DNA of 59,471 nt, from contig JAUSJX010000131.1 in NCBI GenBank assembly GCA_030647435.1, positions 1-59,471 on the forward strand. Direction: 5' to 3'. The notes below the pieces were generated by a model. The model was not told the DNA's origin, made no database searches, and saw nothing but the letters and a program-made list of their open reading frames with translations. This document shows, in pieces, positions 1 through 59,471 of this stretch. Position 1 is the stretch's first letter. The number at the start of each line of letters is the position of its first letter. The translations under genes were made by a program, and so were the position numbers. Source of the DNA: Candidatus Rokuibacteriota bacterium (lineage in GTDB: Bacteria > Methylomirabilota > Methylomirabilia > Rokubacteriales > CSP1-6).

Positions 1-1479
1 GATCTCGCGGTTGGCGCGGTCGTTCAACATCTCGCGGTGGAAGGGACTCGCGACGAGCCCGATGGTCAGCACGGGGCCCTCGAGCCTCAGCGGCACGCCG
101 TGCTGGACGACCGAGCCCAGGAGCGCCTTCTTCTTCAGAATTTCTTCCACCGCGCGGGCCCATCCCTCTCCGAGATCCGCCGCGGGCTCCGCCGGCGCTT
201 CCTTCGGTGGCGCGGGCGCGAGGGCGGGGGATGTGGGGGCGCTCGCTCCGGAGACCGGCGGGGGTACGGCGACGCGCTTTGCTGACGCATCGAGCAGGCT
301 CGGCTGGGCTGCCACGGGCCGCGCGGCGGGTGCGCCCCGTAGCCGGCTCACCGCCTCGTCCACTTTCGCGATCAGCGCCTCGATGGCCTGGGGCTGGGGC
401 CGGCGCGCCGCGCGCACGGCTGCGATCTCGAGCTCGACCCGCGGGTGCGGCGAGCGGCGCATCTCGGTGTCGGCCTCCATGAAGGCGCGCAGGAGATAGA
501 TCAGCTCGTCGGCGCTGACCGGCTCGGCGGTGGCCGCGAGCGCGTCGCGCTCGGCTGCCGTGAGATCGGCGAACGGCGCGTCGGGGGAGACCTTGATGAC
601 GAGGGTCCGGCGCGCCGCTTCCACGACCTCGCGGCAGAGCCAGGCAAGGTCTTCTCCGTCGCGCGCGGCGCGGTCGATAGCCTCGAGCGCGCGGGCACCG
701 TCGCGCGCCAGGAGCGCCGCGAGGAAACCGCGCACGTGGACCGGCGCGGAGGAGCCGAGGAGGCGTGCCACGCTCGACTCGTCGAGCGCGCCGCCGCCGT
801 AGGCGATGGCCGTGTCGACGAGCGACAGCGCGTCCCGCAGGCTGCCCTCGGCCGCGCGTACGAGAAGCGGCAGCGCGCCGGGCTCGAATCGGACGCCTTC
901 CTTCGTCAGGATCTCCGTCAGCGTCGTTGTCAGCAGCTCAGGGGGGATGGGCCGGAAGTCGAAGCGCTGGCAGCGCGAGAGCACGGTCGCCGGGATCTTG
1001 CGCGGATCCGTGGTGGCAAGCACGAAGACCACGTGGGCCGGCGGCTCCTCCAGCGTCTTGAGGAAGGCGTTGAACGCCGGGCCGGAGAGCATGTGGACTT
1101 CGTCCACGATGTAGATCTTGAAGCGCCCGCGGGCCGGCGCGTACTTGACGTTCTCTCGGAGCGTGCGGATGTCGTCGACGCCCGTGTTCGACGCGGCGTC
1201 GATCTCCATCACGTCCATCGGGGCGCCCGAGACGAAGTCCAGGCAGGAGGGGCAGGCGCCGCAGGCCTCGGGCCCGGTGCGATTCGTGCACGACAGCGCC
1301 TTGGCCAGGAGACGCGCCGTCGTGGTCTTGCCGACGCCCCGAGGGCCCGTGAAGAGGTACGCATGCGCCACGCGGCCCGACGCCAGCGCGTTCTGCAGCG
1401 TGCGCGTGACTGGATCCTGCCCCACGACGGCCGCGAACACCTGCGGCCGCCACTTCCGCGCCAGCACCTGATAGCTCAT
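1..1479 (-). CDS. dnaX: DNA polymerase III subunit gamma/tau (3' end beyond window)
   Basis: This is the clamp-loader ATPase that assembles the beta sliding clamp on primed DNA. The product begins MSYQVLARKWRPQVF, the typical DnaX start. It carries Walker A GPRGVGKTT near residue 45, a zinc-binding cluster of cysteines (CTNRTGPEACGACPSC) and the DEVHML Walker B box, followed by an SRC arginine-finger motif. After about residue 370 it becomes an Ala/Pro-rich linker and then a C-terminal domain that runs off the left edge without a stop, so at least 493 codons are present. I saw no slippery A-run for the tau/gamma frameshift in the visible part. It is the last gene of a leftward tRNA-tadA-tRNA-SRP RNA series; dnaX next to the SRP RNA gene is a common bacterial arrangement. 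Confidence 0.95.
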   Translation of the reverse strand, partial: MSYQVLARKWRPQVFAAVVGQDPVTRTLQNALASGRVAHAYLFTGPRGVGKTTTARLLAKALSCTNRTGPEACGACPSCLDFVSGAPMDVMEIDAASNTGVDDIRTLRENVKYAPARGRFKIYIVDEVHMLSGPAFNAFLKTLEEPPAHVVFVLATTDPRKIPATVLSRCQRFDFRPIPPELLTTTLTEILTKEGVRFEPGALPLLVRAAEGSLRDALSLVDTAIAYGGGALDESSVARLLGSSAPVHVRGFLAALLARDGARALEAIDRAARDGEDLAWLCREVVEAARRTLVIKVSPDAPFADLTAAERDALAATAEPVSADELIYLLRAFMEADTEMRRSPHPRVELEIAAVRAARRPQPQAIEALIAKVDEAVSRLRGAPAARPVAAQPSLLDASAKRVAVPPPVSGASAPTSPALAPAPPKEAPAEPAADLGEGWARAVEEILKKKALLGSVVQHGVPLRLEGPVLTIGLVASPFHREMLNDRANREI

Positions 1480-1540
1480 TGGGCGCAGAGTTGCCGCGTT
1501 GACGGCTCGAATCCACTGCGGAGCAACGAGAGTGCAAGAT

Positions 1541-1720
1541 CCCCTGGTGGGGGGGAATACGGGAGAGGAGCGGCAGGATGCGCTCCCCCCCGTTGCTCAA
1601 TAAGAGCGGTGGGGGGGGCCGGGGGAGGAGCGGCGCTCGCTCCCCCCCGGAACCAATTGATCAAGAGCGGTGGGGGGGGCCGGGGGAGGAGCGTTGCTCG
1701 CTCCCCCCCGGAGCCAATCA
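1541..1720. repeat. Three tandem ~60-bp G-run/C-run hairpin repeats
   Basis: Three direct copies, spaced about 62 and 61 bases apart, lie between the SRP RNA and dnaX. Each has GGTGGGGGG, then GGGGGAGGAGC, then a matching C-run (CTCCCCCCCG), so each unit can fold into a GC-only hairpin and each G-rich arm could form a quadruplex. The second and third copies are almost identical; the first is diverged. No credible protein is encoded. Confidence 0.8.
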
Positions 1721-1780
1721 AGACCGTGCACCCGCCATCGAACCGCCCGTCCCGCGATCTCCAAGCGGAGCCGGCTCCGG

Positions 1781-1873
1781 TCAGGTACTCCCACGGCACA
1801 CGAGCGAAACGCCTTACCGTTGCTCCCTTCCGGGTCTGGCGGGATTCGACGCGGCTCGTTGCGTGGGGCCCAA
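1781..1873 (-). ncRNA. ffs: Signal recognition particle RNA (4.5S type)
   Basis: The leftward strand contains the SRP RNA core at about 1819-1836 (GACCCGGAAGGGAGCAAC), which is the Ffh-binding symmetric loop and the GGAA tetraloop. The flanking arms (GGGCCCCACGC... and ...CGTGGGAGTACC) pair into a long hairpin of about 90 nt, the size of the small bacterial form. It sits just upstream of dnaX on the same strand, as in many bacteria. The ends are estimated from pairing and could move by about 10 nt. Confidence 0.88.
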
Positions 1874-2154
1874 CCTTCAACACCGTCCCGCGAGGCTCAT
1901 TCGACACGAACGGCCCTCAAGAGGGAATTCAACCCCGCTATAGCGGATTGCGGGTTACAGGGCACCGCTACCTCCCCGTCTAGCACGGCCCACCTTTGTC
2001 GGCTGCCGATAAGGGCCCATCTGCTTCGTTGGCGCCGTCGGCCGCACGCTCAACGTTGAGAGACTACGCCTCGCGTGCGGCCTTCCGGCGCCGCCTCGCA
2101 TCTGGGCTCTTCTCGCCAACCGACGTGACCTCGGACGCTTCACAACCAAAATAA

Positions 2155-2244
2155 TGGCGGAGGGGGTGGGATTCGAACCCACGGTACAGTTGCCCGTACA
2201 CGGCATTTCCAGTGCCGCACCTTCGGCCACTCGGCCACCCCTCC
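2155..2244 (-). tRNA. tRNA-Ser(GGA)
   Basis: The sequence folds as a class II tRNA with a long variable arm. It has acceptor stem GGAGGGG/CCCCTCC, T-loop TTCGAAT, encoded CCA and anticodon loop CTGGAAA, giving GGA, which reads UCC and UCU. It lies in tandem with tRNA-Ser(CGA). Confidence 0.96.
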
Positions 2245-2340
2245 CCGATAAAGGCCATCTCACGACGGAACTCCCCGACCCTCGGGCGCCTTCGCGGAGC
2301 GCAGGCGCCTCGAGGTGCAAAATCAAAAACCGAAATTTAA

Positions 2341-2432
2341 TGGCGGAGGGGAGAGGATTTGAACCCCCGAGGGACTTGCGCCCCTATCCGATTTCGAGTC
2401 GGACGCCTTCAACCGGGCTCGGCCACCCCTCC
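2341..2432 (-). tRNA. tRNA-Ser(CGA)
   Basis: This is a class II tRNA with acceptor GGAGGGG/CCCCTCC, a long variable arm, T-loop TTCAAAT, encoded CCA and anticodon loop CTCGAAA, giving CGA for UCG. It directly follows tadA on the same strand. Confidence 0.96.
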
Positions 2433-2439
2433 GCGCCAC

Positions 2440-3035
<596 letters not shown>

Positions 3036-3038
3036 GTC

Positions 3039-3132
3039 TGGCGGAGAGGCCGGGATTCGAACCCGGGACAGAGGTTTTGCCCCTGTAACCGCTTAGCAGG
3101 CGGCTGCCTTCGGCCGACTCGGCCACCTCTCC
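3039..3132 (-). tRNA. tRNA-Ser(GCT)
   Basis: This is a class II tRNA with acceptor GGAGAGG/CCTCTCC, a long variable arm, anticodon loop CTGCTAA giving GCU for AGC/AGU, T-loop TTCGAAT and encoded CCA. It leads the leftward cluster, three bases before tRNA-Arg. Confidence 0.96.
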
Positions 3133-3242
3133 GTACAGTCAAGCCCACAGAGTATAAGGCATTCGCGACCCAGCGACTACCCAGAACCTCCATCTCAGCC
3201 TATGCTTGCCCAATGAACCCCAACCAGCCGGGAGAACCCACC

Positions 3243-5009
3243 ATGAGTCGCCTCCGCCGACTGCTCAAGAACGCCTGGGCGCTAACCCGGCCGTACTGGT
3301 TCTCCGAGGACCGCTGGGCGGCCTGGGGGCTGCTCCTGGCCGTCGTCACGCTGAATCTCGGCATCGTCTTCATCAACGTGCTGCTGAACAAGTGGAACAA
3401 CACCTTCTACAACTCGCTCCAGGACAAGAACTACGACGTTTTCGTCCAGCAGCTCTTCCGCTTCACGTGGCTGGCGGGCAGCTACATCATCGTGGCCGTG
3501 TACCAGCTCTACCTGAACCAGATGCTCCAGATTCGCTGGCGGCGTTGGCTGACCGAGCGGTACCTCGGGGAGTGGCTCAGGGACACGGCGTACTATCGCA
3601 TGCAGCTCGCCGGCGGCGAGACCGACAACCCGGACCAGCGCATCGCCGAGGACCTGCGGCTCTTCGTGACCGGCACGCTGGTGCTCGCGATCGGGGGCAT
3701 GCGCGCCGTGGTCACCCTGGTCTCCTTCCTCGCGATCCTCTGGGGCCTCTCCGGCGCGGTGACCCTGCCCGTCGGCGGCTTTCTCGTCACCATCCCCGGC
3801 TACATGGTCTGGGCAGCCCTCCTCTACGCGATCGTCGGCACGTGGCTCACCGACCGCATCGGCCGGCCCCTGGTACGCATGAACTTCGACCGACAGCGAT
3901 ATGAGGCGGATTTCCGCTTCGGCCTCGTGCGCTTCCGCGAGAACACCGAGGGCGTGGCCCTGTACCACGGCGAGCCCGACGAGTTGCGGAATTTCAGGAC
4001 CCGCTTCGGCTCGGTGGTCCGCAACTGGTGGGACATCATGCGCCAGCAGAAACGGTTGACGTGGTTCACCGCGGGCTACGGCCAGGCGGCGATCATCTTT
4101 CCCTTCGTGGTGGCGGCGCCTCGGTACTTCCGGGGCGAGATTCCCCTGGGCGGGCTCGTGCAAACCGCCTCGGCATTCGGCCAGGTTCAGGATTCCCTGT
4201 CGTTCATCGTGTCGTCGTACACGGACATCGCCGAGTGGCGTTCGGTGGTCCAGCGGCTCGTGGGCTTCGAGGAGGCGCTCGACCGGGTGCGCGCCCAGGC
4301 CGGCGCCCGCGACGGAATCCGGCGCGAGGCCGGCGACGCGCCCACGCTGGCCGTCGAGAACGTCGACCTCGCCCTGCCCGGAGGCACCGCGCTCATCTCG
4401 GGCGTGAATCTCGCGCTCGCGCGCGGCGAATCGGCGCTTCTCTCGGGACCGTCCGGCGCCGGAAAGAGCACGCTCATCCGGGCCATCGCGGGGATCTGGC
4501 CGTTCGGTCGAGGCGAGATCCGTGTCCCGCTGGGCCCCATGCTATTCCTGCCCCAGAAGCCCTATCTGCCCATCGGGACACTCAGAGAGGTCATCAGCTA
4601 TCCGACGCCGGCGGCGGGGCTGCCCGCGGGAGAACTGCCCGCGGGAGAACTGGACGACCAGGTCCTGCGCGAGGCGCTCGAAGCGGTGGGCCTGCCGGAG
4701 CTCGCCGGCCGCCTCGACGAGGCCGGGCACTGGGCGCTGCAGCTTTCCCCGGGCGAGCAGCAGCGAATCGCCTTCGCCCGCGCCCTCGTTCAGAAACCCG
4801 ACTGGCTCTTCCTCGACGAGGCAACCTCCGCGGTGGACGAGGCCGCGGAAACGCGGCTCTACCAGCTGGTCCGTGACCGCCTGCGCGGCACGGCCGTGCT
4901 CAGCATCGGGCACCGCAGTTCGCTCCGCGCCTTCCATGGCCGCCAACTCGTTGTGAAGCCGAACGGAAGCGCACCCGCGTCCATCGTGGAGGTGTCCGTC
5001 ACGTCGTGA
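3243..5009 (+). CDS. ABC transporter, fused membrane/ATPase, SbmA/YddA type
   Basis: The protein fuses an N-terminal membrane domain of the ABC_membrane_2 (SbmA/BacA, YddA, peroxisomal ABCD) type to one ATPase domain. The segment with LNKWNNTFYNSLQDKN is characteristic of this family. The C-terminal third has Walker A GPSGAGKST, signature LSPGEQQRIAFARAL and Walker B DWLFLDEAT. Such proteins move vitamins, fatty acyl compounds or peptides; the substrate here is unknown. I chose the ATG preceded by GGGAGAACCCACC rather than the one 30 bases upstream, which lacks a ribosome site. It is the only rightward gene in the first 15 kb. Confidence 0.9.
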   Translation: MSRLRRLLKNAWALTRPYWFSEDRWAAWGLLLAVVTLNLGIVFINVLLNKWNNTFYNSLQDKNYDVFVQQLFRFTWLAGSYIIVAVYQLYLNQMLQIRWRRWLTERYLGEWLRDTAYYRMQLAGGETDNPDQRIAEDLRLFVTGTLVLAIGGMRAVVTLVSFLAILWGLSGAVTLPVGGFLVTIPGYMVWAALLYAIVGTWLTDRIGRPLVRMNFDRQRYEADFRFGLVRFRENTEGVALYHGEPDELRNFRTRFGSVVRNWWDIMRQQKRLTWFTAGYGQAAIIFPFVVAAPRYFRGEIPLGGLVQTASAFGQVQDSLSFIVSSYTDIAEWRSVVQRLVGFEEALDRVRAQAGARDGIRREAGDAPTLAVENVDLALPGGTALISGVNLALARGESALLSGPSGAGKSTLIRAIAGIWPFGRGEIRVPLGPMLFLPQKPYLPIGTLREVISYPTPAAGLPAGELPAGELDDQVLREALEAVGLPELAGRLDEAGHWALQLSPGEQQRIAFARALVQKPDWLFLDEATSAVDEAAETRLYQLVRDRLRGTAVLSIGHRSSLRAFHGRQLVVKPNGSAPASIVEVSVTS

Positions 5010-5036
5010 GCGCCCAACGATGCTCTCGCCCACGGT

Positions 5037-5071
5037 CAACATGGCTTGGCCAGGTTGAGGATGCCATGTTG
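5037..5071. terminator. Possible hairpin between ABC transporter and tRNA-Ser(TGA)
   Basis: CAACATGGC and its exact complement GCCATGTTG are separated by 17 bases in the convergent intergenic gap. There is no strong T-run, so termination is only suggested. Confidence 0.35.
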
Positions 5072-5093
5072 AGGATGAATGACAAATGATAAT

Positions 5094-5183
5094 TGGCGGA
5101 GGGGGAGGGATTCGAACCCCCGACCCCTTGCGGGATTCCGGTTTTCAAGACCGGCGCCTTAAACCAGACTCGGCCACCCCTCC
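5094..5183 (-). tRNA. tRNA-Ser(TGA)
   Basis: This is a class II tRNA with acceptor GGAGGGG/CCCCTCC, anticodon loop CTTGAAA giving UGA for UCA and wobble codons, T-loop TTCGAAT and encoded CCA. It lies nine bases downstream of serS on the same strand. Confidence 0.96.
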
Positions 5184-5192
5184 GCAGCACAA

Positions 5193-6482
5193 TCACGCGG
5201 GCCCGATCCGCTCGAACCCGCCCATGTACGGCTTGAGCGCCGCCGGCACCGTCACGGAGCCGTCGGCTTCCTGGTAATTCTCGAGGACCGCGATCAGCGT
5301 GCGTCCCACGGCCAGTCCCGAACCGTTCAGCGTGTGGCAGAACTCGGGCCTCCCGCCGCCGTCCGGCTTGTAGCGGATCTCCGCGCGTCGCGCCTGGAAG
5401 GCGCCGCAGTCCGAGCACGAGGAGATCTCGCGGTATTTCCCCTGTCCCGGCAGCCACACCTCGACGTCGTAGCTTTTCGTCGCCTGGAACCCCATGTCGC
5501 CCGCGCAGTGGAGCACCACGCGATACGGGATCTCGAGGCGCTTGAGCACCTCCTCGGCGTTGCCGACCATCCCCTCGAGCTCCGCGGGCGACTGGGCCGG
5601 CGTCGTCACCTTGACCAGCTCGACCTTGTCGAACTGATGCTGGCGGATCATCCCCTTCATGTCCTTGCCGTACGTGCCGGCCTCGCGCCGGTAGCAGGGC
5701 GTGAAGGACACGTAGCGCCTGGGCAGTGTCCCCTCCGGCAGCGTCTCGCCCGTGTGGAGCGCCGTCACCGGCACTTCAGCCGTCGGGATGAGATAGAGCG
5801 TGCGGTCCTCATCCGGCTCGACGGTCTTGAACTGCTGCTCCTCGAACTTGGGCAGGAGCCCGTTGTTCTGCACCGTCGTGGCGTTCACCAGGTGCGGCAC
5901 CCAGACCTCGGTGTAGCCGTGCTCGCGGGTGTGCAGATCGAGCATGAAGTCGGCCAGCGCGCGCTCGAGGCGGGCGAGCGGACCCCACAGCACGACGAAG
6001 CGGGCCTTGGCGATCCGCGCGGCGCGCTCGAAGTCCATGAGTCCGAGCGCCTCGCCGATCTCCTCGTGGGGCTTTGGCGCGAACCCGAACTCGCGCGGCG
6101 CGCCCCAGCGGCGGACCTCGACGTTCTTGTCCTCCGTCTGCCCGGGGGGAACGGACGCGTCGGGCAGATTCGGGATCTGAAGGAGCAGGCGCTCGATCTC
6201 CGCGTCCACGGTCTTGAGCTCAGCCTCGAGCGCCTTGATCCGCTCACCCACCTCCCGCATGCGCGCCTGCGCGGCGGCGGCATCCTCGCCGCGGCGCTTG
6301 GCCTGGCCGATCGCCTCCGAGGCCTTGTTGCGAAGCGCCTTCAGGTCCTCGCTCTCCCGCACGAGCCGCCGGCGCTCGGCATCCTGGGCGAGGACGGGCC
6401 TGATCAGCTCGGCGCCGCCACGGTCCGCCAGGCCGCGCTCGACGGCCTCGGGATTCTCGCGGATCAGCCTGATGTCCAGCAC
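5193..6482 (-). CDS. serS: Seryl-tRNA synthetase
   Basis: SerRS charges all serine tRNAs, and tRNA-Sec in organisms that use selenocysteine. The 429-aa product has the N-terminal two-helix coiled coil (about residues 25-105) that contacts the long variable arm of tRNA-Ser. The class II catalytic domain follows, with motif 2 around TPCYRREAGTYGKDMKGM and motif 3 around NGSGLAVGRTLIAVLEN. The start MLDIRLIRENPE is the standard one. The gene sits beside tRNA-Ser(TGA) and close to the other three serine tRNAs. Confidence 0.97.
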   Translation of the reverse strand: MLDIRLIRENPEAVERGLADRGGAELIRPVLAQDAERRRLVRESEDLKALRNKASEAIGQAKRRGEDAAAAQARMREVGERIKALEAELKTVDAEIERLLLQIPNLPDASVPPGQTEDKNVEVRRWGAPREFGFAPKPHEEIGEALGLMDFERAARIAKARFVVLWGPLARLERALADFMLDLHTREHGYTEVWVPHLVNATTVQNNGLLPKFEEQQFKTVEPDEDRTLYLIPTAEVPVTALHTGETLPEGTLPRRYVSFTPCYRREAGTYGKDMKGMIRQHQFDKVELVKVTTPAQSPAELEGMVGNAEEVLKRLEIPYRVVLHCAGDMGFQATKSYDVEVWLPGQGKYREISSCSDCGAFQARRAEIRYKPDGGGRPEFCHTLNGSGLAVGRTLIAVLENYQEADGSVTVPAALKPYMGGFERIGPA

Positions 6483-6569
6483 GTCTGAAGCCCCCTCACT
6501 TTTCTCAGCCCTCGCCTCGCCGCTCTCCGAGCCTACGGCTCGGTAGCCGCGTCTCAGCTCGAACTGCCG

Positions 6570-6592
6570 CCCTCTCCCCTAAGGGGAGAGGG
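6570..6592. repeat. Intergenic palindrome CCCTCTCCCC-TAA-GGGGAGAGGG
   Basis: A perfect 10-bp inverted repeat lies in the serS leader between gyrA and serS. Similar CTCTCCCC/GGGGAGAG palindromes occur between genes in many high-GC bacteria. No function can be assigned. Confidence 0.6.
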
Positions 6593-6603
6593 GAACTCTC
6601 GTG

Positions 6604-6632
6604 AAACAAAAGAGGCCGCCCGCAGGCGGCCT
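6604..6632 (-). terminator. Rho-independent terminator of gyrA
   Basis: Downstream of the gyrA stop on the leftward strand, AGGCCGCC and GGCGGCCT pair across a TGCG tetraloop and are followed by CTTTTGTTT. This ends the dnaA-side replication cluster. Confidence 0.85.
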
Positions 6633-6654
6633 CGTGCCCCCGATCGGGGTGACG

Positions 6655-9093
6655 CTATGACTCGGGCGCCGCTACTTGCTCTGCCTCGACGCGCGCGACG
6701 CTGCCCACGCGGTCCTCGGCGTCCAGGTCGATGATGCGGACTCCCATGGTATTCCGCCCCTGGCTCGTGATGTCGTCGCCGTGGATGCGGATCATTTTGC
6801 CGTTGGTGGTGATGACCAGGATGTCGTCACCCTCGCGGATCTGCAGCATCCCCACCACGGAGCCGTTGCGCCCCTCGGTCTTGATGTCGATGATGCCCTT
6901 GCCGGCGCGGCCCTGCAGCCGGTACTCGTCGAGCGGCGTGCGCTTGCCGTAGCCGCGCTCGGTGATCGTGAGCACGGTGGCGCCTTCCTGCACGACCTCG
7001 GCGGCGATGACCTGGTCGCCCTCGTCAACGTCGATCCCGTGCACCCCGCCGGCCGTCCGCCCCATGGGCCGGACGTCTTCCTCGGGGAAGCGGATGATCA
7101 TGCCGACCTTGGTCGAGAGCAGGACCTCGCGCCGACCGTCGGTACGCCGCGCGGCCATGACCTCGTCGCCCTCGTCGAGGTCGATGGCGAGGATGCCGCC
7201 CGCCCGCGGATGCGAGAAGGCGACGAGCTCGGTCTTCTTGACCGTCCCGCGCTTGGTGGACAAGAAGACGTAGCCGCCCGACGCGAAGTCGCGCACGGGG
7301 ACGCACGTCGCGACCATTTCCCCCTCGGCGAGCGAGAGCACGTTGACCATGGCCTTGCCCTTCGCCTGGCGGCCGCCCTCGGGGATCTCGTGGACCTTGA
7401 GCCAGTGGACCTTGCCCTTGTTCGTGAAGAAGAGGAGGTACGCGTGCGTCGAGGCGACGAAGAGGTCCTCGACGATGTCCTCCTCCTTGGTCTCCATGCC
7501 GGTGACGCCCTTGCCGCCCCGCTTCTGGCTTCGGTACGCCTCCACGTGCGTCCGCTTGATGTAGCCGGAGCGCGTGATCGTGACGACCATCTCCTCGTCG
7601 GCCAGCAGGTCCTCGATCGTCAGATCCGCCGTCTCTTCGAGGATCTCCGTGCGCCGATCGTCGCCGAAGTCGTTCTTGAGCGCCGCGAGCTCGTCCGTGA
7701 TGATGCCCATCAGCCGCTGCTCGGAGGCCAGGATGCCCTTGAGGTCGGCGATGAGCGCCAGCGTCTGCTCGTGCTCCTCCACGATCTTGTGGCGCTCGAG
7801 CTGGGTCAGCCGCTGCAGGCGCATGTCGAGGATGTGCTTCGCCTGGATCTCGGACAGGTCGAGGCGCCGCATCAGGGCGTCCTTCGCTGCCTCCGGATGC
7901 TCCGCCTGCCGGATCAGGCGGATGACGAGGTCCAGCTGATCGATGGCCTTGCGAAGGCCTTCGAGGATGTGCGCCTTCTCTTCCGCACGCGCGAGATCGT
8001 ACTTCGTCCGCCGCGTGACGACCTCACGGCGAAAGGAGATGAATTCGGTCAGCATCTGCTTGAGTGTGACAACTAGCGGCCGCCGGCCGACCAGCGCCAG
8101 CATGATGATGCCGAAGGTCGTCTGCATCTGCGTGTGCTTGTAGAGCTGGTTGATGACGATCTGCGGCATATCCCCGCGCCCCAGCTCCAGCACGACGCGG
8201 ATTCCCTCGCGGCTCGACTCGTCGCGGCGCTCGGAAACGCCCTCGATCTTCTTGTCGCGGATGAGCTCGCCGATCTTCTCCATCAACGTAGCCTTGTTCA
8301 CCTGGTAGGGCAGCTCGGTGATGATGATGGCCTCGCGGCCGCCGCGCAGCTTCTCAACGTGGGCCTTGGCCCGCAGCGTGATGATGCCGCGCCCGGTGGT
8401 GTAGGCCTCGCGAATCCCGGCCCGGCCGTAAATGAAGCCGCGCGTCGGGAAATCCGGCCCCGGGATGACCTTCATCAGGTCGTCGACCGTGACGTCGGGG
8501 TTCTCGATCAGCATGACGAGCGCGTCCACGATCTCCGTCAGATTGTGCGGGGGGATATTGGTCGCCATGCCGACGGCGATTCCCGAGGATCCGTTGACGA
8601 GGAGGTTCGGGATCCGGGTCGGGAGGACAACGGGCTCCTGCTCGTTCTCGTCGTAGTTGGGGACGAAGTCGACCGTGTCCTTGTCGATGTCCGCGAGCAT
8701 CTCGTGGGCGATCTTGGCCAGCCGTGCCTCGGTGTAGCGCATGGCCGCGGCCGGATCGCCGTCGATCGAGCCGAAGTTCCCCTGCCCGTCCACCAGCGGA
8801 TAGCGAAGCGAAAACTCTTGGACCATCCGCACGAGCGTCTCGTAGATGGCCGAGTCGCCGTGCGGGTGGTACTTGCCCATGCAATCGCCGACGATGCGCG
8901 CCGATTTTTTGTAGGGCCGGTTCCAGGCCACCCCGAGCACGCTCATGGTGTAGAGCACGCGCCGGTGTACCGGCTTGAGGCCGTCGCGGATGTCGGGCAG
9001 CGCCCGGCCGACGATGACGGACATGGCGTAGTCGAGGTACGACTTCCGCATCTCCTCTTCGATCGGGACCGGGGTCAGGCGCTCTGGGCTCAT
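6655..9093 (-). CDS. gyrA: DNA gyrase subunit A
   Basis: GyrA is the DNA breakage-reunion subunit that forms A2B2 gyrase with GyrB and introduces negative supercoils. The catalytic tyrosine is Y120 in [11 protein letters not shown]. The quinolone-determining region reads [15 protein letters not shown], with Ser at the position of E. coli S83 and Glu at that of D87. The C-terminal beta-pinwheel carries a GyrA box ([11 protein letters not shown]) needed for DNA wrapping. The length of 812 aa is typical. It lies 15 bases after gyrB on the same strand. Confidence 0.98.
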
Positions 9094-9108
9094 GCGGGTC
9101 TTTGGAGG

Positions 9109-12563
<3,455 letters not shown>

Positions 12564-12587
12564 CCGATCTCTGCCCCCATGAGAATG

Positions 12588-13685
12588 TCAAATTCTCATA
12601 GGCATGATAACACAGAGCGATCCTTCCTCCTCGAAGCTTTTGATAATTCCGGGACTCAATCCGTCCTTGAGCTCCATCACGACCTGCTCCGCCCCCTGCG
12701 CGCCCAGAGCGTCCAGCACGTAGCGCGAATTAAATCCGATCGTCATCTCCTCCCCTGCGTACGGCACCTCCATCTGCTCCTCGGCTTCGCCGAAATCCGG
12801 GCTGTAAGCGGTGAGCTTCAGCAACCCCGGGGAAAGCGTGAACTTCACGGGCTTGGTCCGCTCCTCCGACAGCACCGACACCCGCCGGAGCGCCGCCGTC
12901 AACGCGCCTCGGGAGACCGTAATCCGATGCGGATGCGCCTTCGGAACGACTTGCTCGTAGTTCGGGAACGTGCCCTCGATGAGCCGCGCCATCAGGAGGA
13001 CGTTGGGCATCTGCAAGATGAACTGGTTCTCGCTGATGGCCACCTGGACGTCCTCGCCGGAGCCGACGATGCGCGCGATCTCCTGCACGGCCTTGCGCGG
13101 CACGATGCCCGAGACTGCCGCCCCCGCGCTCGCCAACGGCCGCACCGCCAGCGCGAGCCGGTGGCCGTCCGTGGCTACGATCCTGATCTCACGTTCCTGC
13201 ACGGCGAAGAGCACCCCGTTCAGCGCGTAGCGACTCTCGTCGTGTGAGACCGCAAAGATCGTCTGCGCCAGCATATCCCGCAAGAGCTTGCCGTCGAGCG
13301 TGATCCACGCCGCCGCCGCTGCCCCCGTTGCCACGGCCGGGAAATCCGCCGCGCTCAGGCCGACCAGCTTGTACGAGGCCCCGCCGCACCGCAGCGCGAC
13401 CCACGCATTGTCCTGGACCTTCAAGGTGAGCGGCGCGGCCGGCAGCTCCTTGACGATCTCGAGGAGTTTTCGCGCCGAGAGCGTGATCGAGCCGGCCGAC
13501 GGAACCTTGGCCGGCACCGAAACCCGCGCGCCGACCTCGAGGTCGGTCGCGGTCAGCCGCAGCGTCTCCCCTTCGCTCTCGAGCAGCACGTTCGCCAGAA
13601 TCGGCAAGGTCTGCCGAGGCTCAACCACGTTGTGAACCATCTGGAGACCCTTGAGGAAGGCATCCCGGTCCACATGGACTTCCAT
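12588..13685 (-). CDS. dnaN: DNA polymerase III beta subunit (sliding clamp)
   Basis: The beta clamp is a ring-shaped homodimer that tethers Pol III to DNA. The 365-aa sequence has the three repeated clamp domains and ends IKSFEEEGSLCVIMPMRI, the typical C-terminus with the MPMR(I/L) motif. The start MEVHVDRDAFLKGLQ is normal. About 160 bases separate it from dnaA upstream. I saw no clear DnaA box in that gap, only short GTGGAC runs. Confidence 0.97.
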   Translation of the reverse strand: MEVHVDRDAFLKGLQMVHNVVEPRQTLPILANVLLESEGETLRLTATDLEVGARVSVPAKVPSAGSITLSARKLLEIVKELPAAPLTLKVQDNAWVALRCGGASYKLVGLSAADFPAVATGAAAAAWITLDGKLLRDMLAQTIFAVSHDESRYALNGVLFAVQEREIRIVATDGHRLALAVRPLASAGAAVSGIVPRKAVQEIARIVGSGEDVQVAISENQFILQMPNVLLMARLIEGTFPNYEQVVPKAHPHRITVSRGALTAALRRVSVLSEERTKPVKFTLSPGLLKLTAYSPDFGEAEEQMEVPYAGEEMTIGFNSRYVLDALGAQGAEQVVMELKDGLSPGIIKSFEEEGSLCVIMPMRI

Positions 13686-13847
13686 GTCAATCTCCGTTGT
13701 TGGAGGAAGAAAGAGAGAAGGTCGTCGTCATAGTAGACGTCGTGGCGGTGGACGCTGTGGACGACGCGCAAGGGGCTGATACGCCAGAAGATGAACCATC
13801 CACGGCTCGGTGGACAACGCCGCGCGGACCATGGGGACGACGGTGGA

Positions 13848-15158
13848 TCACAGGGTAATCCCCTGGGTGAGCGCGTCGATGGTCTGTTTGAGCTTTGGGT
13901 CTTCCTGGATCAGGAGCTGAAGCTTGGAGACCGCGTGGATGACTGTCGTATGGTCTTTACCGCCGAAGGCGCGCCCGATATCGCTGAGCGACGAGTGAGT
14001 CAGCTGGCGCGAGAGGTACATGGCGATCTGGCGCGGGAAAGCAACCGACTTGGTGCGGTTCTTGGCGCGCATGTCCGAGAGCTTGATCCCGAAGAACTCG
14101 GCGACCTTCCGCTGGATGTGCTCCATGGTAATGACGCGCTCCTCCTCGCCCCAGAGATCGGCCAGGACCTCCTGGGCGAGCTCCACGCTCATGTCGCGGC
14201 CGGAGAGCGAGCAGAAGGCGATCATCCGGGTGAGCGAGCCTTCGATCTCTCGGATGTTGGCCTTGATGCGGCCGGCGATGAGGTAGGCGACGTCGTCCGG
14301 GAGGCGGACCCGCTCGATCTCCGCTTTCTTCTTGAGGATCGCGACCCGCGTCTCGAAGTCGGGCGGCTGGATGTCGGCGATCAGGCCCCACTCGAAGCGC
14401 GAGCGGAGGCGCTCTTCGAGGTCGGGGATCTCCTTGGGCGCCGAGTCGGAGGACACGACAATCTGTTTGCGGGCCTCGTAGAGGTCGTTGAACGTGTGGA
14501 AGAACTCTTCCTGGGTCCGCTCCTTGCCCGAGATGAACTGGATGTCGTCGATCAGGAGCAGGTCGATGGTGCGGTACTTGGCGCGGAACTCCGCCGTCCT
14601 GTCGTAGCGGATGGCGTTGATGAGATCGTTGGTGAAGCGTTCCGACGAGAGGTAGAGGAGGCGCAGATGCGGATAGAGCCGGGCGATCTGGTGACCGACC
14701 GCGTGGAGGAGGTGGGTCTTGCCCAAACCCACTCCGCCGTATATGAACAGCGGGTTGTAGGCGCGCGACGGCAGCTCGGCGACGGCCTGGCAAGCGGCCT
14801 GGGCGAACTGGTTCGAGTTGCCGACCACGAACGAGTCGAAGGTGTAGCGGACGGAGAGACCCGGTGCCGCGACGGGCGGCGCGCTTTCATTCGGCTCGGC
14901 GGCGGGAGAAGGAGCCTCGCGGTCGATGTCGAGCGAGACGCGCGGGTTGCCGCCGAGGACTTCGCGGGCCGCGGCTTGGAGCGATTCGGTGTGGTGCTGG
15001 TGGAGCCAGTCGCGCGTGTACGTGTTCGGCGCGGCTATCTTGATGTGGTCGCCCTCGACGGCCGTCAGCCGGCATGGGCGGAGCCATGAGTCGAGCGCCG
15101 CCGGGGGTACCTTGGTCGCCAAGGCGATGAGCATGCGGCTCCACAGGGATTCGAGCAT
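13848..15158 (-). CDS. dnaA: Chromosomal replication initiator DnaA
   Basis: DnaA binds DnaA boxes as an ATP complex and melts oriC. Domain I (LWSRMLIALATKV..., DnaB/HobA contact) is followed by a Pro/Ala-rich linker, the AAA+ domain with Walker A GGVGLGKTHLLHAVG and Walker B LLLIDDIQFISGKE, and domain IV with the DNA-binding signature FGGKDHTTVIHAVSK. I chose the ATG that gives MLESLWSRM, 436 aa. A longer reading would start 18 codons upstream, inside the DnaA boxes. It reads away from oriC on the left replichore. Confidence 0.97.
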   Translation of the reverse strand: MLESLWSRMLIALATKVPPAALDSWLRPCRLTAVEGDHIKIAAPNTYTRDWLHQHHTESLQAAAREVLGGNPRVSLDIDREAPSPAAEPNESAPPVAAPGLSVRYTFDSFVVGNSNQFAQAACQAVAELPSRAYNPLFIYGGVGLGKTHLLHAVGHQIARLYPHLRLLYLSSERFTNDLINAIRYDRTAEFRAKYRTIDLLLIDDIQFISGKERTQEEFFHTFNDLYEARKQIVVSSDSAPKEIPDLEERLRSRFEWGLIADIQPPDFETRVAILKKKAEIERVRLPDDVAYLIAGRIKANIREIEGSLTRMIAFCSLSGRDMSVELAQEVLADLWGEEERVITMEHIQRKVAEFFGIKLSDMRAKNRTKSVAFPRQIAMYLSRQLTHSSLSDIGRAFGGKDHTTVIHAVSKLQLLIQEDPKLKQTIDALTQGITL

Positions 15159-15204
15159 CGCTAAAGTCGCACGGGAACGGGGCTGAAATGAGTTACACAC
15201 AGAG

Positions 15205-15224
15205 TTATCCACAGGTGTGGATAA
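15205..15224. promoter_or_regulatory. Inverted pair of perfect DnaA boxes
   Basis: TTATCCACA and TGTGGATAA face each other across two bases, forming a 20-bp palindrome. Both match the E. coli/B. subtilis consensus exactly. They lie 47 bases upstream of the dnaA start and may also serve dnaA autoregulation. Confidence 0.92.
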
Positions 15225-15435
15225 CGGAGGGTGCTACCGTGACCGCGGTGTGTTGCGAGCGAAGCAAGCGAAGCCGACAGCCTACGTGTCATCTGGTTCG
15301 GATGAAAGCGCAGCAGCAACCTCACGTGATGCGAGCCGCTTCCCCGGCGTGTCTCCGGCCATTCCGAAAATCGCGGGAAGCGAGAGGACGGCACGTTACC
15401 ACATCGCGAAACACGCTCGCAAGAGGGTCCGTGCC

Positions 15436-15464
15436 TTGACTTGCCAGAGGGCCGTCAGTACACT
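15436..15464 (+). promoter_or_regulatory. Sigma-70-type promoter of rpmH operon
   Basis: TTGACT and TACACT are separated by 17 bases and end 35 bases before the rpmH start codon. This is one of the best promoter matches in the window. Confidence 0.75.
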
Positions 15465-15499
15465 ACGCGGGTTCAACGACCGACGGAAGGAGTTTCTCC

Positions 15500-15634
15500 A
15501 TGAAGCGGACGTACCAGCCGAACAAGCGCCGCCGGAAGAAGACGCACGGATTCCGGGAGAGGATGAAGACACCGGGCGGGCGGAAGGTCCTCAAGCGCCG
15601 CCGCGCGAAGGGACGCAAGCGTCTCACCGTCTAA
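15500..15634 (+). CDS. rpmH: 50S ribosomal protein L34
   Basis: This 44-aa, extremely basic protein ([18 protein letters not shown]... ending GRKRLTV) is the small large-subunit protein L34. The start is preceded by GGAAGGAG. It heads the conserved rpmH-rnpA-yidD-yidC series that borders oriC in many bacteria. Confidence 0.97.
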
Positions 15635-15644
15635 CGGTGCTGTT

Positions 15645-16010
15645 GTGAGCCGAGCCGTCGGGGCGCTCGGACTTTCCCGGGATGCCCGCCTCAGGCGCGC
15701 CAGTGAGATCCAGGCGGTCTTTCAGCAGGGCCGGCGAGAGGAGCGGCGCGCCTTTGTGCTTCTGTGGGTGCCGCGCGGCGGTCCTGCGCGCGCAGGCTTC
15801 GCGGTGAGCCGGCAGATCCGGGGCGCCGTCCGGCGCAACCGCGCGCGGCGGAGGCTCCGCGCGGCGTACCGCGGGCTCGGGCCGGCGAAGCTGCGTGGTG
15901 TGGACGCGGTTTTCGTGGCGCGCGCATGGGCACTCGAGGCGCCGATCGACGAGCTCCGGGCCGAGATGGCGCACGCGCACGCGGCCGCGAGCCGGAACGC
16001 TGGCGAATGA
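15645..16010 (+). CDS. rnpA: Ribonuclease P protein component
   Basis: RnpA is the protein cofactor of RNase P, which matures the 5' ends of tRNAs. The signature RNR box is present (AVRRNRARRRLRAAYR), preceded by RAGFAVSRQIRGAV where the family has GF-V-K--G-AV. The product is 121 aa from a GTG start ten bases after rpmH, and its stop overlaps the yidD start (ATGA). Confidence 0.93.
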   Translation: MSRAVGALGLSRDARLRRASEIQAVFQQGRREERRAFVLLWVPRGGPARAGFAVSRQIRGAVRRNRARRRLRAAYRGLGPAKLRGVDAVFVARAWALEAPIDELRAEMAHAHAAASRNAGE

Positions 16011-16261
16011 GCGTCGGCGCTCGCATCGCCTGCGGGGTCGTGCGGGGCTATCAGCTGCTGCTGCGGCCGCTCCTGCCAGCCGCCTGCCGTTTTCAGCCGA
16101 GCTGCTCGGAGTACGCGCGCGAGGTGCTGTCCAGCCACGGAGTCATCCGGGGAGGCTGGCTGGCGCTGCGGCGTCTCGCGCGATGCCATCCCTTCAATCC
16201 GGGCGGGTATGATCCGCCGCCCGATGCGCTGACACGCCCGAGTGAGGGGCGTCGATCTTGA
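16007..16261 (+). CDS. yidD: Membrane protein insertion efficiency factor YidD
   Basis: This 84-aa amphipathic membrane-associated protein belongs to the family that assists YidC/SecYEG insertion. The conserved core CRFQPSCSEYAREVLSSHG is complete, followed by RCHPFNPGGYDPPP. The start codon overlaps the rnpA stop. Confidence 0.95.
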   Translation: MSVGARIACGVVRGYQLLLRPLLPAACRFQPSCSEYAREVLSSHGVIRGGWLALRRLARCHPFNPGGYDPPPDALTRPSEGRRS

Positions 16262-16277
16262 AGAAGACGCGGGCCTG

Positions 16278-17942
16278 ATGGAGAAGCGAGCGATCATCGC
16301 AGCCCTGCTGATGGCGGGGCTCCTCATCGCGTACCAGACGTTCTTCATGCACTCGCCTGAGACTCCGCCGCCTCCCAAGGCGGAGGCGCCCGGACCGAAG
16401 CCTGTCGCCTCTCCTGCTCCAGTCCCGGCGTCGACCCCGGCAGCGGCCGCAGTGCCGTCGCCCGTGCCTGTGGCGGCAGTGCCGCTCCGGACGGCTCGGG
16501 TGGACGGGCCGCTGTACAAGGCCCAGGTCTCGAGCCGCGGCGGAGACCTGAGCGCCTGGGAGCTCGACTACCGGGGGCTCAAGCCGATGATCGTGCCGGG
16601 CCAGATGGGGCCGAGAGGGATCACCATCGAGCGCGCCGGCCAGCCGCCGCGCATCGTGGATTTCTCGCTGTCCCCCGAGGCCTTGGACCTGGGCCGGGCC
16701 GCGGCACGCGGCGAAATCACGCTCGTGGGAGACGACGGCTTCGGGCTCCGCATCACCGAGACGCTTCGCTTCCGCGCGGACGGCTACGACGTGGAGCGAG
16801 TGCTGCGCGTCGAGAACCGGGGCCGCGCCGCGCAGGCCGCGGAGATCGTCATCGGGTGGAGCGCGCCGCTCACGTGGCCGAAGGACGTCACGCAGAAATT
16901 CCAGGGGCAGCACCCGACGCGCGTCGTGCGGGCGGTCAATGGACATGCCGTGCACGAGGACATCGCGAAGATCGCGGACCTCATCGACGACGGCCAGTGG
17001 ATCGGCCTCGAGAGCGAATGGTACCTGGCCGCGCTCGTGCCCCAGACGCCGGGATTCAAGCTGGCCGAGGGCAAAACTGGTGACACCGCCCTGGTCGCCG
17101 TTCGGGCCGCGCTTCCCACTCTTGAGCCCGGCAAGAGCTGGGACGGGCGCGTGCTCGTCTATGTCGGCCCCAAGGAATATGACCGGCTGAAGGCCCTCGG
17201 CTTCGGGCTCGAGAAGGCGGTCCATTTCGGCGGTTTCCCCCTGCCCCAGAGCTATGGCGGCCTGCCGATGGAGTGGATCGCCGTCCCCATCCTATGGCTC
17301 TTGCGCTGGTTCAATGGCTATACGCACAACTACGGCGTCGCCATCGTCCTGCTCACCGTGCTCACCAAGGTGATCTTCTTCCCGCTGACCATCAAGAGCC
17401 TGCGCTCGATGAAAGCGATGCAGGCGCTGCAGCCGCAGATCAACGCGCTGCGCTCCAAGTACAAGAGCGACCCGCAGCGGATCCAGCGCGAAACCATGGA
17501 GCTCTACCGGGAGCATAGGGTCAATCCGCTCGGCGGATGCCTGCCGATGGTCGTGCAGATCCCCGTCTTCTACGCCCTCTACGTCGCGCTCTCCGTGGCT
17601 GTCGAGATGCAGAACGCCCCGTTCATCTGCTTCGGCCGGCTCTTCGGTATGGATCTCTGGATCTGCGACCTGGCGGCTCAGGACCCGACGTACGTGCTGC
17701 CGATCCTCATGGGCGTGTCCATGTTCGTCCAGCAGAAGATGACGCCCACGATGGGTGATCCACGCCAGGCGAAGATGATGCTGCTCATGCCGGTCGTTTT
17801 CACCTTCATGTTCCTCAATCTGCCGTCGGGGCTGGTCCTCTACTGGACGCTTTCCAACGTGTTCCAGATCGCCCAGCAGCGCTACATGGAGCGCGGCGGA
17901 GCGCCCGCCAAGCCCGGCGCGCGCGCGCAGAAGAAGGCGTGA
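16278..17942 (+). CDS. yidC: Membrane protein insertase YidC (Oxa1 family)
   Basis: YidC inserts and folds inner-membrane proteins alone or with SecYEG. The 554-aa product has an N-terminal membrane helix (residues 5-22), a Pro/Ala linker, a large periplasmic beta domain (about 60-330) and the conserved Oxa1 core with KSLRSMKAMQALQPQINALR and NPLGGCLPMVVQIPVFYALY. A basic tail follows. The large periplasmic domain is typical of Gram-negative-type YidC. I chose the ATG giving MEKRAIIAALLMAGLL; an upstream GTG would add 12 residues inside yidD. Confidence 0.96.
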   Translation: MEKRAIIAALLMAGLLIAYQTFFMHSPETPPPPKAEAPGPKPVASPAPVPASTPAAAAVPSPVPVAAVPLRTARVDGPLYKAQVSSRGGDLSAWELDYRGLKPMIVPGQMGPRGITIERAGQPPRIVDFSLSPEALDLGRAAARGEITLVGDDGFGLRITETLRFRADGYDVERVLRVENRGRAAQAAEIVIGWSAPLTWPKDVTQKFQGQHPTRVVRAVNGHAVHEDIAKIADLIDDGQWIGLESEWYLAALVPQTPGFKLAEGKTGDTALVAVRAALPTLEPGKSWDGRVLVYVGPKEYDRLKALGFGLEKAVHFGGFPLPQSYGGLPMEWIAVPILWLLRWFNGYTHNYGVAIVLLTVLTKVIFFPLTIKSLRSMKAMQALQPQINALRSKYKSDPQRIQRETMELYREHRVNPLGGCLPMVVQIPVFYALYVALSVAVEMQNAPFICFGRLFGMDLWICDLAAQDPTYVLPILMGVSMFVQQKMTPTMGDPRQAKMMLLMPVVFTFMFLNLPSGLVLYWTLSNVFQIAQQRYMERGGAPAKPGARAQKKA

Positions 17943-17978
17943 GCCTGGCGCTGGCCGCGGGGCCGCTCCAGTAACCGC

Positions 17979-18641
17979 GTGGCCCGCCCGGCGACCGACT
18001 CCCTCGAGCAACTCTTCAAGGCCTTCCCTGTTCTCCTGGGCAGAGCCGCGACGCTGGTGGAGCGCAACGCCTTCGGGCGCTACGCCGATCTGCTGATCCT
18101 CTGGAACCGGACGCATCACCTCACGGCGCTCAAGACGCGGGCGGAGATCGGGCGAGGGCTCTTTCTCGATTCGCTGCTCTTCAGGGCGTTCCTGCCTAAG
18201 GGGCCGCTTCGAGTCCTGGACATCGGAGCGGGAGCGGGGATTCCGGGCGTCCCCCTTCGCATGGTGGAGCCGGGCTTGTCGCTCACTCTTATCGAATCGA
18301 AGCGCAAACCGGTGTCCTTCCTCCATGCTCTTACCCGTGAGCTCGGCATGTCGGACATCGTGGTGTGCCATGGAAGAGCCGAGGATATAGTGATAGAAGT
18401 ACCTGAATTAGAAGGAAAATTTGACTTTGTACTGACCAGAGCGGTAGGTCTTGGGGTGGAGCTGATCGAGACAGCGATGACCTACTTGAGGCCCGGGGGC
18501 AGCCTCCTTGCCTCGGGTCCTCCAGTTGTTGGAGCTGCCCTGTCGAAGGTCATGTGGAAGGGCCAGTCGGAGTGGAAGAGGGCCGAGTTTCCCAAGATAG
18601 GCATGTCTAGGACGTTCTTCATGGGGACAAAGGGCGATTGA
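17979..18641 (+). CDS. rsmG: 16S rRNA (guanine-527-N7)-methyltransferase
   Basis: RsmG (GidB) methylates G527 of 16S rRNA using SAM. The SAM-binding motif is VLDIGAGAGIPGVPL near residue 78, followed by LIESKRKPVSFL. The 220-aa length is normal and the start is GTG. Codon use changes within the gene: the first part is strongly GC-biased, while 18380-18440 uses AT-ending codons (GAT ATA GTG ATA GAA GTA). mnmE and mnmG, which often precede rsmG-parAB, are absent here. Confidence 0.93.
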   Translation: MARPATDSLEQLFKAFPVLLGRAATLVERNAFGRYADLLILWNRTHHLTALKTRAEIGRGLFLDSLLFRAFLPKGPLRVLDIGAGAGIPGVPLRMVEPGLSLTLIESKRKPVSFLHALTRELGMSDIVVCHGRAEDIVIEVPELEGKFDFVLTRAVGLGVELIETAMTYLRPGGSLLASGPPVVGAALSKVMWKGQSEWKRAEFPKIGMSRTFFMGTKGD

Positions 18642-18663
18642 TTCTCGTTGATGGCTTCGTTAT

Positions 18664-18679
18664 TGTTCCACGTGGAACG
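18664..18679. promoter_or_regulatory. parS site 1
   Basis: TGTTCCACGTGGAACG matches the parS palindrome TGTTNCACGTGNAACA except for its final base. It lies between rsmG and parA and would load ParB for origin segregation. Confidence 0.9.
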
Positions 18680-18689
18680 AGGGTTGGGC

Positions 18690-18705
18690 TGTTTCACGTG
18701 GAACA
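18690..18705. promoter_or_regulatory. parS site 2
   Basis: TGTTTCACGTGGAACA is a full parS match, centred 26 bases from the first copy and 16 bases before the parA start. Confidence 0.92.
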
Positions 18706-18720
18706 CCGTGGGGAGGCCTT

Positions 18721-19485
18721 TTGGGCAGGATTATCGCGGTAGCGAACCAAAAAGGCGGAGTGGGAAAGACGACTACCGCTGTGAACCTCGCCGCTGGGCT
18801 CGGTCTGGCAGAGCGGCGGACACTTCTCATTGACCTTGATCCCCAGGGCAACGCGACGACGGGGCTGGGCGTAGACAAGGCCGGGCTCCAGCGGACCATC
18901 TACCACGTCCTCCTTGAAGGGGTGCGGATCGAGGATGCCAGAATCGGGACTGATTTAGAGTTTCTCGGGCTGGTACCTTCCGACATTGACCTCGTGGGGG
19001 CCGAGATCGAGCTGGTAGCGGCGGATGACCGCGAGAAGCGGCTGAAGCAGGCGCTGGCGCCCGTCAAGGGAAGCTATGATTTCATCATCATCGACTGCCC
19101 CCCTTCCCTGGGCCTGCTCACCCTCAATGCCCTGACCGCAGCTGACCGGGCCTTAGTGCCACTCCAGTGCGAGTACTATTCGATGGAAGGCTTGGCCCAT
19201 ATCCTTCGCACTATCGGCCTAGTCAAGGAGAAGCTCAATCCGAACCTTGAGATTGAAGGGGTCGTTCTCACCATGTTCGACAGCCGAACAAGTCTGGCAT
19301 CCCAGGTGAAGAGCGAGGTCCAGGGGCATCTGCGAAGCCAGGTCATGCAGACGATAATCCCGAGGAACATACGGATCACCGAGGCGCCAAGCCACGGCAA
19401 GCCCATCATGCTTTACGATCTCCGCTCCCCGGGCTCAACAGCCTATCTCGAGTTGACCAAGGAGGTTCTTGCCCATGAACGCTAA
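18721..19485 (+). CDS. parA: Chromosome partitioning ATPase ParA (Soj)
   Basis: ParA is a deviant Walker ATPase that drives ParB-parS complexes apart over the nucleoid. It has KGGVGKTTTAVNLAAGL near the N-terminus, DLDPQGNATTGLG and IIDCPPSLGLLTLNAL. The product is 254 aa. It begins with TTG, preceded by GGGAGG five bases upstream. It overlaps parB, and its codon use is less GC-biased than that of the flanking atp and dna genes. Confidence 0.95.
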   Translation: MGRIIAVANQKGGVGKTTTAVNLAAGLGLAERRTLLIDLDPQGNATTGLGVDKAGLQRTIYHVLLEGVRIEDARIGTDLEFLGLVPSDIDLVGAEIELVAADDREKRLKQALAPVKGSYDFIIIDCPPSLGLLTLNALTAADRALVPLQCEYYSMEGLAHILRTIGLVKEKLNPNLEIEGVVLTMFDSRTSLASQVKSEVQGHLRSQVMQTIIPRNIRITEAPSHGKPIMLYDLRSPGSTAYLELTKEVLAHER

Positions 19486-20332
19486 GCATGGCTTGGGACG
19501 AGGCCTCGGAGCTCTCTTGTCCTCCTCCCCTGGCCCAGCCGCTGAGACAGGGGCATCCATGGTCCAGGAACTACCAATCGACAGCATAGTCGCCAATCCA
19601 AGACAGCCAAGAAAAGCCTTTGATGATAAGGGTTTACGTGACCTTTCGCAGTCAGTGAAGCGCTCCGGTGTTCTCCAGCCTGTGGTTGTAAGGCGGCATG
19701 GTCAGCAATTCGAGATCGTCATCGGCGAACGGAGATGGAGAGCTGCAAAGATGGCCGGGTTGAGTCACATCCCGGCCGTGGTCCGTGAAGCCACCGATGC
19801 TGAAACGCTTGAGCTGGCGCTCGTCGAGAACCTGCTTCGCGAGGACCTCAACCCGATGGAAGAGGCGGAAGCCTATCAGCGTCTTCTCACCGAGTTCGCG
19901 TGGACGCAGGACGAGCTCGGCCAGCGCGTCGGCAAGGACCGCAGCACCGTCGCCAATTGCCTGCGCCTGCTCAAGCTCCCCGAGCTGATTCAGGCCGATC
20001 TTCGCGCGGGGCGGCTGACCATGGGCCACGCGCGCGCCCTCCTCTCGCTCGCCTCCCCTGCCGAGCAGCTCAAGCTCCGCGAGGAGATCCTCGCCCACTC
20101 CTGGTCGGTCCGCGCGACCGAGGAGGGCGTCCAGCGCAAGCAGCGTCAGGCGCCGCGCCGCGCCGGGCGCCGCTCGGCGGAGATCGCCGCCCTCGAGGAT
20201 TCGCTGCGGGAGACCCTCGCCACGCGCGTGCGGCTGGTCGGAAGCGAACGCGCCGGGCGCATCGAGATCACGTACACCTCGGCCGAGGACCTCGAGCGCC
20301 TGACCGAGCTGATCACCGGCCGCCGCGGCTAG
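19475..20332 (+). CDS. parB: Chromosome partitioning protein ParB
   Basis: ParB is the CTP-dependent clamp that loads at parS. It begins MNAKHGLGRGLGALLSS, which carries the short ParA-stimulating peptide. The N-domain has IVIGERRWRAAKMAG (CTP-binding GERRWRA box) and LVENLLREDLNPMEEAEAY; the helix-turn-helix QDELGQRVGKDRSTVANCLRLL follows. The start ATG has GGAGG nine bases upstream and lies within the parA end. Codon bias shifts to high GC at about 19880, halfway through the gene. Confidence 0.95.
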   Translation: MNAKHGLGRGLGALLSSSPGPAAETGASMVQELPIDSIVANPRQPRKAFDDKGLRDLSQSVKRSGVLQPVVVRRHGQQFEIVIGERRWRAAKMAGLSHIPAVVREATDAETLELALVENLLREDLNPMEEAEAYQRLLTEFAWTQDELGQRVGKDRSTVANCLRLLKLPELIQADLRAGRLTMGHARALLSLASPAEQLKLREEILAHSWSVRATEEGVQRKQRQAPRRAGRRSAEIAALEDSLRETLATRVRLVGSERAGRIEITYTSAEDLERLTELITGRRG

Positions 20333-20350
20333 ATCGCGTAGACTGAATTT

Positions 20351-21448
20351 ATGGCCGAGCGCATCGTCGTCGGACTCTCGGGAGGCGTCGACTCCTCGGT
20401 CGCAGCCGCGGTCCTCGTCGAGCAGGGCGTCGACGTGGTGGGCGTCACGCTGCGCGTGTGGCCGTGGCAGCCGGCCACGGAGGCGTCCCAGCGCTTCGGC
20501 AGCTGTTGCTCGCCCGCGACGGTGGACGACGCGCGCCAGGTCGCGCGCCGGCTCGGCATCCCCTACTACCTCCTGAACAGTGAGGCGGAGTTCGACCGCA
20601 CCGTGATCGACGACTTCGCGCGCGAGTACGAGGCGGGCCGGACGCCCGTGCCGTGCACCGTCTGCAACCGGGAGGTCAAGTTCGGCTCGCTGCTCGCGCG
20701 CGCCCGCGCCTGGGACGCGGTGGCGGTCGCAACGGGGCACTACGCGCGGATCACGCATGATCCGGCGACGGGCCGCCATCTTCTCTGGCGCGGTGTCGAC
20801 ACCCAGAAGGACCAATCGGATTTTCTCTGGCCGCTCTCGCAATCCCAGCTCGGCGCCGCGCGCTTTCCCGTCGGCGACCTCACCAAGGCGGAGGTACGCG
20901 ACCGCGCGCGAGCGCTGGGACTCGTCACCGCCGACAAGGCTGAGAGTCAGGAGATCTGTTTCATCCCGGACGACGACTATCGGGGCTTTCTCCGTCGCCG
21001 AATCCCGCAGGCCTTCAGACCAGGCCCGATCGTGGATGGAGGTGGCCGCGTGCTCGGCCAGCACGAGGGGCTGGCGGCGTTTACGGTTGGCCAGCGCCGC
21101 GGCCTGGGGCTCGCGACTGGGCGCACGCTCTACGTCACCGCGCTCGATCCGGCGCGCAACGCGGTGGTGGTGGGCGAGGCGCGGGAGGTCGAGGTGGACA
21201 CGCTCGTGGCCGAGCAGGTCAATTGGATCGCCATCGACGGGCTCGAGGGCCCGCTCGAGGTAACGGCCCAGATTCGCCACCGCCACAAGCCCGCTCCCGC
21301 GACCATCAGGCCTTGCGGGCAGGGGGTCCTAGTGCGATTCGAGGCGCCCCAGTGGGCGCCGGCGCCGGGTCAATCGGTCGTCTTTTACCAGGGCGACCTC
21401 GTCGTGGGCGGCGGCGTTATCGCGGCCCGAAGCCACGAAGCCGCTTGA
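20351..21448 (+). CDS. mnmA: tRNA-specific 2-thiouridylase MnmA
   Basis: MnmA thiolates U34 of tRNA-Lys, Glu and Gln using ATP and a relayed persulfide. The PP-loop SGGVDSSVAAAVL is at the N-terminus. The two catalytic cysteines are seen in PCTVCNREVKFG and AESQEICFIPDDDY. The 365-aa length is normal. It follows parB by 18 bases and is probably cotranscribed with it. Confidence 0.96.
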   Translation: MAERIVVGLSGGVDSSVAAAVLVEQGVDVVGVTLRVWPWQPATEASQRFGSCCSPATVDDARQVARRLGIPYYLLNSEAEFDRTVIDDFAREYEAGRTPVPCTVCNREVKFGSLLARARAWDAVAVATGHYARITHDPATGRHLLWRGVDTQKDQSDFLWPLSQSQLGAARFPVGDLTKAEVRDRARALGLVTADKAESQEICFIPDDDYRGFLRRRIPQAFRPGPIVDGGGRVLGQHEGLAAFTVGQRRGLGLATGRTLYVTALDPARNAVVVGEAREVEVDTLVAEQVNWIAIDGLEGPLEVTAQIRHRHKPAPATIRPCGQGVLVRFEAPQWAPAPGQSVVFYQGDLVVGGGVIAARSHEAA

Positions 21449-21472
21449 CAGTTTTCCTCTCGGCGTGATACA
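21445..21472 (+). promoter_or_regulatory. Likely promoter of the ATP synthase operon
   Basis: TTGACA is followed 16 bases later by GATACA. The element overlaps the last codons of mnmA and lies about 50 bases before atpF. The -10 match is weak. Confidence 0.45.
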
Positions 21473-21524
21473 CGTCTAACGTTTGTCCCTTATTTCACAA
21501 TATCTCGCAGCCGGAGAATTCACG

Positions 21525-22112
21525 ATGCGTCGTAGCATAGCCTTCGCACGCTCTTGGGCCATCGCATGCGTCCTCGCGGGTCTCGTGCCTGCAGTAGCCT
21601 TCGCCTCAGGCGGGGGAGAGGGCGGGCTCATCAGCCTGGACAAATCCCTCATCATCCAGGCCGTCAACTTCCTCATCCTGCTAATCCTATTGACCAAGTT
21701 GCTCTACAAGCCGCTCCTGGCGAAGATGGACGAGCGCACCCAGGCCATCCAGAAATCGCTCGACGAAGCCCAGGCGGCGCGGGCCGAGGCCCGGAAGGAG
21801 CGGGACGAATTCGCCGCGAAGATCCAGGCCGCGCACGCCGAGGCGCAGGGCATCCGCGCCACGGCCCTCAAGGACGCGGCCGACGAGCAGCGGCGCCTGG
21901 TCGACGCGGCGCGCGCCGAGGCGGCACGCCTCGTCGCCAGCGCGCGGCAGGAAATGGACCAGGACGTCCGCCGCGCGCGCCAGGAGCTTCGCCAGGAGGT
22001 TGCCGACCTCGCCATCGCGGTCTCCGAGCGGCTCATCAAGAAGAGCCTCAACGACGCCGATCACCGCCGCGTCGTCGACGACGCCCTCGCTCGCATGGGC
22101 CAGAAGAACTAG
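21525..22112 (+). CDS. atpF: ATP synthase subunit b (Fo)
   Basis: Subunit b is the peripheral stalk linking Fo to F1. The sequence has a cleavable-looking N-terminal hydrophobic stretch (residues 5-25), then a second membrane helix (IIQAVNFLILLILLTKLLY) and a long charged Ala/Arg/Glu coiled coil. I used the ATG after CCGGAGAATTCACG, giving 195 aa. The apparent signal peptide in addition to the usual single anchor occurs in several deep-branching lineages. Confidence 0.9.
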   Translation: MRRSIAFARSWAIACVLAGLVPAVAFASGGGEGGLISLDKSLIIQAVNFLILLILLTKLLYKPLLAKMDERTQAIQKSLDEAQAARAEARKERDEFAAKIQAAHAEAQGIRATALKDAADEQRRLVDAARAEAARLVASARQEMDQDVRRARQELRQEVADLAIAVSERLIKKSLNDADHRRVVDDALARMGQKN

Positions 22113-22117
22113 CTCCG

Positions 22118-22663
22118 ATGCGCGCCCAGGAGGGAACCGCCCGCCGCTACGCGAAAGCGCTGCACGCGGCGGCTTCCGAAGCCGGGGCAGGGGAAGCCGC
22201 GGGACGTGAGCTCGCCGCCCTTCTCGACGTTTTCCAGGCCAACCGCCAGGCCGTCGACGTGCTCGCCCGGCCGTGGATCAAGCCGGGGGACCGTCGCGCG
22301 GCCGCCCTGACGCTCGCCCAGCGGGCGGGGTGCGGCAAGCTCGTCCAGGACTTCGTGGCGCTCGTCGCCGAGCGCGGCCGCCTGGACCACCTGGCGGCCA
22401 TCGTTGCCGCCTATCAAGACCTCGCGGACGCCGCCCTCGGCCGGGTTCGCGCCCAGGTCAGGACGGCCGTGGCGCTGACCGATGCCGAGAAGGACCAGCT
22501 CGCCCGGCGCCTCCAGACCGAGCTCGGCAAGCAGATCATCCTCGAGGAAACCGTGGACACGAATCTCCTGGGCGGCTTTGTCGCCCGGGTCGGCAGTCTC
22601 ATTCTCGACGGCAGTCTCGACGGGCAGCTCGCGCGCATGCGCGAGCGGCTGGTGAGGGGATAG
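22118..22663 (+). CDS. atpH: ATP synthase subunit delta (F1)
   Basis: Subunit delta caps the alpha3beta3 head and binds subunit b. The 181-aa product shows [12 protein letters not shown] at the N-terminus and the C-terminal [33 protein letters not shown] signature region (read in two parts: [11 protein letters not shown] and [12 protein letters not shown]). It begins five bases after atpF and ends one base before the atpA start codon. Confidence 0.93.
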
Positions 22664-22664
22664 C

Positions 22665-24191
22665 ATGATCAAGGCGGAAGAGATCAGCGAGATCATCAAG
22701 CGGCAGCTCCAGGGCTACGAGGCCGAGGTCGACCTCAAGGAAGCCGGCCGCGTCATCGAGGTGGGCGACGGCATCGCCCGCATCTACGGACTCCAGGGCG
22801 CCATGGCCGGCGAGCTGCTCCAGTTCCCGGGCGACGTCTTCGGTCTCGTGCTGAACCTCGAAGAGGATACCGTCGGCGCCGTGCTGCTCGGCTCCGACAT
22901 CCTCATCAAGGAGGGCGACACCGTCACGCGCACGAAGCGCATCGCCCAGGTGCCCGTCGGCGAGGCGCTGACCGGCCGCGTCGTCAACGCCCTCGGCGAG
23001 CCTGTGGACGGCAAGGGCCCGATCGCGTCCAAGGAGTTCCGGCCGCTCGAGCGCTACGCCCCCGGCGTCGTTGACCGGGCCGGCGTCAAGCAGCCGCTCC
23101 AAACGGGACTGAAGGCCATCGATGCCATGATCCCGATCGGGCGCGGCCAGCGCGAGCTCATCATCGGCGACCGCGGCACGGGCAAGACCGCCATCGGCGT
23201 GGACACGATCATCAACCAGAAGGGGCAGGACGTCTTCTGCTTCTACGTGGCGATCGGCCAGAAGCGCTCCACGGTCGCACAGGTCGTGAAAGTTCTCGAG
23301 GACACAGGCGCCATGGCCTTCACCACCGTCGTCGTGGCCTCGGCGTCGGAGCCGGCGGCGCTCCAGTACTTGGCGCCGTACACGGGCTGCGCCATAGCGG
23401 AGTTCTTCCGGGACTCGGGCCGCCACGCGCTGTGCATCTACGACGATCTCTCCAAGCACGCTACGGCCTACCGGCAGATGTCGCTACTGCTGCGCCGGCC
23501 GCCGGGACGCGAGGCATACCCGGGCGACGTCTTCTACCTCCACTCGCGGCTCCTCGAGCGCGCGGCCAAGCTCAACGACCAGCTGGGCGGCGGGTCGCTG
23601 ACGGCGCTGCCGATCATCGAGACGCAGCTGGGAGACGTGTCGGCCTACATCCCAACCAACGTCATCTCGATCACGGATGGCCAGATCTACCTCGAGTCCG
23701 ACCTGTTCTACTCGGGCATGCGGCCGGCCGTGAACGTGGGTCTGTCGGTCTCGCGCGTCGGCGGATCGGCGCAGATCAAGGCTATGCGCCAGATCGCCGG
23801 CAAGCTCCGTCTCGACCTCGCCCAGTACCGCGAGCTCGCGGCCTTCGCGCAGTTCGGCTCCGACCTCGACAAGGCGACGCTCCAGCAGCTGGCCCGCGGC
23901 GGGCGCATGGTGGAGCTGCTCAAGCAGGGGCAGTACGCCCCGCTGCCGATCGAGAGACAGATCGCCATCATCTTCGCCGGCGGCCAGGGCCTCATGGACG
24001 ACCTGCCGGTCGAGCAGGTGCGGCCCTTCGAGGAGTTCCTCTACCCGCACCTCGAGCGCAAGCACCCGAAGCTCCTGCCCGACATCGCGAACAAGAAGGA
24101 ACTGACGGACGAGCTCCGAGACGCGCTGACGGCAGCGATCAACGAGGCGAAGGCGGAGTTCATCGTCGCGCGGGGCATCAAGGCGGCGTAA
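22665..24191 (+). CDS. atpA: ATP synthase subunit alpha (F1)
   Basis: Alpha is the non-catalytic nucleotide-binding subunit. The P-loop [13 protein letters not shown], the [20 protein letters not shown] segment and the arginine-finger region [14 protein letters not shown] are all present. The length of 508 aa is standard. Confidence 0.98.
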
Positions 24192-24203
24192 GGCTCCCGA
24201 CCC

Positions 24204-25082
24204 ATGGCGACGCTCCGGGACATCCAGCGGCGGATCCGATCCGTCCAGTCGACGCAGAAGATCACGAAGGCCATGAAGCTCGTGGCCGCGTCGAAGTTTC
24301 GCCGCGCGCAGGAGCGCATCCTCGCGGCGCGCCCGTACGCGGCGAAGATGCGTGAGCTCCTCGGAGGTCTCGCCGGACACTCTGGAGACGAGATCCATCC
24401 GCTGCTCGCGCGGCGCGATGCGGGGCGCAAGCGGCTCGTGATCATCACGGCGGACAAGGGGCTCTGCGGCGCGTTCAATTCCAACATCCTCCGCGAGTCG
24501 CTGCGCTTCCTGCGCGGGGCCGAGGAGGCTTCGGTAACGCTCGTCGTGGTGGGCAAGAAGGCCCGCGATTTCTACCGCCGCCGCCAGTTCACGGTCAAGA
24601 CCGAGATGCTGGGCTTCTTCGACCGGCTGGCCTATTCCCATGCCCAGGAGCTGGCGGGCGGGCTCATGCAGGACTACCTCGCGGAGGAGATGGACGAGGT
24701 CCACCTCCTGTACAACGAGTTCCGCTCGGTCGCCGTGCAGCGCCCCGTGCGCCAGCAGCTCCTGCCGATCGAGGCCGAGGATGGCGGCGGCGAGGACGCG
24801 GGGCCGCAGGAGGAGTACCTCTACGAGCCCGGTCCCGAGGCCATCCTGGCCTCGCTCCTGCCGCGCCACGTGACCACGCAGGTCCACCGGGCGCTCATGG
24901 AGTCGGTGGCCGGCGAGTACGGCGCGCGCATGACGGCTATGGAGTCCGCGACCAAGAACGCCCGCGAGATGATCAATATCCTGACCATTCAGTACAACAA
25001 GGCCCGCCAGGAGCGCATCACCAAGGAGCTCCTGGATATCGTCGGCGGGGCGGAAGCCCTTCGCCAGTCAGTCGAAGCGTAG
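24204..25082 (+). CDS. atpG: ATP synthase subunit gamma (F1)
   Basis: Gamma is the central rotor shaft. The N-terminal helix reads RDIQRRIRSVQSTQKITKAM and the C-terminal helix has the family signature ENARxMI-like stretch ATKNAREMINILTIQYNKAR. The length is 292 aa. It lies between atpA and atpD, with 12- and 24-base gaps. Confidence 0.97.
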   Translation: MATLRDIQRRIRSVQSTQKITKAMKLVAASKFRRAQERILAARPYAAKMRELLGGLAGHSGDEIHPLLARRDAGRKRLVIITADKGLCGAFNSNILRESLRFLRGAEEASVTLVVVGKKARDFYRRRQFTVKTEMLGFFDRLAYSHAQELAGGLMQDYLAEEMDEVHLLYNEFRSVAVQRPVRQQLLPIEAEDGGGEDAGPQEEYLYEPGPEAILASLLPRHVTTQVHRALMESVAGEYGARMTAMESATKNAREMINILTIQYNKARQERITKELLDIVGGAEALRQSVEA

Positions 25083-26528
<1,446 letters not shown>

Positions 26529-26556
26529 TGTCGTTCGAGCCGAGACGCTGAGTAGA

Positions 26557-26973
26557 ATGCTCTTCGAGCTCGCGACTCCGACGCGGATGCTCGTCACCGC
26601 CGAGGTTGACGAGGTTGTCGCGCCGGGCGTCGAGGGTTACTTTGGCGTCCTGCCCGGACACGCGGCCTTTCTGACCACGCTGGCTCCCGGAGAGGTGGTC
26701 TATCGCAGCGGCCAGCAGGAGCACCACCTGGCCGTGGCGGGCGGGTTCGCCGAGGTGCGCCCCGAGCGCGTGATCATCCTGGCCGACCACGCGGAGCGGC
26801 CGGAGGAGATCGACCGGGAGCGTGCCGAGAGCGCCCGCCAGCGCGCCGAGATGCGCCTGCAGGGCAAGGGCCCCGACGGCTCCGCGGCGGAGATCGATTT
26901 CGCCCGCGCGCTGACGGCCCTGGCCCGCGCCCTGACGCGCCTACTCGTGGCTTCGCGCTCCCAGTCGCAGTAG
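26557..26973 (+). CDS. atpC: ATP synthase subunit epsilon (F1)
   Basis: Epsilon is the regulatory rotor subunit. The N-terminal beta-sandwich shows EGYFGVLPGHAAFLTTLAPG, followed by a C-terminal alpha-helical Ala/Arg-rich region. The length is 138 aa. It closes the operon; subunits a (atpB) and c (atpE) are not in the window. Confidence 0.94.
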   Translation: MLFELATPTRMLVTAEVDEVVAPGVEGYFGVLPGHAAFLTTLAPGEVVYRSGQQEHHLAVAGGFAEVRPERVIILADHAERPEEIDRERAESARQRAEMRLQGKGPDGSAAEIDFARALTALARALTRLLVASRSQSQ

Positions 26974-27109
26974 CGGCATGCCCCGCAGGCGGTGCAGCCG
27001 GAACGTCTGACCGCCCAGTTCCCGAGGCAGAAGCGGCGCCCGCCGCTACGCAACCCTCCGCCGCATAACGGTCTCGCGCATGGCATGCCGCTCGCAAGTC
27101 AACGCGGCC

Positions 27110-27496
27110 ATGACGACCATCCTGGTAGTGGACGACGAGCCCTCCATCGTGGAACTGGTGCGCTTTACGCTCGAAGACGCCGACGTGCGGGTGGTCGAGG
27201 CCTCGGACGGCGCCGAGGCGCTCATTCTCGCGCGCCGGATCAAGCCGGACCTGGTGCTCCTCGACGTGCAGATGCCGCGGCTCGACGGCCTCGAGGTATG
27301 CCGGCAGCTGAGGCGTGAGCCCGCCTTCGCGCGCACGCCCATCATCATGCTCACGGCCGCCGGCCAGCAGGCAGACCGAACCCGCGGCCTCGGCGCCGGC
27401 GCCGACGAGTACCTGACCAAGCCATTCTCGCCGCTGGCGCTCCTGGCTCTCGTCGAGGCGCTCCTGCCGGAGACGCGGTCGTGGCGGCCGACGTAG
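27110..27496 (+). CDS. Single-domain response regulator (REC)
   Basis: This 128-aa receiver domain has the acidic pair DDE at residues 8-10, the phosphoacceptor D52 in LVLLDVQMPRLDG, the switch Thr in IIMLTAAG and the conserved Lys104 in YLTKPFSPL. It has no output domain. The next gene encodes an HD-GYP protein whose start lies within its last 16 bases, so the pair looks like an RpfG-type REC/HD-GYP regulator split in two. An upstream start would add 10 residues; I chose the ATG giving MTTILVVDDE. Confidence 0.92.
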   Translation: MTTILVVDDEPSIVELVRFTLEDADVRVVEASDGAEALILARRIKPDLVLLDVQMPRLDGLEVCRQLRREPAFARTPIIMLTAAGQQADRTRGLGAGADEYLTKPFSPLALLALVEALLPETRSWRPT

Positions 27497-28242
27497 CGCT
27501 GGCTCAGGCTCTGGCCTACGCGCGCGACCTCAAGAATCTCTACGAGGTGGCGCGGGTGCGCGAGGAGGAGACGGTGCGCGCCCACGACAAGCTCCGCGCC
27601 GCCTACCAGCAGTCGCTCGCCTACGCCGTCGATCTCAAGAAGACACACCGGCGGCTGCAGCGTTCCATCCTCCAAAGCCTGCTCGGGCTGGCCAACGCGC
27701 TCGAGGCCAAGGACGAGTATACGCGCGGACACTCGGACCGCGTGGCGGCGCTGGCGCGCCGGCTCGCGCTCGAAGCGGGGTTGACCGTGCGGCAGGCGGA
27801 AGTGATCGCCCAGTCCGGTCTGCTCCACGACCTGGGCAAGATCGGCGTGCCGGAGCACATCCTCAGGAAGCCCGGGCCACTCTCCGAGGAGGAATGGGCC
27901 GTCATGCGGCGGCATCCGGTCACGGGATCCCAGATTGTGGCGCCGCTCGAGTCCTTCGCGGAGGGCGCCCTCATCGTCCGCCATCACCACGAGCGCGAGG
28001 ACGGCAGCGGCTATCCCGACGGGCTTTCCGGCGAGACGATACCGCTCGGCGCGCGCGTTGTCGCCGTGGCCGACGTCTACGACGCGCTCACTTCCGAGCG
28101 GCCGTACCGGCGCGGCCTGACCCACGCCGAGGCCCTCGAGCGGCTCGCGGCCGAGGCGGGGCGTACGCTCGACGCGCGGCTCACGAGGCTCTTCTCCGAC
28201 ATGGTCGCCCATGCGCCTCCTGACTGGCCCGTTCGAGACTGA
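27481..28242 (+). CDS. HD-GYP domain cyclic-di-GMP phosphodiesterase
   Basis: HD-GYP proteins hydrolyse c-di-GMP at a metal centre. After an N-terminal coiled coil (residues 8-65), the domain has HSDR, the HD pair at 116-117 (LLHDLGKIGVPEHIL), HHHEREDGSGYPDGLSG with the GYP at 177-179, and VADVYDALTSERPYR. All usual metal ligands appear intact, so activity is expected. It starts with GTG inside the preceding receiver gene and overlaps the next gene by 32 bases, so the four signalling genes are tightly coupled. Confidence 0.93.
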   Translation: MAADVALAQALAYARDLKNLYEVARVREEETVRAHDKLRAAYQQSLAYAVDLKKTHRRLQRSILQSLLGLANALEAKDEYTRGHSDRVAALARRLALEAGLTVRQAEVIAQSGLLHDLGKIGVPEHILRKPGPLSEEEWAVMRRHPVTGSQIVAPLESFAEGALIVRHHHEREDGSGYPDGLSGETIPLGARVVAVADVYDALTSERPYRRGLTHAEALERLAAEAGRTLDARLTRLFSDMVAHAPPDWPVRD

Positions 28243-29041
28243 GCGGGCGGCGCGCGCGCCGTCGATCGCGCGCCCGCTCGCCGTGGTCGCCGCCACGGCG
28301 GCGCTGGGCGTAGGCGCGGGCCTGGCGGCCGAGACTGGGCTTGGCGCGGCGGGCGGGATCGGCCATGCGCTCGCCAGCGCGTCGCTTCATGCGGGATTTC
28401 TCGCCGCCGGGTGGGTGGTGGCTCTCGACGGACGGGAGGGCTGGCGCGGACCGGCGCTCCGCGGGGCGGCGGCGCTCGTCCTGGCCGCGCTGGCCGCCCG
28501 GGTCTCTCTCGCGGGCGCGCTGGCGTATCTGCTCGTGCCGCTCGTCCTCGCCCGTGACGCCGGCGCGTGGCGCCGTAATCTCGAGCGGATCGGTTGGCGC
28601 CTACCTCACGCACCGCGCGCCATCCTCCTGGGAGCGGCGGCGGGGACCTTCCTCGGGCTTCACCTGATCATCGCCGCTTCGCTCACGCTGGGGTACGCGG
28701 TCTCCGTGCCCGACGGAGGCCGCTACCTGGCGGCGCTCGCCTACGACGTCGGGGTCAATGCGCTCACGGCCGAGTGGCTCTTCCGCGGCGCGATCTTCTC
28801 GGCCCTTTGGCGGCGGTGGAGTTTCTGGCCCGCCGCCGTGGTCTCTACCGCGTGCGCGCTCGTCCGCTATCTCCTCGACCCCGCGCTCCCTCAGGCGATC
28901 GAGGCCATGGCCGGCGCGACCTTCTACCTGTCGCTTCTGGGGCTCGCCTGCTGCGCGCTACGCGCGTGGAGCGGCAGCCTCGTGCCCGGCTACTTCGCCA
29001 CGATCGCCTTCTTCGCCGCCTACCGGGCGCTTTTCGTGTGA
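28211..29041 (+). CDS. Multi-pass membrane protein, CPBP-protease-like
   Basis: The 276-aa product has about seven hydrophobic segments. Near residue 190 the stretch ALTAEWLFRGAIFSAL resembles motif 1 (EExxxR) of CPBP intramembrane proteases, but the first Glu is Ala. The second motif position (STACALVRYLLD) lacks the usual His, so it may be a non-catalytic relative. It overlaps the HD-GYP gene upstream and the kinase gene downstream, which suggests a role in the same signalling unit, perhaps as a membrane sensor or partner. Confidence 0.6.
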   Translation: MRLLTGPFETERAARAPSIARPLAVVAATAALGVGAGLAAETGLGAAGGIGHALASASLHAGFLAAGWVVALDGREGWRGPALRGAAALVLAALAARVSLAGALAYLLVPLVLARDAGAWRRNLERIGWRLPHAPRAILLGAAAGTFLGLHLIIAASLTLGYAVSVPDGGRYLAALAYDVGVNALTAEWLFRGAIFSALWRRWSFWPAAVVSTACALVRYLLDPALPQAIEAMAGATFYLSLLGLACCALRAWSGSLVPGYFATIAFFAAYRALFV

Positions 29042-30471
29042 TCGCGGGCCCGCTCGGACTGGTGGCGCTGATCGCTGCGGCCATCGCCGCAGGGACAGGC
29101 GACGACGGATCGCCGCTGCGCCACCTCTATCTGCTTCCGGCGCTCTGGGCCGCATGGGCCCGAGGCGCTCACGGCGGCGCGCTGGTCGGGCTCCTGGCCG
29201 GGTTTCTCCAGGCGCCCTTGATCTTTCCCCTGATCGAGCGGGCCGGCCTGTCGAGACCCGTAGTAGACGGTCTCGTCTCGCTCACCATCCCGCTCGCGAT
29301 GGGGCTGACCGTGGGCCGCCTGGTCGATCAATCGCGCGGCCGCGGGGCCCAGCTCCGCGCCCTCCTCGAGATCCAGCGGAGCCTGGCCGGCGAGACGACC
29401 TTCGGCGCGCGGCTGGCCCAGGTCGCCGCCCTCACGCGTCGGGCCCTCGGCGTGGACAGGGTGAGGCTCCTCCTGGATGCAGGAGACGGCGCCCCGCTGA
29501 CGGCGAGCGCTCCCGACGCATCGCAGCCCGCGGACAGCCCATCGAGCGGTTCGGCGACGCCCTGCCGGCGGCTCGTCCTGCCGCTCGACGCGGGACAAGG
29601 TCCGGTGGGCACGCTCACCATCGAGCGAAACAGGGATCTCGGAGCCTCCACCCGCGGCGCCGCGCAGGCGCTGGCGCTCCACGTGGCGCTGGCGGTCGAG
29701 AACGCGCGGCTGACGGAGCGCCAGCGGCGATTCGCCGAGGAGCTCGAGGACAAAGTCGCCCGGGCCACGCAACGGCTGCGCGAGATTGACCAGGCCAAGA
29801 GCGAGTTTCTCTCGGTGGTCTCGCACGAGCTTCGCACGCCGCTGACCGCGCTCCAGGGGTTCAGCGAGCTGCTCCTCGCCCGCGACGTGCCGCCCGACCG
29901 CGCGCGTCGCTATCTCCACCACGTCCAGACCGAGTCGCAGCGCCTCGGGCGCATTGTCGCCGATCTCCTCGACCTCTCGCGGATCGAGTCCGGCCGCGGG
30001 CTCTCGCTGCGCCGCGAGCCGTTCGATCTCCGCGAGCTCGTCGAGTGCAATGTCGAGGTCTTCGCGTGCCAGCACGCGCTCCATCGCTTCGACTTGAGCG
30101 TGGCCGCGTCGCTGCCGCCGCTCTGCGCCGACCGCGATGCGGTGGACCGGATGCTCAAGAACCTCCTGTCCAATGCCGTGAAGTACTCACCGCGCGGCGG
30201 CCGCGTCCTCGTGCAGGCAAGACCCGCGGCGGATCGGCCGGGCCTGGTCGAGCTGGCCGTCGAGGACGATGGCGTCGGCATCCCGGCCGAGGCCTTGCCT
30301 CGCATCTTCGAGCCCTACGTGCGGATCGCCCACCCCGAGACCGCGGCGGCCCCCGGGCTTGGCCTCGGCTTGAGTCTCGTCCGGGCCTTGGCCCACGCCC
30401 ATGGGGGCCTCGTCGAGGTCGAGAGCCTGCCGGGGAAGGGCTCGCGCTTCCGGGTGCTTCTGCCGGCCTGA
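29038..30471 (+). CDS. Membrane-bound sensor histidine kinase with GAF-like domain
   Basis: The 477-aa kinase starts with GTG overlapping the preceding stop. Residues 1-95 contain three or four membrane segments. A GAF-like domain (about 105-220) and a coiled coil (ENARLTERQRRFAEELEDKV) lead to the dimerisation/phosphotransfer domain with H263 in SVVSHELRTPLTAL. The ATPase domain has the N box NLLSNAVKYSP, G1 VEDDGVGIPA and G2 GLGLGLSLVRALAHAHGG. The neighbouring stand-alone receiver is the obvious phosphoacceptor. Confidence 0.9.
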   Translation: MIAGPLGLVALIAAAIAAGTGDDGSPLRHLYLLPALWAAWARGAHGGALVGLLAGFLQAPLIFPLIERAGLSRPVVDGLVSLTIPLAMGLTVGRLVDQSRGRGAQLRALLEIQRSLAGETTFGARLAQVAALTRRALGVDRVRLLLDAGDGAPLTASAPDASQPADSPSSGSATPCRRLVLPLDAGQGPVGTLTIERNRDLGASTRGAAQALALHVALAVENARLTERQRRFAEELEDKVARATQRLREIDQAKSEFLSVVSHELRTPLTALQGFSELLLARDVPPDRARRYLHHVQTESQRLGRIVADLLDLSRIESGRGLSLRREPFDLRELVECNVEVFACQHALHRFDLSVAASLPPLCADRDAVDRMLKNLLSNAVKYSPRGGRVLVQARPAADRPGLVELAVEDDGVGIPAEALPRIFEPYVRIAHPETAAAPGLGLGLSLVRALAHAHGGLVEVESLPGKGSRFRVLLPA

Positions 30472-30507
30472 AAAGCCCGGATTTGGCCGATTTTTCGGCC
30501 AGTTCGC

Positions 30508-30537
30508 TTGACACCTTCCGAGGCGTGCGTGTAGTCT
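30508..30537 (+). promoter_or_regulatory. Promoter of the DUF507-ubiX operon
   Basis: A consensus TTGACA is followed 18 bases later by TAGTCT, ending 11 bases before the first DUF507 start codon. A small GGCCGA-TTTT-TCGGCC hairpin just upstream may end the kinase transcript. Confidence 0.6.
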
Positions 30538-30548
30538 CAAGCGGGCCT

Positions 30549-30827
30549 ATGTCCAGGCGTGACCAGATCGCGGGAAGGATGGCGGAGGCCGTCGTGAAGC
30601 GGCTGGTCACCCGGAAGCTCGCCGATATCAAGGACGAGCCCCGGGCCCGGGAAGTGGTCCGCCAGATCCTGGCCGAGAACTTCCTGGCCGAGGAGAAGAT
30701 CGAGGCCGAGGTCAAGGCCCTGCTCCTCGAAAACGCCAAGCTGATCAAGGACTCGGCCTCCGACTACAAGCGCCTCGTCACCCTGGCCAAAACCAAGCTC
30801 TCCCGCGAGCGGGGGTTCATCCTGTGA
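30549..30827 (+). CDS. DUF507 family protein, copy 1
   Basis: This is a 92-aa, highly charged, all-helical protein (MSRRDQIAGRMAEAVVKRLV...) of the DUF507 type, with no known function. The second family member follows with overlapping stop and start codons (TGATG), so the two probably form a heteromer or act together. The start has a clear promoter upstream but no strong ribosome site. Confidence 0.75.
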   Translation: MSRRDQIAGRMAEAVVKRLVTRKLADIKDEPRAREVVRQILAENFLAEEKIEAEVKALLLENAKLIKDSASDYKRLVTLAKTKLSRERGFIL

Positions 30828-31120
30828 TGCGGATGAGCCGCGAGCGCCTCTTCGGCTTGGCCGAGCGCATCGTTAGTGACCTCGCGGCCGTCGAGGGCGT
30901 CGTCATCCGGCAGATCGCCGACGAAAAGGTCCGCACTCACTTGAGAACCGAGATCTTCCGGGTGCTCGAGGACGAGGGCCGCCTCGAGGAGACGGTGGAC
31001 CAGGAGGTCCGGAAGACGCTCGGAAGCTACTCGCGGCCGGCGCCCGAGGGCAGCGCAGAGTGGGAAGTCCTCTACAACAAGACGCGCGACGAGGTCTACA
31101 AGCGGAGGCTCAGGCTGTGA
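30827..31120 (+). CDS. DUF507 family protein, copy 2
   Basis: This 97-aa charged helical protein (MRMSRERLFGLAERIVSDLA...) is related to its upstream neighbour; both have the pattern of a basic N-terminal helix, an acidic middle with VLEDEG, and a C-terminal KTxxxY/K segment. A GTG three bases earlier is an alternative start. Its stop overlaps the ubiX start (GTGA). The function is unknown. Confidence 0.75.
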   Translation: MRMSRERLFGLAERIVSDLAAVEGVVIRQIADEKVRTHLRTEIFRVLEDEGRLEETVDQEVRKTLGSYSRPAPEGSAEWEVLYNKTRDEVYKRRLRL

Positions 31121-31710
31121 AGCGCATCGTGGTCGGGATCAGCGGGGCCTCTGGCGCCGTCTACGGCATCCGCTTCCTCGAGCTCCTGCGCGGGCTGCCC
31201 GACGTGGAGACGCACCTGGTCGTGTCGGACCCGGCCAAGCGCACCATCGTAGAAGAGACCGACTGGGCGGTGAAGGACGTCCTAGCCTTGGCCACGCGCC
31301 ACTACGACAACAAGGACATCGGCGCGGCCATCGCCTCGGGGTCATTCAAGACCGACGGCATGGTCATCGTGCCGTGCAGCGTCAAAGCGGCGGCCTCCGT
31401 CGCCCACTGCTTAGCAGACAACCTGCTGACGCGCGCGGCGGACGTGACGCTCAAGGAGGGGCGCCCGCTCATCCTGGTGGTGCGCGAGACGCCGCTTCAT
31501 CTGGGCCACTTGCGCGTCTTGGTGGCGCTCGCGGAGATGGGCGTGGTCATCCTGCCGCCCATGCCCGCCTTCTACAACCGGCCCAAGCAGATCGAGGACC
31601 TCGTGGATCACACGCTCGCGCGTGTCCTCGACAGGCTCGGCCTGCCACAGCAACTGGTCACGGAGTGGCAGGGTACCAACCGGCGCATCGACCCGCCGCA
31701 GCGCGGGTGA
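31117..31710 (+). CDS. ubiX: UbiX family flavin prenyltransferase
   Basis: UbiX makes prenylated FMN, the cofactor of UbiD-type reversible decarboxylases. It has the N-terminal flavin motif VVGISGASGAVYGIRFLE, IVPCSVKAAASVAHCLADNLLTRA and LVVRETPLHLGHLRVLVALAEMG, all conserved. The length of 197 aa from GTG is normal. No UbiD partner is adjacent; the next genes are a glycosyltransferase and an oxidoreductase, overlapping by four bases. Confidence 0.93.
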   Translation: MKRIVVGISGASGAVYGIRFLELLRGLPDVETHLVVSDPAKRTIVEETDWAVKDVLALATRHYDNKDIGAAIASGSFKTDGMVIVPCSVKAAASVAHCLADNLLTRAADVTLKEGRPLILVVRETPLHLGHLRVLVALAEMGVVILPPMPAFYNRPKQIEDLVDHTLARVLDRLGLPQQLVTEWQGTNRRIDPPQRG

Positions 31711-32504
31711 GCGGCATCGCCTCCGGCTTCGCTCGCGTGCCTGCGGCCGCGCTCGATCTCTCCATCGTGGTCCCGGTCTACAACGAGGAGGAGAACCTGC
31801 CGCTCCTCTGGCCTGAGATCCGCGAAGTCCTCGCTCCGACAAAGCTCAGCTACGAGGTCATCTTCGTCGATGACGGCAGCCGGGACCGGAGCGCGGAGAT
31901 CGTGCGGGCCTTCCACGAGCAGGATCCTCGGGCGCGCCTCGTGCGGCTCAAGGCCAACGCCGGCGAAACCGCGGCGACCGACGCCGGCTTCAAATCCGTG
32001 CGCGGCCGATGGGTCGTGGTCATGGACGCCGACCTCCAGAACGACCCGCACGATATTCCGGGCATGCTCGCGCACCTGGACCAGTGGGACGCGGTGACGG
32101 GCTGGCGGGTCAACCGGGGCACCGGTGACTCGTGGGTCCGCCGCGCGTCGTCACGCGTTGCCAACAGGGTCCGTAACGCGCTCACCGAGGAGACGGTCCA
32201 GGACAGCGGGTGCACCTTCCGCGCCTTCAGGCGCGAGTGCCTGCGCGACCTGGTCCTCTACAAAGGCTTCCACCGCTTCGTCCCGACGCTCCTCAAGATG
32301 CGCGGCTATCGCGTGCTGGAGGTGCCGGTCAACCACCGGCCGCGCCGATTCGGCGAGTCCAAGTACGGCATCGGCAACCGCGCCTGGAGCGCCTTCAAGG
32401 ATCTCCTGGCGGTGCGCTGGATGAAGGACCGCCTGCTGCGCTACGAGATCGCCGAGGACCTGGGCGGCGAGGGCCCGAGCGACGAGAGGAGAACGCGCGA
32501 GTGA
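31707..32504 (+). CDS. Family 2 glycosyltransferase (dolichol/polyprenyl-phosphate sugar transferase type)
   Basis: The GT-A fold is shown by LSIVVPVYNEEENLP, VIFVDDGSRDRS and the DxD metal motif VVVMDADLQNDP. The later VNHRPRRFGESKYGIGNRAW is typical of DPM1/ArnC-like enzymes that charge polyprenyl phosphate. No C-terminal membrane domain is present. The length is 265 aa from GTG, overlapping the ubiX stop. It is probably part of a cell-envelope sugar pathway. Confidence 0.87.
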   Translation: MSGIASGFARVPAAALDLSIVVPVYNEEENLPLLWPEIREVLAPTKLSYEVIFVDDGSRDRSAEIVRAFHEQDPRARLVRLKANAGETAATDAGFKSVRGRWVVVMDADLQNDPHDIPGMLAHLDQWDAVTGWRVNRGTGDSWVRRASSRVANRVRNALTEETVQDSGCTFRAFRRECLRDLVLYKGFHRFVPTLLKMRGYRVLEVPVNHRPRRFGESKYGIGNRAWSAFKDLLAVRWMKDRLLRYEIAEDLGGEGPSDERRTRE

Positions 32505-33523
32505 AGGTGCTGCTGATCGGGCTGGGGCGCTGGGGTGAGAAGCACCTGCGTGTGCTGGGCGAACTGGGCTGCGAGGTGTGGGTCGCCGACGTGTCGGCGG
32601 AGCGCCGGGCTTTCGCCGTCAAGACGGGCGTGCCCGAGGCGCGCGCGGTCGCCGATTTCCGCGCCGCGCTGCCTCACGTGGACGCGGTCGACCTCGTCAC
32701 GCCGGCCGACAACCATCTGGCGCTCGCGAGCGAGTGCCTGCACGCCGGCAAGGACTGCTTCGTCGAGAAACCGCTGACGCTGACCGTGGCCGAGGGGCGC
32801 GCGCTGGCCGACGTGGTGGGCTCGACCACGCGCATCCTCCAGGTCGGCCACATCTTCCGCTTTCACCCGGTGACCCAGTTCATGCGCGAGCGGGTTCGGA
32901 GCGGCGCGGTCGGCGCCGTGCGCTACTGCACGGGGCGCTTCGCGGGCTTCAAGCGGCCGCGCACGGACGTGGGCGTGACCCAGACGGACGGCATCCACTA
33001 CTTCGATCTCTTCGCCTATATGCTCGGCGACGCGCCGACGGCGGTCACCGCCACGCTCCGGGACTTCCTCGGCCGCGGGATGGACGATCTCTCGTTCTGC
33101 TCCGTCGAGTATGGTCACGTCCCGACTTTCATCGAAGCCGGCTACTTCGCGCCCGGCACGTATCGCGACTGCGTTATCGTGGGCGAGAAGGCAACGCTGG
33201 CGGGCGATTTCGGCACTGGCGAGGTGCGCGTGCTCCAGAATGTCCACATCAAGGAAGGCGGCGGCTGGCAGGCGCCGGAGGGTGCCGTCGAGACCCACAA
33301 GGCGTCGGGACAGGAGCCGCTCGGCCACGAGCTCACGCTGTTCCTCGAGTCGGTGGCGACGCGGACGCCGCCGGCTGTGGACGTCGAGGCGGGGCTCACC
33401 GCGCTCAGGGTCGTGGAAGCCGCCCACGAGTCGTCTAGGCTCGGCCGGCGGGTGCTGTTGTCGGAGGTGGGCTCGCTGGGGGTGGTGCCGAAGGGGCGAT
33501 CTGGCAAAACGGCTCTGGAGTGA
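32501..33523 (+). CDS. Gfo/Idh/MocA family NAD(P)-dependent oxidoreductase
   Basis: The N-terminal Rossmann fold has VKVLLIGLGRWGEKHLRVLGE, followed by DLVTPADNHLALASECLHAGKDCFVEKPLTLT, split here as VTPADNHLALA and FVEKPLT with the catalytic Lys of the EKP motif. The C-terminal beta-sheet domain is complete, giving 340 aa. Members oxidise or reduce sugars, and the substrate is not predictable. The start overlaps the glycosyltransferase stop, so it is probably the last gene of the operon and may make a nucleotide sugar or sugar precursor. Confidence 0.88.
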   Translation: MKVLLIGLGRWGEKHLRVLGELGCEVWVADVSAERRAFAVKTGVPEARAVADFRAALPHVDAVDLVTPADNHLALASECLHAGKDCFVEKPLTLTVAEGRALADVVGSTTRILQVGHIFRFHPVTQFMRERVRSGAVGAVRYCTGRFAGFKRPRTDVGVTQTDGIHYFDLFAYMLGDAPTAVTATLRDFLGRGMDDLSFCSVEYGHVPTFIEAGYFAPGTYRDCVIVGEKATLAGDFGTGEVRVLQNVHIKEGGGWQAPEGAVETHKASGQEPLGHELTLFLESVATRTPPAVDVEAGLTALRVVEAAHESSRLGRRVLLSEVGSLGVVPKGRSGKTALE

Positions 33524-33677
33524 AGTCCGTGAGCGTCGAGCTGGTCTGGGAGCCTGCCTGGGAGACGTCGATGATGTCGACGCGGCCATGGAGCGCCGCG
33601 GCTGGGCCGGGTGACTGCGCCACCGAAGCCATGGCTCCCGAGGACGTGGCGGCCGCCACCCCTGCGATCTCCGGAGC

Positions 33678-33978
33678 CGAGACGCCTTCCTCGCTGCCGG
33701 TGCGCTCGTCCTTTCCACGCTCGTTCTGCGGGTGACGGGCGACCTCATCCCGTTGCCCCCGGCTCGCCCAGTGGGGAGGGGTCCTCAACGTGGCGGGACT
33801 TCTGCTCTTCTTCGCCAACACGGCCTATATCATCACGAACAAGACGGTGGCGAGGACGATGGAGAAGATCCCGCGCAGGATGCGGGTCTCGGCGGGGCGC
33901 GGGGCCATGGCTCGACGCCCATTCGACCATGAGGCGCGCCGGCACCGCGCTGTTGACAGGTCCCCGCCCGCGACTTAG
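33678..33978 (+). pseudogene. Frameshifted remnant of a small membrane protein
   Basis: Two hydrophobic segments lie in different frames: RDAFLAAGALVLSTLVLR (from about 33678) and, after a shift near 33760, AQWGGVLNVAGLLLFFANTA followed by a basic tail. Joined, they read like the end of a two-helix membrane protein. No start or family can be fixed. The rest of the 520-base gap before the next operon shows no gene. Confidence 0.3.
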
Positions 33979-33981
33979 GAT
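33953..33981 (+). promoter_or_regulatory. Sigma-70-type promoter of the ABC importer operon
   Basis: Consensus TTGACA and TAGGAT are separated by 17 bases, about 65 bases before the binding-protein start. A GAGGAGG ribosome site follows. Confidence 0.75.
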
Positions 33982-34047
33982 CGTCCCGGGCGGGAAGCTA
34001 ACAGTGCCTTCGTGGTGCGGTCCTTAACCTCGAGGAGGGCGAAGATC

Positions 34048-35394
34048 ATGGCAGAGCAGACGGTCGACAGGCGGCGGTTTCTCAAGGTGACGGGCGCGGG
34101 GGCGGGGGCGCTCGCTACCGGGCTCGGCGCCAACATCATCATCCCCGGCCGCGCCCACGCGGCGAAGAAGCTCCGGATCCTCCAGTGGGTCCACTTCGTC
34201 CCGGCCTACGACGACTGGTTCAACAAGAAGTACGCGGTGGAGTGGGGGAAGAAGAACGACACCGAGGTCACCGTGGACAACATCGGCATCGCGGGCATCA
34301 ACCCGCGCGCGGCGGCCGAGATCTCGGCCCAGAGGGGCCACGACCTCTTCCTCTTCAACTGGCCGCCGCCCACCTTCGAAGAGCAGACGGTGGACATGAA
34401 GGACGTCTACCAGGAGGTCGAGCGGAAGGCCGGCAAACCCATCGACCTCGGGGTCAAGAGCACCTACAATCCGAAGACGAAGAAATACTACGCCTTCTCG
34501 CCGTCCTTCACGCCGGACCCGGTGAACTACCGGCAGGACCTCTTCGGGGAGGTCGGACTGCCCAACGGCCCGAAGACCTGGGACGAGGTGCGCACGGCGG
34601 GCGCGAAGATCAAGAAGCAGTTCAACAACCCCGTGGGCATCGGCCTCGCCAACGAGATCGACACCGGCATGGCCATGCGCACGATCATGTACGCGTTCGG
34701 CGCCCACGAGCAGGACGCGGCCGGCAATCTGACCCTGAACTCGAAGGAGACGCTCGAGGCGATCAAGTTCGTCAAGGCCCTCTTCCAGGAGGCCATGACC
34801 GCCGAGGTGTTCACCTGGGACGCCTCCTCGAACAACCGCGCGATGATCGCGGGCAAGATCTCGCTCGCGCTCAACGCGATCTCGATCACCCGCACCGCGG
34901 AGAAGCAGGACCCCGAGATCTCCAAGAAGATCCAGCTCACGAAGGCGCTGCGCGGGCCGGTGCGCGCCATCGGCCTCGAGCACGTCATGCAGTGCTACGT
35001 GGTCTGGAAGTTCGCCGAGAACATCGAGGGCGCCAAGAAGTTCCTCGTTGACTACACGACCGACTTCCGGCAGGCCTTCGTCGCCGGCGAGTTCTACGAC
35101 TTCCCGTGCTTCCCCAAGACCGTTCCGGACCTCTCCAGGCTGATCGCCAAGGACCCCAAGGGCCACCCGCCCGACAAGTATAAGGTGCTCGAGGACGTCC
35201 TCGAGTGGGCAACGAACGTGGGCTATCCGGGTTACGCGAACGCCGCGATCGACGAGATCTTCGGCACCTGGGTGCTCAACGTGATGTTCGCGAAGGCGGC
35301 CAGCGGCTCGGCGACGCCGGAGGAGGCGCTCAAGGAAGCGGACACCGCCTGCAAGCGGATCTTCGCCAAGTGGAAGGAGAAGGGGCTGGTCTAA
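34048..35394 (+). CDS. ABC importer solute-binding protein, Tat-exported (family 1)
   Basis: The N-terminus has a twin-arginine signal, DRRRFLKVTGAGAGALATGL, ending near AHAA, so the folded protein is exported by Tat. The mature part resembles extracellular solute-binding family 1 (UgpB/MalE-like), with NWPPPTFEEQTVDMKDVYQE and a long C-terminal lobe. The 448-aa length fits. It heads the operon binding protein, ATPase, permease, permease. The ligand is probably a sugar, glycerol phosphate or polyamine; the sequence does not decide. Confidence 0.88.
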   Translation: MAEQTVDRRRFLKVTGAGAGALATGLGANIIIPGRAHAAKKLRILQWVHFVPAYDDWFNKKYAVEWGKKNDTEVTVDNIGIAGINPRAAAEISAQRGHDLFLFNWPPPTFEEQTVDMKDVYQEVERKAGKPIDLGVKSTYNPKTKKYYAFSPSFTPDPVNYRQDLFGEVGLPNGPKTWDEVRTAGAKIKKQFNNPVGIGLANEIDTGMAMRTIMYAFGAHEQDAAGNLTLNSKETLEAIKFVKALFQEAMTAEVFTWDASSNNRAMIAGKISLALNAISITRTAEKQDPEISKKIQLTKALRGPVRAIGLEHVMQCYVVWKFAENIEGAKKFLVDYTTDFRQAFVAGEFYDFPCFPKTVPDLSRLIAKDPKGHPPDKYKVLEDVLEWATNVGYPGYANAAIDEIFGTWVLNVMFAKAASGSATPEEALKEADTACKRIFAKWKEKGLV

Positions 35395-35401
35395 AGCGCC
35401 G

Positions 35402-36433
35402 GTGGCGATCGTCGAGGCCAGGGGGGTCAGCAAGCGGTTTGGTGACGTTCGGGCGGTGGACGGGGTGGACCTGTCCACCAAGGAGGGCGAGTTCCTCGTC
35501 CTCCTGGGGCCGTCGGGGTGCGGGAAGACGACCTTGCTCCGGATCATCGCCGGACTGGAGCGGCCGACGGCGGGCGAGATCCTGATCGGGGGGCAGGCCG
35601 TCAACGACCTGCCCCCGCGCGCCCGCAAGATCGCGATGGTGTTCCAGTCCTACGCCCTCTACCCGCACATGTCGGTGTTCAAGAACATCGCCTTTCCCCT
35701 GAAGGCCCAGGGCCTGGCGCGGGACGAGATCCCGAAGAAGGTCGAGTGGGCCGCGGCGCTCTTCGGGATCGAGCGGCTGCTCGAGCGCAAGCCGCGACAG
35801 CTCTCGGGCGGTGAGCGCCAGCGGGTGGCGCTGGCGCGCGCCGTCGTGCGCGAGCCTGCCGTGTTCCTGCTGGACGAGCCGCTCTCGAACCTTGACGCCA
35901 AGCTCCGGGCCTCGGCGCGGGACGAGCTGCAGCAGTTCCAGCGGCGCATCGCCACGACCACGATCTACGTCACGCACGACCAGATCGAGGCCATGGGGCT
36001 CGGCGACCGTATCGCGGTCATGCAGGGCGGCCGGGTGCGGCAGATCGGGACGCCGACGGACGTGTACGACGAGCCGGCCGACACCTTCGTGGCCGGCTTC
36101 CTCGGCTCACCGCCCATGAACCTCGTGGAGGTGCCCGACGCGCTGGTGGGCTTCCGCCCCGAGCACTTCCTGCCGCGGGCCGCCCTCACGGATGCCGCGA
36201 GCCTCACCGCGCTGCCGTTCAGGATCACGCGCATCGAGTATCTCGGCGCCGACCGGCTCCTCTACGGCGTCCTCGAGGGCCGCTTCGAGGGCGCGCGGGT
36301 CATCGCGCGGCTCGCCACCACGGTGGAGGTGACGGTGCAGGCGGGGCGCACGCAGGAGTTCGGCGTCCGGGCGCGAGATCTCAAGTTCTTCGACAAGGCG
36401 ACGGGCCTCCGAACCGCGGCCCGGCCCCTGTGA
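35402..36433 (+). CDS. ABC importer ATPase (UgpC/MalK type)
   Basis: It has Walker A LLGPSGCGKTTLLRIIAGLE, Q-loop MVFQSYALYPHMSV, signature LSGGERQRVALARAVV, Walker B VFLLDEPLSNLDAKLR and switch His in YVTHDQIEA. The C-terminal TOBE-like region starts near residue 235. The length is 343 aa from GTG. It overlaps the following permease by four bases. Confidence 0.94.
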   Translation: MAIVEARGVSKRFGDVRAVDGVDLSTKEGEFLVLLGPSGCGKTTLLRIIAGLERPTAGEILIGGQAVNDLPPRARKIAMVFQSYALYPHMSVFKNIAFPLKAQGLARDEIPKKVEWAAALFGIERLLERKPRQLSGGERQRVALARAVVREPAVFLLDEPLSNLDAKLRASARDELQQFQRRIATTTIYVTHDQIEAMGLGDRIAVMQGGRVRQIGTPTDVYDEPADTFVAGFLGSPPMNLVEVPDALVGFRPEHFLPRAALTDAASLTALPFRITRIEYLGADRLLYGVLEGRFEGARVIARLATTVEVTVQAGRTQEFGVRARDLKFFDKATGLRTAARPL

Positions 36434-37338
36434 GCGGGCGGCGCAGGCTGAGCTTCCTGCTGGATCGGGACGAGTGGCTCGGGCCCTTCATGATCGGGCC
36501 GGCCGTGCTCTACATCGTCCTCGTCCTGGGCGTGCCGTTCCTGCTCGCGCTCTACTACAGCGTCAGCGATATCAGCATGGGCAGCCGCACGCTCGGCTTC
36601 GTGGGGCTCAAGAACTTCGCGAGCGTCGTCCAGACGACGAAGTTCCAGACCTCGCTGAAGAACACGTTCGTCTTCGCGATCGTGTCCCAGATCCTCGTGG
36701 TGGTGCTGGGCACGGTGCTCGCGCTCGCGCTCTCGCGCGACTTCCGGGGCAAGTGGTTCGTACGCCTGCTGATCCTGCTGCCCTGGGTGGCGCCGATCTC
36801 GCTGGGGACGATCGGCTGGCTCTGGATCCTCGACTCCACCTACAGCGTGATCAACTGGACCCTGGAGGCGCTCGGGCTCATCGGCGCCGACGGCTGGTAC
36901 ATGTGGCTGGGCGTGCCGTATCTGGCCATGGGGTCTGTCATCTTGATCCAGGTGTGGCGGATCCTCCCGCTCGCCACCGTCATCCTGCTCGCGGGACTCA
37001 CCTCGATCCCCCACGACATCCACGACGCCGCCCAAGTGGACGGTGCCGGCTTCTTCCGGCACCTGTTCCAGATCACGATGCCGCTCATCCACCCGATCAT
37101 GCTCGTGGCGGGACTCTTCGGCCTCGTCTTCGCCTTCACCGACATGATCGTGATCTTCGTGCTCACGCGCGGCGGTCCCTACGACACCACCCAGGTGCTG
37201 GCAAGCCTGGCCTTTTTCACGGGCATCCAGGGAGGCGACATGGCCGAGGGTGCGGCAATCGCGGTCTTCCTGTTCCCGCTGCTGGTGGCGGTGGCGATCG
37301 CCTTCCTCCGCGCCGCCCGCCGGACCGAGGTGATGTGA
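36430..37338 (+). CDS. ABC importer permease (UgpA/MalF type)
   Basis: This is a six-helix inner-membrane permease of 302 aa starting with GTG. The coupling EAA-like loop reads IPHDIHDAAQVDGAGFFRHLF. It pairs with the next gene, which overlaps it by one base. Confidence 0.92.
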   Translation: MSGRRRLSFLLDRDEWLGPFMIGPAVLYIVLVLGVPFLLALYYSVSDISMGSRTLGFVGLKNFASVVQTTKFQTSLKNTFVFAIVSQILVVVLGTVLALALSRDFRGKWFVRLLILLPWVAPISLGTIGWLWILDSTYSVINWTLEALGLIGADGWYMWLGVPYLAMGSVILIQVWRILPLATVILLAGLTSIPHDIHDAAQVDGAGFFRHLFQITMPLIHPIMLVAGLFGLVFAFTDMIVIFVLTRGGPYDTTQVLASLAFFTGIQGGDMAEGAAIAVFLFPLLVAVAIAFLRAARRTEVM

Positions 37339-38186
37339 TGGCGGCCGAGCGGGCGCGGCGCTGGGGGTTCCGGGCCGGGCACTTCGGGATCGTCGGCCTC
37401 TTCACCGTCTTCACGGCCTTCCCCTTCTACTGGATGCTGATCACCATGTTCAAGCGGGAGAGCGACCTGCTCAAGCGCGCCAACAACCCGTTCGTCTACA
37501 ACGAGCCGCCGACGCTCGAGAACATCCGCGTCCTGTTCGAGGAGACGCTCTACGGGCGGTGGCTGGCCAATACGCTCTTCGTCGGCCTCCTGGTCGTCGT
37601 GATCACACTCGTCCTGGCGCTGCCCGCGGGGTACGCGCTGGCCCGGCTGGCGGGGCGCTGGGGCGAGCCTCTCGGCATCGGCATCTTCCTCACCTACCTG
37701 GTGCCACCGACGCTCCTGTTCATTCCGATGTCGCGCGTGATCGGCGACCTCGGGCTCCAGGACTCGCTGTGGTCTCTCGTGCTGGTCTACCCGTCGTTTA
37801 CGGTGCCGTTCTGTACGTGGCTGCTCATGGGCTTCTTCAAGGCGATCCCGCCCGACCTCGAAGAGGCGGCCATGATCGACGGCCACAGCCGGCTCGGGGC
37901 CTTTGTGAAGGTGGTCGTGCCGCTCTCGATGGCGGGCATCCTCACCGTCATCATCTTCACGCTCACGCTGGTGATGCAGGAGTTCGTCTACGCGCTGACC
38001 TTCATCACCGCCGCCCGGAACTACACGGTCAGCGTGGGCGTGCCGACTTTCCTGGTCCACGGCGACGTGTACTTCTGGGGCTCGCTGATGGCGGGCTGCT
38101 TCATCGCGAGCGTGCCGATCGCCATCCTCTACAACTTCTTCGTGGACCGCTTCATCGCCGGCTTTACGGTCGGCGCGATCAAGTAG
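37338..38186 (+). CDS. ABC importer permease (UgpE/MalG type)
   Basis: This is a six-helix permease of 282 aa with the EAA loop IPPDLEEAAMIDGHSRLGAF and the usual ending in a short basic tail. It is the last gene of the importer operon. Directly after its stop lies the truncated dehalogenase remnant in the opposite orientation. Confidence 0.92.
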   Translation: MAAERARRWGFRAGHFGIVGLFTVFTAFPFYWMLITMFKRESDLLKRANNPFVYNEPPTLENIRVLFEETLYGRWLANTLFVGLLVVVITLVLALPAGYALARLAGRWGEPLGIGIFLTYLVPPTLLFIPMSRVIGDLGLQDSLWSLVLVYPSFTVPFCTWLLMGFFKAIPPDLEEAAMIDGHSRLGAFVKVVVPLSMAGILTVIIFTLTLVMQEFVYALTFITAARNYTVSVGVPTFLVHGDVYFWGSLMAGCFIASVPIAILYNFFVDRFIAGFTVGAIK

Positions 38187-38203
38187 GCGCCGCCACCCAC
38201 GGC

Positions 38204-38323
38204 TCAGCAGCCGAGGCCCCTGGCGCGGCCGAGCGCCCCGCCCTCGCGGATGAGGCCCGACCGCCAGTCGACGACGGTGCCGAAGATCGCGAACGCCAGC
38301 GCCTTGACCCGAGCGAGGCTCAC
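38204..38323 (-). pseudogene. Haloacid dehalogenase type II, N-terminal remnant
   Basis: Forty codons read VKALAFAIFGTVVDWRSGLI then REGGALGRARGL, the unmistakable N-terminus of (S)-2-haloacid dehalogenases. The nucleophile Asp of the FDxFGT motif is Ala here, and the frame stops after 40 codons, so this is a dead fragment. It marks a deletion or rearrangement boundary. Confidence 0.75.
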
Positions 38324-38480
38324 TGGTCTACCGTCCCGAAGAGACGAGAGAAGGCCGGGACCGGGGGATACCGGGAGATTGCCGGGCCGGCGATCGCCGA
38401 TCCTGAGGGCAATGCGCGGCGGCATTTCCTGGGCGATAGCCGCTGAACGGCTCAGCGTGAGCCGTACGGTAACCGGAACG

Positions 38481-38666
38481 GTTCGGGGAAAGCTGCTCAT
38501 GCTGGGGCATGCCAGCCCCCAGATGCCGTTCAGCGTGTACGCGCGCTACATCCCGAACCGGACGCGGCGGGACGGCAGTGCTCCCGTGCGAGGCATGGAG
38601 GGGATGGAGACGAGCACGAACCCTGCGGAGGCGGCCGCTGCGGTACTCCCGAAATACTCCCGCTGA
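38481..38666 (+). pseudogene. Tyrosine recombinase (integrase) C-terminal remnant
   Basis: The frame ends with MLGHASPQMPFSVYARYIPN followed by RTRRDGSA, matching the C-terminal LGH...Y box of tyrosine integrases, including the catalytic Tyr. Upstream the sequence no longer resembles an integrase, so only about 60 codons survive. It sits beside tRNA-Leu and ssrA, both favoured integration targets. Confidence 0.7.
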
Positions 38667-38715
38667 CGTTCGGGCCGACCGAGTACACTAAGCGGCACGC
38701 CCGCTGAGCAATCTT

Positions 38716-38802
38716 TGGTGCCGAAGGGGGGATTTGAACCCCCACACCCTTGCGGGCACATGGCCCTGAACCATGCGCGTCTGCCAGTTCCGCCACTTCG
38801 GC
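38716..38802 (-). tRNA. tRNA-Leu(CAG)
   Basis: This is a class II tRNA with acceptor GCCGAAG/CTTCGGC, D-loop AACTGGCAGA, anticodon loop TTCAGGG giving CAG for CUG, T-loop TTCAAAT and encoded CCA. Confidence 0.96.
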
Positions 38803-38869
38803 TTGGGAAGCCTCACTAGAATACCGAGCGAGCCCGTGAAGTCAAGGGGCACGCGGGTTTCGGGACACC

Positions 38870-39331
38870 ATGGCCGCTGACAAGGTCATCAGCACGAACC
38901 GCAGGGCCTACCACGACTACGAGGTCCTTGAGACCTACGAGGCCGGCATCGTGCTGCGCGGGACCGAGGTCAAGTCGCTCCGCGAGTCCCAGGTCAACTT
39001 CAAGGACTGTTACGCCGCCGTCGACAACGGCGAAGCATGGCTGATCGGCTGCTACATCGCGCCGTACCACCACGGCACCGACGCCAACCACGACCCGGAG
39101 CGGCGGCGCAAGCTCCTGCTGCACAAGAAGGAGATCGGGCGGCTTCTGGGGAAGGTCGCCGAGCGCGGGTTGACCCTGATCCCGCTTCGTCTATACTTCA
39201 AAGGTGGGCGCGCCAAGTGCGAGCTGGGGCTGGCGCGCGGCAAGAAGCTCCACGACAAGCGCGCGAGCCTTCGCGAGCGCGAGGCGAAGCGCGAGATGGC
39301 GAAAGAAGCACGGGCGCGGCAGCGCGCCTGA
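38870..39331 (+). CDS. smpB: SsrA-binding protein SmpB
   Basis: SmpB binds tmRNA and brings it to stalled ribosomes. The 153-aa sequence has NRRAYHDYEVLETYEAGIVL, GTEVKSLRESQVNFKD and the basic C-terminal tail KLHDKRASLREREAKREM, all typical. The tmRNA gene begins four bases after its stop. Confidence 0.97.
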   Translation: MAADKVISTNRRAYHDYEVLETYEAGIVLRGTEVKSLRESQVNFKDCYAAVDNGEAWLIGCYIAPYHHGTDANHDPERRRKLLLHKKEIGRLLGKVAERGLTLIPLRLYFKGGRAKCELGLARGKKLHDKRASLREREAKREMAKEARARQRA

Positions 39332-39334
39332 AAG

Positions 39335-39689
39335 GGGGGCGACCGGTTTCGACGGGGATCAATGAAGCGCAGGTGGCATCCCGAGGTGCTCGCTCCTCGT
39401 AAAACTGTGGGCACGGTCATAGCTGCCGACAACCAGCTAGCTCTGGCGGCCTAACACCCGCCAGCGTCCTCCGCATCGGGTCAACGGGGTGCGGGTTCGG
39501 ACGTCATATTCCGGGGACTGGCTCCGAACCCCGCTCTTGGGTGAGGGGCGAGACTTTTAGGAGCTGGCCGCCCTGACAACCAGCCGGTTGGAGGGATGGG
39601 TGGCGAGAGCACAAGACAACCGGCTATGGATGTAGATGCCTGTCGCGGAGGGTTTCCGGACGTGGGTTCAATTCCCACCGCCTCCACCA
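39335..39689 (+). ncRNA. ssrA: Transfer-messenger RNA
   Basis: The 5' end GGGGGCGACCGGTTTCGACGGG and the 3' tRNA-like end GTGGGTTCAATTCCCACC with encoded CCA pair into an alanyl acceptor stem (with a G-U at position 3). The tag reading frame ends GCGGCCTAA at 39454; reading back to about 39407 gives VGTVIAADNQLALAA, with the usual ALAA degradation signal. The resume codon is inferred and could be one codon later. Confidence 0.95.
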
Positions 39690-39693
39690 TTCG

Positions 39694-39730
39694 GGGCCCG
39701 CAGCGTAAGCGCGCTGCGGGCCCTTTTGTT
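39694..39730 (+). terminator. Rho-independent terminator of ssrA
   Basis: GGGCCCGCAGCG pairs perfectly with CGCTGCGGGCCC across a short loop and is followed by TTTTGTTT. Confidence 0.9.
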
Positions 39731-39861
39731 TCAGCCGGGGCCTCGATGAGATCCAGGACCCGGAGGGCGGTTTCGGCCTGGTAGTAGGGCTTCCCCACCT
39801 GGAAGGTGGTTCTCAACAACAGTCGCTTCTGTGTGACGCAAATAGCAAGGAAGCAAAGGTC

Positions 39862-40113
39862 TCACGGCCAAAGTTCGAGTTGTTGGGAACTTAGGCCATC
39901 CGAGTCTAGCGGTGTCTGGTCCGGGATAGGCCTCTTGATCAGCGGGTCGCCGATTTCTCGGTTCGACAGCAGTTGCCCGCGGCCCTCCACACCCAGGCTT
40001 TGGCGCCGCCGCTTGTCAGACCGATAGCTTTCGCCAGGGACGAGGGCCGCGGTTGCCAACGATCGGCGAAACATTTCTGCGGCAGTAGCTTTGCCGAAAC
40101 TATCGGCGACCAT
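39862..40113 (-). CDS. Hypothetical protein, uncertain
   Basis: An 83-aa frame begins MVADSFGKATAAEMFRRSL and ends SSQQLELWP. It is charged, has no membrane segment and no recognised motif. Base composition is lower in GC than in neighbouring genes, and no strong ribosome site is seen. It may be a remnant. Confidence 0.25.
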   Translation of the reverse strand: MVADSFGKATAAEMFRRSLATAALVPGESYRSDKRRRQSLGVEGRGQLLSNREIGDPLIKRPIPDQTPLDSDGLSSQQLELWP

Positions 40114-40213
40114 GCCCCGCGAACGCTATGATGGGCGACGCTTACCGCCCACTATCCGCTTGATTGTCAACGATGTGTGACGATGGCCGGGTATGGTCTG
40201 GACCCGTCCGATC

Positions 40214-40256
40214 GACTGAAAATCCTGGTGTCGGCGGTTCAATCCCGTCCCTGCCC
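40214..40256 (+). repeat. 3' half of tRNA-Phe (attachment-site-like fragment)
   Basis: Starting in the anticodon arm (GACTGAAAATCC, loop CTGAAAA with anticodon GAA), it continues through a variable loop, an intact T-arm (GGCGGTTCAATCCCGTC) and the acceptor strand CCTGCCC. No 5' half or CCA is present. Such 3' halves are what integrative elements carry as attachment cores. Confidence 0.75.
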
Positions 40257-41021
40257 TGCTCGACGTCAACTACATGTGAGGAGCGCAGATGTAATTGTCG
40301 TCGAGCACTGCCCACCATTTTTTCAAAAGGTTGGCCGCTTCGAAATTCCCCCTGGATTGAGTTTGTGCCCAGATTTGTGCCCAAGGCAGGCACACTCCAG
40401 CGCATTGCAACGCACGTCAGTGGTTTAGGCCGTCGCGGACCCCTTCCTCCAAGATCCTAGTGGAACGCGCTTTACTAACCCGCTCCTGTCTTCTTCTTTG
40501 GAGGCCGGGTTTGACTTGTCCCATGCGCGCTGCCGGGATCCGCGCGCGATGCCACAGGGAAGGCCGGGTTCGGATGGGCTTTGGCGGGACACCGGCCGTG
40601 CAACACGAACTGCTGATGGGGCTCGCGAGGGTGTTCGCCGACGTAACCGGCCGGGGTGTGGCAGGCCTCGTACCGTCTTCGGGCCCTGAGGCTTGGGTGA
40701 GATCCTCAACAGCCACGAGTGGCAAGGACGCCGACCGGGAGGGCGGCGACCGGGAGTCATCCGAGGGGTCACGAGAGGCCGCTTTGCCAGCGAGCTGATG
40801 CGCAGCCCGGTCTTCTCTGATACGGCTGATACGAGGCTACCGTGTCAGCACGTCTGGTCAGTTGGGCAATGTCCGAGTGGGACCAATGGCGGCGGAGGAC
40901 ACGTCGCTGGATATCGAAACGCTCAATGTCGCCTCAAGTCGTGATGCTCTCGGAGATCGACGATCAAGGCCACGTTACCGCAGAATCCTCTCGCGGATCT
41001 CAGGCGCCGCTGGACGATTAC

Positions 41022-41792
41022 TCACTCCGGGCGCCGGAAGTCGGACCCTGTCACTCGGCCGAACACGCTGGTGACCGTCCGCACGCCCCAGGGCCGGTCA
41101 CGCACCGTGAGGGCACCCGCTCGCGTCTCCGATCCCGCGCCGTCGGGCACCGCGAAGCGGCGCTCCAACGCGGCACTCGCGAGCGAGAGTGCGTAGCAGC
41201 AGACGAAGTAGACGATGGCCACGAACCCATAGATTTCGTACGAACGGTACACGCGGTTGTTCACATTGTTGGCTGCGCGGAAGAACTCCGTCACGCCGAT
41301 GATGTAGACGAGCGAGGTGCCCATGAACAGCGCGATGAACCGGCTCACGAGGGCCGGGCTCATGTGCCGCAACGCCTGGGGCAGCACCACATGACGCATG
41401 GCTTGGAGGTAGGTGAGCCCGATGGCGCGGGACGCCTCCACCTGTCCCTTCGGGATCGACTGGATCCCGGCTCGGATCACCTCCGCCATGTAGCTCGTGT
41501 TAAACAGGATGAGGGCGAAGAGCGCCGCTTTCACGGGGGTCGTGGCGTGACCCGTGAGCACGGGCACGAGAAAGAACGCCCAGAAGATCACCATGATCAG
41601 GGGCACGGTGCGGACAATGTCGATATAGAGAATGGCCGGCCACCGCACCCACCACCACGGGGAAAGCCGCAGCATCGCGAACGCGGCTCCGCACACGAAG
41701 CTCCCCGCCATGCTGACCGCCGCTAGGATGATCGTCCACCGAAGACCGGTGAGCATGTAGGGCAGGTTCTCGACGATGACGCGGAGATCCAC
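41022..41792 (-). CDS. Polar amino-acid ABC importer permease 2 (HisM/GlnP type)
   Basis: This is a five-helix permease of about 256 aa with the EAA loop SIPKGQVEASRAIGLTYLQAM and VPLIMVIFWAFFLVPV. I chose GTG (VDLRVIVENLPYML); a TTG three codons earlier overlaps the preceding stop and is equally possible. The last 40 residues after the final helix are unusually long. It is the last gene of the operon. Confidence 0.9.
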   Translation of the reverse strand: MDLRVIVENLPYMLTGLRWTIILAAVSMAGSFVCGAAFAMLRLSPWWWVRWPAILYIDIVRTVPLIMVIFWAFFLVPVLTGHATTPVKAALFALILFNTSYMAEVIRAGIQSIPKGQVEASRAIGLTYLQAMRHVVLPQALRHMSPALVSRFIALFMGTSLVYIIGVTEFFRAANNVNNRVYRSYEIYGFVAIVYFVCCYALSLASAALERRFAVPDGAGSETRAGALTVRDRPWGVRTVTSVFGRVTGSDFRRPE

Positions 41793-41797
41793 GGCGA

Positions 41798-42454
41798 TCA
41801 ACCCACCCGGAGGTCCAGCCGCACCAACCGCTCGATCGCGGCCATGAGCAGCACGATCGAGGAGGCGAGGAGTACGTAGAGGATCGTGATGGCGGTGGCG
41901 GCCTCGAAGCCGCGGAACGTCAGGGACTCGATCTGCTGGGTCTGGAACGTCAGCTCCGTCACGCTGATGGTCATGGCGATGGACGAGTTCTTGATGACGT
42001 TGATGAACTCGACGCCGAGAGGTGGAATGACCCGCATCAGGGCCTGCGGCAGGACGACATGGCGGAGGGCCTGGAACGGCGTCATGCCGAAGGAGCGCGC
42101 GGCCTCGATCTGTGTGCGGGGAATCGACTGCAGGCCCGAGCGAATCACCTCGGCGATGTACGCGCTCGTGTAGACGGTCAACCCGATCACGGCGGCGGGG
42201 AAGGCTTCCAGACCGACCGCGAAGTACCAGAAGAAGAGCTGGACAATCAGCGGGATATTCCGGAAGAACTCGACGTAAGCACCGCAAAGCCACCGGACGG
42301 GCATCACCCCCGCCCGGCGCCCGAGCCCGAGCACCCCACCCAGGACGAGACTCAGTACCATGCTCAGGGCGGAGATCTGCACTGTTAGGAGCAGCCCCTG
42401 CCAGAGCAGGTGCCGGTAGACCAGGAGCACGCCCCAGTCGAACTTGTAGGCCAT
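41798..42454 (-). CDS. Polar amino-acid ABC importer permease 1 (HisQ/GlnP type)
   Basis: This is a five-helix permease of 218 aa with the EAA loop SIPRTQIEAARSFGMTPFQA and FFRNIPLIVQLFFWYF, typical of amino-acid transporters. It pairs with the next gene, whose start overlaps or directly follows its stop. Confidence 0.93.
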   Translation of the reverse strand: MAYKFDWGVLLVYRHLLWQGLLLTVQISALSMVLSLVLGGVLGLGRRAGVMPVRWLCGAYVEFFRNIPLIVQLFFWYFAVGLEAFPAAVIGLTVYTSAYIAEVIRSGLQSIPRTQIEAARSFGMTPFQALRHVVLPQALMRVIPPLGVEFINVIKNSSIAMTISVTELTFQTQQIESLTFRGFEAATAITILYVLLASSIVLLMAAIERLVRLDLRVG

Positions 42455-42490
42455 GGGGCCGCCTCGCGGGCGCCCGAGATCGCTAGGGCG

Positions 42491-43297
42491 CTAGAGCTTC
42501 CAGGGGAAGATCCGCAGGTCGTGATCGGGATCGACGCCGAAGAGCTTTCGGTGGACGGCCTTGTAGGTCCCGTCCTCCCACATCTCGATGAGCGTGAAGT
42601 TGATGAAGTCCCGCCACTTGGAGTCGTTCTCGCGGACGGCGATCCCCATCGGCTGCTTGGCCGTCGCGCCGCTCACCACTTCCAGCTCGGGATGCTCCTT
42701 CGCGAAGAGGTAAAGGGGAATGTCGTCGTCCACGTACGCATCGGCCTTGCCCTGCTTCACCGCCAGCACCGCCTGCGGCTTGTCCTGGAAGACGAGCGTC
42801 TTGGCCCGCGGCTGCTCCTGCAGGGTCTTTTTCTCCCACGGAGTGCCCTGGGTGAAAGTCACGGTCTTCCCGGCCAGGCTCGCGTAGCCCTTGATCCCGC
42901 TGCCCTTCTTGACAAGGAAGCTGCCGCCGCTCAGGAAGTACGGGATCGTGAAGTCCACCACCTTCTCGCGCTCGATCGTGATCGTGAAGCTCGCGGCCAG
43001 CACGTCGATGGTGCCGCTCGACAGCATCGGGATGCGGTTCGCGGACGTGACCGGACGCAGGTCGAGCTTGACCCCCAGCTTCTTCGCCACGTAGTTCATG
43101 ATCTCGATGTCGAAGCCGACGAGCTGCCCGTCCTTGTCTGTGTAGCCGAACGGGGGATAGTCGGCCTTGACACCCGCGATCAGGGTCCCGCGCTTCTTCA
43201 CGACCTCGAGCGTGGACTCCTGCGCCGTCGCCGAGCCCGCCCAGACCACCATGAGAGCCGCCACCAACACCGCCGTGAGCACCCGTGTCACTCGCAT
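42491..43297 (-). CDS. Amino-acid ABC importer solute-binding protein (family 3)
   Basis: A Sec signal peptide (MRVTRVLTAVLVAALMVVWA, cleavage near ATAQ) precedes a family 3 periplasmic binding domain. That domain has GVKADYPPFGYTDKDGQLVG, DFTIPYFLSGG and GKADAYVDDD. The mature size is about 245 aa. The ATG was chosen because GGAGGGAACGACG precedes it; an upstream start lacks this. The ligand is probably a polar amino acid, and the neighbouring aminotransferase may use it. Confidence 0.93.
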   Translation of the reverse strand: MRVTRVLTAVLVAALMVVWAGSATAQESTLEVVKKRGTLIAGVKADYPPFGYTDKDGQLVGFDIEIMNYVAKKLGVKLDLRPVTSANRIPMLSSGTIDVLAASFTITIEREKVVDFTIPYFLSGGSFLVKKGSGIKGYASLAGKTVTFTQGTPWEKKTLQEQPRAKTLVFQDKPQAVLAVKQGKADAYVDDDIPLYLFAKEHPELEVVSGATAKQPMGIAVRENDSKWRDFINFTLIEMWEDGTYKAVHRKLFGVDPDHDLRIFPWKL

Positions 43298-43341
43298 CGT
43301 CGTTCCCTCCTTGTGGGATGCCCTTTCAGGGCGGTGGGCCA

Positions 43342-44070
43342 TCAATGAACCAGGATCTTGCCGAGGAACGCTTGTGTACGGGGATTGGCCGGACGAGCGA
43401 AGAAGGCCTCGGGCGGCCCCTCCTCGACGATGCGGCCCTCGTCCATGAACACGATGCGGTCGGCGACCTTCCGCGCGAACCCCATCTCGTGCGTGACCAC
43501 CACCATGGTCATCCCGTCGCGCGCGAGGCCGACCATGACGTCCAGGACCTCGGTGATCATCTCCGGATCGAGCGCGGAGGTGGGCTCGTCAAACAACATG
43601 ATCCGGGGCTGCATGGCGAGCGCGCGGGCTATGGCCACGCGCTGTTGCTGGCCTCCCGAGAGCTGGCTTGGAAAGGACTCCGCCTTCTCGGGCATGCCCA
43701 CCCGCGCGAGCAAGGCCCGGGCCGCGCGCTCGGCCTCGGCGCGCGGCTGGCGCCGCACGATGACCGGCGCCAGGGCGATGTTCTGGAGCACGGTCATGTG
43801 CGGGTAGAGGTTCAAGGACTGGAATACCACGCCGATCTCCGCCCGGAGCCGGCCCAGGTCGGTCTCGGGGGCACCCAGCACCCGGCCGTCCACGATCACC
43901 TCGCCCTGCTGGACGTGACCGAGGCCGTTGATGCACCGAAGCAGGGTGCTCTTGCCGGAGCCGGAGGGCCCACAGATCACGACCACCGCGCCCGCGGCGA
44001 CCTTGAGGTCGATATCGCTCAGGACCTGGTGGGCGCCGTACCACTTGCTCACCCCGTGGAACTCGATCAC
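43342..44070 (-). CDS. Amino-acid ABC importer ATPase (GlnQ/HisP type)
   Basis: It has Walker [19 protein letters not shown], signature [17 protein letters not shown], Walker [16 protein letters not shown] and switch His in [12 protein letters not shown]. The length is 242 aa. Its start overlaps the aminotransferase stop by four bases (ATGA), so importer and enzyme are coupled. Confidence 0.95.
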
Positions 44071-45437
44071 CGAGAGCGGCTCAGCTCCTCGACGGCCGCG
44101 GTGAGCCCGCGGTCGAGAATGTCGGCGGCCCGGTCCAGCTCGCCATGGGTCGAGTAGAAGGGAGGCACGAAGCGAATGACGCTCCCGTTCCGGCGCACGC
44201 TGAAGAGGAGACCGCCGGTGAGGCAGTGGCGGGAGAGAGCCTTCCCCATCTCGAAGTACGGTTTCTTCGAGTGGCGGTCCCGCACCAGCTCGATGCCCTG
44301 GATCAATCCCCGGCCGCGGACGTCGCCGATCACCTCGTGCTTGGCGGCCAGCTCTTCCAGCCGGCTCCGCCAGTACTTCCCGACCTCCTGCGCGCGCTCG
44401 GGCAGGTTGTCGCCGACGATCACGTCGAGGCTGGCAATGGCGGCGTTGCAGGGCAGCGGGTCGTTGGTGTGCGAGTGCCCGATGACGAGCCCGCGCTCCG
44501 CCACGACCTCCTCGATCTCGGGGGTCGTGAGCACCGCGCTGATCTCGATGCCGCCGCCGAAGTGCTTGGCGATGGTGAGCAGGTCCGGAATCACGCCCTC
44601 CTGCTCACAGGCGAACATGCTGCCGAGCTTGCCGAGCCCGGTCTGCGACTCGTCGAAGATCAGGAGCATGTCACGCTCCCGGCAGGCCTGCTTGAGGGCG
44701 CCCAGCCAGCCGGAAGGGGGCTCGATGACGCCGCCCGCGCTGAACAGGGGCTCGGTCATGACGGCAGCCAGGCTGCCGGTGGACTGGGCGTCCAGGACCT
44801 CCATGCTCCCCTTGAGACAGGCGATCTCGCACTTGGGGAAGGTGAGGCCGATCGGACAGCGATAGCAGTAGGGAGCCATGATGGCGTAGCTGCCGGGGGT
44901 CATGGGTCCGTAGCCCTGGTGCCAGCCCGCGAAGGTGAGCGATCGGCTTGCCTCCGACATCCCGTGGAAGCTCACGTGCGGGCTCGCCACCTCGAAGCCC
45001 CCTGTGTACTTCTTGGCGATGGCGACGGCCGCCTCGTTGGAATCGCTCCCCGAGCCGAGGAACATGGATTTCTTCAGCGGTGGCGGAGCAATCTCGCCGA
45101 GCCGGCGGGCCAGCTCGATCTCCTTCACGTTGAAATAGCTGCTGCTGGCGTGGATCAGCGTGTCGCAGCTCTCCTTGATGGCGTCCACGACCGTGGGGTT
45201 GCTGTGGCCGAGGGCGGAGCACATCTGCCCCGAGTTGAAGTCCAGGTACTCCTGGCCGTTGACATCACGGACCACTGAGCCCCGGCCTTCCGCGAGGACG
45301 GGACCGCTGAAGCTGCCCTTGTCCATGCGGCCTCGGAAGCTGTACTCGCGCGCGATCTCGAGCCACTGCGCTTCGGTGCGCGTCTCCTGCGGGCGGGCGA
45401 GCGGCTTCGTCGTCGAGTCGGTAGGCTTGGCGGTCAT
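44067..45437 (-). CDS. Class III PLP-dependent aminotransferase (dialkylglycine decarboxylase-like)
   Basis: The fold-type I PLP enzyme shows [20 protein letters not shown], the cofactor Asp in [15 protein letters not shown], and the Schiff-base Lys in [17 protein letters not shown]. The length is 456 aa from the ATG preceded by AAGGAGATACC. The close match to 2,2-dialkylglycine decarboxylase-like and glutamate-1-semialdehyde-like sequences is an impression, and the substrate is uncertain. It sits between a GntR regulator and an amino-acid importer, so it probably degrades the imported amine or amino acid. Confidence 0.85.
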
Positions 45438-45459
45438 GGTATCTCCTTGTGTCCCCGGC

Positions 45460-46158
45460 TCACGCGAGCTGGGGGTTCTGTCTGAGAAGGTCAGCCAGCG
45501 CCCGGTAGGCGCGCTCCGCACTCAGCCTCGCCTGGCGGCCGGCCGCGGCGGCATCTCCCTGGACGAGCGCGTCGAGGATGCCCCGATGCTCGTCGAGCGA
45601 GACCCGGAGCCGACCCGGCAGCGACATGGCGAGGTGGCGGTACCGCAGCGTCTGTTTGCCCAAGTTCTCCAGGAGGTGGATCAACTTCCGGTTCGGACAC
45701 ACATCGCGGATGACCTGGTGGAACTGGAGATTGAGGTCGTAGTAGTGGTGAACGTCGTTCACCTCGACCGCGTGCCCCATGTCCTCGAGGATCCTGCGCA
45801 TGCGCTCGACGCCGTCGGACCCGATGTGGGGAGCGGCCCGGCTCGTGTAGAGATCCTCCAGATAAGCTAGGATCTCGAACGTGTCGGTGACCTCCTCGGA
45901 GGTGATGGCCGCCACCTGCACACCCCGAGGGCCGTTGGACACGAGTCCCTCACGCTCCAGCATCCGCAGCGCCTCGCGGATCGGAGCCCGGCTGACCCCG
46001 AAGGCCGTGGCCAGCTCCAATTCGACGAGCCGCTCACGCGGCTTTCGCTTCCCGGTGATGATCTCGCCCTCCAGCCGGGCCGCGAGCTCGTACGCCCGCG
46101 ATGAGGCGGGTAGTCTCGATGTCTTCTTTGTCTTCTTTCTGGTCAACCGTCTTGTCAT
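45460..46158 (-). CDS. GntR family regulator (FadR/FCD subfamily)
   Basis: The winged helix has LVELELATAFGVSRAPIREA and REGLVSNGPRGVQVA. The C-terminal helical FCD ligand domain carries the metal-binding His/Asp pattern (YYDLNLQFHQVIRD). The product is 232 aa from the ATG chosen; an upstream start would add a Lys/Arg-rich stretch. It lies 22 bases before the aminotransferase and probably controls the whole operon in response to the imported substrate. Confidence 0.9.
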   Translation of the reverse strand: MTRRLTRKKTKKTSRLPASSRAYELAARLEGEIITGKRKPRERLVELELATAFGVSRAPIREALRMLEREGLVSNGPRGVQVAAITSEEVTDTFEILAYLEDLYTSRAAPHIGSDGVERMRRILEDMGHAVEVNDVHHYYDLNLQFHQVIRDVCPNRKLIHLLENLGKQTLRYRHLAMSLPGRLRVSLDEHRGILDALVQGDAAAAGRQARLSAERAYRALADLLRQNPQLA

Positions 46159-46363
46159 CCTTTTTGTCGACCGTCTGCGGCGAAGGTAAGGCGATCGACC
46201 GGCACAAGTCAAGGGCGAAAGTTATCCCGGCTTATGGACGGCCGAATCTTCTTCGCCGGGAGGTAAGGTCATTGGGTATGTAAACGCAGAGAGGGCGGTG
46301 TAGCCTTCGGTTCGCGACCAACGAACCCCCGGCGCGCGAACGCCAGAGAAGGAGACACCGCCC

Positions 46364-46486
46364 ATGAAGGGGCCGAGCATCGCGGAGGCAGCGGAGTCAA
46401 GACCCGAATGGGAGACCCTGGAGGCGTTCGCGCGGCAGGGCATCCAACGGCTGCTGCAGCACGTGCTGGAGGAAAACGAGTTGTGA
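46364..46486 (+). mobile_element. IS256-type transposase, N-terminal stub
   Basis: A 40-codon frame reads MKGPSIAEAAESRPEWETLE then AFARQGIQRLLQHVLEENEL, like the start of IS256-family transposases. It has a ribosome site (AGAAGGAG) and an upstream GGGCGGTGT/ACACCGCCC inverted pair. It stops abruptly, and the rest of the element is missing. It fills the gap between the GntR operon promoter and the selenoprotein operon end. Confidence 0.65.
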
Positions 46487-46533
46487 CCGCCCAGGCGACG
46501 CTTCGCGCCGGTCCCGACGAAACGCGTCCCTCT

Positions 46534-47589
46534 TCAAGACGCGGCGACCTGCCGGCTCACGGCCAGCCCCACGGCCATGTTCGGAATCACCGCGGAATGC
46601 TTGCCAGGACCGCCGGCGACGAGCAACAGGATGGCCTCCGGGCCGGGAATGATCGGCAGCCGCGCCTCATCGTCTGCAATGGCCTGCATCCAGCGCGGCC
46701 AGTCGTGCATCTGCCACATACCGCCGCGCTTGAGATCACGCAACGAGCGGCGGGCGGTCTCGTACAGCATCCGGCGGACGTCGGCCTTCGTCAGGCCGTC
46801 ACGATGGATGGTCGCCGCGTGCTCGGGGCCGAGGACGACCGCGCATTCGCTCTCGGCGAAGTACCACTTCGTGTTGCCGCCGAGCGACGTCAGCGTGTCG
46901 GCTATCACGCCCAGTACACCAGCCGCGGTCGTGCTCACGTGATCATTGACGTTGTGGGGCGACTCGCCGCCGAACACGGTGACCACGCTGTCATTGCGCG
47001 CGAAACCGCGCTCGACGTGCAGCGGCTCCCAGGGATTGGCCGCTTCGTTCTCGGCGATGCAGTACGAGTACTTCGACGGCTGCCCCTGCGTCGCCATGTC
47101 GCCCTCGCCGGGCCACCCACCGCCGATGTTGAGGAGCACAAGCCGGATGGCACGGCCGATGGTGGCGTTGGCGTGGTAGCCGGGACCGAACACGCCCGAG
47201 CCGGAATTCATCCCGAGCCGGCGGGCGATCGGCCCGTTGACGATCACCAGCGGCGCGACGGGATGGGTGGTGGCCTGCACGCTGTACAGATTGAACTTCG
47301 GATCGCACATCGCCTGGATTGCCGCCACGACCACCGGCATGAAGGCGGGGGCGCAGCCCGCCATCACGGCGTTGACGGCGACCTTCTCCAGCACTGCCTC
47401 CTCCCATGACGGTGCAATCTTGCCGAGGGAAACCGCCGGATCCAGGTCGACGGCCGACAGCATCGCGGCCACCCGCTCCTCGGTCGGCGGCACGATCGGC
47501 AGGCCGTCGGTCCATCGGCGTGAGCGGAAGTACTCGTTCAACTCCTCGTAGCGGTCGCTGACCTGCACCCGGCTCGAGACGAGATTCAC
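46534..47589 (-). CDS. Selenoprotein-associated protein, WTDGLPIVPPTE family (partner B)
   Basis: The 351-aa protein carries RRWTDGLPIVPPTEERVAAM near residue 25 and conserved cysteines at 79 (MAGCAPAF) and 95 (AMCDPKFN), plus one in KYSYCIAENE. Its paralogue 6 kb upstream shares these and the blocks THPVAPLVIVNGPI and PWEPLHVERGF. No known fold or enzyme class is obvious. It begins with GTG after GAGGAGG, 11 bases after selenoprotein B, so it probably acts with it. It is the last gene of the operon. Confidence 0.8.
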   Translation of the reverse strand: MNLVSSRVQVSDRYEELNEYFRSRRWTDGLPIVPPTEERVAAMLSAVDLDPAVSLGKIAPSWEEAVLEKVAVNAVMAGCAPAFMPVVVAAIQAMCDPKFNLYSVQATTHPVAPLVIVNGPIARRLGMNSGSGVFGPGYHANATIGRAIRLVLLNIGGGWPGEGDMATQGQPSKYSYCIAENEAANPWEPLHVERGFARNDSVVTVFGGESPHNVNDHVSTTAAGVLGVIADTLTSLGGNTKWYFAESECAVVLGPEHAATIHRDGLTKADVRRMLYETARRSLRDLKRGGMWQMHDWPRWMQAIADDEARLPIIPGPEAILLLVAGGPGKHSAVIPNMAVGLAVSRQVAAS

Positions 47590-47599
47590 GCTGCCCTCC

Positions 47600-48133
47600 T
47601 CATTTCTGCGGCATGAGCTTGTCGAAGGCTTCGACCGTCTCGGCCACCCGCGTGCCGACCTCCTCGGCGCGAAGCCCTCCCAATGGATGTCCGATGAAGA
47701 GCACCGGCAGGTCGGGCAGCCCCAAGCCCTCGCGCTCCCGCCGCGCCATCGGCTCGAAGGGATGGGTGCAGATGGCGGCCGCAAGGATGCCCTTGCCGTG
47801 CAACTCCGCTGCGTCGTGGATACTCCACGACGTACACGCCCCTCAGTCCCCGGAGCCCGTAAAGACGACGTCGCACTCCTTCGAGAGTGCCTCGATGATC
47901 TCCGGCGCCGCCGGCGTGGCGGCGTTGGCCTTGCGTCGCACCGTGACGCTGGCGGCGCCGTACCGCTCCACCAGTACATCGCCGAACTGCCGCGCCAGCT
48001 CGGCGAAGTTGGCCTTCGTGTTGTCGAGAAAGCCGATGCGCTTACCCTGCAGGCTGGCCGGCAGAGATCGCCCCGCCGCCGCCGACTGGCGCCACTCGGG
48101 GACGGGCGTGAGAACGGTAATGGTCGTCTCCAC
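47600..48133 (-). CDS. UGSC-like selenoprotein B (in-frame UGA = Sec97)
   Basis: One continuous 177-residue frame is interrupted only by a TGA at 47843-47845. The upstream part (KRIGFLDNTKANFAELARQF ... CDVVFTGSGD) and the downstream part (GACTSWSIHDAAELHGKGIL ... AEEVGTRVAETVEAFDKLMP) make a single domain with a redox motif U97-G-A-C100. A perfect hairpin follows the UGA. A second protein of the same design lies in the same operon. The family resembles the UGSC group, with Ala in place of Ser. It starts with GTG after GAGAAGGAGAAATAGCC. A conventional reading would split it into two short genes. Confidence 0.85.
47812..47845 (-). promoter_or_regulatory. SECIS-like element of selenoprotein B
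   Basis: Ten bases after the UGA, CGTCGTGGA pairs perfectly with TCCACGACG around the loop GUA. The loop occupies +20 to +22. This fits the general bacterial SECIS rules (loop 16-37 bases after UGA, G among the first loop bases). Confidence 0.8.
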
Positions 48134-48135
48134 GG

Positions 48136-49656
48136 CTATTTCTCCTTCTCGACGGTGTCGAGCCAGAGGATCGCCTCCGAGCGGGGACGGAAGCCCTTCA
48201 CTGACCCGGTCATCGCCGACACGCTGCCGGGCTGGAACAGGTAGATAGCGTTCGGGCCCTCGTAAAGGAGCTCCGAGATCTTCTGCAACATCTTCTCGCG
48301 CGCAACTGGCGTCGACGCCTGGCGCGACTCGTCGAGCATGCGGTCCACGCGCTCGTCGCAGAAGAGCTTGGTGCTGTTCTGGCAGCGGTTCAGGTTGACG
48401 ACGAAGTCGAAGTCGAGCGACGGAAAGTATGTCCAGCGGAGCAGCACGAGGTCGCTGAGTGTCCCGCCATAGAGGTGCTTGGCGAAGGAGCCCTGGTCGA
48501 CGGTCTGCAGCTTGACGCGCACTCCGACCTTGGCGAGGTCACCGACGATCGCCTCGATCACCTGCTTGTCATTGGGATAGAAACCGACGGTGCCGAACCA
48601 GGTCGCCTCGAAGCCATTCGGGTAGCCAGCCTGCTTGAGGAGCTCCCGCGCCCGCGCCGCATCGGCCGGAAACGGCTTGAGCGCTGGGTTGTAGCCGAAC
48701 CCGTCCTGCCCGACGTTCTGGCCAGCGAGCGGCTTGCCGTAGCCGTGCAGCACGTATTTGATGATGGCGTCCTTGTCGACCGCGTAGTTGAGCGCCTGTC
48801 GCACCTTCGGATTCGCAAGCGGACTGCCGGCCTGCGTGGAGCCCTTCAGAGGAATGACGTAGCTCCAGCCCGTGTAGGACGCGGCGGCCTTGAACCCGTC
48901 CTTCTCCAGACCGGCCGCCTCGTCAGGAGGCACCGGGTTGATGAAATCGACGTCGCCGCTGCGAAGCGCGGCGATCCGCGTGCCGTTCTCCGGCAGGTGC
49001 TTGAAGATCACGGTCTTGACCTTTGGCATCGGACGCCAGCCGTTGTCCACGGCCTCGAGCTTCACGTGCCCGTTGCGCCGGAACTCTGCCAGCCGGAACA
49101 TCCCAGTCCCCACCGGCGCCTCGGCGAAGCCGGCCGGCCCCTTCTCCTTGGCGTACTTCGCGGGCAGGATGAACACGACCGACACCGTCTTCGCGATGTT
49201 CGGATCGGGCGCGGCGGTGACGATACGTACCGTGAGCGGATCCACGGCCTCGACGGCCTTGATCGTCGGCACCCGGTTCTTCACGGCCGCCTTGGTCGCC
49301 GGGTCGATGACGCGGTCCAGCGTGAACTTCACCGACTCCGAGGTGAACGGCTCGCCGTTGTGAAACTTCACCTTGTCGCGCAGCTTGAACTCCCAGGTGG
49401 TGGGATTCAGGCGCTTCCACGACACGGCCAGGTTGGGCTGGGCGTCGTTATTGTCGCCGATCACGGTGAGGGCGTCGTAGAGCGCGTAGTACGACGGCAT
49501 CCAGGTGGTGCTCCAGAGCAAGTGCGGATCCATCGTGTCCGGGATGCCGGACAGGCCGATCGAGAGGGTGTCGCGGTCGGCACCGGCGGCGGTGGGCCAG
49601 AGCAGCCCCACGGTGATGAGCAGGACGGACAGAAGCGTGACGGCGCGACGGATCAC
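48136..49656 (-). CDS. Dipeptide/oligopeptide-type ABC solute-binding protein (family 5)
   Basis: A Sec signal peptide (RRAVTLLSVLLITVGLLWPT, cleavage near AGAD) precedes a 480-residue family 5 binding protein. The family pattern is seen in WKRLNPTTWEFKLRDKVKFHNGEPF and NPKVRQALNYAVDKDAII. Members bind peptides, nickel, glutathione or organic solutes. It begins with GTG overlapping the lyase stop and is followed within three bases by selenoprotein B. Confidence 0.9.
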   Translation of the reverse strand: MIRRAVTLLSVLLITVGLLWPTAAGADRDTLSIGLSGIPDTMDPHLLWSTTWMPSYYALYDALTVIGDNNDAQPNLAVSWKRLNPTTWEFKLRDKVKFHNGEPFTSESVKFTLDRVIDPATKAAVKNRVPTIKAVEAVDPLTVRIVTAAPDPNIAKTVSVVFILPAKYAKEKGPAGFAEAPVGTGMFRLAEFRRNGHVKLEAVDNGWRPMPKVKTVIFKHLPENGTRIAALRSGDVDFINPVPPDEAAGLEKDGFKAAASYTGWSYVIPLKGSTQAGSPLANPKVRQALNYAVDKDAIIKYVLHGYGKPLAGQNVGQDGFGYNPALKPFPADAARARELLKQAGYPNGFEATWFGTVGFYPNDKQVIEAIVGDLAKVGVRVKLQTVDQGSFAKHLYGGTLSDLVLLRWTYFPSLDFDFVVNLNRCQNSTKLFCDERVDRMLDESRQASTPVAREKMLQKISELLYEGPNAIYLFQPGSVSAMTGSVKGFRPRSEAILWLDTVEKEK

Positions 49657-50561
49657 AGGCGTCTCCTTTCGAGCGGTTGAACGGTGCGGAACCGGTCAAC
49701 GAGCGCGAGCGTGTCACGCGCGGACCGGACGTGGGCGTAGTCGATGAGCTCGCCGCGGAATCGCACGCCGGCCGAGCCGGCACGCTCGGCGGCGGCCATG
49801 GCCTCGAGGACCCCGCGACTGTACTCAATGTCGTCCTTCGAGGGCGTGTAGACCTCATTGACGATCGGCACGTGGGACGGATGGATGACGAATTCGCCGC
49901 GGTATCCGAGCTGCCGGTTGCGGAGCGCGTGGGCGCGCAGGCCGTCGAGGTCTTCGATATCGGTCCAGATACCCGAGATCGGATACTGAATACCGGCCGC
50001 GCGCGCGCCGACAACGATGCGCGAGCGCAGGTAGAGGCTCTCGATGCCGTCACGCGTCCACACGTACCCGATCGCGCGGTTGATGTCGCCGCCGCGCGCG
50101 GTCCCACCCATGATCGTCCCCACGCGCGGCGAGGCGGCGCAGATGTCGTACGCGTGCTCGATGCAGTTGGCCGTCTCCGCGGTGATCACCAGCTCGATGC
50201 GCCGGTCGGGAATACCGCGCCGGCGCTCGAGGTCGGACAGAAAGGTGTCGATGATCCGCACCTCCTCTGGTGTGTCGACCTTGGCGAGCACGATGCCCGT
50301 GAGCGCAGGGGTGGCCACCGCGTCGAGATCCTCGAAGAGCATTCCTGTCGCCATCGCATTCGTCCGTACGAAGCACGGGACTCCGGCGTCGGCGACGGCG
50401 TCGATAGCGGCGCCGATTCGCGCCCGCGTCGGCGCCTTGAGATCGTCCGGAAGCGCATCCTCGAGGTCGAGGATGATGGAATCGGCCCCGAGCCCGCCGG
50501 CCTTGGCGATCCACCGGTCCTTCTGGGCCGGGATGAAGAGCATCGTTCGGTAGAGCTGCAT
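49653..50561 (-). CDS. CitE/HpcH-family CoA-thioester lyase
   Basis: The TIM-barrel protein of 302 aa has MLFIPAQKDRWIAKAGGLGA, the metal-site segment DSIILDLEDALPDDLK and ITAETANCIEHAYDI, as in citrate lyase beta and malyl/citramalyl-CoA lyases. Such enzymes make or break a C-C bond in a CoA thioester. It follows a CoA-transferase by 15 bases, which suggests that the transferase supplies the CoA substrate. Confidence 0.87.
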   Translation of the reverse strand: MQLYRTMLFIPAQKDRWIAKAGGLGADSIILDLEDALPDDLKAPTRARIGAAIDAVADAGVPCFVRTNAMATGMLFEDLDAVATPALTGIVLAKVDTPEEVRIIDTFLSDLERRRGIPDRRIELVITAETANCIEHAYDICAASPRVGTIMGGTARGGDINRAIGYVWTRDGIESLYLRSRIVVGARAAGIQYPISGIWTDIEDLDGLRAHALRNRQLGYRGEFVIHPSHVPIVNEVYTPSKDDIEYSRGVLEAMAAAERAGSAGVRFRGELIDYAHVRSARDTLALVDRFRTVQPLERRRL

Positions 50562-50576
50562 GCGGTCGTCTCCCCC

Positions 50577-51767
50577 TCAAATCGCGCCGCGGGCGCGCAA
50601 CTCCGCAAGCGCGGGCGCGGCCAGCCCGAGCAGCGATCCAAACACTTCGTCGTTGTGGGCACCGAGCGCCGGGCCCGTCCACTGCACCTCGCCGGCCGTG
50701 CGCGACATCGACGGCACGACGTTCTGCATCCGCACCGGCCCGAGCTCGTCGTCGTCCACGGTGATGAGGTTGCCACGCGCCTCGTAGGTCGGATCCTTGA
50801 CGATCATGTCCATGTCGTAGACGGGCGCGGCCACCGCATCGGCGCGCTCGAACTCGGTGAGCACCTCTTCCAGCGAGCGCTCGGCCATCCAACCCACCAG
50901 CATCTGATCGATCGCCTTGATGTCCGGCAGGATCGATTCGTCGATCGGCACGCCGAGCATCCGCGCGACGCGACGCACCACCGGCGGCGTGGCCGCGGAG
51001 ACCGTGACCCAGCGCTCGTCGCGCGTGCGGTAGACGTTGGACAGCACCGTGGACAGCGGGAACGGGAAGTTGTTCCCCTGGCGCATCGGCAGCACGCCGA
51101 GCTGTTGATGACTGATCACCTGCCACTCGATGAGGCGGAAGAGCGTCTCGTAGAGCGCCAGATCGATCACCTGGCCTTCGCCGCCGCCCTGATCGCGCCA
51201 GTAGAGCGCCATCATCACGCCGTAGGCGCCCATGAGCCCCGAGACCGTGTCCGCGAGCGAAAACCCGATGTGCATCGGCGCGCCCTCGGCGAAGCCCGTG
51301 ACGTGCACCACGCCGCTCATCGCCTCACCGGCGCGGCCGAAGCCCGGTGACTTACGGCGCGGTCCCGTCTGGCCATAGCCGGAGATGCGGAGCACGACGA
51401 GGCGCGGGTTGATGGCGTGCAGGCGGTCCCAGCCCAGCCCCAGGCGCTCGAGCGTCCCAGGGCGGTAGTTCTCGACCAGCACGTCGCTCTGCTCGACCAG
51501 GCGCTCCAGGAGCTGCTTGCCCTCCGGCGACTGGATGTTGAGCGTGACGCACTTCTTGTTGCGCGCGGAGACCTTCCACCACAGCGACACGCCGTCCTTG
51601 AAGGGACCCAGTCGCCGCATCGCGTCGCCGCCGTCGGGCCGCTCGACCTTGATGACGTCCGCGCCGAAGTCGCCGAGCAGCGTGGCCGCCATCGGCGCCG
51701 CGAGCGCGTGGCCAATGTCGAGCACGCGCACGCCGGCCAGCGGCGATTCCTTCGTCTTGTTGGTCAC
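50577..51767 (-). CDS. CaiB/BaiF family CoA-transferase
   Basis: Class III CoA-transferase of 396 aa. It has GVRVLDIGHALAAPMAATLLGDFGADVIKVE, which I read as two blocks, LDIGHALAAP and GDFGADVIKVERP. It also has the VENYRPGTLERLGLGW segment and GGGEGQVIDLALYE, which precedes the usual catalytic region. It moves CoA between acyl donors and an organic acid. The GTG start has AGGAGG eight bases upstream. It lies between transporter permeases and the lyase. Confidence 0.92.
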   Translation of the reverse strand: MTNKTKESPLAGVRVLDIGHALAAPMAATLLGDFGADVIKVERPDGGDAMRRLGPFKDGVSLWWKVSARNKKCVTLNIQSPEGKQLLERLVEQSDVLVENYRPGTLERLGLGWDRLHAINPRLVVLRISGYGQTGPRRKSPGFGRAGEAMSGVVHVTGFAEGAPMHIGFSLADTVSGLMGAYGVMMALYWRDQGGGEGQVIDLALYETLFRLIEWQVISHQQLGVLPMRQGNNFPFPLSTVLSNVYRTRDERWVTVSAATPPVVRRVARMLGVPIDESILPDIKAIDQMLVGWMAERSLEEVLTEFERADAVAAPVYDMDMIVKDPTYEARGNLITVDDDELGPVRMQNVVPSMSRTAGEVQWTGPALGAHNDEVFGSLLGLAAPALAELRARGAI

Positions 51768-51779
51768 TCTTGCGCCTCC

Positions 51780-52613
51780 TTAGACGGTCAGCCCTTTGCG
51801 GGGATCGAGCCAGTCGCGGAACCGGTCACCGAGCACGTTGACGGCAAGGACGGTGGCCATGATCGCCAACCCGGGCAACGTCGCCAGCCACCACGCGCGC
51901 TCCAGGTATTCGCGGCCGCTGCTGAGGATCTCGCCCCACGAGATCTGTGGGAATGCCACGCCGAGGCCGAGGAAGCTCAGCCCGCTCTCGGCAATGATCA
52001 TCAGCGAGAGCTGAAAGCTCCACAGCACGACGACCGACGGCATCACGCTGGGCGCGATGTGGCGGAAGAGCACCCGGCCGGCGGAGCCACCGATCGCCCG
52101 CGCCGAGACCACGAATTCCGTGTTGCGCAGGCCCTGCACCTCCGCGCTGGTGACCTTGGCGAAGGGCGCCCAGCCCCACGAGGCGAGCACGATGACGAAG
52201 TTCCACACGCTGCGCTCGACGACCGACAGCACCGCGACGGCGATCACGATGAACGGGAACGACAGCTGCAGGTCGCCCAGCCGAGTGATGATGTGGCGGA
52301 GGCTGCCGTCGTTGTAGCCCGCCACCAACCCGAGCACGACACCGACCGACGCGGCCGTCGTCGCGGCCAGGAAGGACACGGTGAGCGTGATCCGCGCGCC
52401 GGCGACGATGCGGCTGAACACGTCGCGGCCGAGCTGGTCGGTGCCGAACACGTGGCGGCCCGCCTCGGTGGTCACCAGAGGCGGCAGCAGCCGGTCGCGC
52501 AGACTCTGCCCGTGCGGATCGAGCAGCATCAGCCGCGGCCCGCCGGCGACGAAGATGAGGTCGATGAGCAGCACGAGGAGCGCGAGGGTGCCGCCAAGAC
52601 CGATCCGCCTCAC
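51780..52613 (-). CDS. Dipeptide-type ABC permease (DppC type)
   Basis: This is a 277-aa permease with an N-terminal anchor, HVFGTDQLGRDVFSRIVAGA and the EAA loop GLRNTEFVVSARAIGGSAGR. It starts with GTG overlapping the preceding permease stop by four bases. No ATPase genes (DppD/DppF) are in the operon. Confidence 0.93.
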   Translation of the reverse strand: MRRIGLGGTLALLVLLIDLIFVAGGPRLMLLDPHGQSLRDRLLPPLVTTEAGRHVFGTDQLGRDVFSRIVAGARITLTVSFLAATTAASVGVVLGLVAGYNDGSLRHIITRLGDLQLSFPFIVIAVAVLSVVERSVWNFVIVLASWGWAPFAKVTSAEVQGLRNTEFVVSARAIGGSAGRVLFRHIAPSVMPSVVVLWSFQLSLMIIAESGLSFLGLGVAFPQISWGEILSSGREYLERAWWLATLPGLAIMATVLAVNVLGDRFRDWLDPRKGLTV

Positions 52614-53524
52614 GCCCGCAACCGCGGGTCGACGAGTCGCGCGAGCACCTCGGCCAGCGTGTTCGACACGGTGACGATGAGTGCGATCAGGAACACGGTC
52701 GCCTGGATGACGGGGAAGTCGCGGGACAGCACGGACTGCACCAGGCGCTGGCCGAGACCGGGCCAGGAGAAGATCGTCTCCACGATGACCGCGCCGCCGA
52801 ACAGCTGCCCGAAGTCGACCGCGATGATGATGATGACGGGGACGAGCGCGTTGCGCAGCGCGTGCTTGAACATCACCGACATCTCGGACAGGCCCTTGGC
52901 GCGCGCGGTGCGCACGAAGTCGCGGCCCAGCACCTCCAGTACGTTTGCGCGCGTCAGACGCACGAGCTTGGCGAGCAGGAACATGGACAGGGTCACGGCC
53001 GGCAGGATCAGATGCCGGGCGTCGCCATACCCGAAGGACGGCGTCACGCGCAGCTTGACCGCGAACACGAGGATCAGCAGCAGCCCGAGCCAGTAGGGCG
53101 GCATCGACTGGCCTAGGAGGACGACGAACCGCACAGCGCCATCGAGCGGCGAGTTGCGATTCACGGCCGCCACCACGCCGAGCGGCACCGCCACGCACAC
53201 CGTGACGACGATTGACACGCCGACGAGCACGAGAGACGGTACCAACGCCTCCAACACGAGGCGCACCGCCGGCACCTGGAGGAGCAGCGAGTCGCCGAAT
53301 CGGAAGTGCACGAGATCGATGAGGAACGTCCGGTACTGCGTCATCAGCGGCGCGGTCAGGCCGAGCTGCTGCCGTATCGCCTCGACCTGCTCGCCGCTGG
53401 CATTCGGACCGGCGATCACCGCGGCCGGATCGCCGGTGGAGCGCATGGCGAAGAACAGGATCGTGGAGACGCCGAAGACGATCAGCACCATCTCGAGGCC
53501 CTGGCGAAATATGAGCCTAGACAT
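52610..53524 (-). CDS. Dipeptide-type ABC permease (DppB type)
   Basis: This is a 304-aa six-helix permease with RSTGDPAAVIAGPNASGEQV, the loop VLGRDFVRTARAKGLSE and IFSWPGLGQRLVQSVLSRD, all typical of DppB. Its ATG start overlaps the end of partner A by eight bases, which places the transporter in the same transcript as the selenoprotein pair. Confidence 0.94.
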   Translation of the reverse strand: MSRLIFRQGLEMVLIVFGVSTILFFAMRSTGDPAAVIAGPNASGEQVEAIRQQLGLTAPLMTQYRTFLIDLVHFRFGDSLLLQVPAVRLVLEALVPSLVLVGVSIVVTVCVAVPLGVVAAVNRNSPLDGAVRFVVLLGQSMPPYWLGLLLILVFAVKLRVTPSFGYGDARHLILPAVTLSMFLLAKLVRLTRANVLEVLGRDFVRTARAKGLSEMSVMFKHALRNALVPVIIIIAVDFGQLFGGAVIVETIFSWPGLGQRLVQSVLSRDFPVIQATVFLIALIVTVSNTLAEVLARLVDPRLRA

Positions 53525-54548
53525 CAATCCGGCAGCTGATCGCCTCGGTCTCTCCGAAGGACGGCAGATACGTGATGTGGTACGGCTCGGGCCCGCCGGC
53601 GACGACAACGAGGATGTCCTCCGGGCGCCGGGTGACCCGCACCATCCCTGCGTGCACGCACGGCGTGAACATCGGCGCGATCTCGGCGGCGTCGTATGAC
53701 GCCTCCGGCATCCCCGAGTGCTCCCAGAGGTACGCCTGCACGTCGTGCTTCGAGAACCCTTCCGCCGCCAAGCGCTGGGCGTGGCCAGACGGCAGCACGA
53801 CCAGAGGATTGCCCGCGCCGATGAACACGTTGTTGTTGCCCTTGGTGGCCATCGCGTCCGCAACGAGGTCGAGAGCGCCGCGGCCATGCGGGCCGAGGTG
53901 ACAGATGTTGTGTGTTCCCTGCGCGCCGATGACCGTCGCCACGCTGTCCTCGACGGCGAAGCCGCGGTCGACATGAAGCGGCGTCCACGGGCTGTTCTCC
54001 TCGTCCTCACCGAAGCAGAACGTGTACTTGCCCGGCATGCCGAGTGTGGACTTGTCGACCTCGCCCGGCGTGCCGCCGCCGATATTCTGCAGGATGAAGC
54101 GCATCGCCCGGCCGATGGCCGCGTTCGAGCGACGCCCCGGCCCGAGCGCGTTGCGGCCGCAGTTCAATTCCACGCCGCTCCGGATGGGCCCGTTGACGAG
54201 CAGCAGCGGCGCCACGGGGTTGGTCGTCGTCTGAATACCGTGAAGGTTGAACGTTGGCGCGCACACAGCAGCCACACCGGCGGCGACAACGGGGGCGTAC
54301 GCAGGCAGGCAGCCGGCCATGACCATGTTGATCGCGACCTTTTCCGCGGTCGCCGGGGCCATCCGTGGAGCGACGACCGCGATGATCTCGTCCGGTCCGC
54401 GCCGAAGCGCGGCGAGCATGGCCAGAATCTTGTCCTCGGTGGGCGGCACGATCGGTAGGCCGTCGGTCCACCCCTGCCGGTAATAGAAGTCGAAGACGGC
54501 ATCGGGATCGGCGAGTTCGAACGCTCGAGAGGCGATGGCTGTGGTCAT
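53517..54548 (-). CDS. Selenoprotein-associated protein, WTDGLPIVPPTE family (partner A)
   Basis: The 343-aa paralogue of partner B has QGWTDGLPIVPPTEDKILAM near residue 27, conserved C80 (MAGCLPAY) and C96 (AVCAPTFN), TNPVAPLLLVNGPIRSG, and KYTFCFGEDEE with PWTPLHVDRGF. The three shared cysteines could be resolving thiols for the Sec-containing neighbour. It starts with ATG seven bases after selenoprotein A ends. The function is unknown. Confidence 0.8.
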   Translation of the reverse strand: MTTAIASRAFELADPDAVFDFYYRQGWTDGLPIVPPTEDKILAMLAALRRGPDEIIAVVAPRMAPATAEKVAINMVMAGCLPAYAPVVAAGVAAVCAPTFNLHGIQTTTNPVAPLLLVNGPIRSGVELNCGRNALGPGRRSNAAIGRAMRFILQNIGGGTPGEVDKSTLGMPGKYTFCFGEDEENSPWTPLHVDRGFAVEDSVATVIGAQGTHNICHLGPHGRGALDLVADAMATKGNNNVFIGAGNPLVVLPSGHAQRLAAEGFSKHDVQAYLWEHSGMPEASYDAAEIAPMFTPCVHAGMVRVTRRPEDILVVVAGGPEPYHITYLPSFGETEAISCRIDV

Positions 54549-54555
54549 CGCCCCC

Positions 54556-55086
54556 TCATTCGCCTCTCAGCGCCTTGAGGATCAACGCTACCGAGGCCTC
54601 GGCGATGCCGAGCATCACCGACTCGTCGCCGTACTCCGTGAGCTCGGTCTTCGGCAGCGTCACCATGCAGCCGAGATCGACACCGCGCGATTTCAGGACT
54701 TCCGTCGCCAGCGACACGAACCGTTCCGTGACCAGCACCACCGCCGGGATGCCGCGCTTCGAGAGCACTGTTTGGTCGTGGACACTCCACGCTGTGCAGG
54801 CCCCTCAATTGGCGAGGCCGACGATCGCGACGTCGCTCGTCGCGACGACCTCCTCGAGCAGCGCCGCCGGCGTCTCGTTCGAGGTCGGGATGCGCCACTC
54901 GCGCACCGCCGCCACGCCGTAACGCTCGGGGAAGTACTTCGCGAACGTGCGCGACATGAGGTCCATGCTGCGCCAACCGTTGTTGAGGACGGCCACGCGC
55001 ATGCCCTCGAGCGAGTGCGAGACGGTCTTCCGAACCGTCCGCTCGACTTTCATTTCGACCGAAGGATCGAACACTCGAATCGTCAC
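54556..55086 (-). CDS. UGSC-like selenoprotein A (in-frame UGA = Sec94)
   Basis: A 176-residue frame is interrupted only by the TGA at 54805-54807. Upstream is MRVAVLNNGWRSMDLMSRTF ... SDVAIVGLAN; downstream is GACTAWSVHDQTVLSKRGIP ... ASVALILKALRGE. The motif is U94-G-A-C97, exactly as in selenoprotein B, and the flanking secondary structure (beta strand, Sec loop, helix) agrees. It starts with GTG overlapping the IclR stop, with AAAGGAG upstream. Overall identity to copy B is low outside the Sec loop, so the duplication is old. Confidence 0.85.
54777..54807 (-). promoter_or_regulatory. SECIS-like element of selenoprotein A
   Basis: Thirteen bases after the UGA, CGTGGA pairs with TCCACG around the loop GUG. 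The loop occupies +20 to +22, the same place as in selenoprotein B, although the stem is shorter (6 bp instead of 9). Confidence 0.78.
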
Positions 55087-55889
55087 TGTGCGGCTCCTTT
55101 CGTCACCGTCGCGCCGAATAGGCCGGCTTCCTCGGCCACCCCGGCGGCGGCCTTCTTCATGAGCGCAAGGATGTTTCGGGCGCGCTTGCGAACGCGGAAG
55201 GATGGACCGGCCACCACAAGCGCGTGCCGATCGGCGGCTGCCTGCCCAGGGTGAAGGATCGGCACGGAGAGGCCCGTGAGATCCTCGAGGAACTCGCCGT
55301 TGCTGACCGCGTAGCCGCGCCGGCGGATCTCCTGCAGGTTGCGCCGTAGCGCCGCGGGCGTCGTAATTGTGTGGGCGGTGTACTTCTCGAGACCGACCTC
55401 GGCGATGTACCGCTGTATGTAGGTATCCGGCTGCATCGCCAGGCACATCTTGCCGCCCGCCGTACAGTGCAGGGGACGCCGGGTGCCGACCTGCGCGATG
55501 TAGCGGATGGGCTGTGACGACTCGATCTTCTCGATAAAAACGATCTCGTTGCCCTCGAGCATGCCGAGGTACACGACCTCCCGCGTGTCCAGCGCCAGGC
55601 GTTCGAGGTACGGCTTGGCGAGGCTGCGCAGATCGCCGCCCTGCGGCATGGCGGACGCGAGGCCGGCGAGGAAGTACCCGATACGGTAGGTCTTCGACGA
55701 ACCATCGAAGTCGAGCAGCCGGCGGCGCACGAGCGTGCGCGCGATGTTGAGGGTCGTGCTCTTCGGCACCTCCAGGGTCTCGACCAGCTGCGCCAGCGTC
55801 AACGGCACGGGGCTGCGCGCCACCGCTTCCAGCGCGTCGATCGCACGATCGACGGAGCGGACGGTTCGGACAGTGTTGCTGGTGATCAT
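55083..55889 (-). CDS. IclR family transcriptional regulator
   Basis: The N-terminal winged helix reads LTLAQLVETLEVPKSTTLNI and the C-terminal ligand domain has VVYLGMLEGNEIVFIEKIES, GTRRPLHCTAGGKMCLAM and GYAVSNGEFLEDLTGLSVPI. The length is about 268 aa. I chose the ATG giving MITSNTVRTVRSVDRAI; a GTG four codons earlier is possible. It is the first gene of the selenoprotein operon, and its start lies in a large palindrome, so it probably represses itself and the operon until an organic-acid-like effector binds. Confidence 0.93.
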   Translation of the reverse strand: MITSNTVRTVRSVDRAIDALEAVARSPVPLTLAQLVETLEVPKSTTLNIARTLVRRRLLDFDGSSKTYRIGYFLAGLASAMPQGGDLRSLAKPYLERLALDTREVVYLGMLEGNEIVFIEKIESSQPIRYIAQVGTRRPLHCTAGGKMCLAMQPDTYIQRYIAEVGLEKYTAHTITTPAALRRNLQEIRRRGYAVSNGEFLEDLTGLSVPILHPGQAAADRHALVVAGPSFRVRKRARNILALMKKAAAGVAEEAGLFGATVTKGAAQ

Positions 55890-55920
55890 ATATGTGACCA
55901 CTGGTCACATATATGATCAC
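55882..55920. promoter_or_regulatory. 39-bp operator palindrome for the IclR regulator
   Basis: Two perfect 19-base arms (GTGATCATATATGTGACCA and its complement) flank a single central base. The site covers the -10 region and the start codons of iclR. It is strikingly AT-rich for this genome. Confidence 0.88.
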
Positions 55921-55939
55921 GCGTGCGGTGGGATGTCAA
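55911..55939 (-). promoter_or_regulatory. Probable promoter of the selenoprotein operon
   Basis: On the leftward strand, consensus TTGACA (55934-55939) is followed 17 bases later by TCATAT inside the palindrome. Transcription would start at about 55904, leaving a leader of 15 bases or less and no clear ribosome site. Confidence 0.55.
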
Positions 55940-55992
55940 GACGCGCCTGGAGCAGGCCCTGCTCGTACTTCAGCCGCAGAATCTCTCGCAGA

Positions 55993-56080
55993 GCGTCGAT
56001 AACATAACCCCCGTTCTCAGTCATGGCCCGCCGCGCCCGAGGGTCCTCCCTCGGGACCTGCCTTGTCACAGCACGCCGCG
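55993..56080. repeat. 88-bp dispersed repeat, copy 1
   Basis: This block is about 84% identical without gaps to a second block near 57.7 kb in the same orientation. The core CCGTTCTCAGTC(A/T)TGGCCCGCC is followed by a CCCGAGGG/CCCTCGGG hairpin and CTGCCTTGTCACAG. A short leftward frame (61 aa) runs across it but is probably not a gene. Confidence 0.75.
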
Positions 56081-56091
56081 TCATCGGAACG

Positions 56092-56562
56092 TCAGATCGC
56101 ATTGGTCGGGTCCCCTTCGGCCACCATATCGGCGAGGATCTCGCGGGCCCGGCCGGTGGGGAAATACCCGGTCAACCCCGCGGTCGCGACCTGCTCGCCG
56201 TGCTGGTTGGTAAATGTGGCTGCGGCCCGCGCCCTTCCCCGTTCGTCAACCTCGCTGATGACTAGACGGCAAGCAATAGTATCTCCCGGGTACACGGGGC
56301 GGCGGAAACGGAAGCTCATGCCCGTCGCGAGCCAGGCGATCTGCCCGCCCACTTCGCAGATCATGCTCCCGGTCAGAAGGCCGTGGCAGACGATCCCGGA
56401 GAAACCCTTGTCCTGAGCGAATCGAGGCTCGTAGTGCACGGGATTGTAGTCCCGAGTCAACGCACCGAACGCGACAGTGTCCTCACGGGTGAACGTGCGC
56501 GTAATCTCGAAGGTGTCTCCGGCCTTCAGGCCTCGGATAGCTCTGCGTCTTAGGTCCGACAT
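56092..56562 (-). CDS. MaoC-like (R)-specific enoyl-CoA hydratase
   Basis: The hot-dog-fold protein of 156 aa has the hydratase motif LTRDYNPVHYEPRFAQDKGF with the catalytic Asp and His, and IVCHGLLTGSMICEVGG. These enzymes hydrate trans-2-enoyl-CoA. It is upstream of, and on the same strand as, the IclR operon, but separated by 200 bases containing a repeat and the operon promoter, so it is a separate unit possibly in related acyl-CoA metabolism. Confidence 0.9.
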   Translation of the reverse strand: MSDLRRRAIRGLKAGDTFEITRTFTREDTVAFGALTRDYNPVHYEPRFAQDKGFSGIVCHGLLTGSMICEVGGQIAWLATGMSFRFRRPVYPGDTIACRLVISEVDERGRARAAATFTNQHGEQVATAGLTGYFPTGRAREILADMVAEGDPTNAI

Positions 56563-56609
56563 GTTTTCAATCCCATCCCGCCTGTTCCCTCATATGGGGC
56601 AGCCTGCGC

Positions 56610-56858
56610 TCACGCCGGCGCCCGCTCCAGCAGCCCGACGGTCTCCATGTGAAAGGTCTGCGGAAACAGGTCGATCGGATGGAGCGTCACGCATCGGAAG
56701 CCGGCGCGGGTCAGGATCCCCAGGTCGCGGGCCAGGGTGCGGGGGTCGCAGGAGACGTAGATCACGCGGGGAACCGCCGCGCCGGCGATGGCAGCGAGCA
56801 GCACGGCGAGGAGACCGAGGATGAAGAGCAGAGGGAGCCCAGCTGAACGCATTCGCAT
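56610..56858 (-). pseudogene. RlmD/TrmA-type rRNA methyltransferase, C-terminal fragment with membrane leader
   Basis: Residues 30-82 read [20 protein letters not shown] ... [20 protein letters not shown], the C-terminal end of RNA m5U methyltransferases including the nucleophile Cys of the SCDP box. The SAM-binding part is missing. In its place is a hydrophobic leader, [20 protein letters not shown]. It is an enzyme remnant fused to, or accidentally read together with, a membrane segment. Confidence 0.65.
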
Positions 56859-57176
56859 CGCGGTCCTCCCGACGAGCCAGCGGTTACCGAGGAGTATTCA
56901 GCGGGAGTCTAGGCGGGCTGGGCGGCCGTGTCAAAGCGCACCACTGCCCGTACTCCGTACCCATGGGGCTGCCACACCCTGGCACTGACTGGCTCGAGAG
57001 CCTTGGGCTTTCAAACTGAGTGGACTATCCCGTATCGGCAATCGTGGCCCTGGCAGGCACGGCCAGGCCAACGCAAGGCATCGACCGGCTGGACACAGCC
57101 AGGCACGGCGTTCATGCCGGCCCCCGCATGGTGTTACCCTAGGGGGCGTGAGCATGCCAATCGATGGAGGTGCCTA
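56859..57176. other. Intergenic region without a recognised gene
   Basis: These 318 bases separate the rlmD fragment from the small exported protein. I saw no RNA gene or repeat. Near its right end CCCCCGCATG...GGGGGCG could form a weak hairpin. Confidence 0.5.
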
Positions 57177-57533
57177 ATGAAGCGTGGATTTCTCTGGACC
57201 CTGATCGCGCTGACCGTCGCTGCGCTCCTCGCCGCGGGGCCCCTGCCCGCTTCGGCCGCCGACACGTCCAAGGTGGACCAGGCCACCAAGCAGGTGGAGA
57301 CCGGCGCCAAGAAGATCGGCGAGGGCAAGATCATCGAAGGCGTCGAGGAGACGGCCAAGGGAATCGGCAACACCGTGGTCGAAGGCGCCAAGCTGACGGG
57401 CGAGAAGTTCAAGGAAGCCGGCGAGGCGGCTGAGCCGCCCGCGAAGACCGCCTGGGAGAAAACCAAAGAGGGCGCGACCTCCTTCGGCACCAGCGTCAAG
57501 ACCTTCTTCAAGCGGCTCTTCGGCAGCGACTAG
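57177..57533 (+). CDS. Small exported helical protein
   Basis: The 118-aa product has a clear Sec signal peptide (RGFLWTLIALTVAALLAAGP, cleavage near ASAA). The mature part is Lys/Glu/Gly/Thr-rich with no cysteines, with heptad-like repeats of KIGEG, KGIGNTVVEGAKLTGEKF and KTKEGATSFGTSVKTFFKRL. Such patterns suggest an amphipathic or LEA-like helical protein of the periplasm. The ATG has GGAGG seven bases upstream. Its stop shares CTAG with that of the opposite-strand frame. Confidence 0.75.
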   Translation: MKRGFLWTLIALTVAALLAAGPLPASAADTSKVDQATKQVETGAKKIGEGKIIEGVEETAKGIGNTVVEGAKLTGEKFKEAGEAAEPPAKTAWEKTKEGATSFGTSVKTFFKRLFGSD

Positions 57534-57805
57534 CGCTTTGGTTTCATGACCCTGGCGAGGTAGGCGACGAGGGACGCCGGCTCGCGCTCCTGGAAGCGGA
57601 CCGCGACACGCAGCTGCTCAAGATACTGGTCGAGGGTCTTCCCGCCCAGATCGATGCGGCGGGCGGTGAAGAAGGCCTGCGCGTAGATGCCATAAAGCCC
57701 GTTCTCAGTCTTGGCCCGCCTCGCCCGAGAGGCCTCCCTCGGGGTCTGCCTTGTCACAGTGTTGTCGCGCCGGAGTGAAGGAAGAGAACTTATGGAACCT
57801 GTCAC
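57530..57805 (-). CDS. Hypothetical protein containing the 88-bp repeat
   Basis: A 91-aa frame ends AVRFQEREPASLVAYLARVM plus a basic tail. The middle (VTRQTPREASRARRAKTENG) is encoded by the dispersed repeat and recurs in the frame near 56.0 kb; the rest does not. The last 50 residues look protein-like. The true start is uncertain and could lie downstream of the repeat. Confidence 0.4.
   Translation of the reverse strand: MTGSISSLPSLRRDNTVTRQTPREASRARRAKTENGLYGIYAQAFFTARRIDLGGKTLDQYLEQLRVAVRFQEREPASLVAYLARVMKPKR
57681..57768. repeat. 88-bp dispersed repeat, copy 2
   Basis: This is the second copy of the block at 55993-56080. Differences cluster in the hairpin loop and the edges; the core TTCTCAGTC, GGCCCGCC and CTGCCTTGTCACAG are unchanged. 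Confidence 0.75.
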
Positions 57806-57820
57806 GATCGACTCATCAGA

Positions 57821-59308
57821 CTAAGAGCCGCCCAAGGGCAAGAGTTTTGCCGTCTGTGGACTTCGGCCGTCTGCGGGGGTCCAGGTCAAGGTCCTTTCCT
57901 TCACCATCACAGATCCGCGATCGGACAGTCGGAACGTCACAGCCCCTTCGCTGACCGAGAAGGCGTAGAGGCCTCCCCGTCGCCAGCCAGAGAATGATCT
58001 GAACATCGCTCGCGGGCCTACGCCGTCCACATCGGCGATCCCATACGACACGACTTCTCCGGAAGGCTCTAGGATGCCGTACCACTGTCCACGAATTGGC
58101 TTGCCCTCGGTCTGCGTTGCTTCAGCGACCGAGAGTCGCACAGTGTTGGGGAGTCTTGGCAACAGTTCCTTCGCAGCCCGCTCCTGCAGTGCCTCATCTT
58201 CCTGGCAGTGCACGGACCCCTTCCCTGCCTCGAGGCTAGCCACGTACTGGACGAGACACGGGCCATACTTGATGGCAAACTTCCCGGTCGTCCCTCCGCC
58301 GTGCTCCACGATGTCGTACCTTTCGTCGAGTAACAGGGAAGAACCGGCACGTCCTGCGAGGGCGGCTACCGCGCCGGGGCCGCGCGCAACACTATTGAAA
58401 AGTTGGTCGTTGCGCGGAAGGATCAACACCAGCCGCTCCACAGAAAGCCGGCCAAGCGTTCGTTCAGTTGTTCCGGCGTCGAATCGGCCGCCCCCTCCCC
58501 GAGTTGTGACACCCGGTGCCATGGCCACGACCCCATAGATGTCCTTGGAAGACTCTGCGGCGTCTAGCGTGATGTAGCCCCCGAAGGACTGGCCGGCCAG
58601 AATGACGCGCGCATAGCCTTCCCGCCGCCAAACCGTGATCTCGTCCACCGTTCGTTGAATGCCCTGATATAGGGACTGCTCGATGGAAGTCTCTCCAAGG
58701 TTGTTCCGCGCGATCTTGACAACGTCCCACCCGCGGCTCTGTAGGAGTCTGAACACTGGGGGCACAGGGCCGGCATACTGCACCGAGGTTCCAAAGATTC
58801 CGTGATTCCATATCACAATACCGCTGGCTTTTGCGGGGCCGTGCCACGGGAGATCGCAGAAGGCTCGCTCGGCCCATGCCCACCGGCTTAGCGGGGTCTG
58901 ACCGCATCGCATCGAGTCGACCACGAGGCTTGTTGTGTCCTGACGCGACTGGGCCTCGGCGTATGAGCGAGCCACGATCGCAGCACCCCGGGCAATGACG
59001 GCGCACTGAGCCTTGATCCCCCTTTCGTCCGCCCCGTTCTGACAGAAACTGAATGCGGTCTGGGCAGAGCTCGGATATCGGTCGAACTCGCCGGGATCTT
59101 CGAAGCTGAAACCGCAACGGTACTTGGTGGACCCGGGATCCTCGACGTAGAAGAAGTGTCCGGGGTAGGGCTTCTTTTGATACTCGTGAAGGCGAGTCTG
59201 ACAGTCGCCTCGCAGAGTGAACTCAGTCGAGACTTGTCCGGCCGCCGGCAACGCCACAGTTAGGAACCCCAACGCGATGGCAGCCCTGGTTGTCAATCGT
59301 CTCAACAT
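57821..59308 (-). CDS. Secreted alpha/beta-hydrolase
   Basis: The 495-aa protein has a signal peptide (RRLTTRAAIALGFLTVALPA, cleavage near AGQV). The central alpha/beta-hydrolase core has IVIWNHGIFGT (oxyanion region), the nucleophile elbow ILAGQSFGGYITLDAA and a late His candidate in YDIVEHGGG. The last 110 residues form a beta-rich extension. Several cysteine pairs in the N-terminal part fit an exported, disulfide-bonded enzyme. The ATG has AAAGGGAG upstream. The substrate is unknown; the gene has lower codon bias than the core genes and no operon partner. Confidence 0.82.
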   Translation of the reverse strand: MLRRLTTRAAIALGFLTVALPAAGQVSTEFTLRGDCQTRLHEYQKKPYPGHFFYVEDPGSTKYRCGFSFEDPGEFDRYPSSAQTAFSFCQNGADERGIKAQCAVIARGAAIVARSYAEAQSRQDTTSLVVDSMRCGQTPLSRWAWAERAFCDLPWHGPAKASGIVIWNHGIFGTSVQYAGPVPPVFRLLQSRGWDVVKIARNNLGETSIEQSLYQGIQRTVDEITVWRREGYARVILAGQSFGGYITLDAAESSKDIYGVVAMAPGVTTRGGGGRFDAGTTERTLGRLSVERLVLILPRNDQLFNSVARGPGAVAALAGRAGSSLLLDERYDIVEHGGGTTGKFAIKYGPCLVQYVASLEAGKGSVHCQEDEALQERAAKELLPRLPNTVRLSVAEATQTEGKPIRGQWYGILEPSGEVVSYGIADVDGVGPRAMFRSFSGWRRGGLYAFSVSEGAVTFRLSDRGSVMVKERTLTWTPADGRSPQTAKLLPLGGS

Positions 59309-59471
59309 GTCATCTCCCTTTGGAGCGTAGATATTGATCTTTCACTAGATAATGGATACATGACTCACGACCACGGCAGATCGGACACGAGGATGCACGA
59401 CCACAGGAGTTGCTGGGAACCGTGGAGCCGACGGAACGAGCGCCGCAGTTGAGCATCCAAGTGACGAATGT

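Follow-up and report, generated by a model that had tools for sequence, protein, structure and literature searches.

Results

The window, i.e. the whole stretch of 59,471 nucleotides of Candidatus Rokuibacteriota DNA that was analysed, carries on its minus strand a gene of the UGSC selenoprotein family (47600..48133, -; 177 aa). Its frame opens with a GTG at 48133, which is preceded at a distance of 8 nt by the Shine-Dalgarno sequence AAGGAG (48142..48147, -), and closes with the TGA stop at 47602-47600. The TGA of codon 97 (47843..47845, -) had been recognised in the initial annotation as the sole interruption of the 177-residue frame and had been read as selenocysteine (Sec); both statements agree with the results below. 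It is followed by the codon of Cys100 (47834..47836, -), the presumed resolving Cys of a UxxC motif, so that the motif of this first UGSC copy is U97-G-A-C100, one residue off the U-G-S-C of the family. The Pfam profile PF24696 (UGSC) matches continuously over the TGA with 159.6 bits at a gathering cut-off of 25, covering residues 7-170 and profile positions 2-166 of 172, while the two halves taken singly score 71 and 64 bits. Hence, the downstream half indeed continues the domain, and it lacks a good start of its own near its beginning, since the first in-frame start is the TTG at 47803, 13 codons in. The NCBIfam UGSC equivalog NF041046, searched with C replacing U, gave 119.8 bits, which is below its cut-off of 125; the NCBI pipeline might therefore miss naming the gene automatically. 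It had also been anticipated that standard annotation would break such a gene, and this happened in Paracoccus ferrooxidans, where it appears as two hypothetical proteins, and in Acidovorax T1, where it appears as one short protein.

Among 40 homologues, only P10, U/C97, C100 and G115 are invariant. All 12 UGSC copies of the host genome contain exactly one TGA each, always in the same aligned column, with the motifs UGSC (nine copies), UGAC (two copies, both in the window) and USTC (one copy); every match listed for the genus likewise contains one TGA. Seven homologues have TGC or TGT at the Sec column (two from Natrinema, the others from Halorientalis, Halalkalicoccus, Embleya, Arthrobacter and Variovorax), and the Roseovarius homologue has TGT. 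The alignment of homologues, which had been proposed as a decisive check, thus shows TGA or Cys codons at the exact Sec column. To our knowledge, Sec is not used by haloarchaea. Three matches that were weak or partial contained no stop (L106 in genome G015, one each in G088 and G085).

The perfect 9-bp hairpin noticed earlier behind the UGA was found to be conserved and covarying in an alignment of 41 distinct Sec sequences. This bacterial SECIS element (47812..47832, -) has the sequence CGUCGUGGA-GUA-UCCACGACG, read from 47832 to 47812; its stem begins 10 nt past the UGA, and the apical loop A-GUA-U lies 18 nt from the UGA. Folding of the single sequence is moderately unusual (z -2.2; 5 of 200 shuffles equally stable). 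Across the alignment, however, the nine stem pairs are formed in 92.1% of the cells compared to 81.5% in shuffles, 34 cells are compensatory, and the covariation score amounts to 0.245 compared to 0.078 after shuffling; none of 500 shuffles matched these pairing and covariation values. In a control with the opposite strand slid, pairing reached at most about 50%. These values refer to the alignment without its three most divergent sequences (L105, L065 and L088), which retain 6 of the 9 pairs. Among the inner pairs, C-G changes to G-C, and U-A to G-U or A-U. Such swaps impose coupled residue changes just past Sec (Trp..His, Gly..Leu, Ser..Leu, Cys..His), i.e. the RNA structure shapes the protein sequence after Sec. 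In the Cys homologues 3-9 of the 9 pairs are retained and the G-U loop is mostly gone. The published bacterial SECIS model requires a G among the first two nucleotides of the loop, at 16-37 nt from the UGA (PMC13188914); the UGSC loop N-G-U-N-N and the 18-nt spacing satisfy this model, as a suggested SECIS check had aimed to establish. An Rfam search of the SECIS region matched no family.

The host genome (5.79 Mb, 98.5% complete, 2% contaminated) encodes a complete Sec machinery consisting of selA (584 bits), selB (380 bits) and tRNA-Sec (anticodon TCA), clustered on contig C56, and selD (343 bits). The selD gene (G000:C98:94090-95046) carries one in-frame TGA, hence SelD is probably a selenoprotein itself. 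In the window, four tRNA-Ser genes are clustered with a tRNA-Arg gene (2155-5183, -), which explains weak matches of the tRNA-Sec model there; a tmRNA is also present (39335-39689, +). Collectively, a single profile running over the TGA, the TGA/Cys column, the covarying SECIS and the full Sec machinery make it, on sequence grounds, nearly certain that the UGA of codon 97 is decoded as Sec. That the TGA is a true stop, which would leave a disrupted pseudogene or a sequencing error with two separate or dead halves, has practically no likelihood; the only point in its favour is that standard gene finding would place a stop here, but the TGA recurs at one column in every genomic copy and in dozens of other genomes, with Cys in still others, and both halves are conserved beside the covarying SECIS and the complete machinery.

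The UGSC gene is followed by a gene for a protein of about 351 aa (46534..47589, -), which begins with GTG at 47589, 10 nt past the UGSC stop, and has AGGAGG upstream. This partner family had no match in Pfam, NCBIfam or PDB. In 92 of 103 loci from bacteria and haloarchaea the partner adjoins UGSC on the same strand; among these 103 loci the two genes occur in either order and are sometimes fused in frame. In ten of the eleven loci without partner at most 1.5 kb per side of UGSC are covered, and the eleventh (L104) is about the same, so a slightly more distant partner would be missed. Most of the plasmid matches of the partner that were examined have UGSC adjacent or fused, but in Haladaptatus (L154) the partner is present and no UGSC was detected. 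Three haloarchaeal loci (L123, L126, L152) show partner-UGSC-partner triplets, in which two partner paralogues surround one UGSC gene, and on a Paracoccus ferrooxidans plasmid (L128) a Sec-type UGSC pair and an annotated selB are separated by about 4 kb. The distance matrices of UGSC and partner are correlated with 0.80, compared to a null maximum of 0.15, and for the twelve pairs of the host genome the correlation is 0.68, which none of 5000 permutations reached. As judged from these distances, UGSC and partner coevolve; it is highly likely that they represent one functional unit, very probably one enzyme. The partner alignment has no invariant Cys, so that nothing points to a pyruvoyl cofactor as in GrdE/PrdA, and this idea was set aside. 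The structure model of the partner, made from four sequences, is poor (pLDDT 59.5).

A second UGSC selenoprotein gene of about 175 aa, also with the motif UGAC (54558..55086, -; Sec UGA at 54805..54807, -), lies in the window with its own partner gene (53517..54548, -), and this second pair (53517-55086, -) shares an apparent transcription unit with the first one. The minus-strand order is IclR-type regulator, second UGSC, second partner, ABC permeases, family III CoA-transferase, HpcH/HpaI-type lyase, solute-binding protein, first UGSC and first partner. The regulator gene, which comes first in the cluster (55083..55901, -), overlaps the start of the second UGSC gene by 4 nt. The CoA-transferase of CaiB type (50577..51767, -) has homologues in six partner-bearing plasmid loci, the relative of HpcH/HpaI-type CoA-ester lyases (49653..50561, -) has homologues beside UGSC/partner genes in the haloarchaeal loci L123 and L154, and the ABC-transporter solute-binding protein (SBP_bac_5; 48136..49656, -) belongs to the apparent transcription unit of the first UGSC gene. 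Homologues of both CoA-transferase and lyase stand beside UGSC and partner in Halorientalis, and beside the partner alone in Haladaptatus. Other UGSC copies of the host genome are found near genes for TRAP transporters, TauD, luciferase-like proteins and hydroxyacid dehydrogenases, and several of these neighbourhoods look mutually unrelated.

The twelve UGSC copies of the host genome share only 17-49% identity with one another, hence they are not recent duplicates. Within the phylum, UGSC is present in 72 of 95 genomes with 359 copies altogether; the 57 genomes of the host's own family have at least two copies each and 5.9 on average. Two of the relatives are Candidatus Rokuibacteriota. Carriers of UGSC and partner include soil bacteria and, with Cys, haloarchaea and actinobacteria. 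Among the viral contigs searched, no relative of UGSC or of the partner was found.

In glycine/sarcosine/betaine reductase, the subunit that attacks the substrate is GrdB, also called selenoprotein B; D-proline reductase contains PrdB, whose homology to GrdB has been published. The GrdB-type genes of the phylum are also interrupted by TGA, and read-through gives, for example, VLLVAT-U-GTCNRCGATIAKEIERAGIPV. Many of these GrdB relatives (L130, L131, L133-L138 and L140) have the motif U-G-T-S-T-R-C, in which Ser stands in place of the UxxC Cys and the Cys at position +6 is kept. In a profile comparison with hhalign, the alignment of UGSC to the Sec domain of GrdB spanned 100 columns and placed Sec opposite Sec without a gap (probability 96.7, E 3.4e-10, the latter referring to one single comparison). 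When the 14 columns around Sec were deleted, the score of 46.8 still exceeded the 21.3 obtained with the best of 100 column shuffles, while the same kind of comparison with one TrxA as control gave no signal. Homology of UGSC to the Sec-bearing C-terminal domain of GrdB is therefore strongly supported. UGSC was rejected as a member of the GrdB family proper, because PF07355 (347 positions) found no match in the 177-aa UGSC protein and the partner is unlike GrdE; comparisons of the partner with GrdE, and with the N-terminal part of GrdB, gave no signal. In this regard, the label "Selenoprotein B" given to the gene in the initial annotation is not the name of the UGSC family, but it does fit GrdB, a distant relative.

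The structure model of UGSC, although made from four sequences only, reached a pLDDT of 81 and a pTM of 0.79. It predicts a doubly wound alpha/beta fold, in which five beta-alpha units follow each other and Sec stands past the third strand at the start of the following helix; this predicted topology differs from the thioredoxin order. Foldseek/VIA-align of the model returned generic doubly wound alpha/beta matches only (top Z 10.8), and nothing usable came from PDB profile searches with the alignments of UGSC, partner and GrdB, so that no relative with a solved structure is at hand for comparison. It is conceivable that UGSC is a thioredoxin-fold thiol/selenol oxidoreductase, such as a disulfide or peroxide reductase, with the partner as its protein substrate or helper. 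The UxxC motif, a published suggestion of Trx-likeness (PMC2398784) and the thioredoxin genes at three plasmid loci speak for it, i.e. trxB near the UGSC pair in Arthrobacter, Roseovarius and Variovorax, all with Cys forms and once with trxA too. No thioredoxin or thioredoxin reductase gene was found adjacent to the UGSC copies of the host genome. We regard this thioredoxin-type reading as unlikely, because the predicted strand order is not that of thioredoxin, the TrxA signal is nil while the GrdB signal is strong, and the contexts are catabolic rather than stress-related.

Discussion

UGSC proteins rank among the most abundant selenoproteins of aquatic metagenomes. The gene under study is a further member of this family, which is known since 2008, when the Global Ocean Sampling study described 255 Sec and 21 Cys forms of UGSC-containing selenoproteins (PMC2398784). 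That study guessed that UGSC proteins are Trx-like and reported a fusion to a conserved domain named "Unknown_1" (PMC2398784). We disagree with the first point, since neither the profile comparisons nor the predicted fold make UGSC evidently thioredoxin-like, while the "Unknown_1" domain of the published fusion is probably our partner family. A survey from 2016 counted 33 UGSC genes in 26 organisms (PMC5029168), and according to a review from 2026 one Methylomirabilota genome contains 63 selenoprotein genes, hence the selenium richness of the phylum was already known. UGSC seems to account for much of this richness, and its large expansions may be one reason why so many selenoproteins have been reported for that Methylomirabilota genome. 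The initial annotation had missed the UGSC name (PF24696/NF041046), the second copy, the partner gene and the kinship to GrdB. As far as checked, the relationship to GrdB, the association with the partner and the expansion of the family across the phylum appear to be new, which for the first two should be taken as provisional.

The link to the GrdB/PrdB lineage together with a nearly obligatory partner leads to a concrete and testable enzyme idea for UGSC. We consider it rather probable that UGSC and its partner form a reductase of two subunits that depends on a selenol and is encoded in catabolic operons. Whether its reductive chemistry would be of the GrdB/PrdB type, as the analogy suggests, is evenly balanced. 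On sequence grounds, UGA 97 is decoded by SelA, SelB, SelD and tRNA-Sec(UCA) via the SECIS at 47832-47812. In the proposed enzyme, the partner would bind and polarise the substrate, a small organic acid or the CoA ester of one, and the selenolate of Sec97 would attack the partner-bound substrate, whose substituent would be reduced off. Cys100 of UxxC could then resolve the adduct as a selenenylsulfide, and thioredoxin/thioredoxin reductase might regenerate the selenol. The trxB genes beside three Cys forms, one of them with trxA, speak for this, and the lack of such genes next to the copies of the host genome speaks against it. The paralogues, each located by different transporters and catabolic enzymes, could be isozymes for distinct substrates. 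The simplest reading by analogy would be a reductase that draws on thioredoxin, is specific for its substrate and acts on imported organic acids or on the CoA esters of these.

A GrdB-like fold might also use its Sec in a non-reductive manner, for example for nucleophilic catalysis or acyl transfer on CoA esters, in which case the partner could serve as a lyase or hydratase. The genes for CoA-transferase and CoA-ester lyase that lie nearby, both in the window and in haloarchaea, are consistent with that. We consider this to be even less likely than the thioredoxin-type reading, because UGSC proteins invariably keep the resolving Cys of UxxC, a sign of a redox cycle, and because the relatives GrdB and PrdB are reductases. 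Returning to the two-subunit reductase, a broader proposal can be made tentatively: UGSC and partner could represent a class of two-subunit Sec reductases of their own, a compact branch within the glycine/proline reductase lineage that would have evolved separately and would cleave organic acids or CoA esters reductively. In Methylomirabilota it would have multiplied into many isozymes per cell, each specific for its substrate. This generalisation is possible, but we hold it with less confidence than the reductase itself. Moreover, the finding that annotation splits UGSC genes in two and gives the partner no name should be taken as a warning.

Compared to known systems, the hairpin resembles the bacterial SECIS consensus (PMC13188914) in its 9-bp stem, the G-U that opens the apical loop and the 18-nt spacing. 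The protein agrees with the UGSC family (PF24696/NF041046) in the whole-length profile match, the Sec in UxxC, its length and the bacterial SECIS; it deviates by the motif UGAC instead of UGSC, and the 12 copies in one genome contrast with the 33 genes in 26 organisms surveyed before (PMC5029168). Unlike GrdB, UGSC lacks the N-terminal part of about 350 residues, the second Cys of UxxCxxC is absent from most UGSC copies, and the partner does not detectably resemble the GrdE of the GrdB system. Nevertheless, UGSC has in common with GrdB (PF07355) and PrdB the homologous Sec domain, an equal spacing from Sec to the helix behind it and to the G-I-P loop, and a similar domain end.
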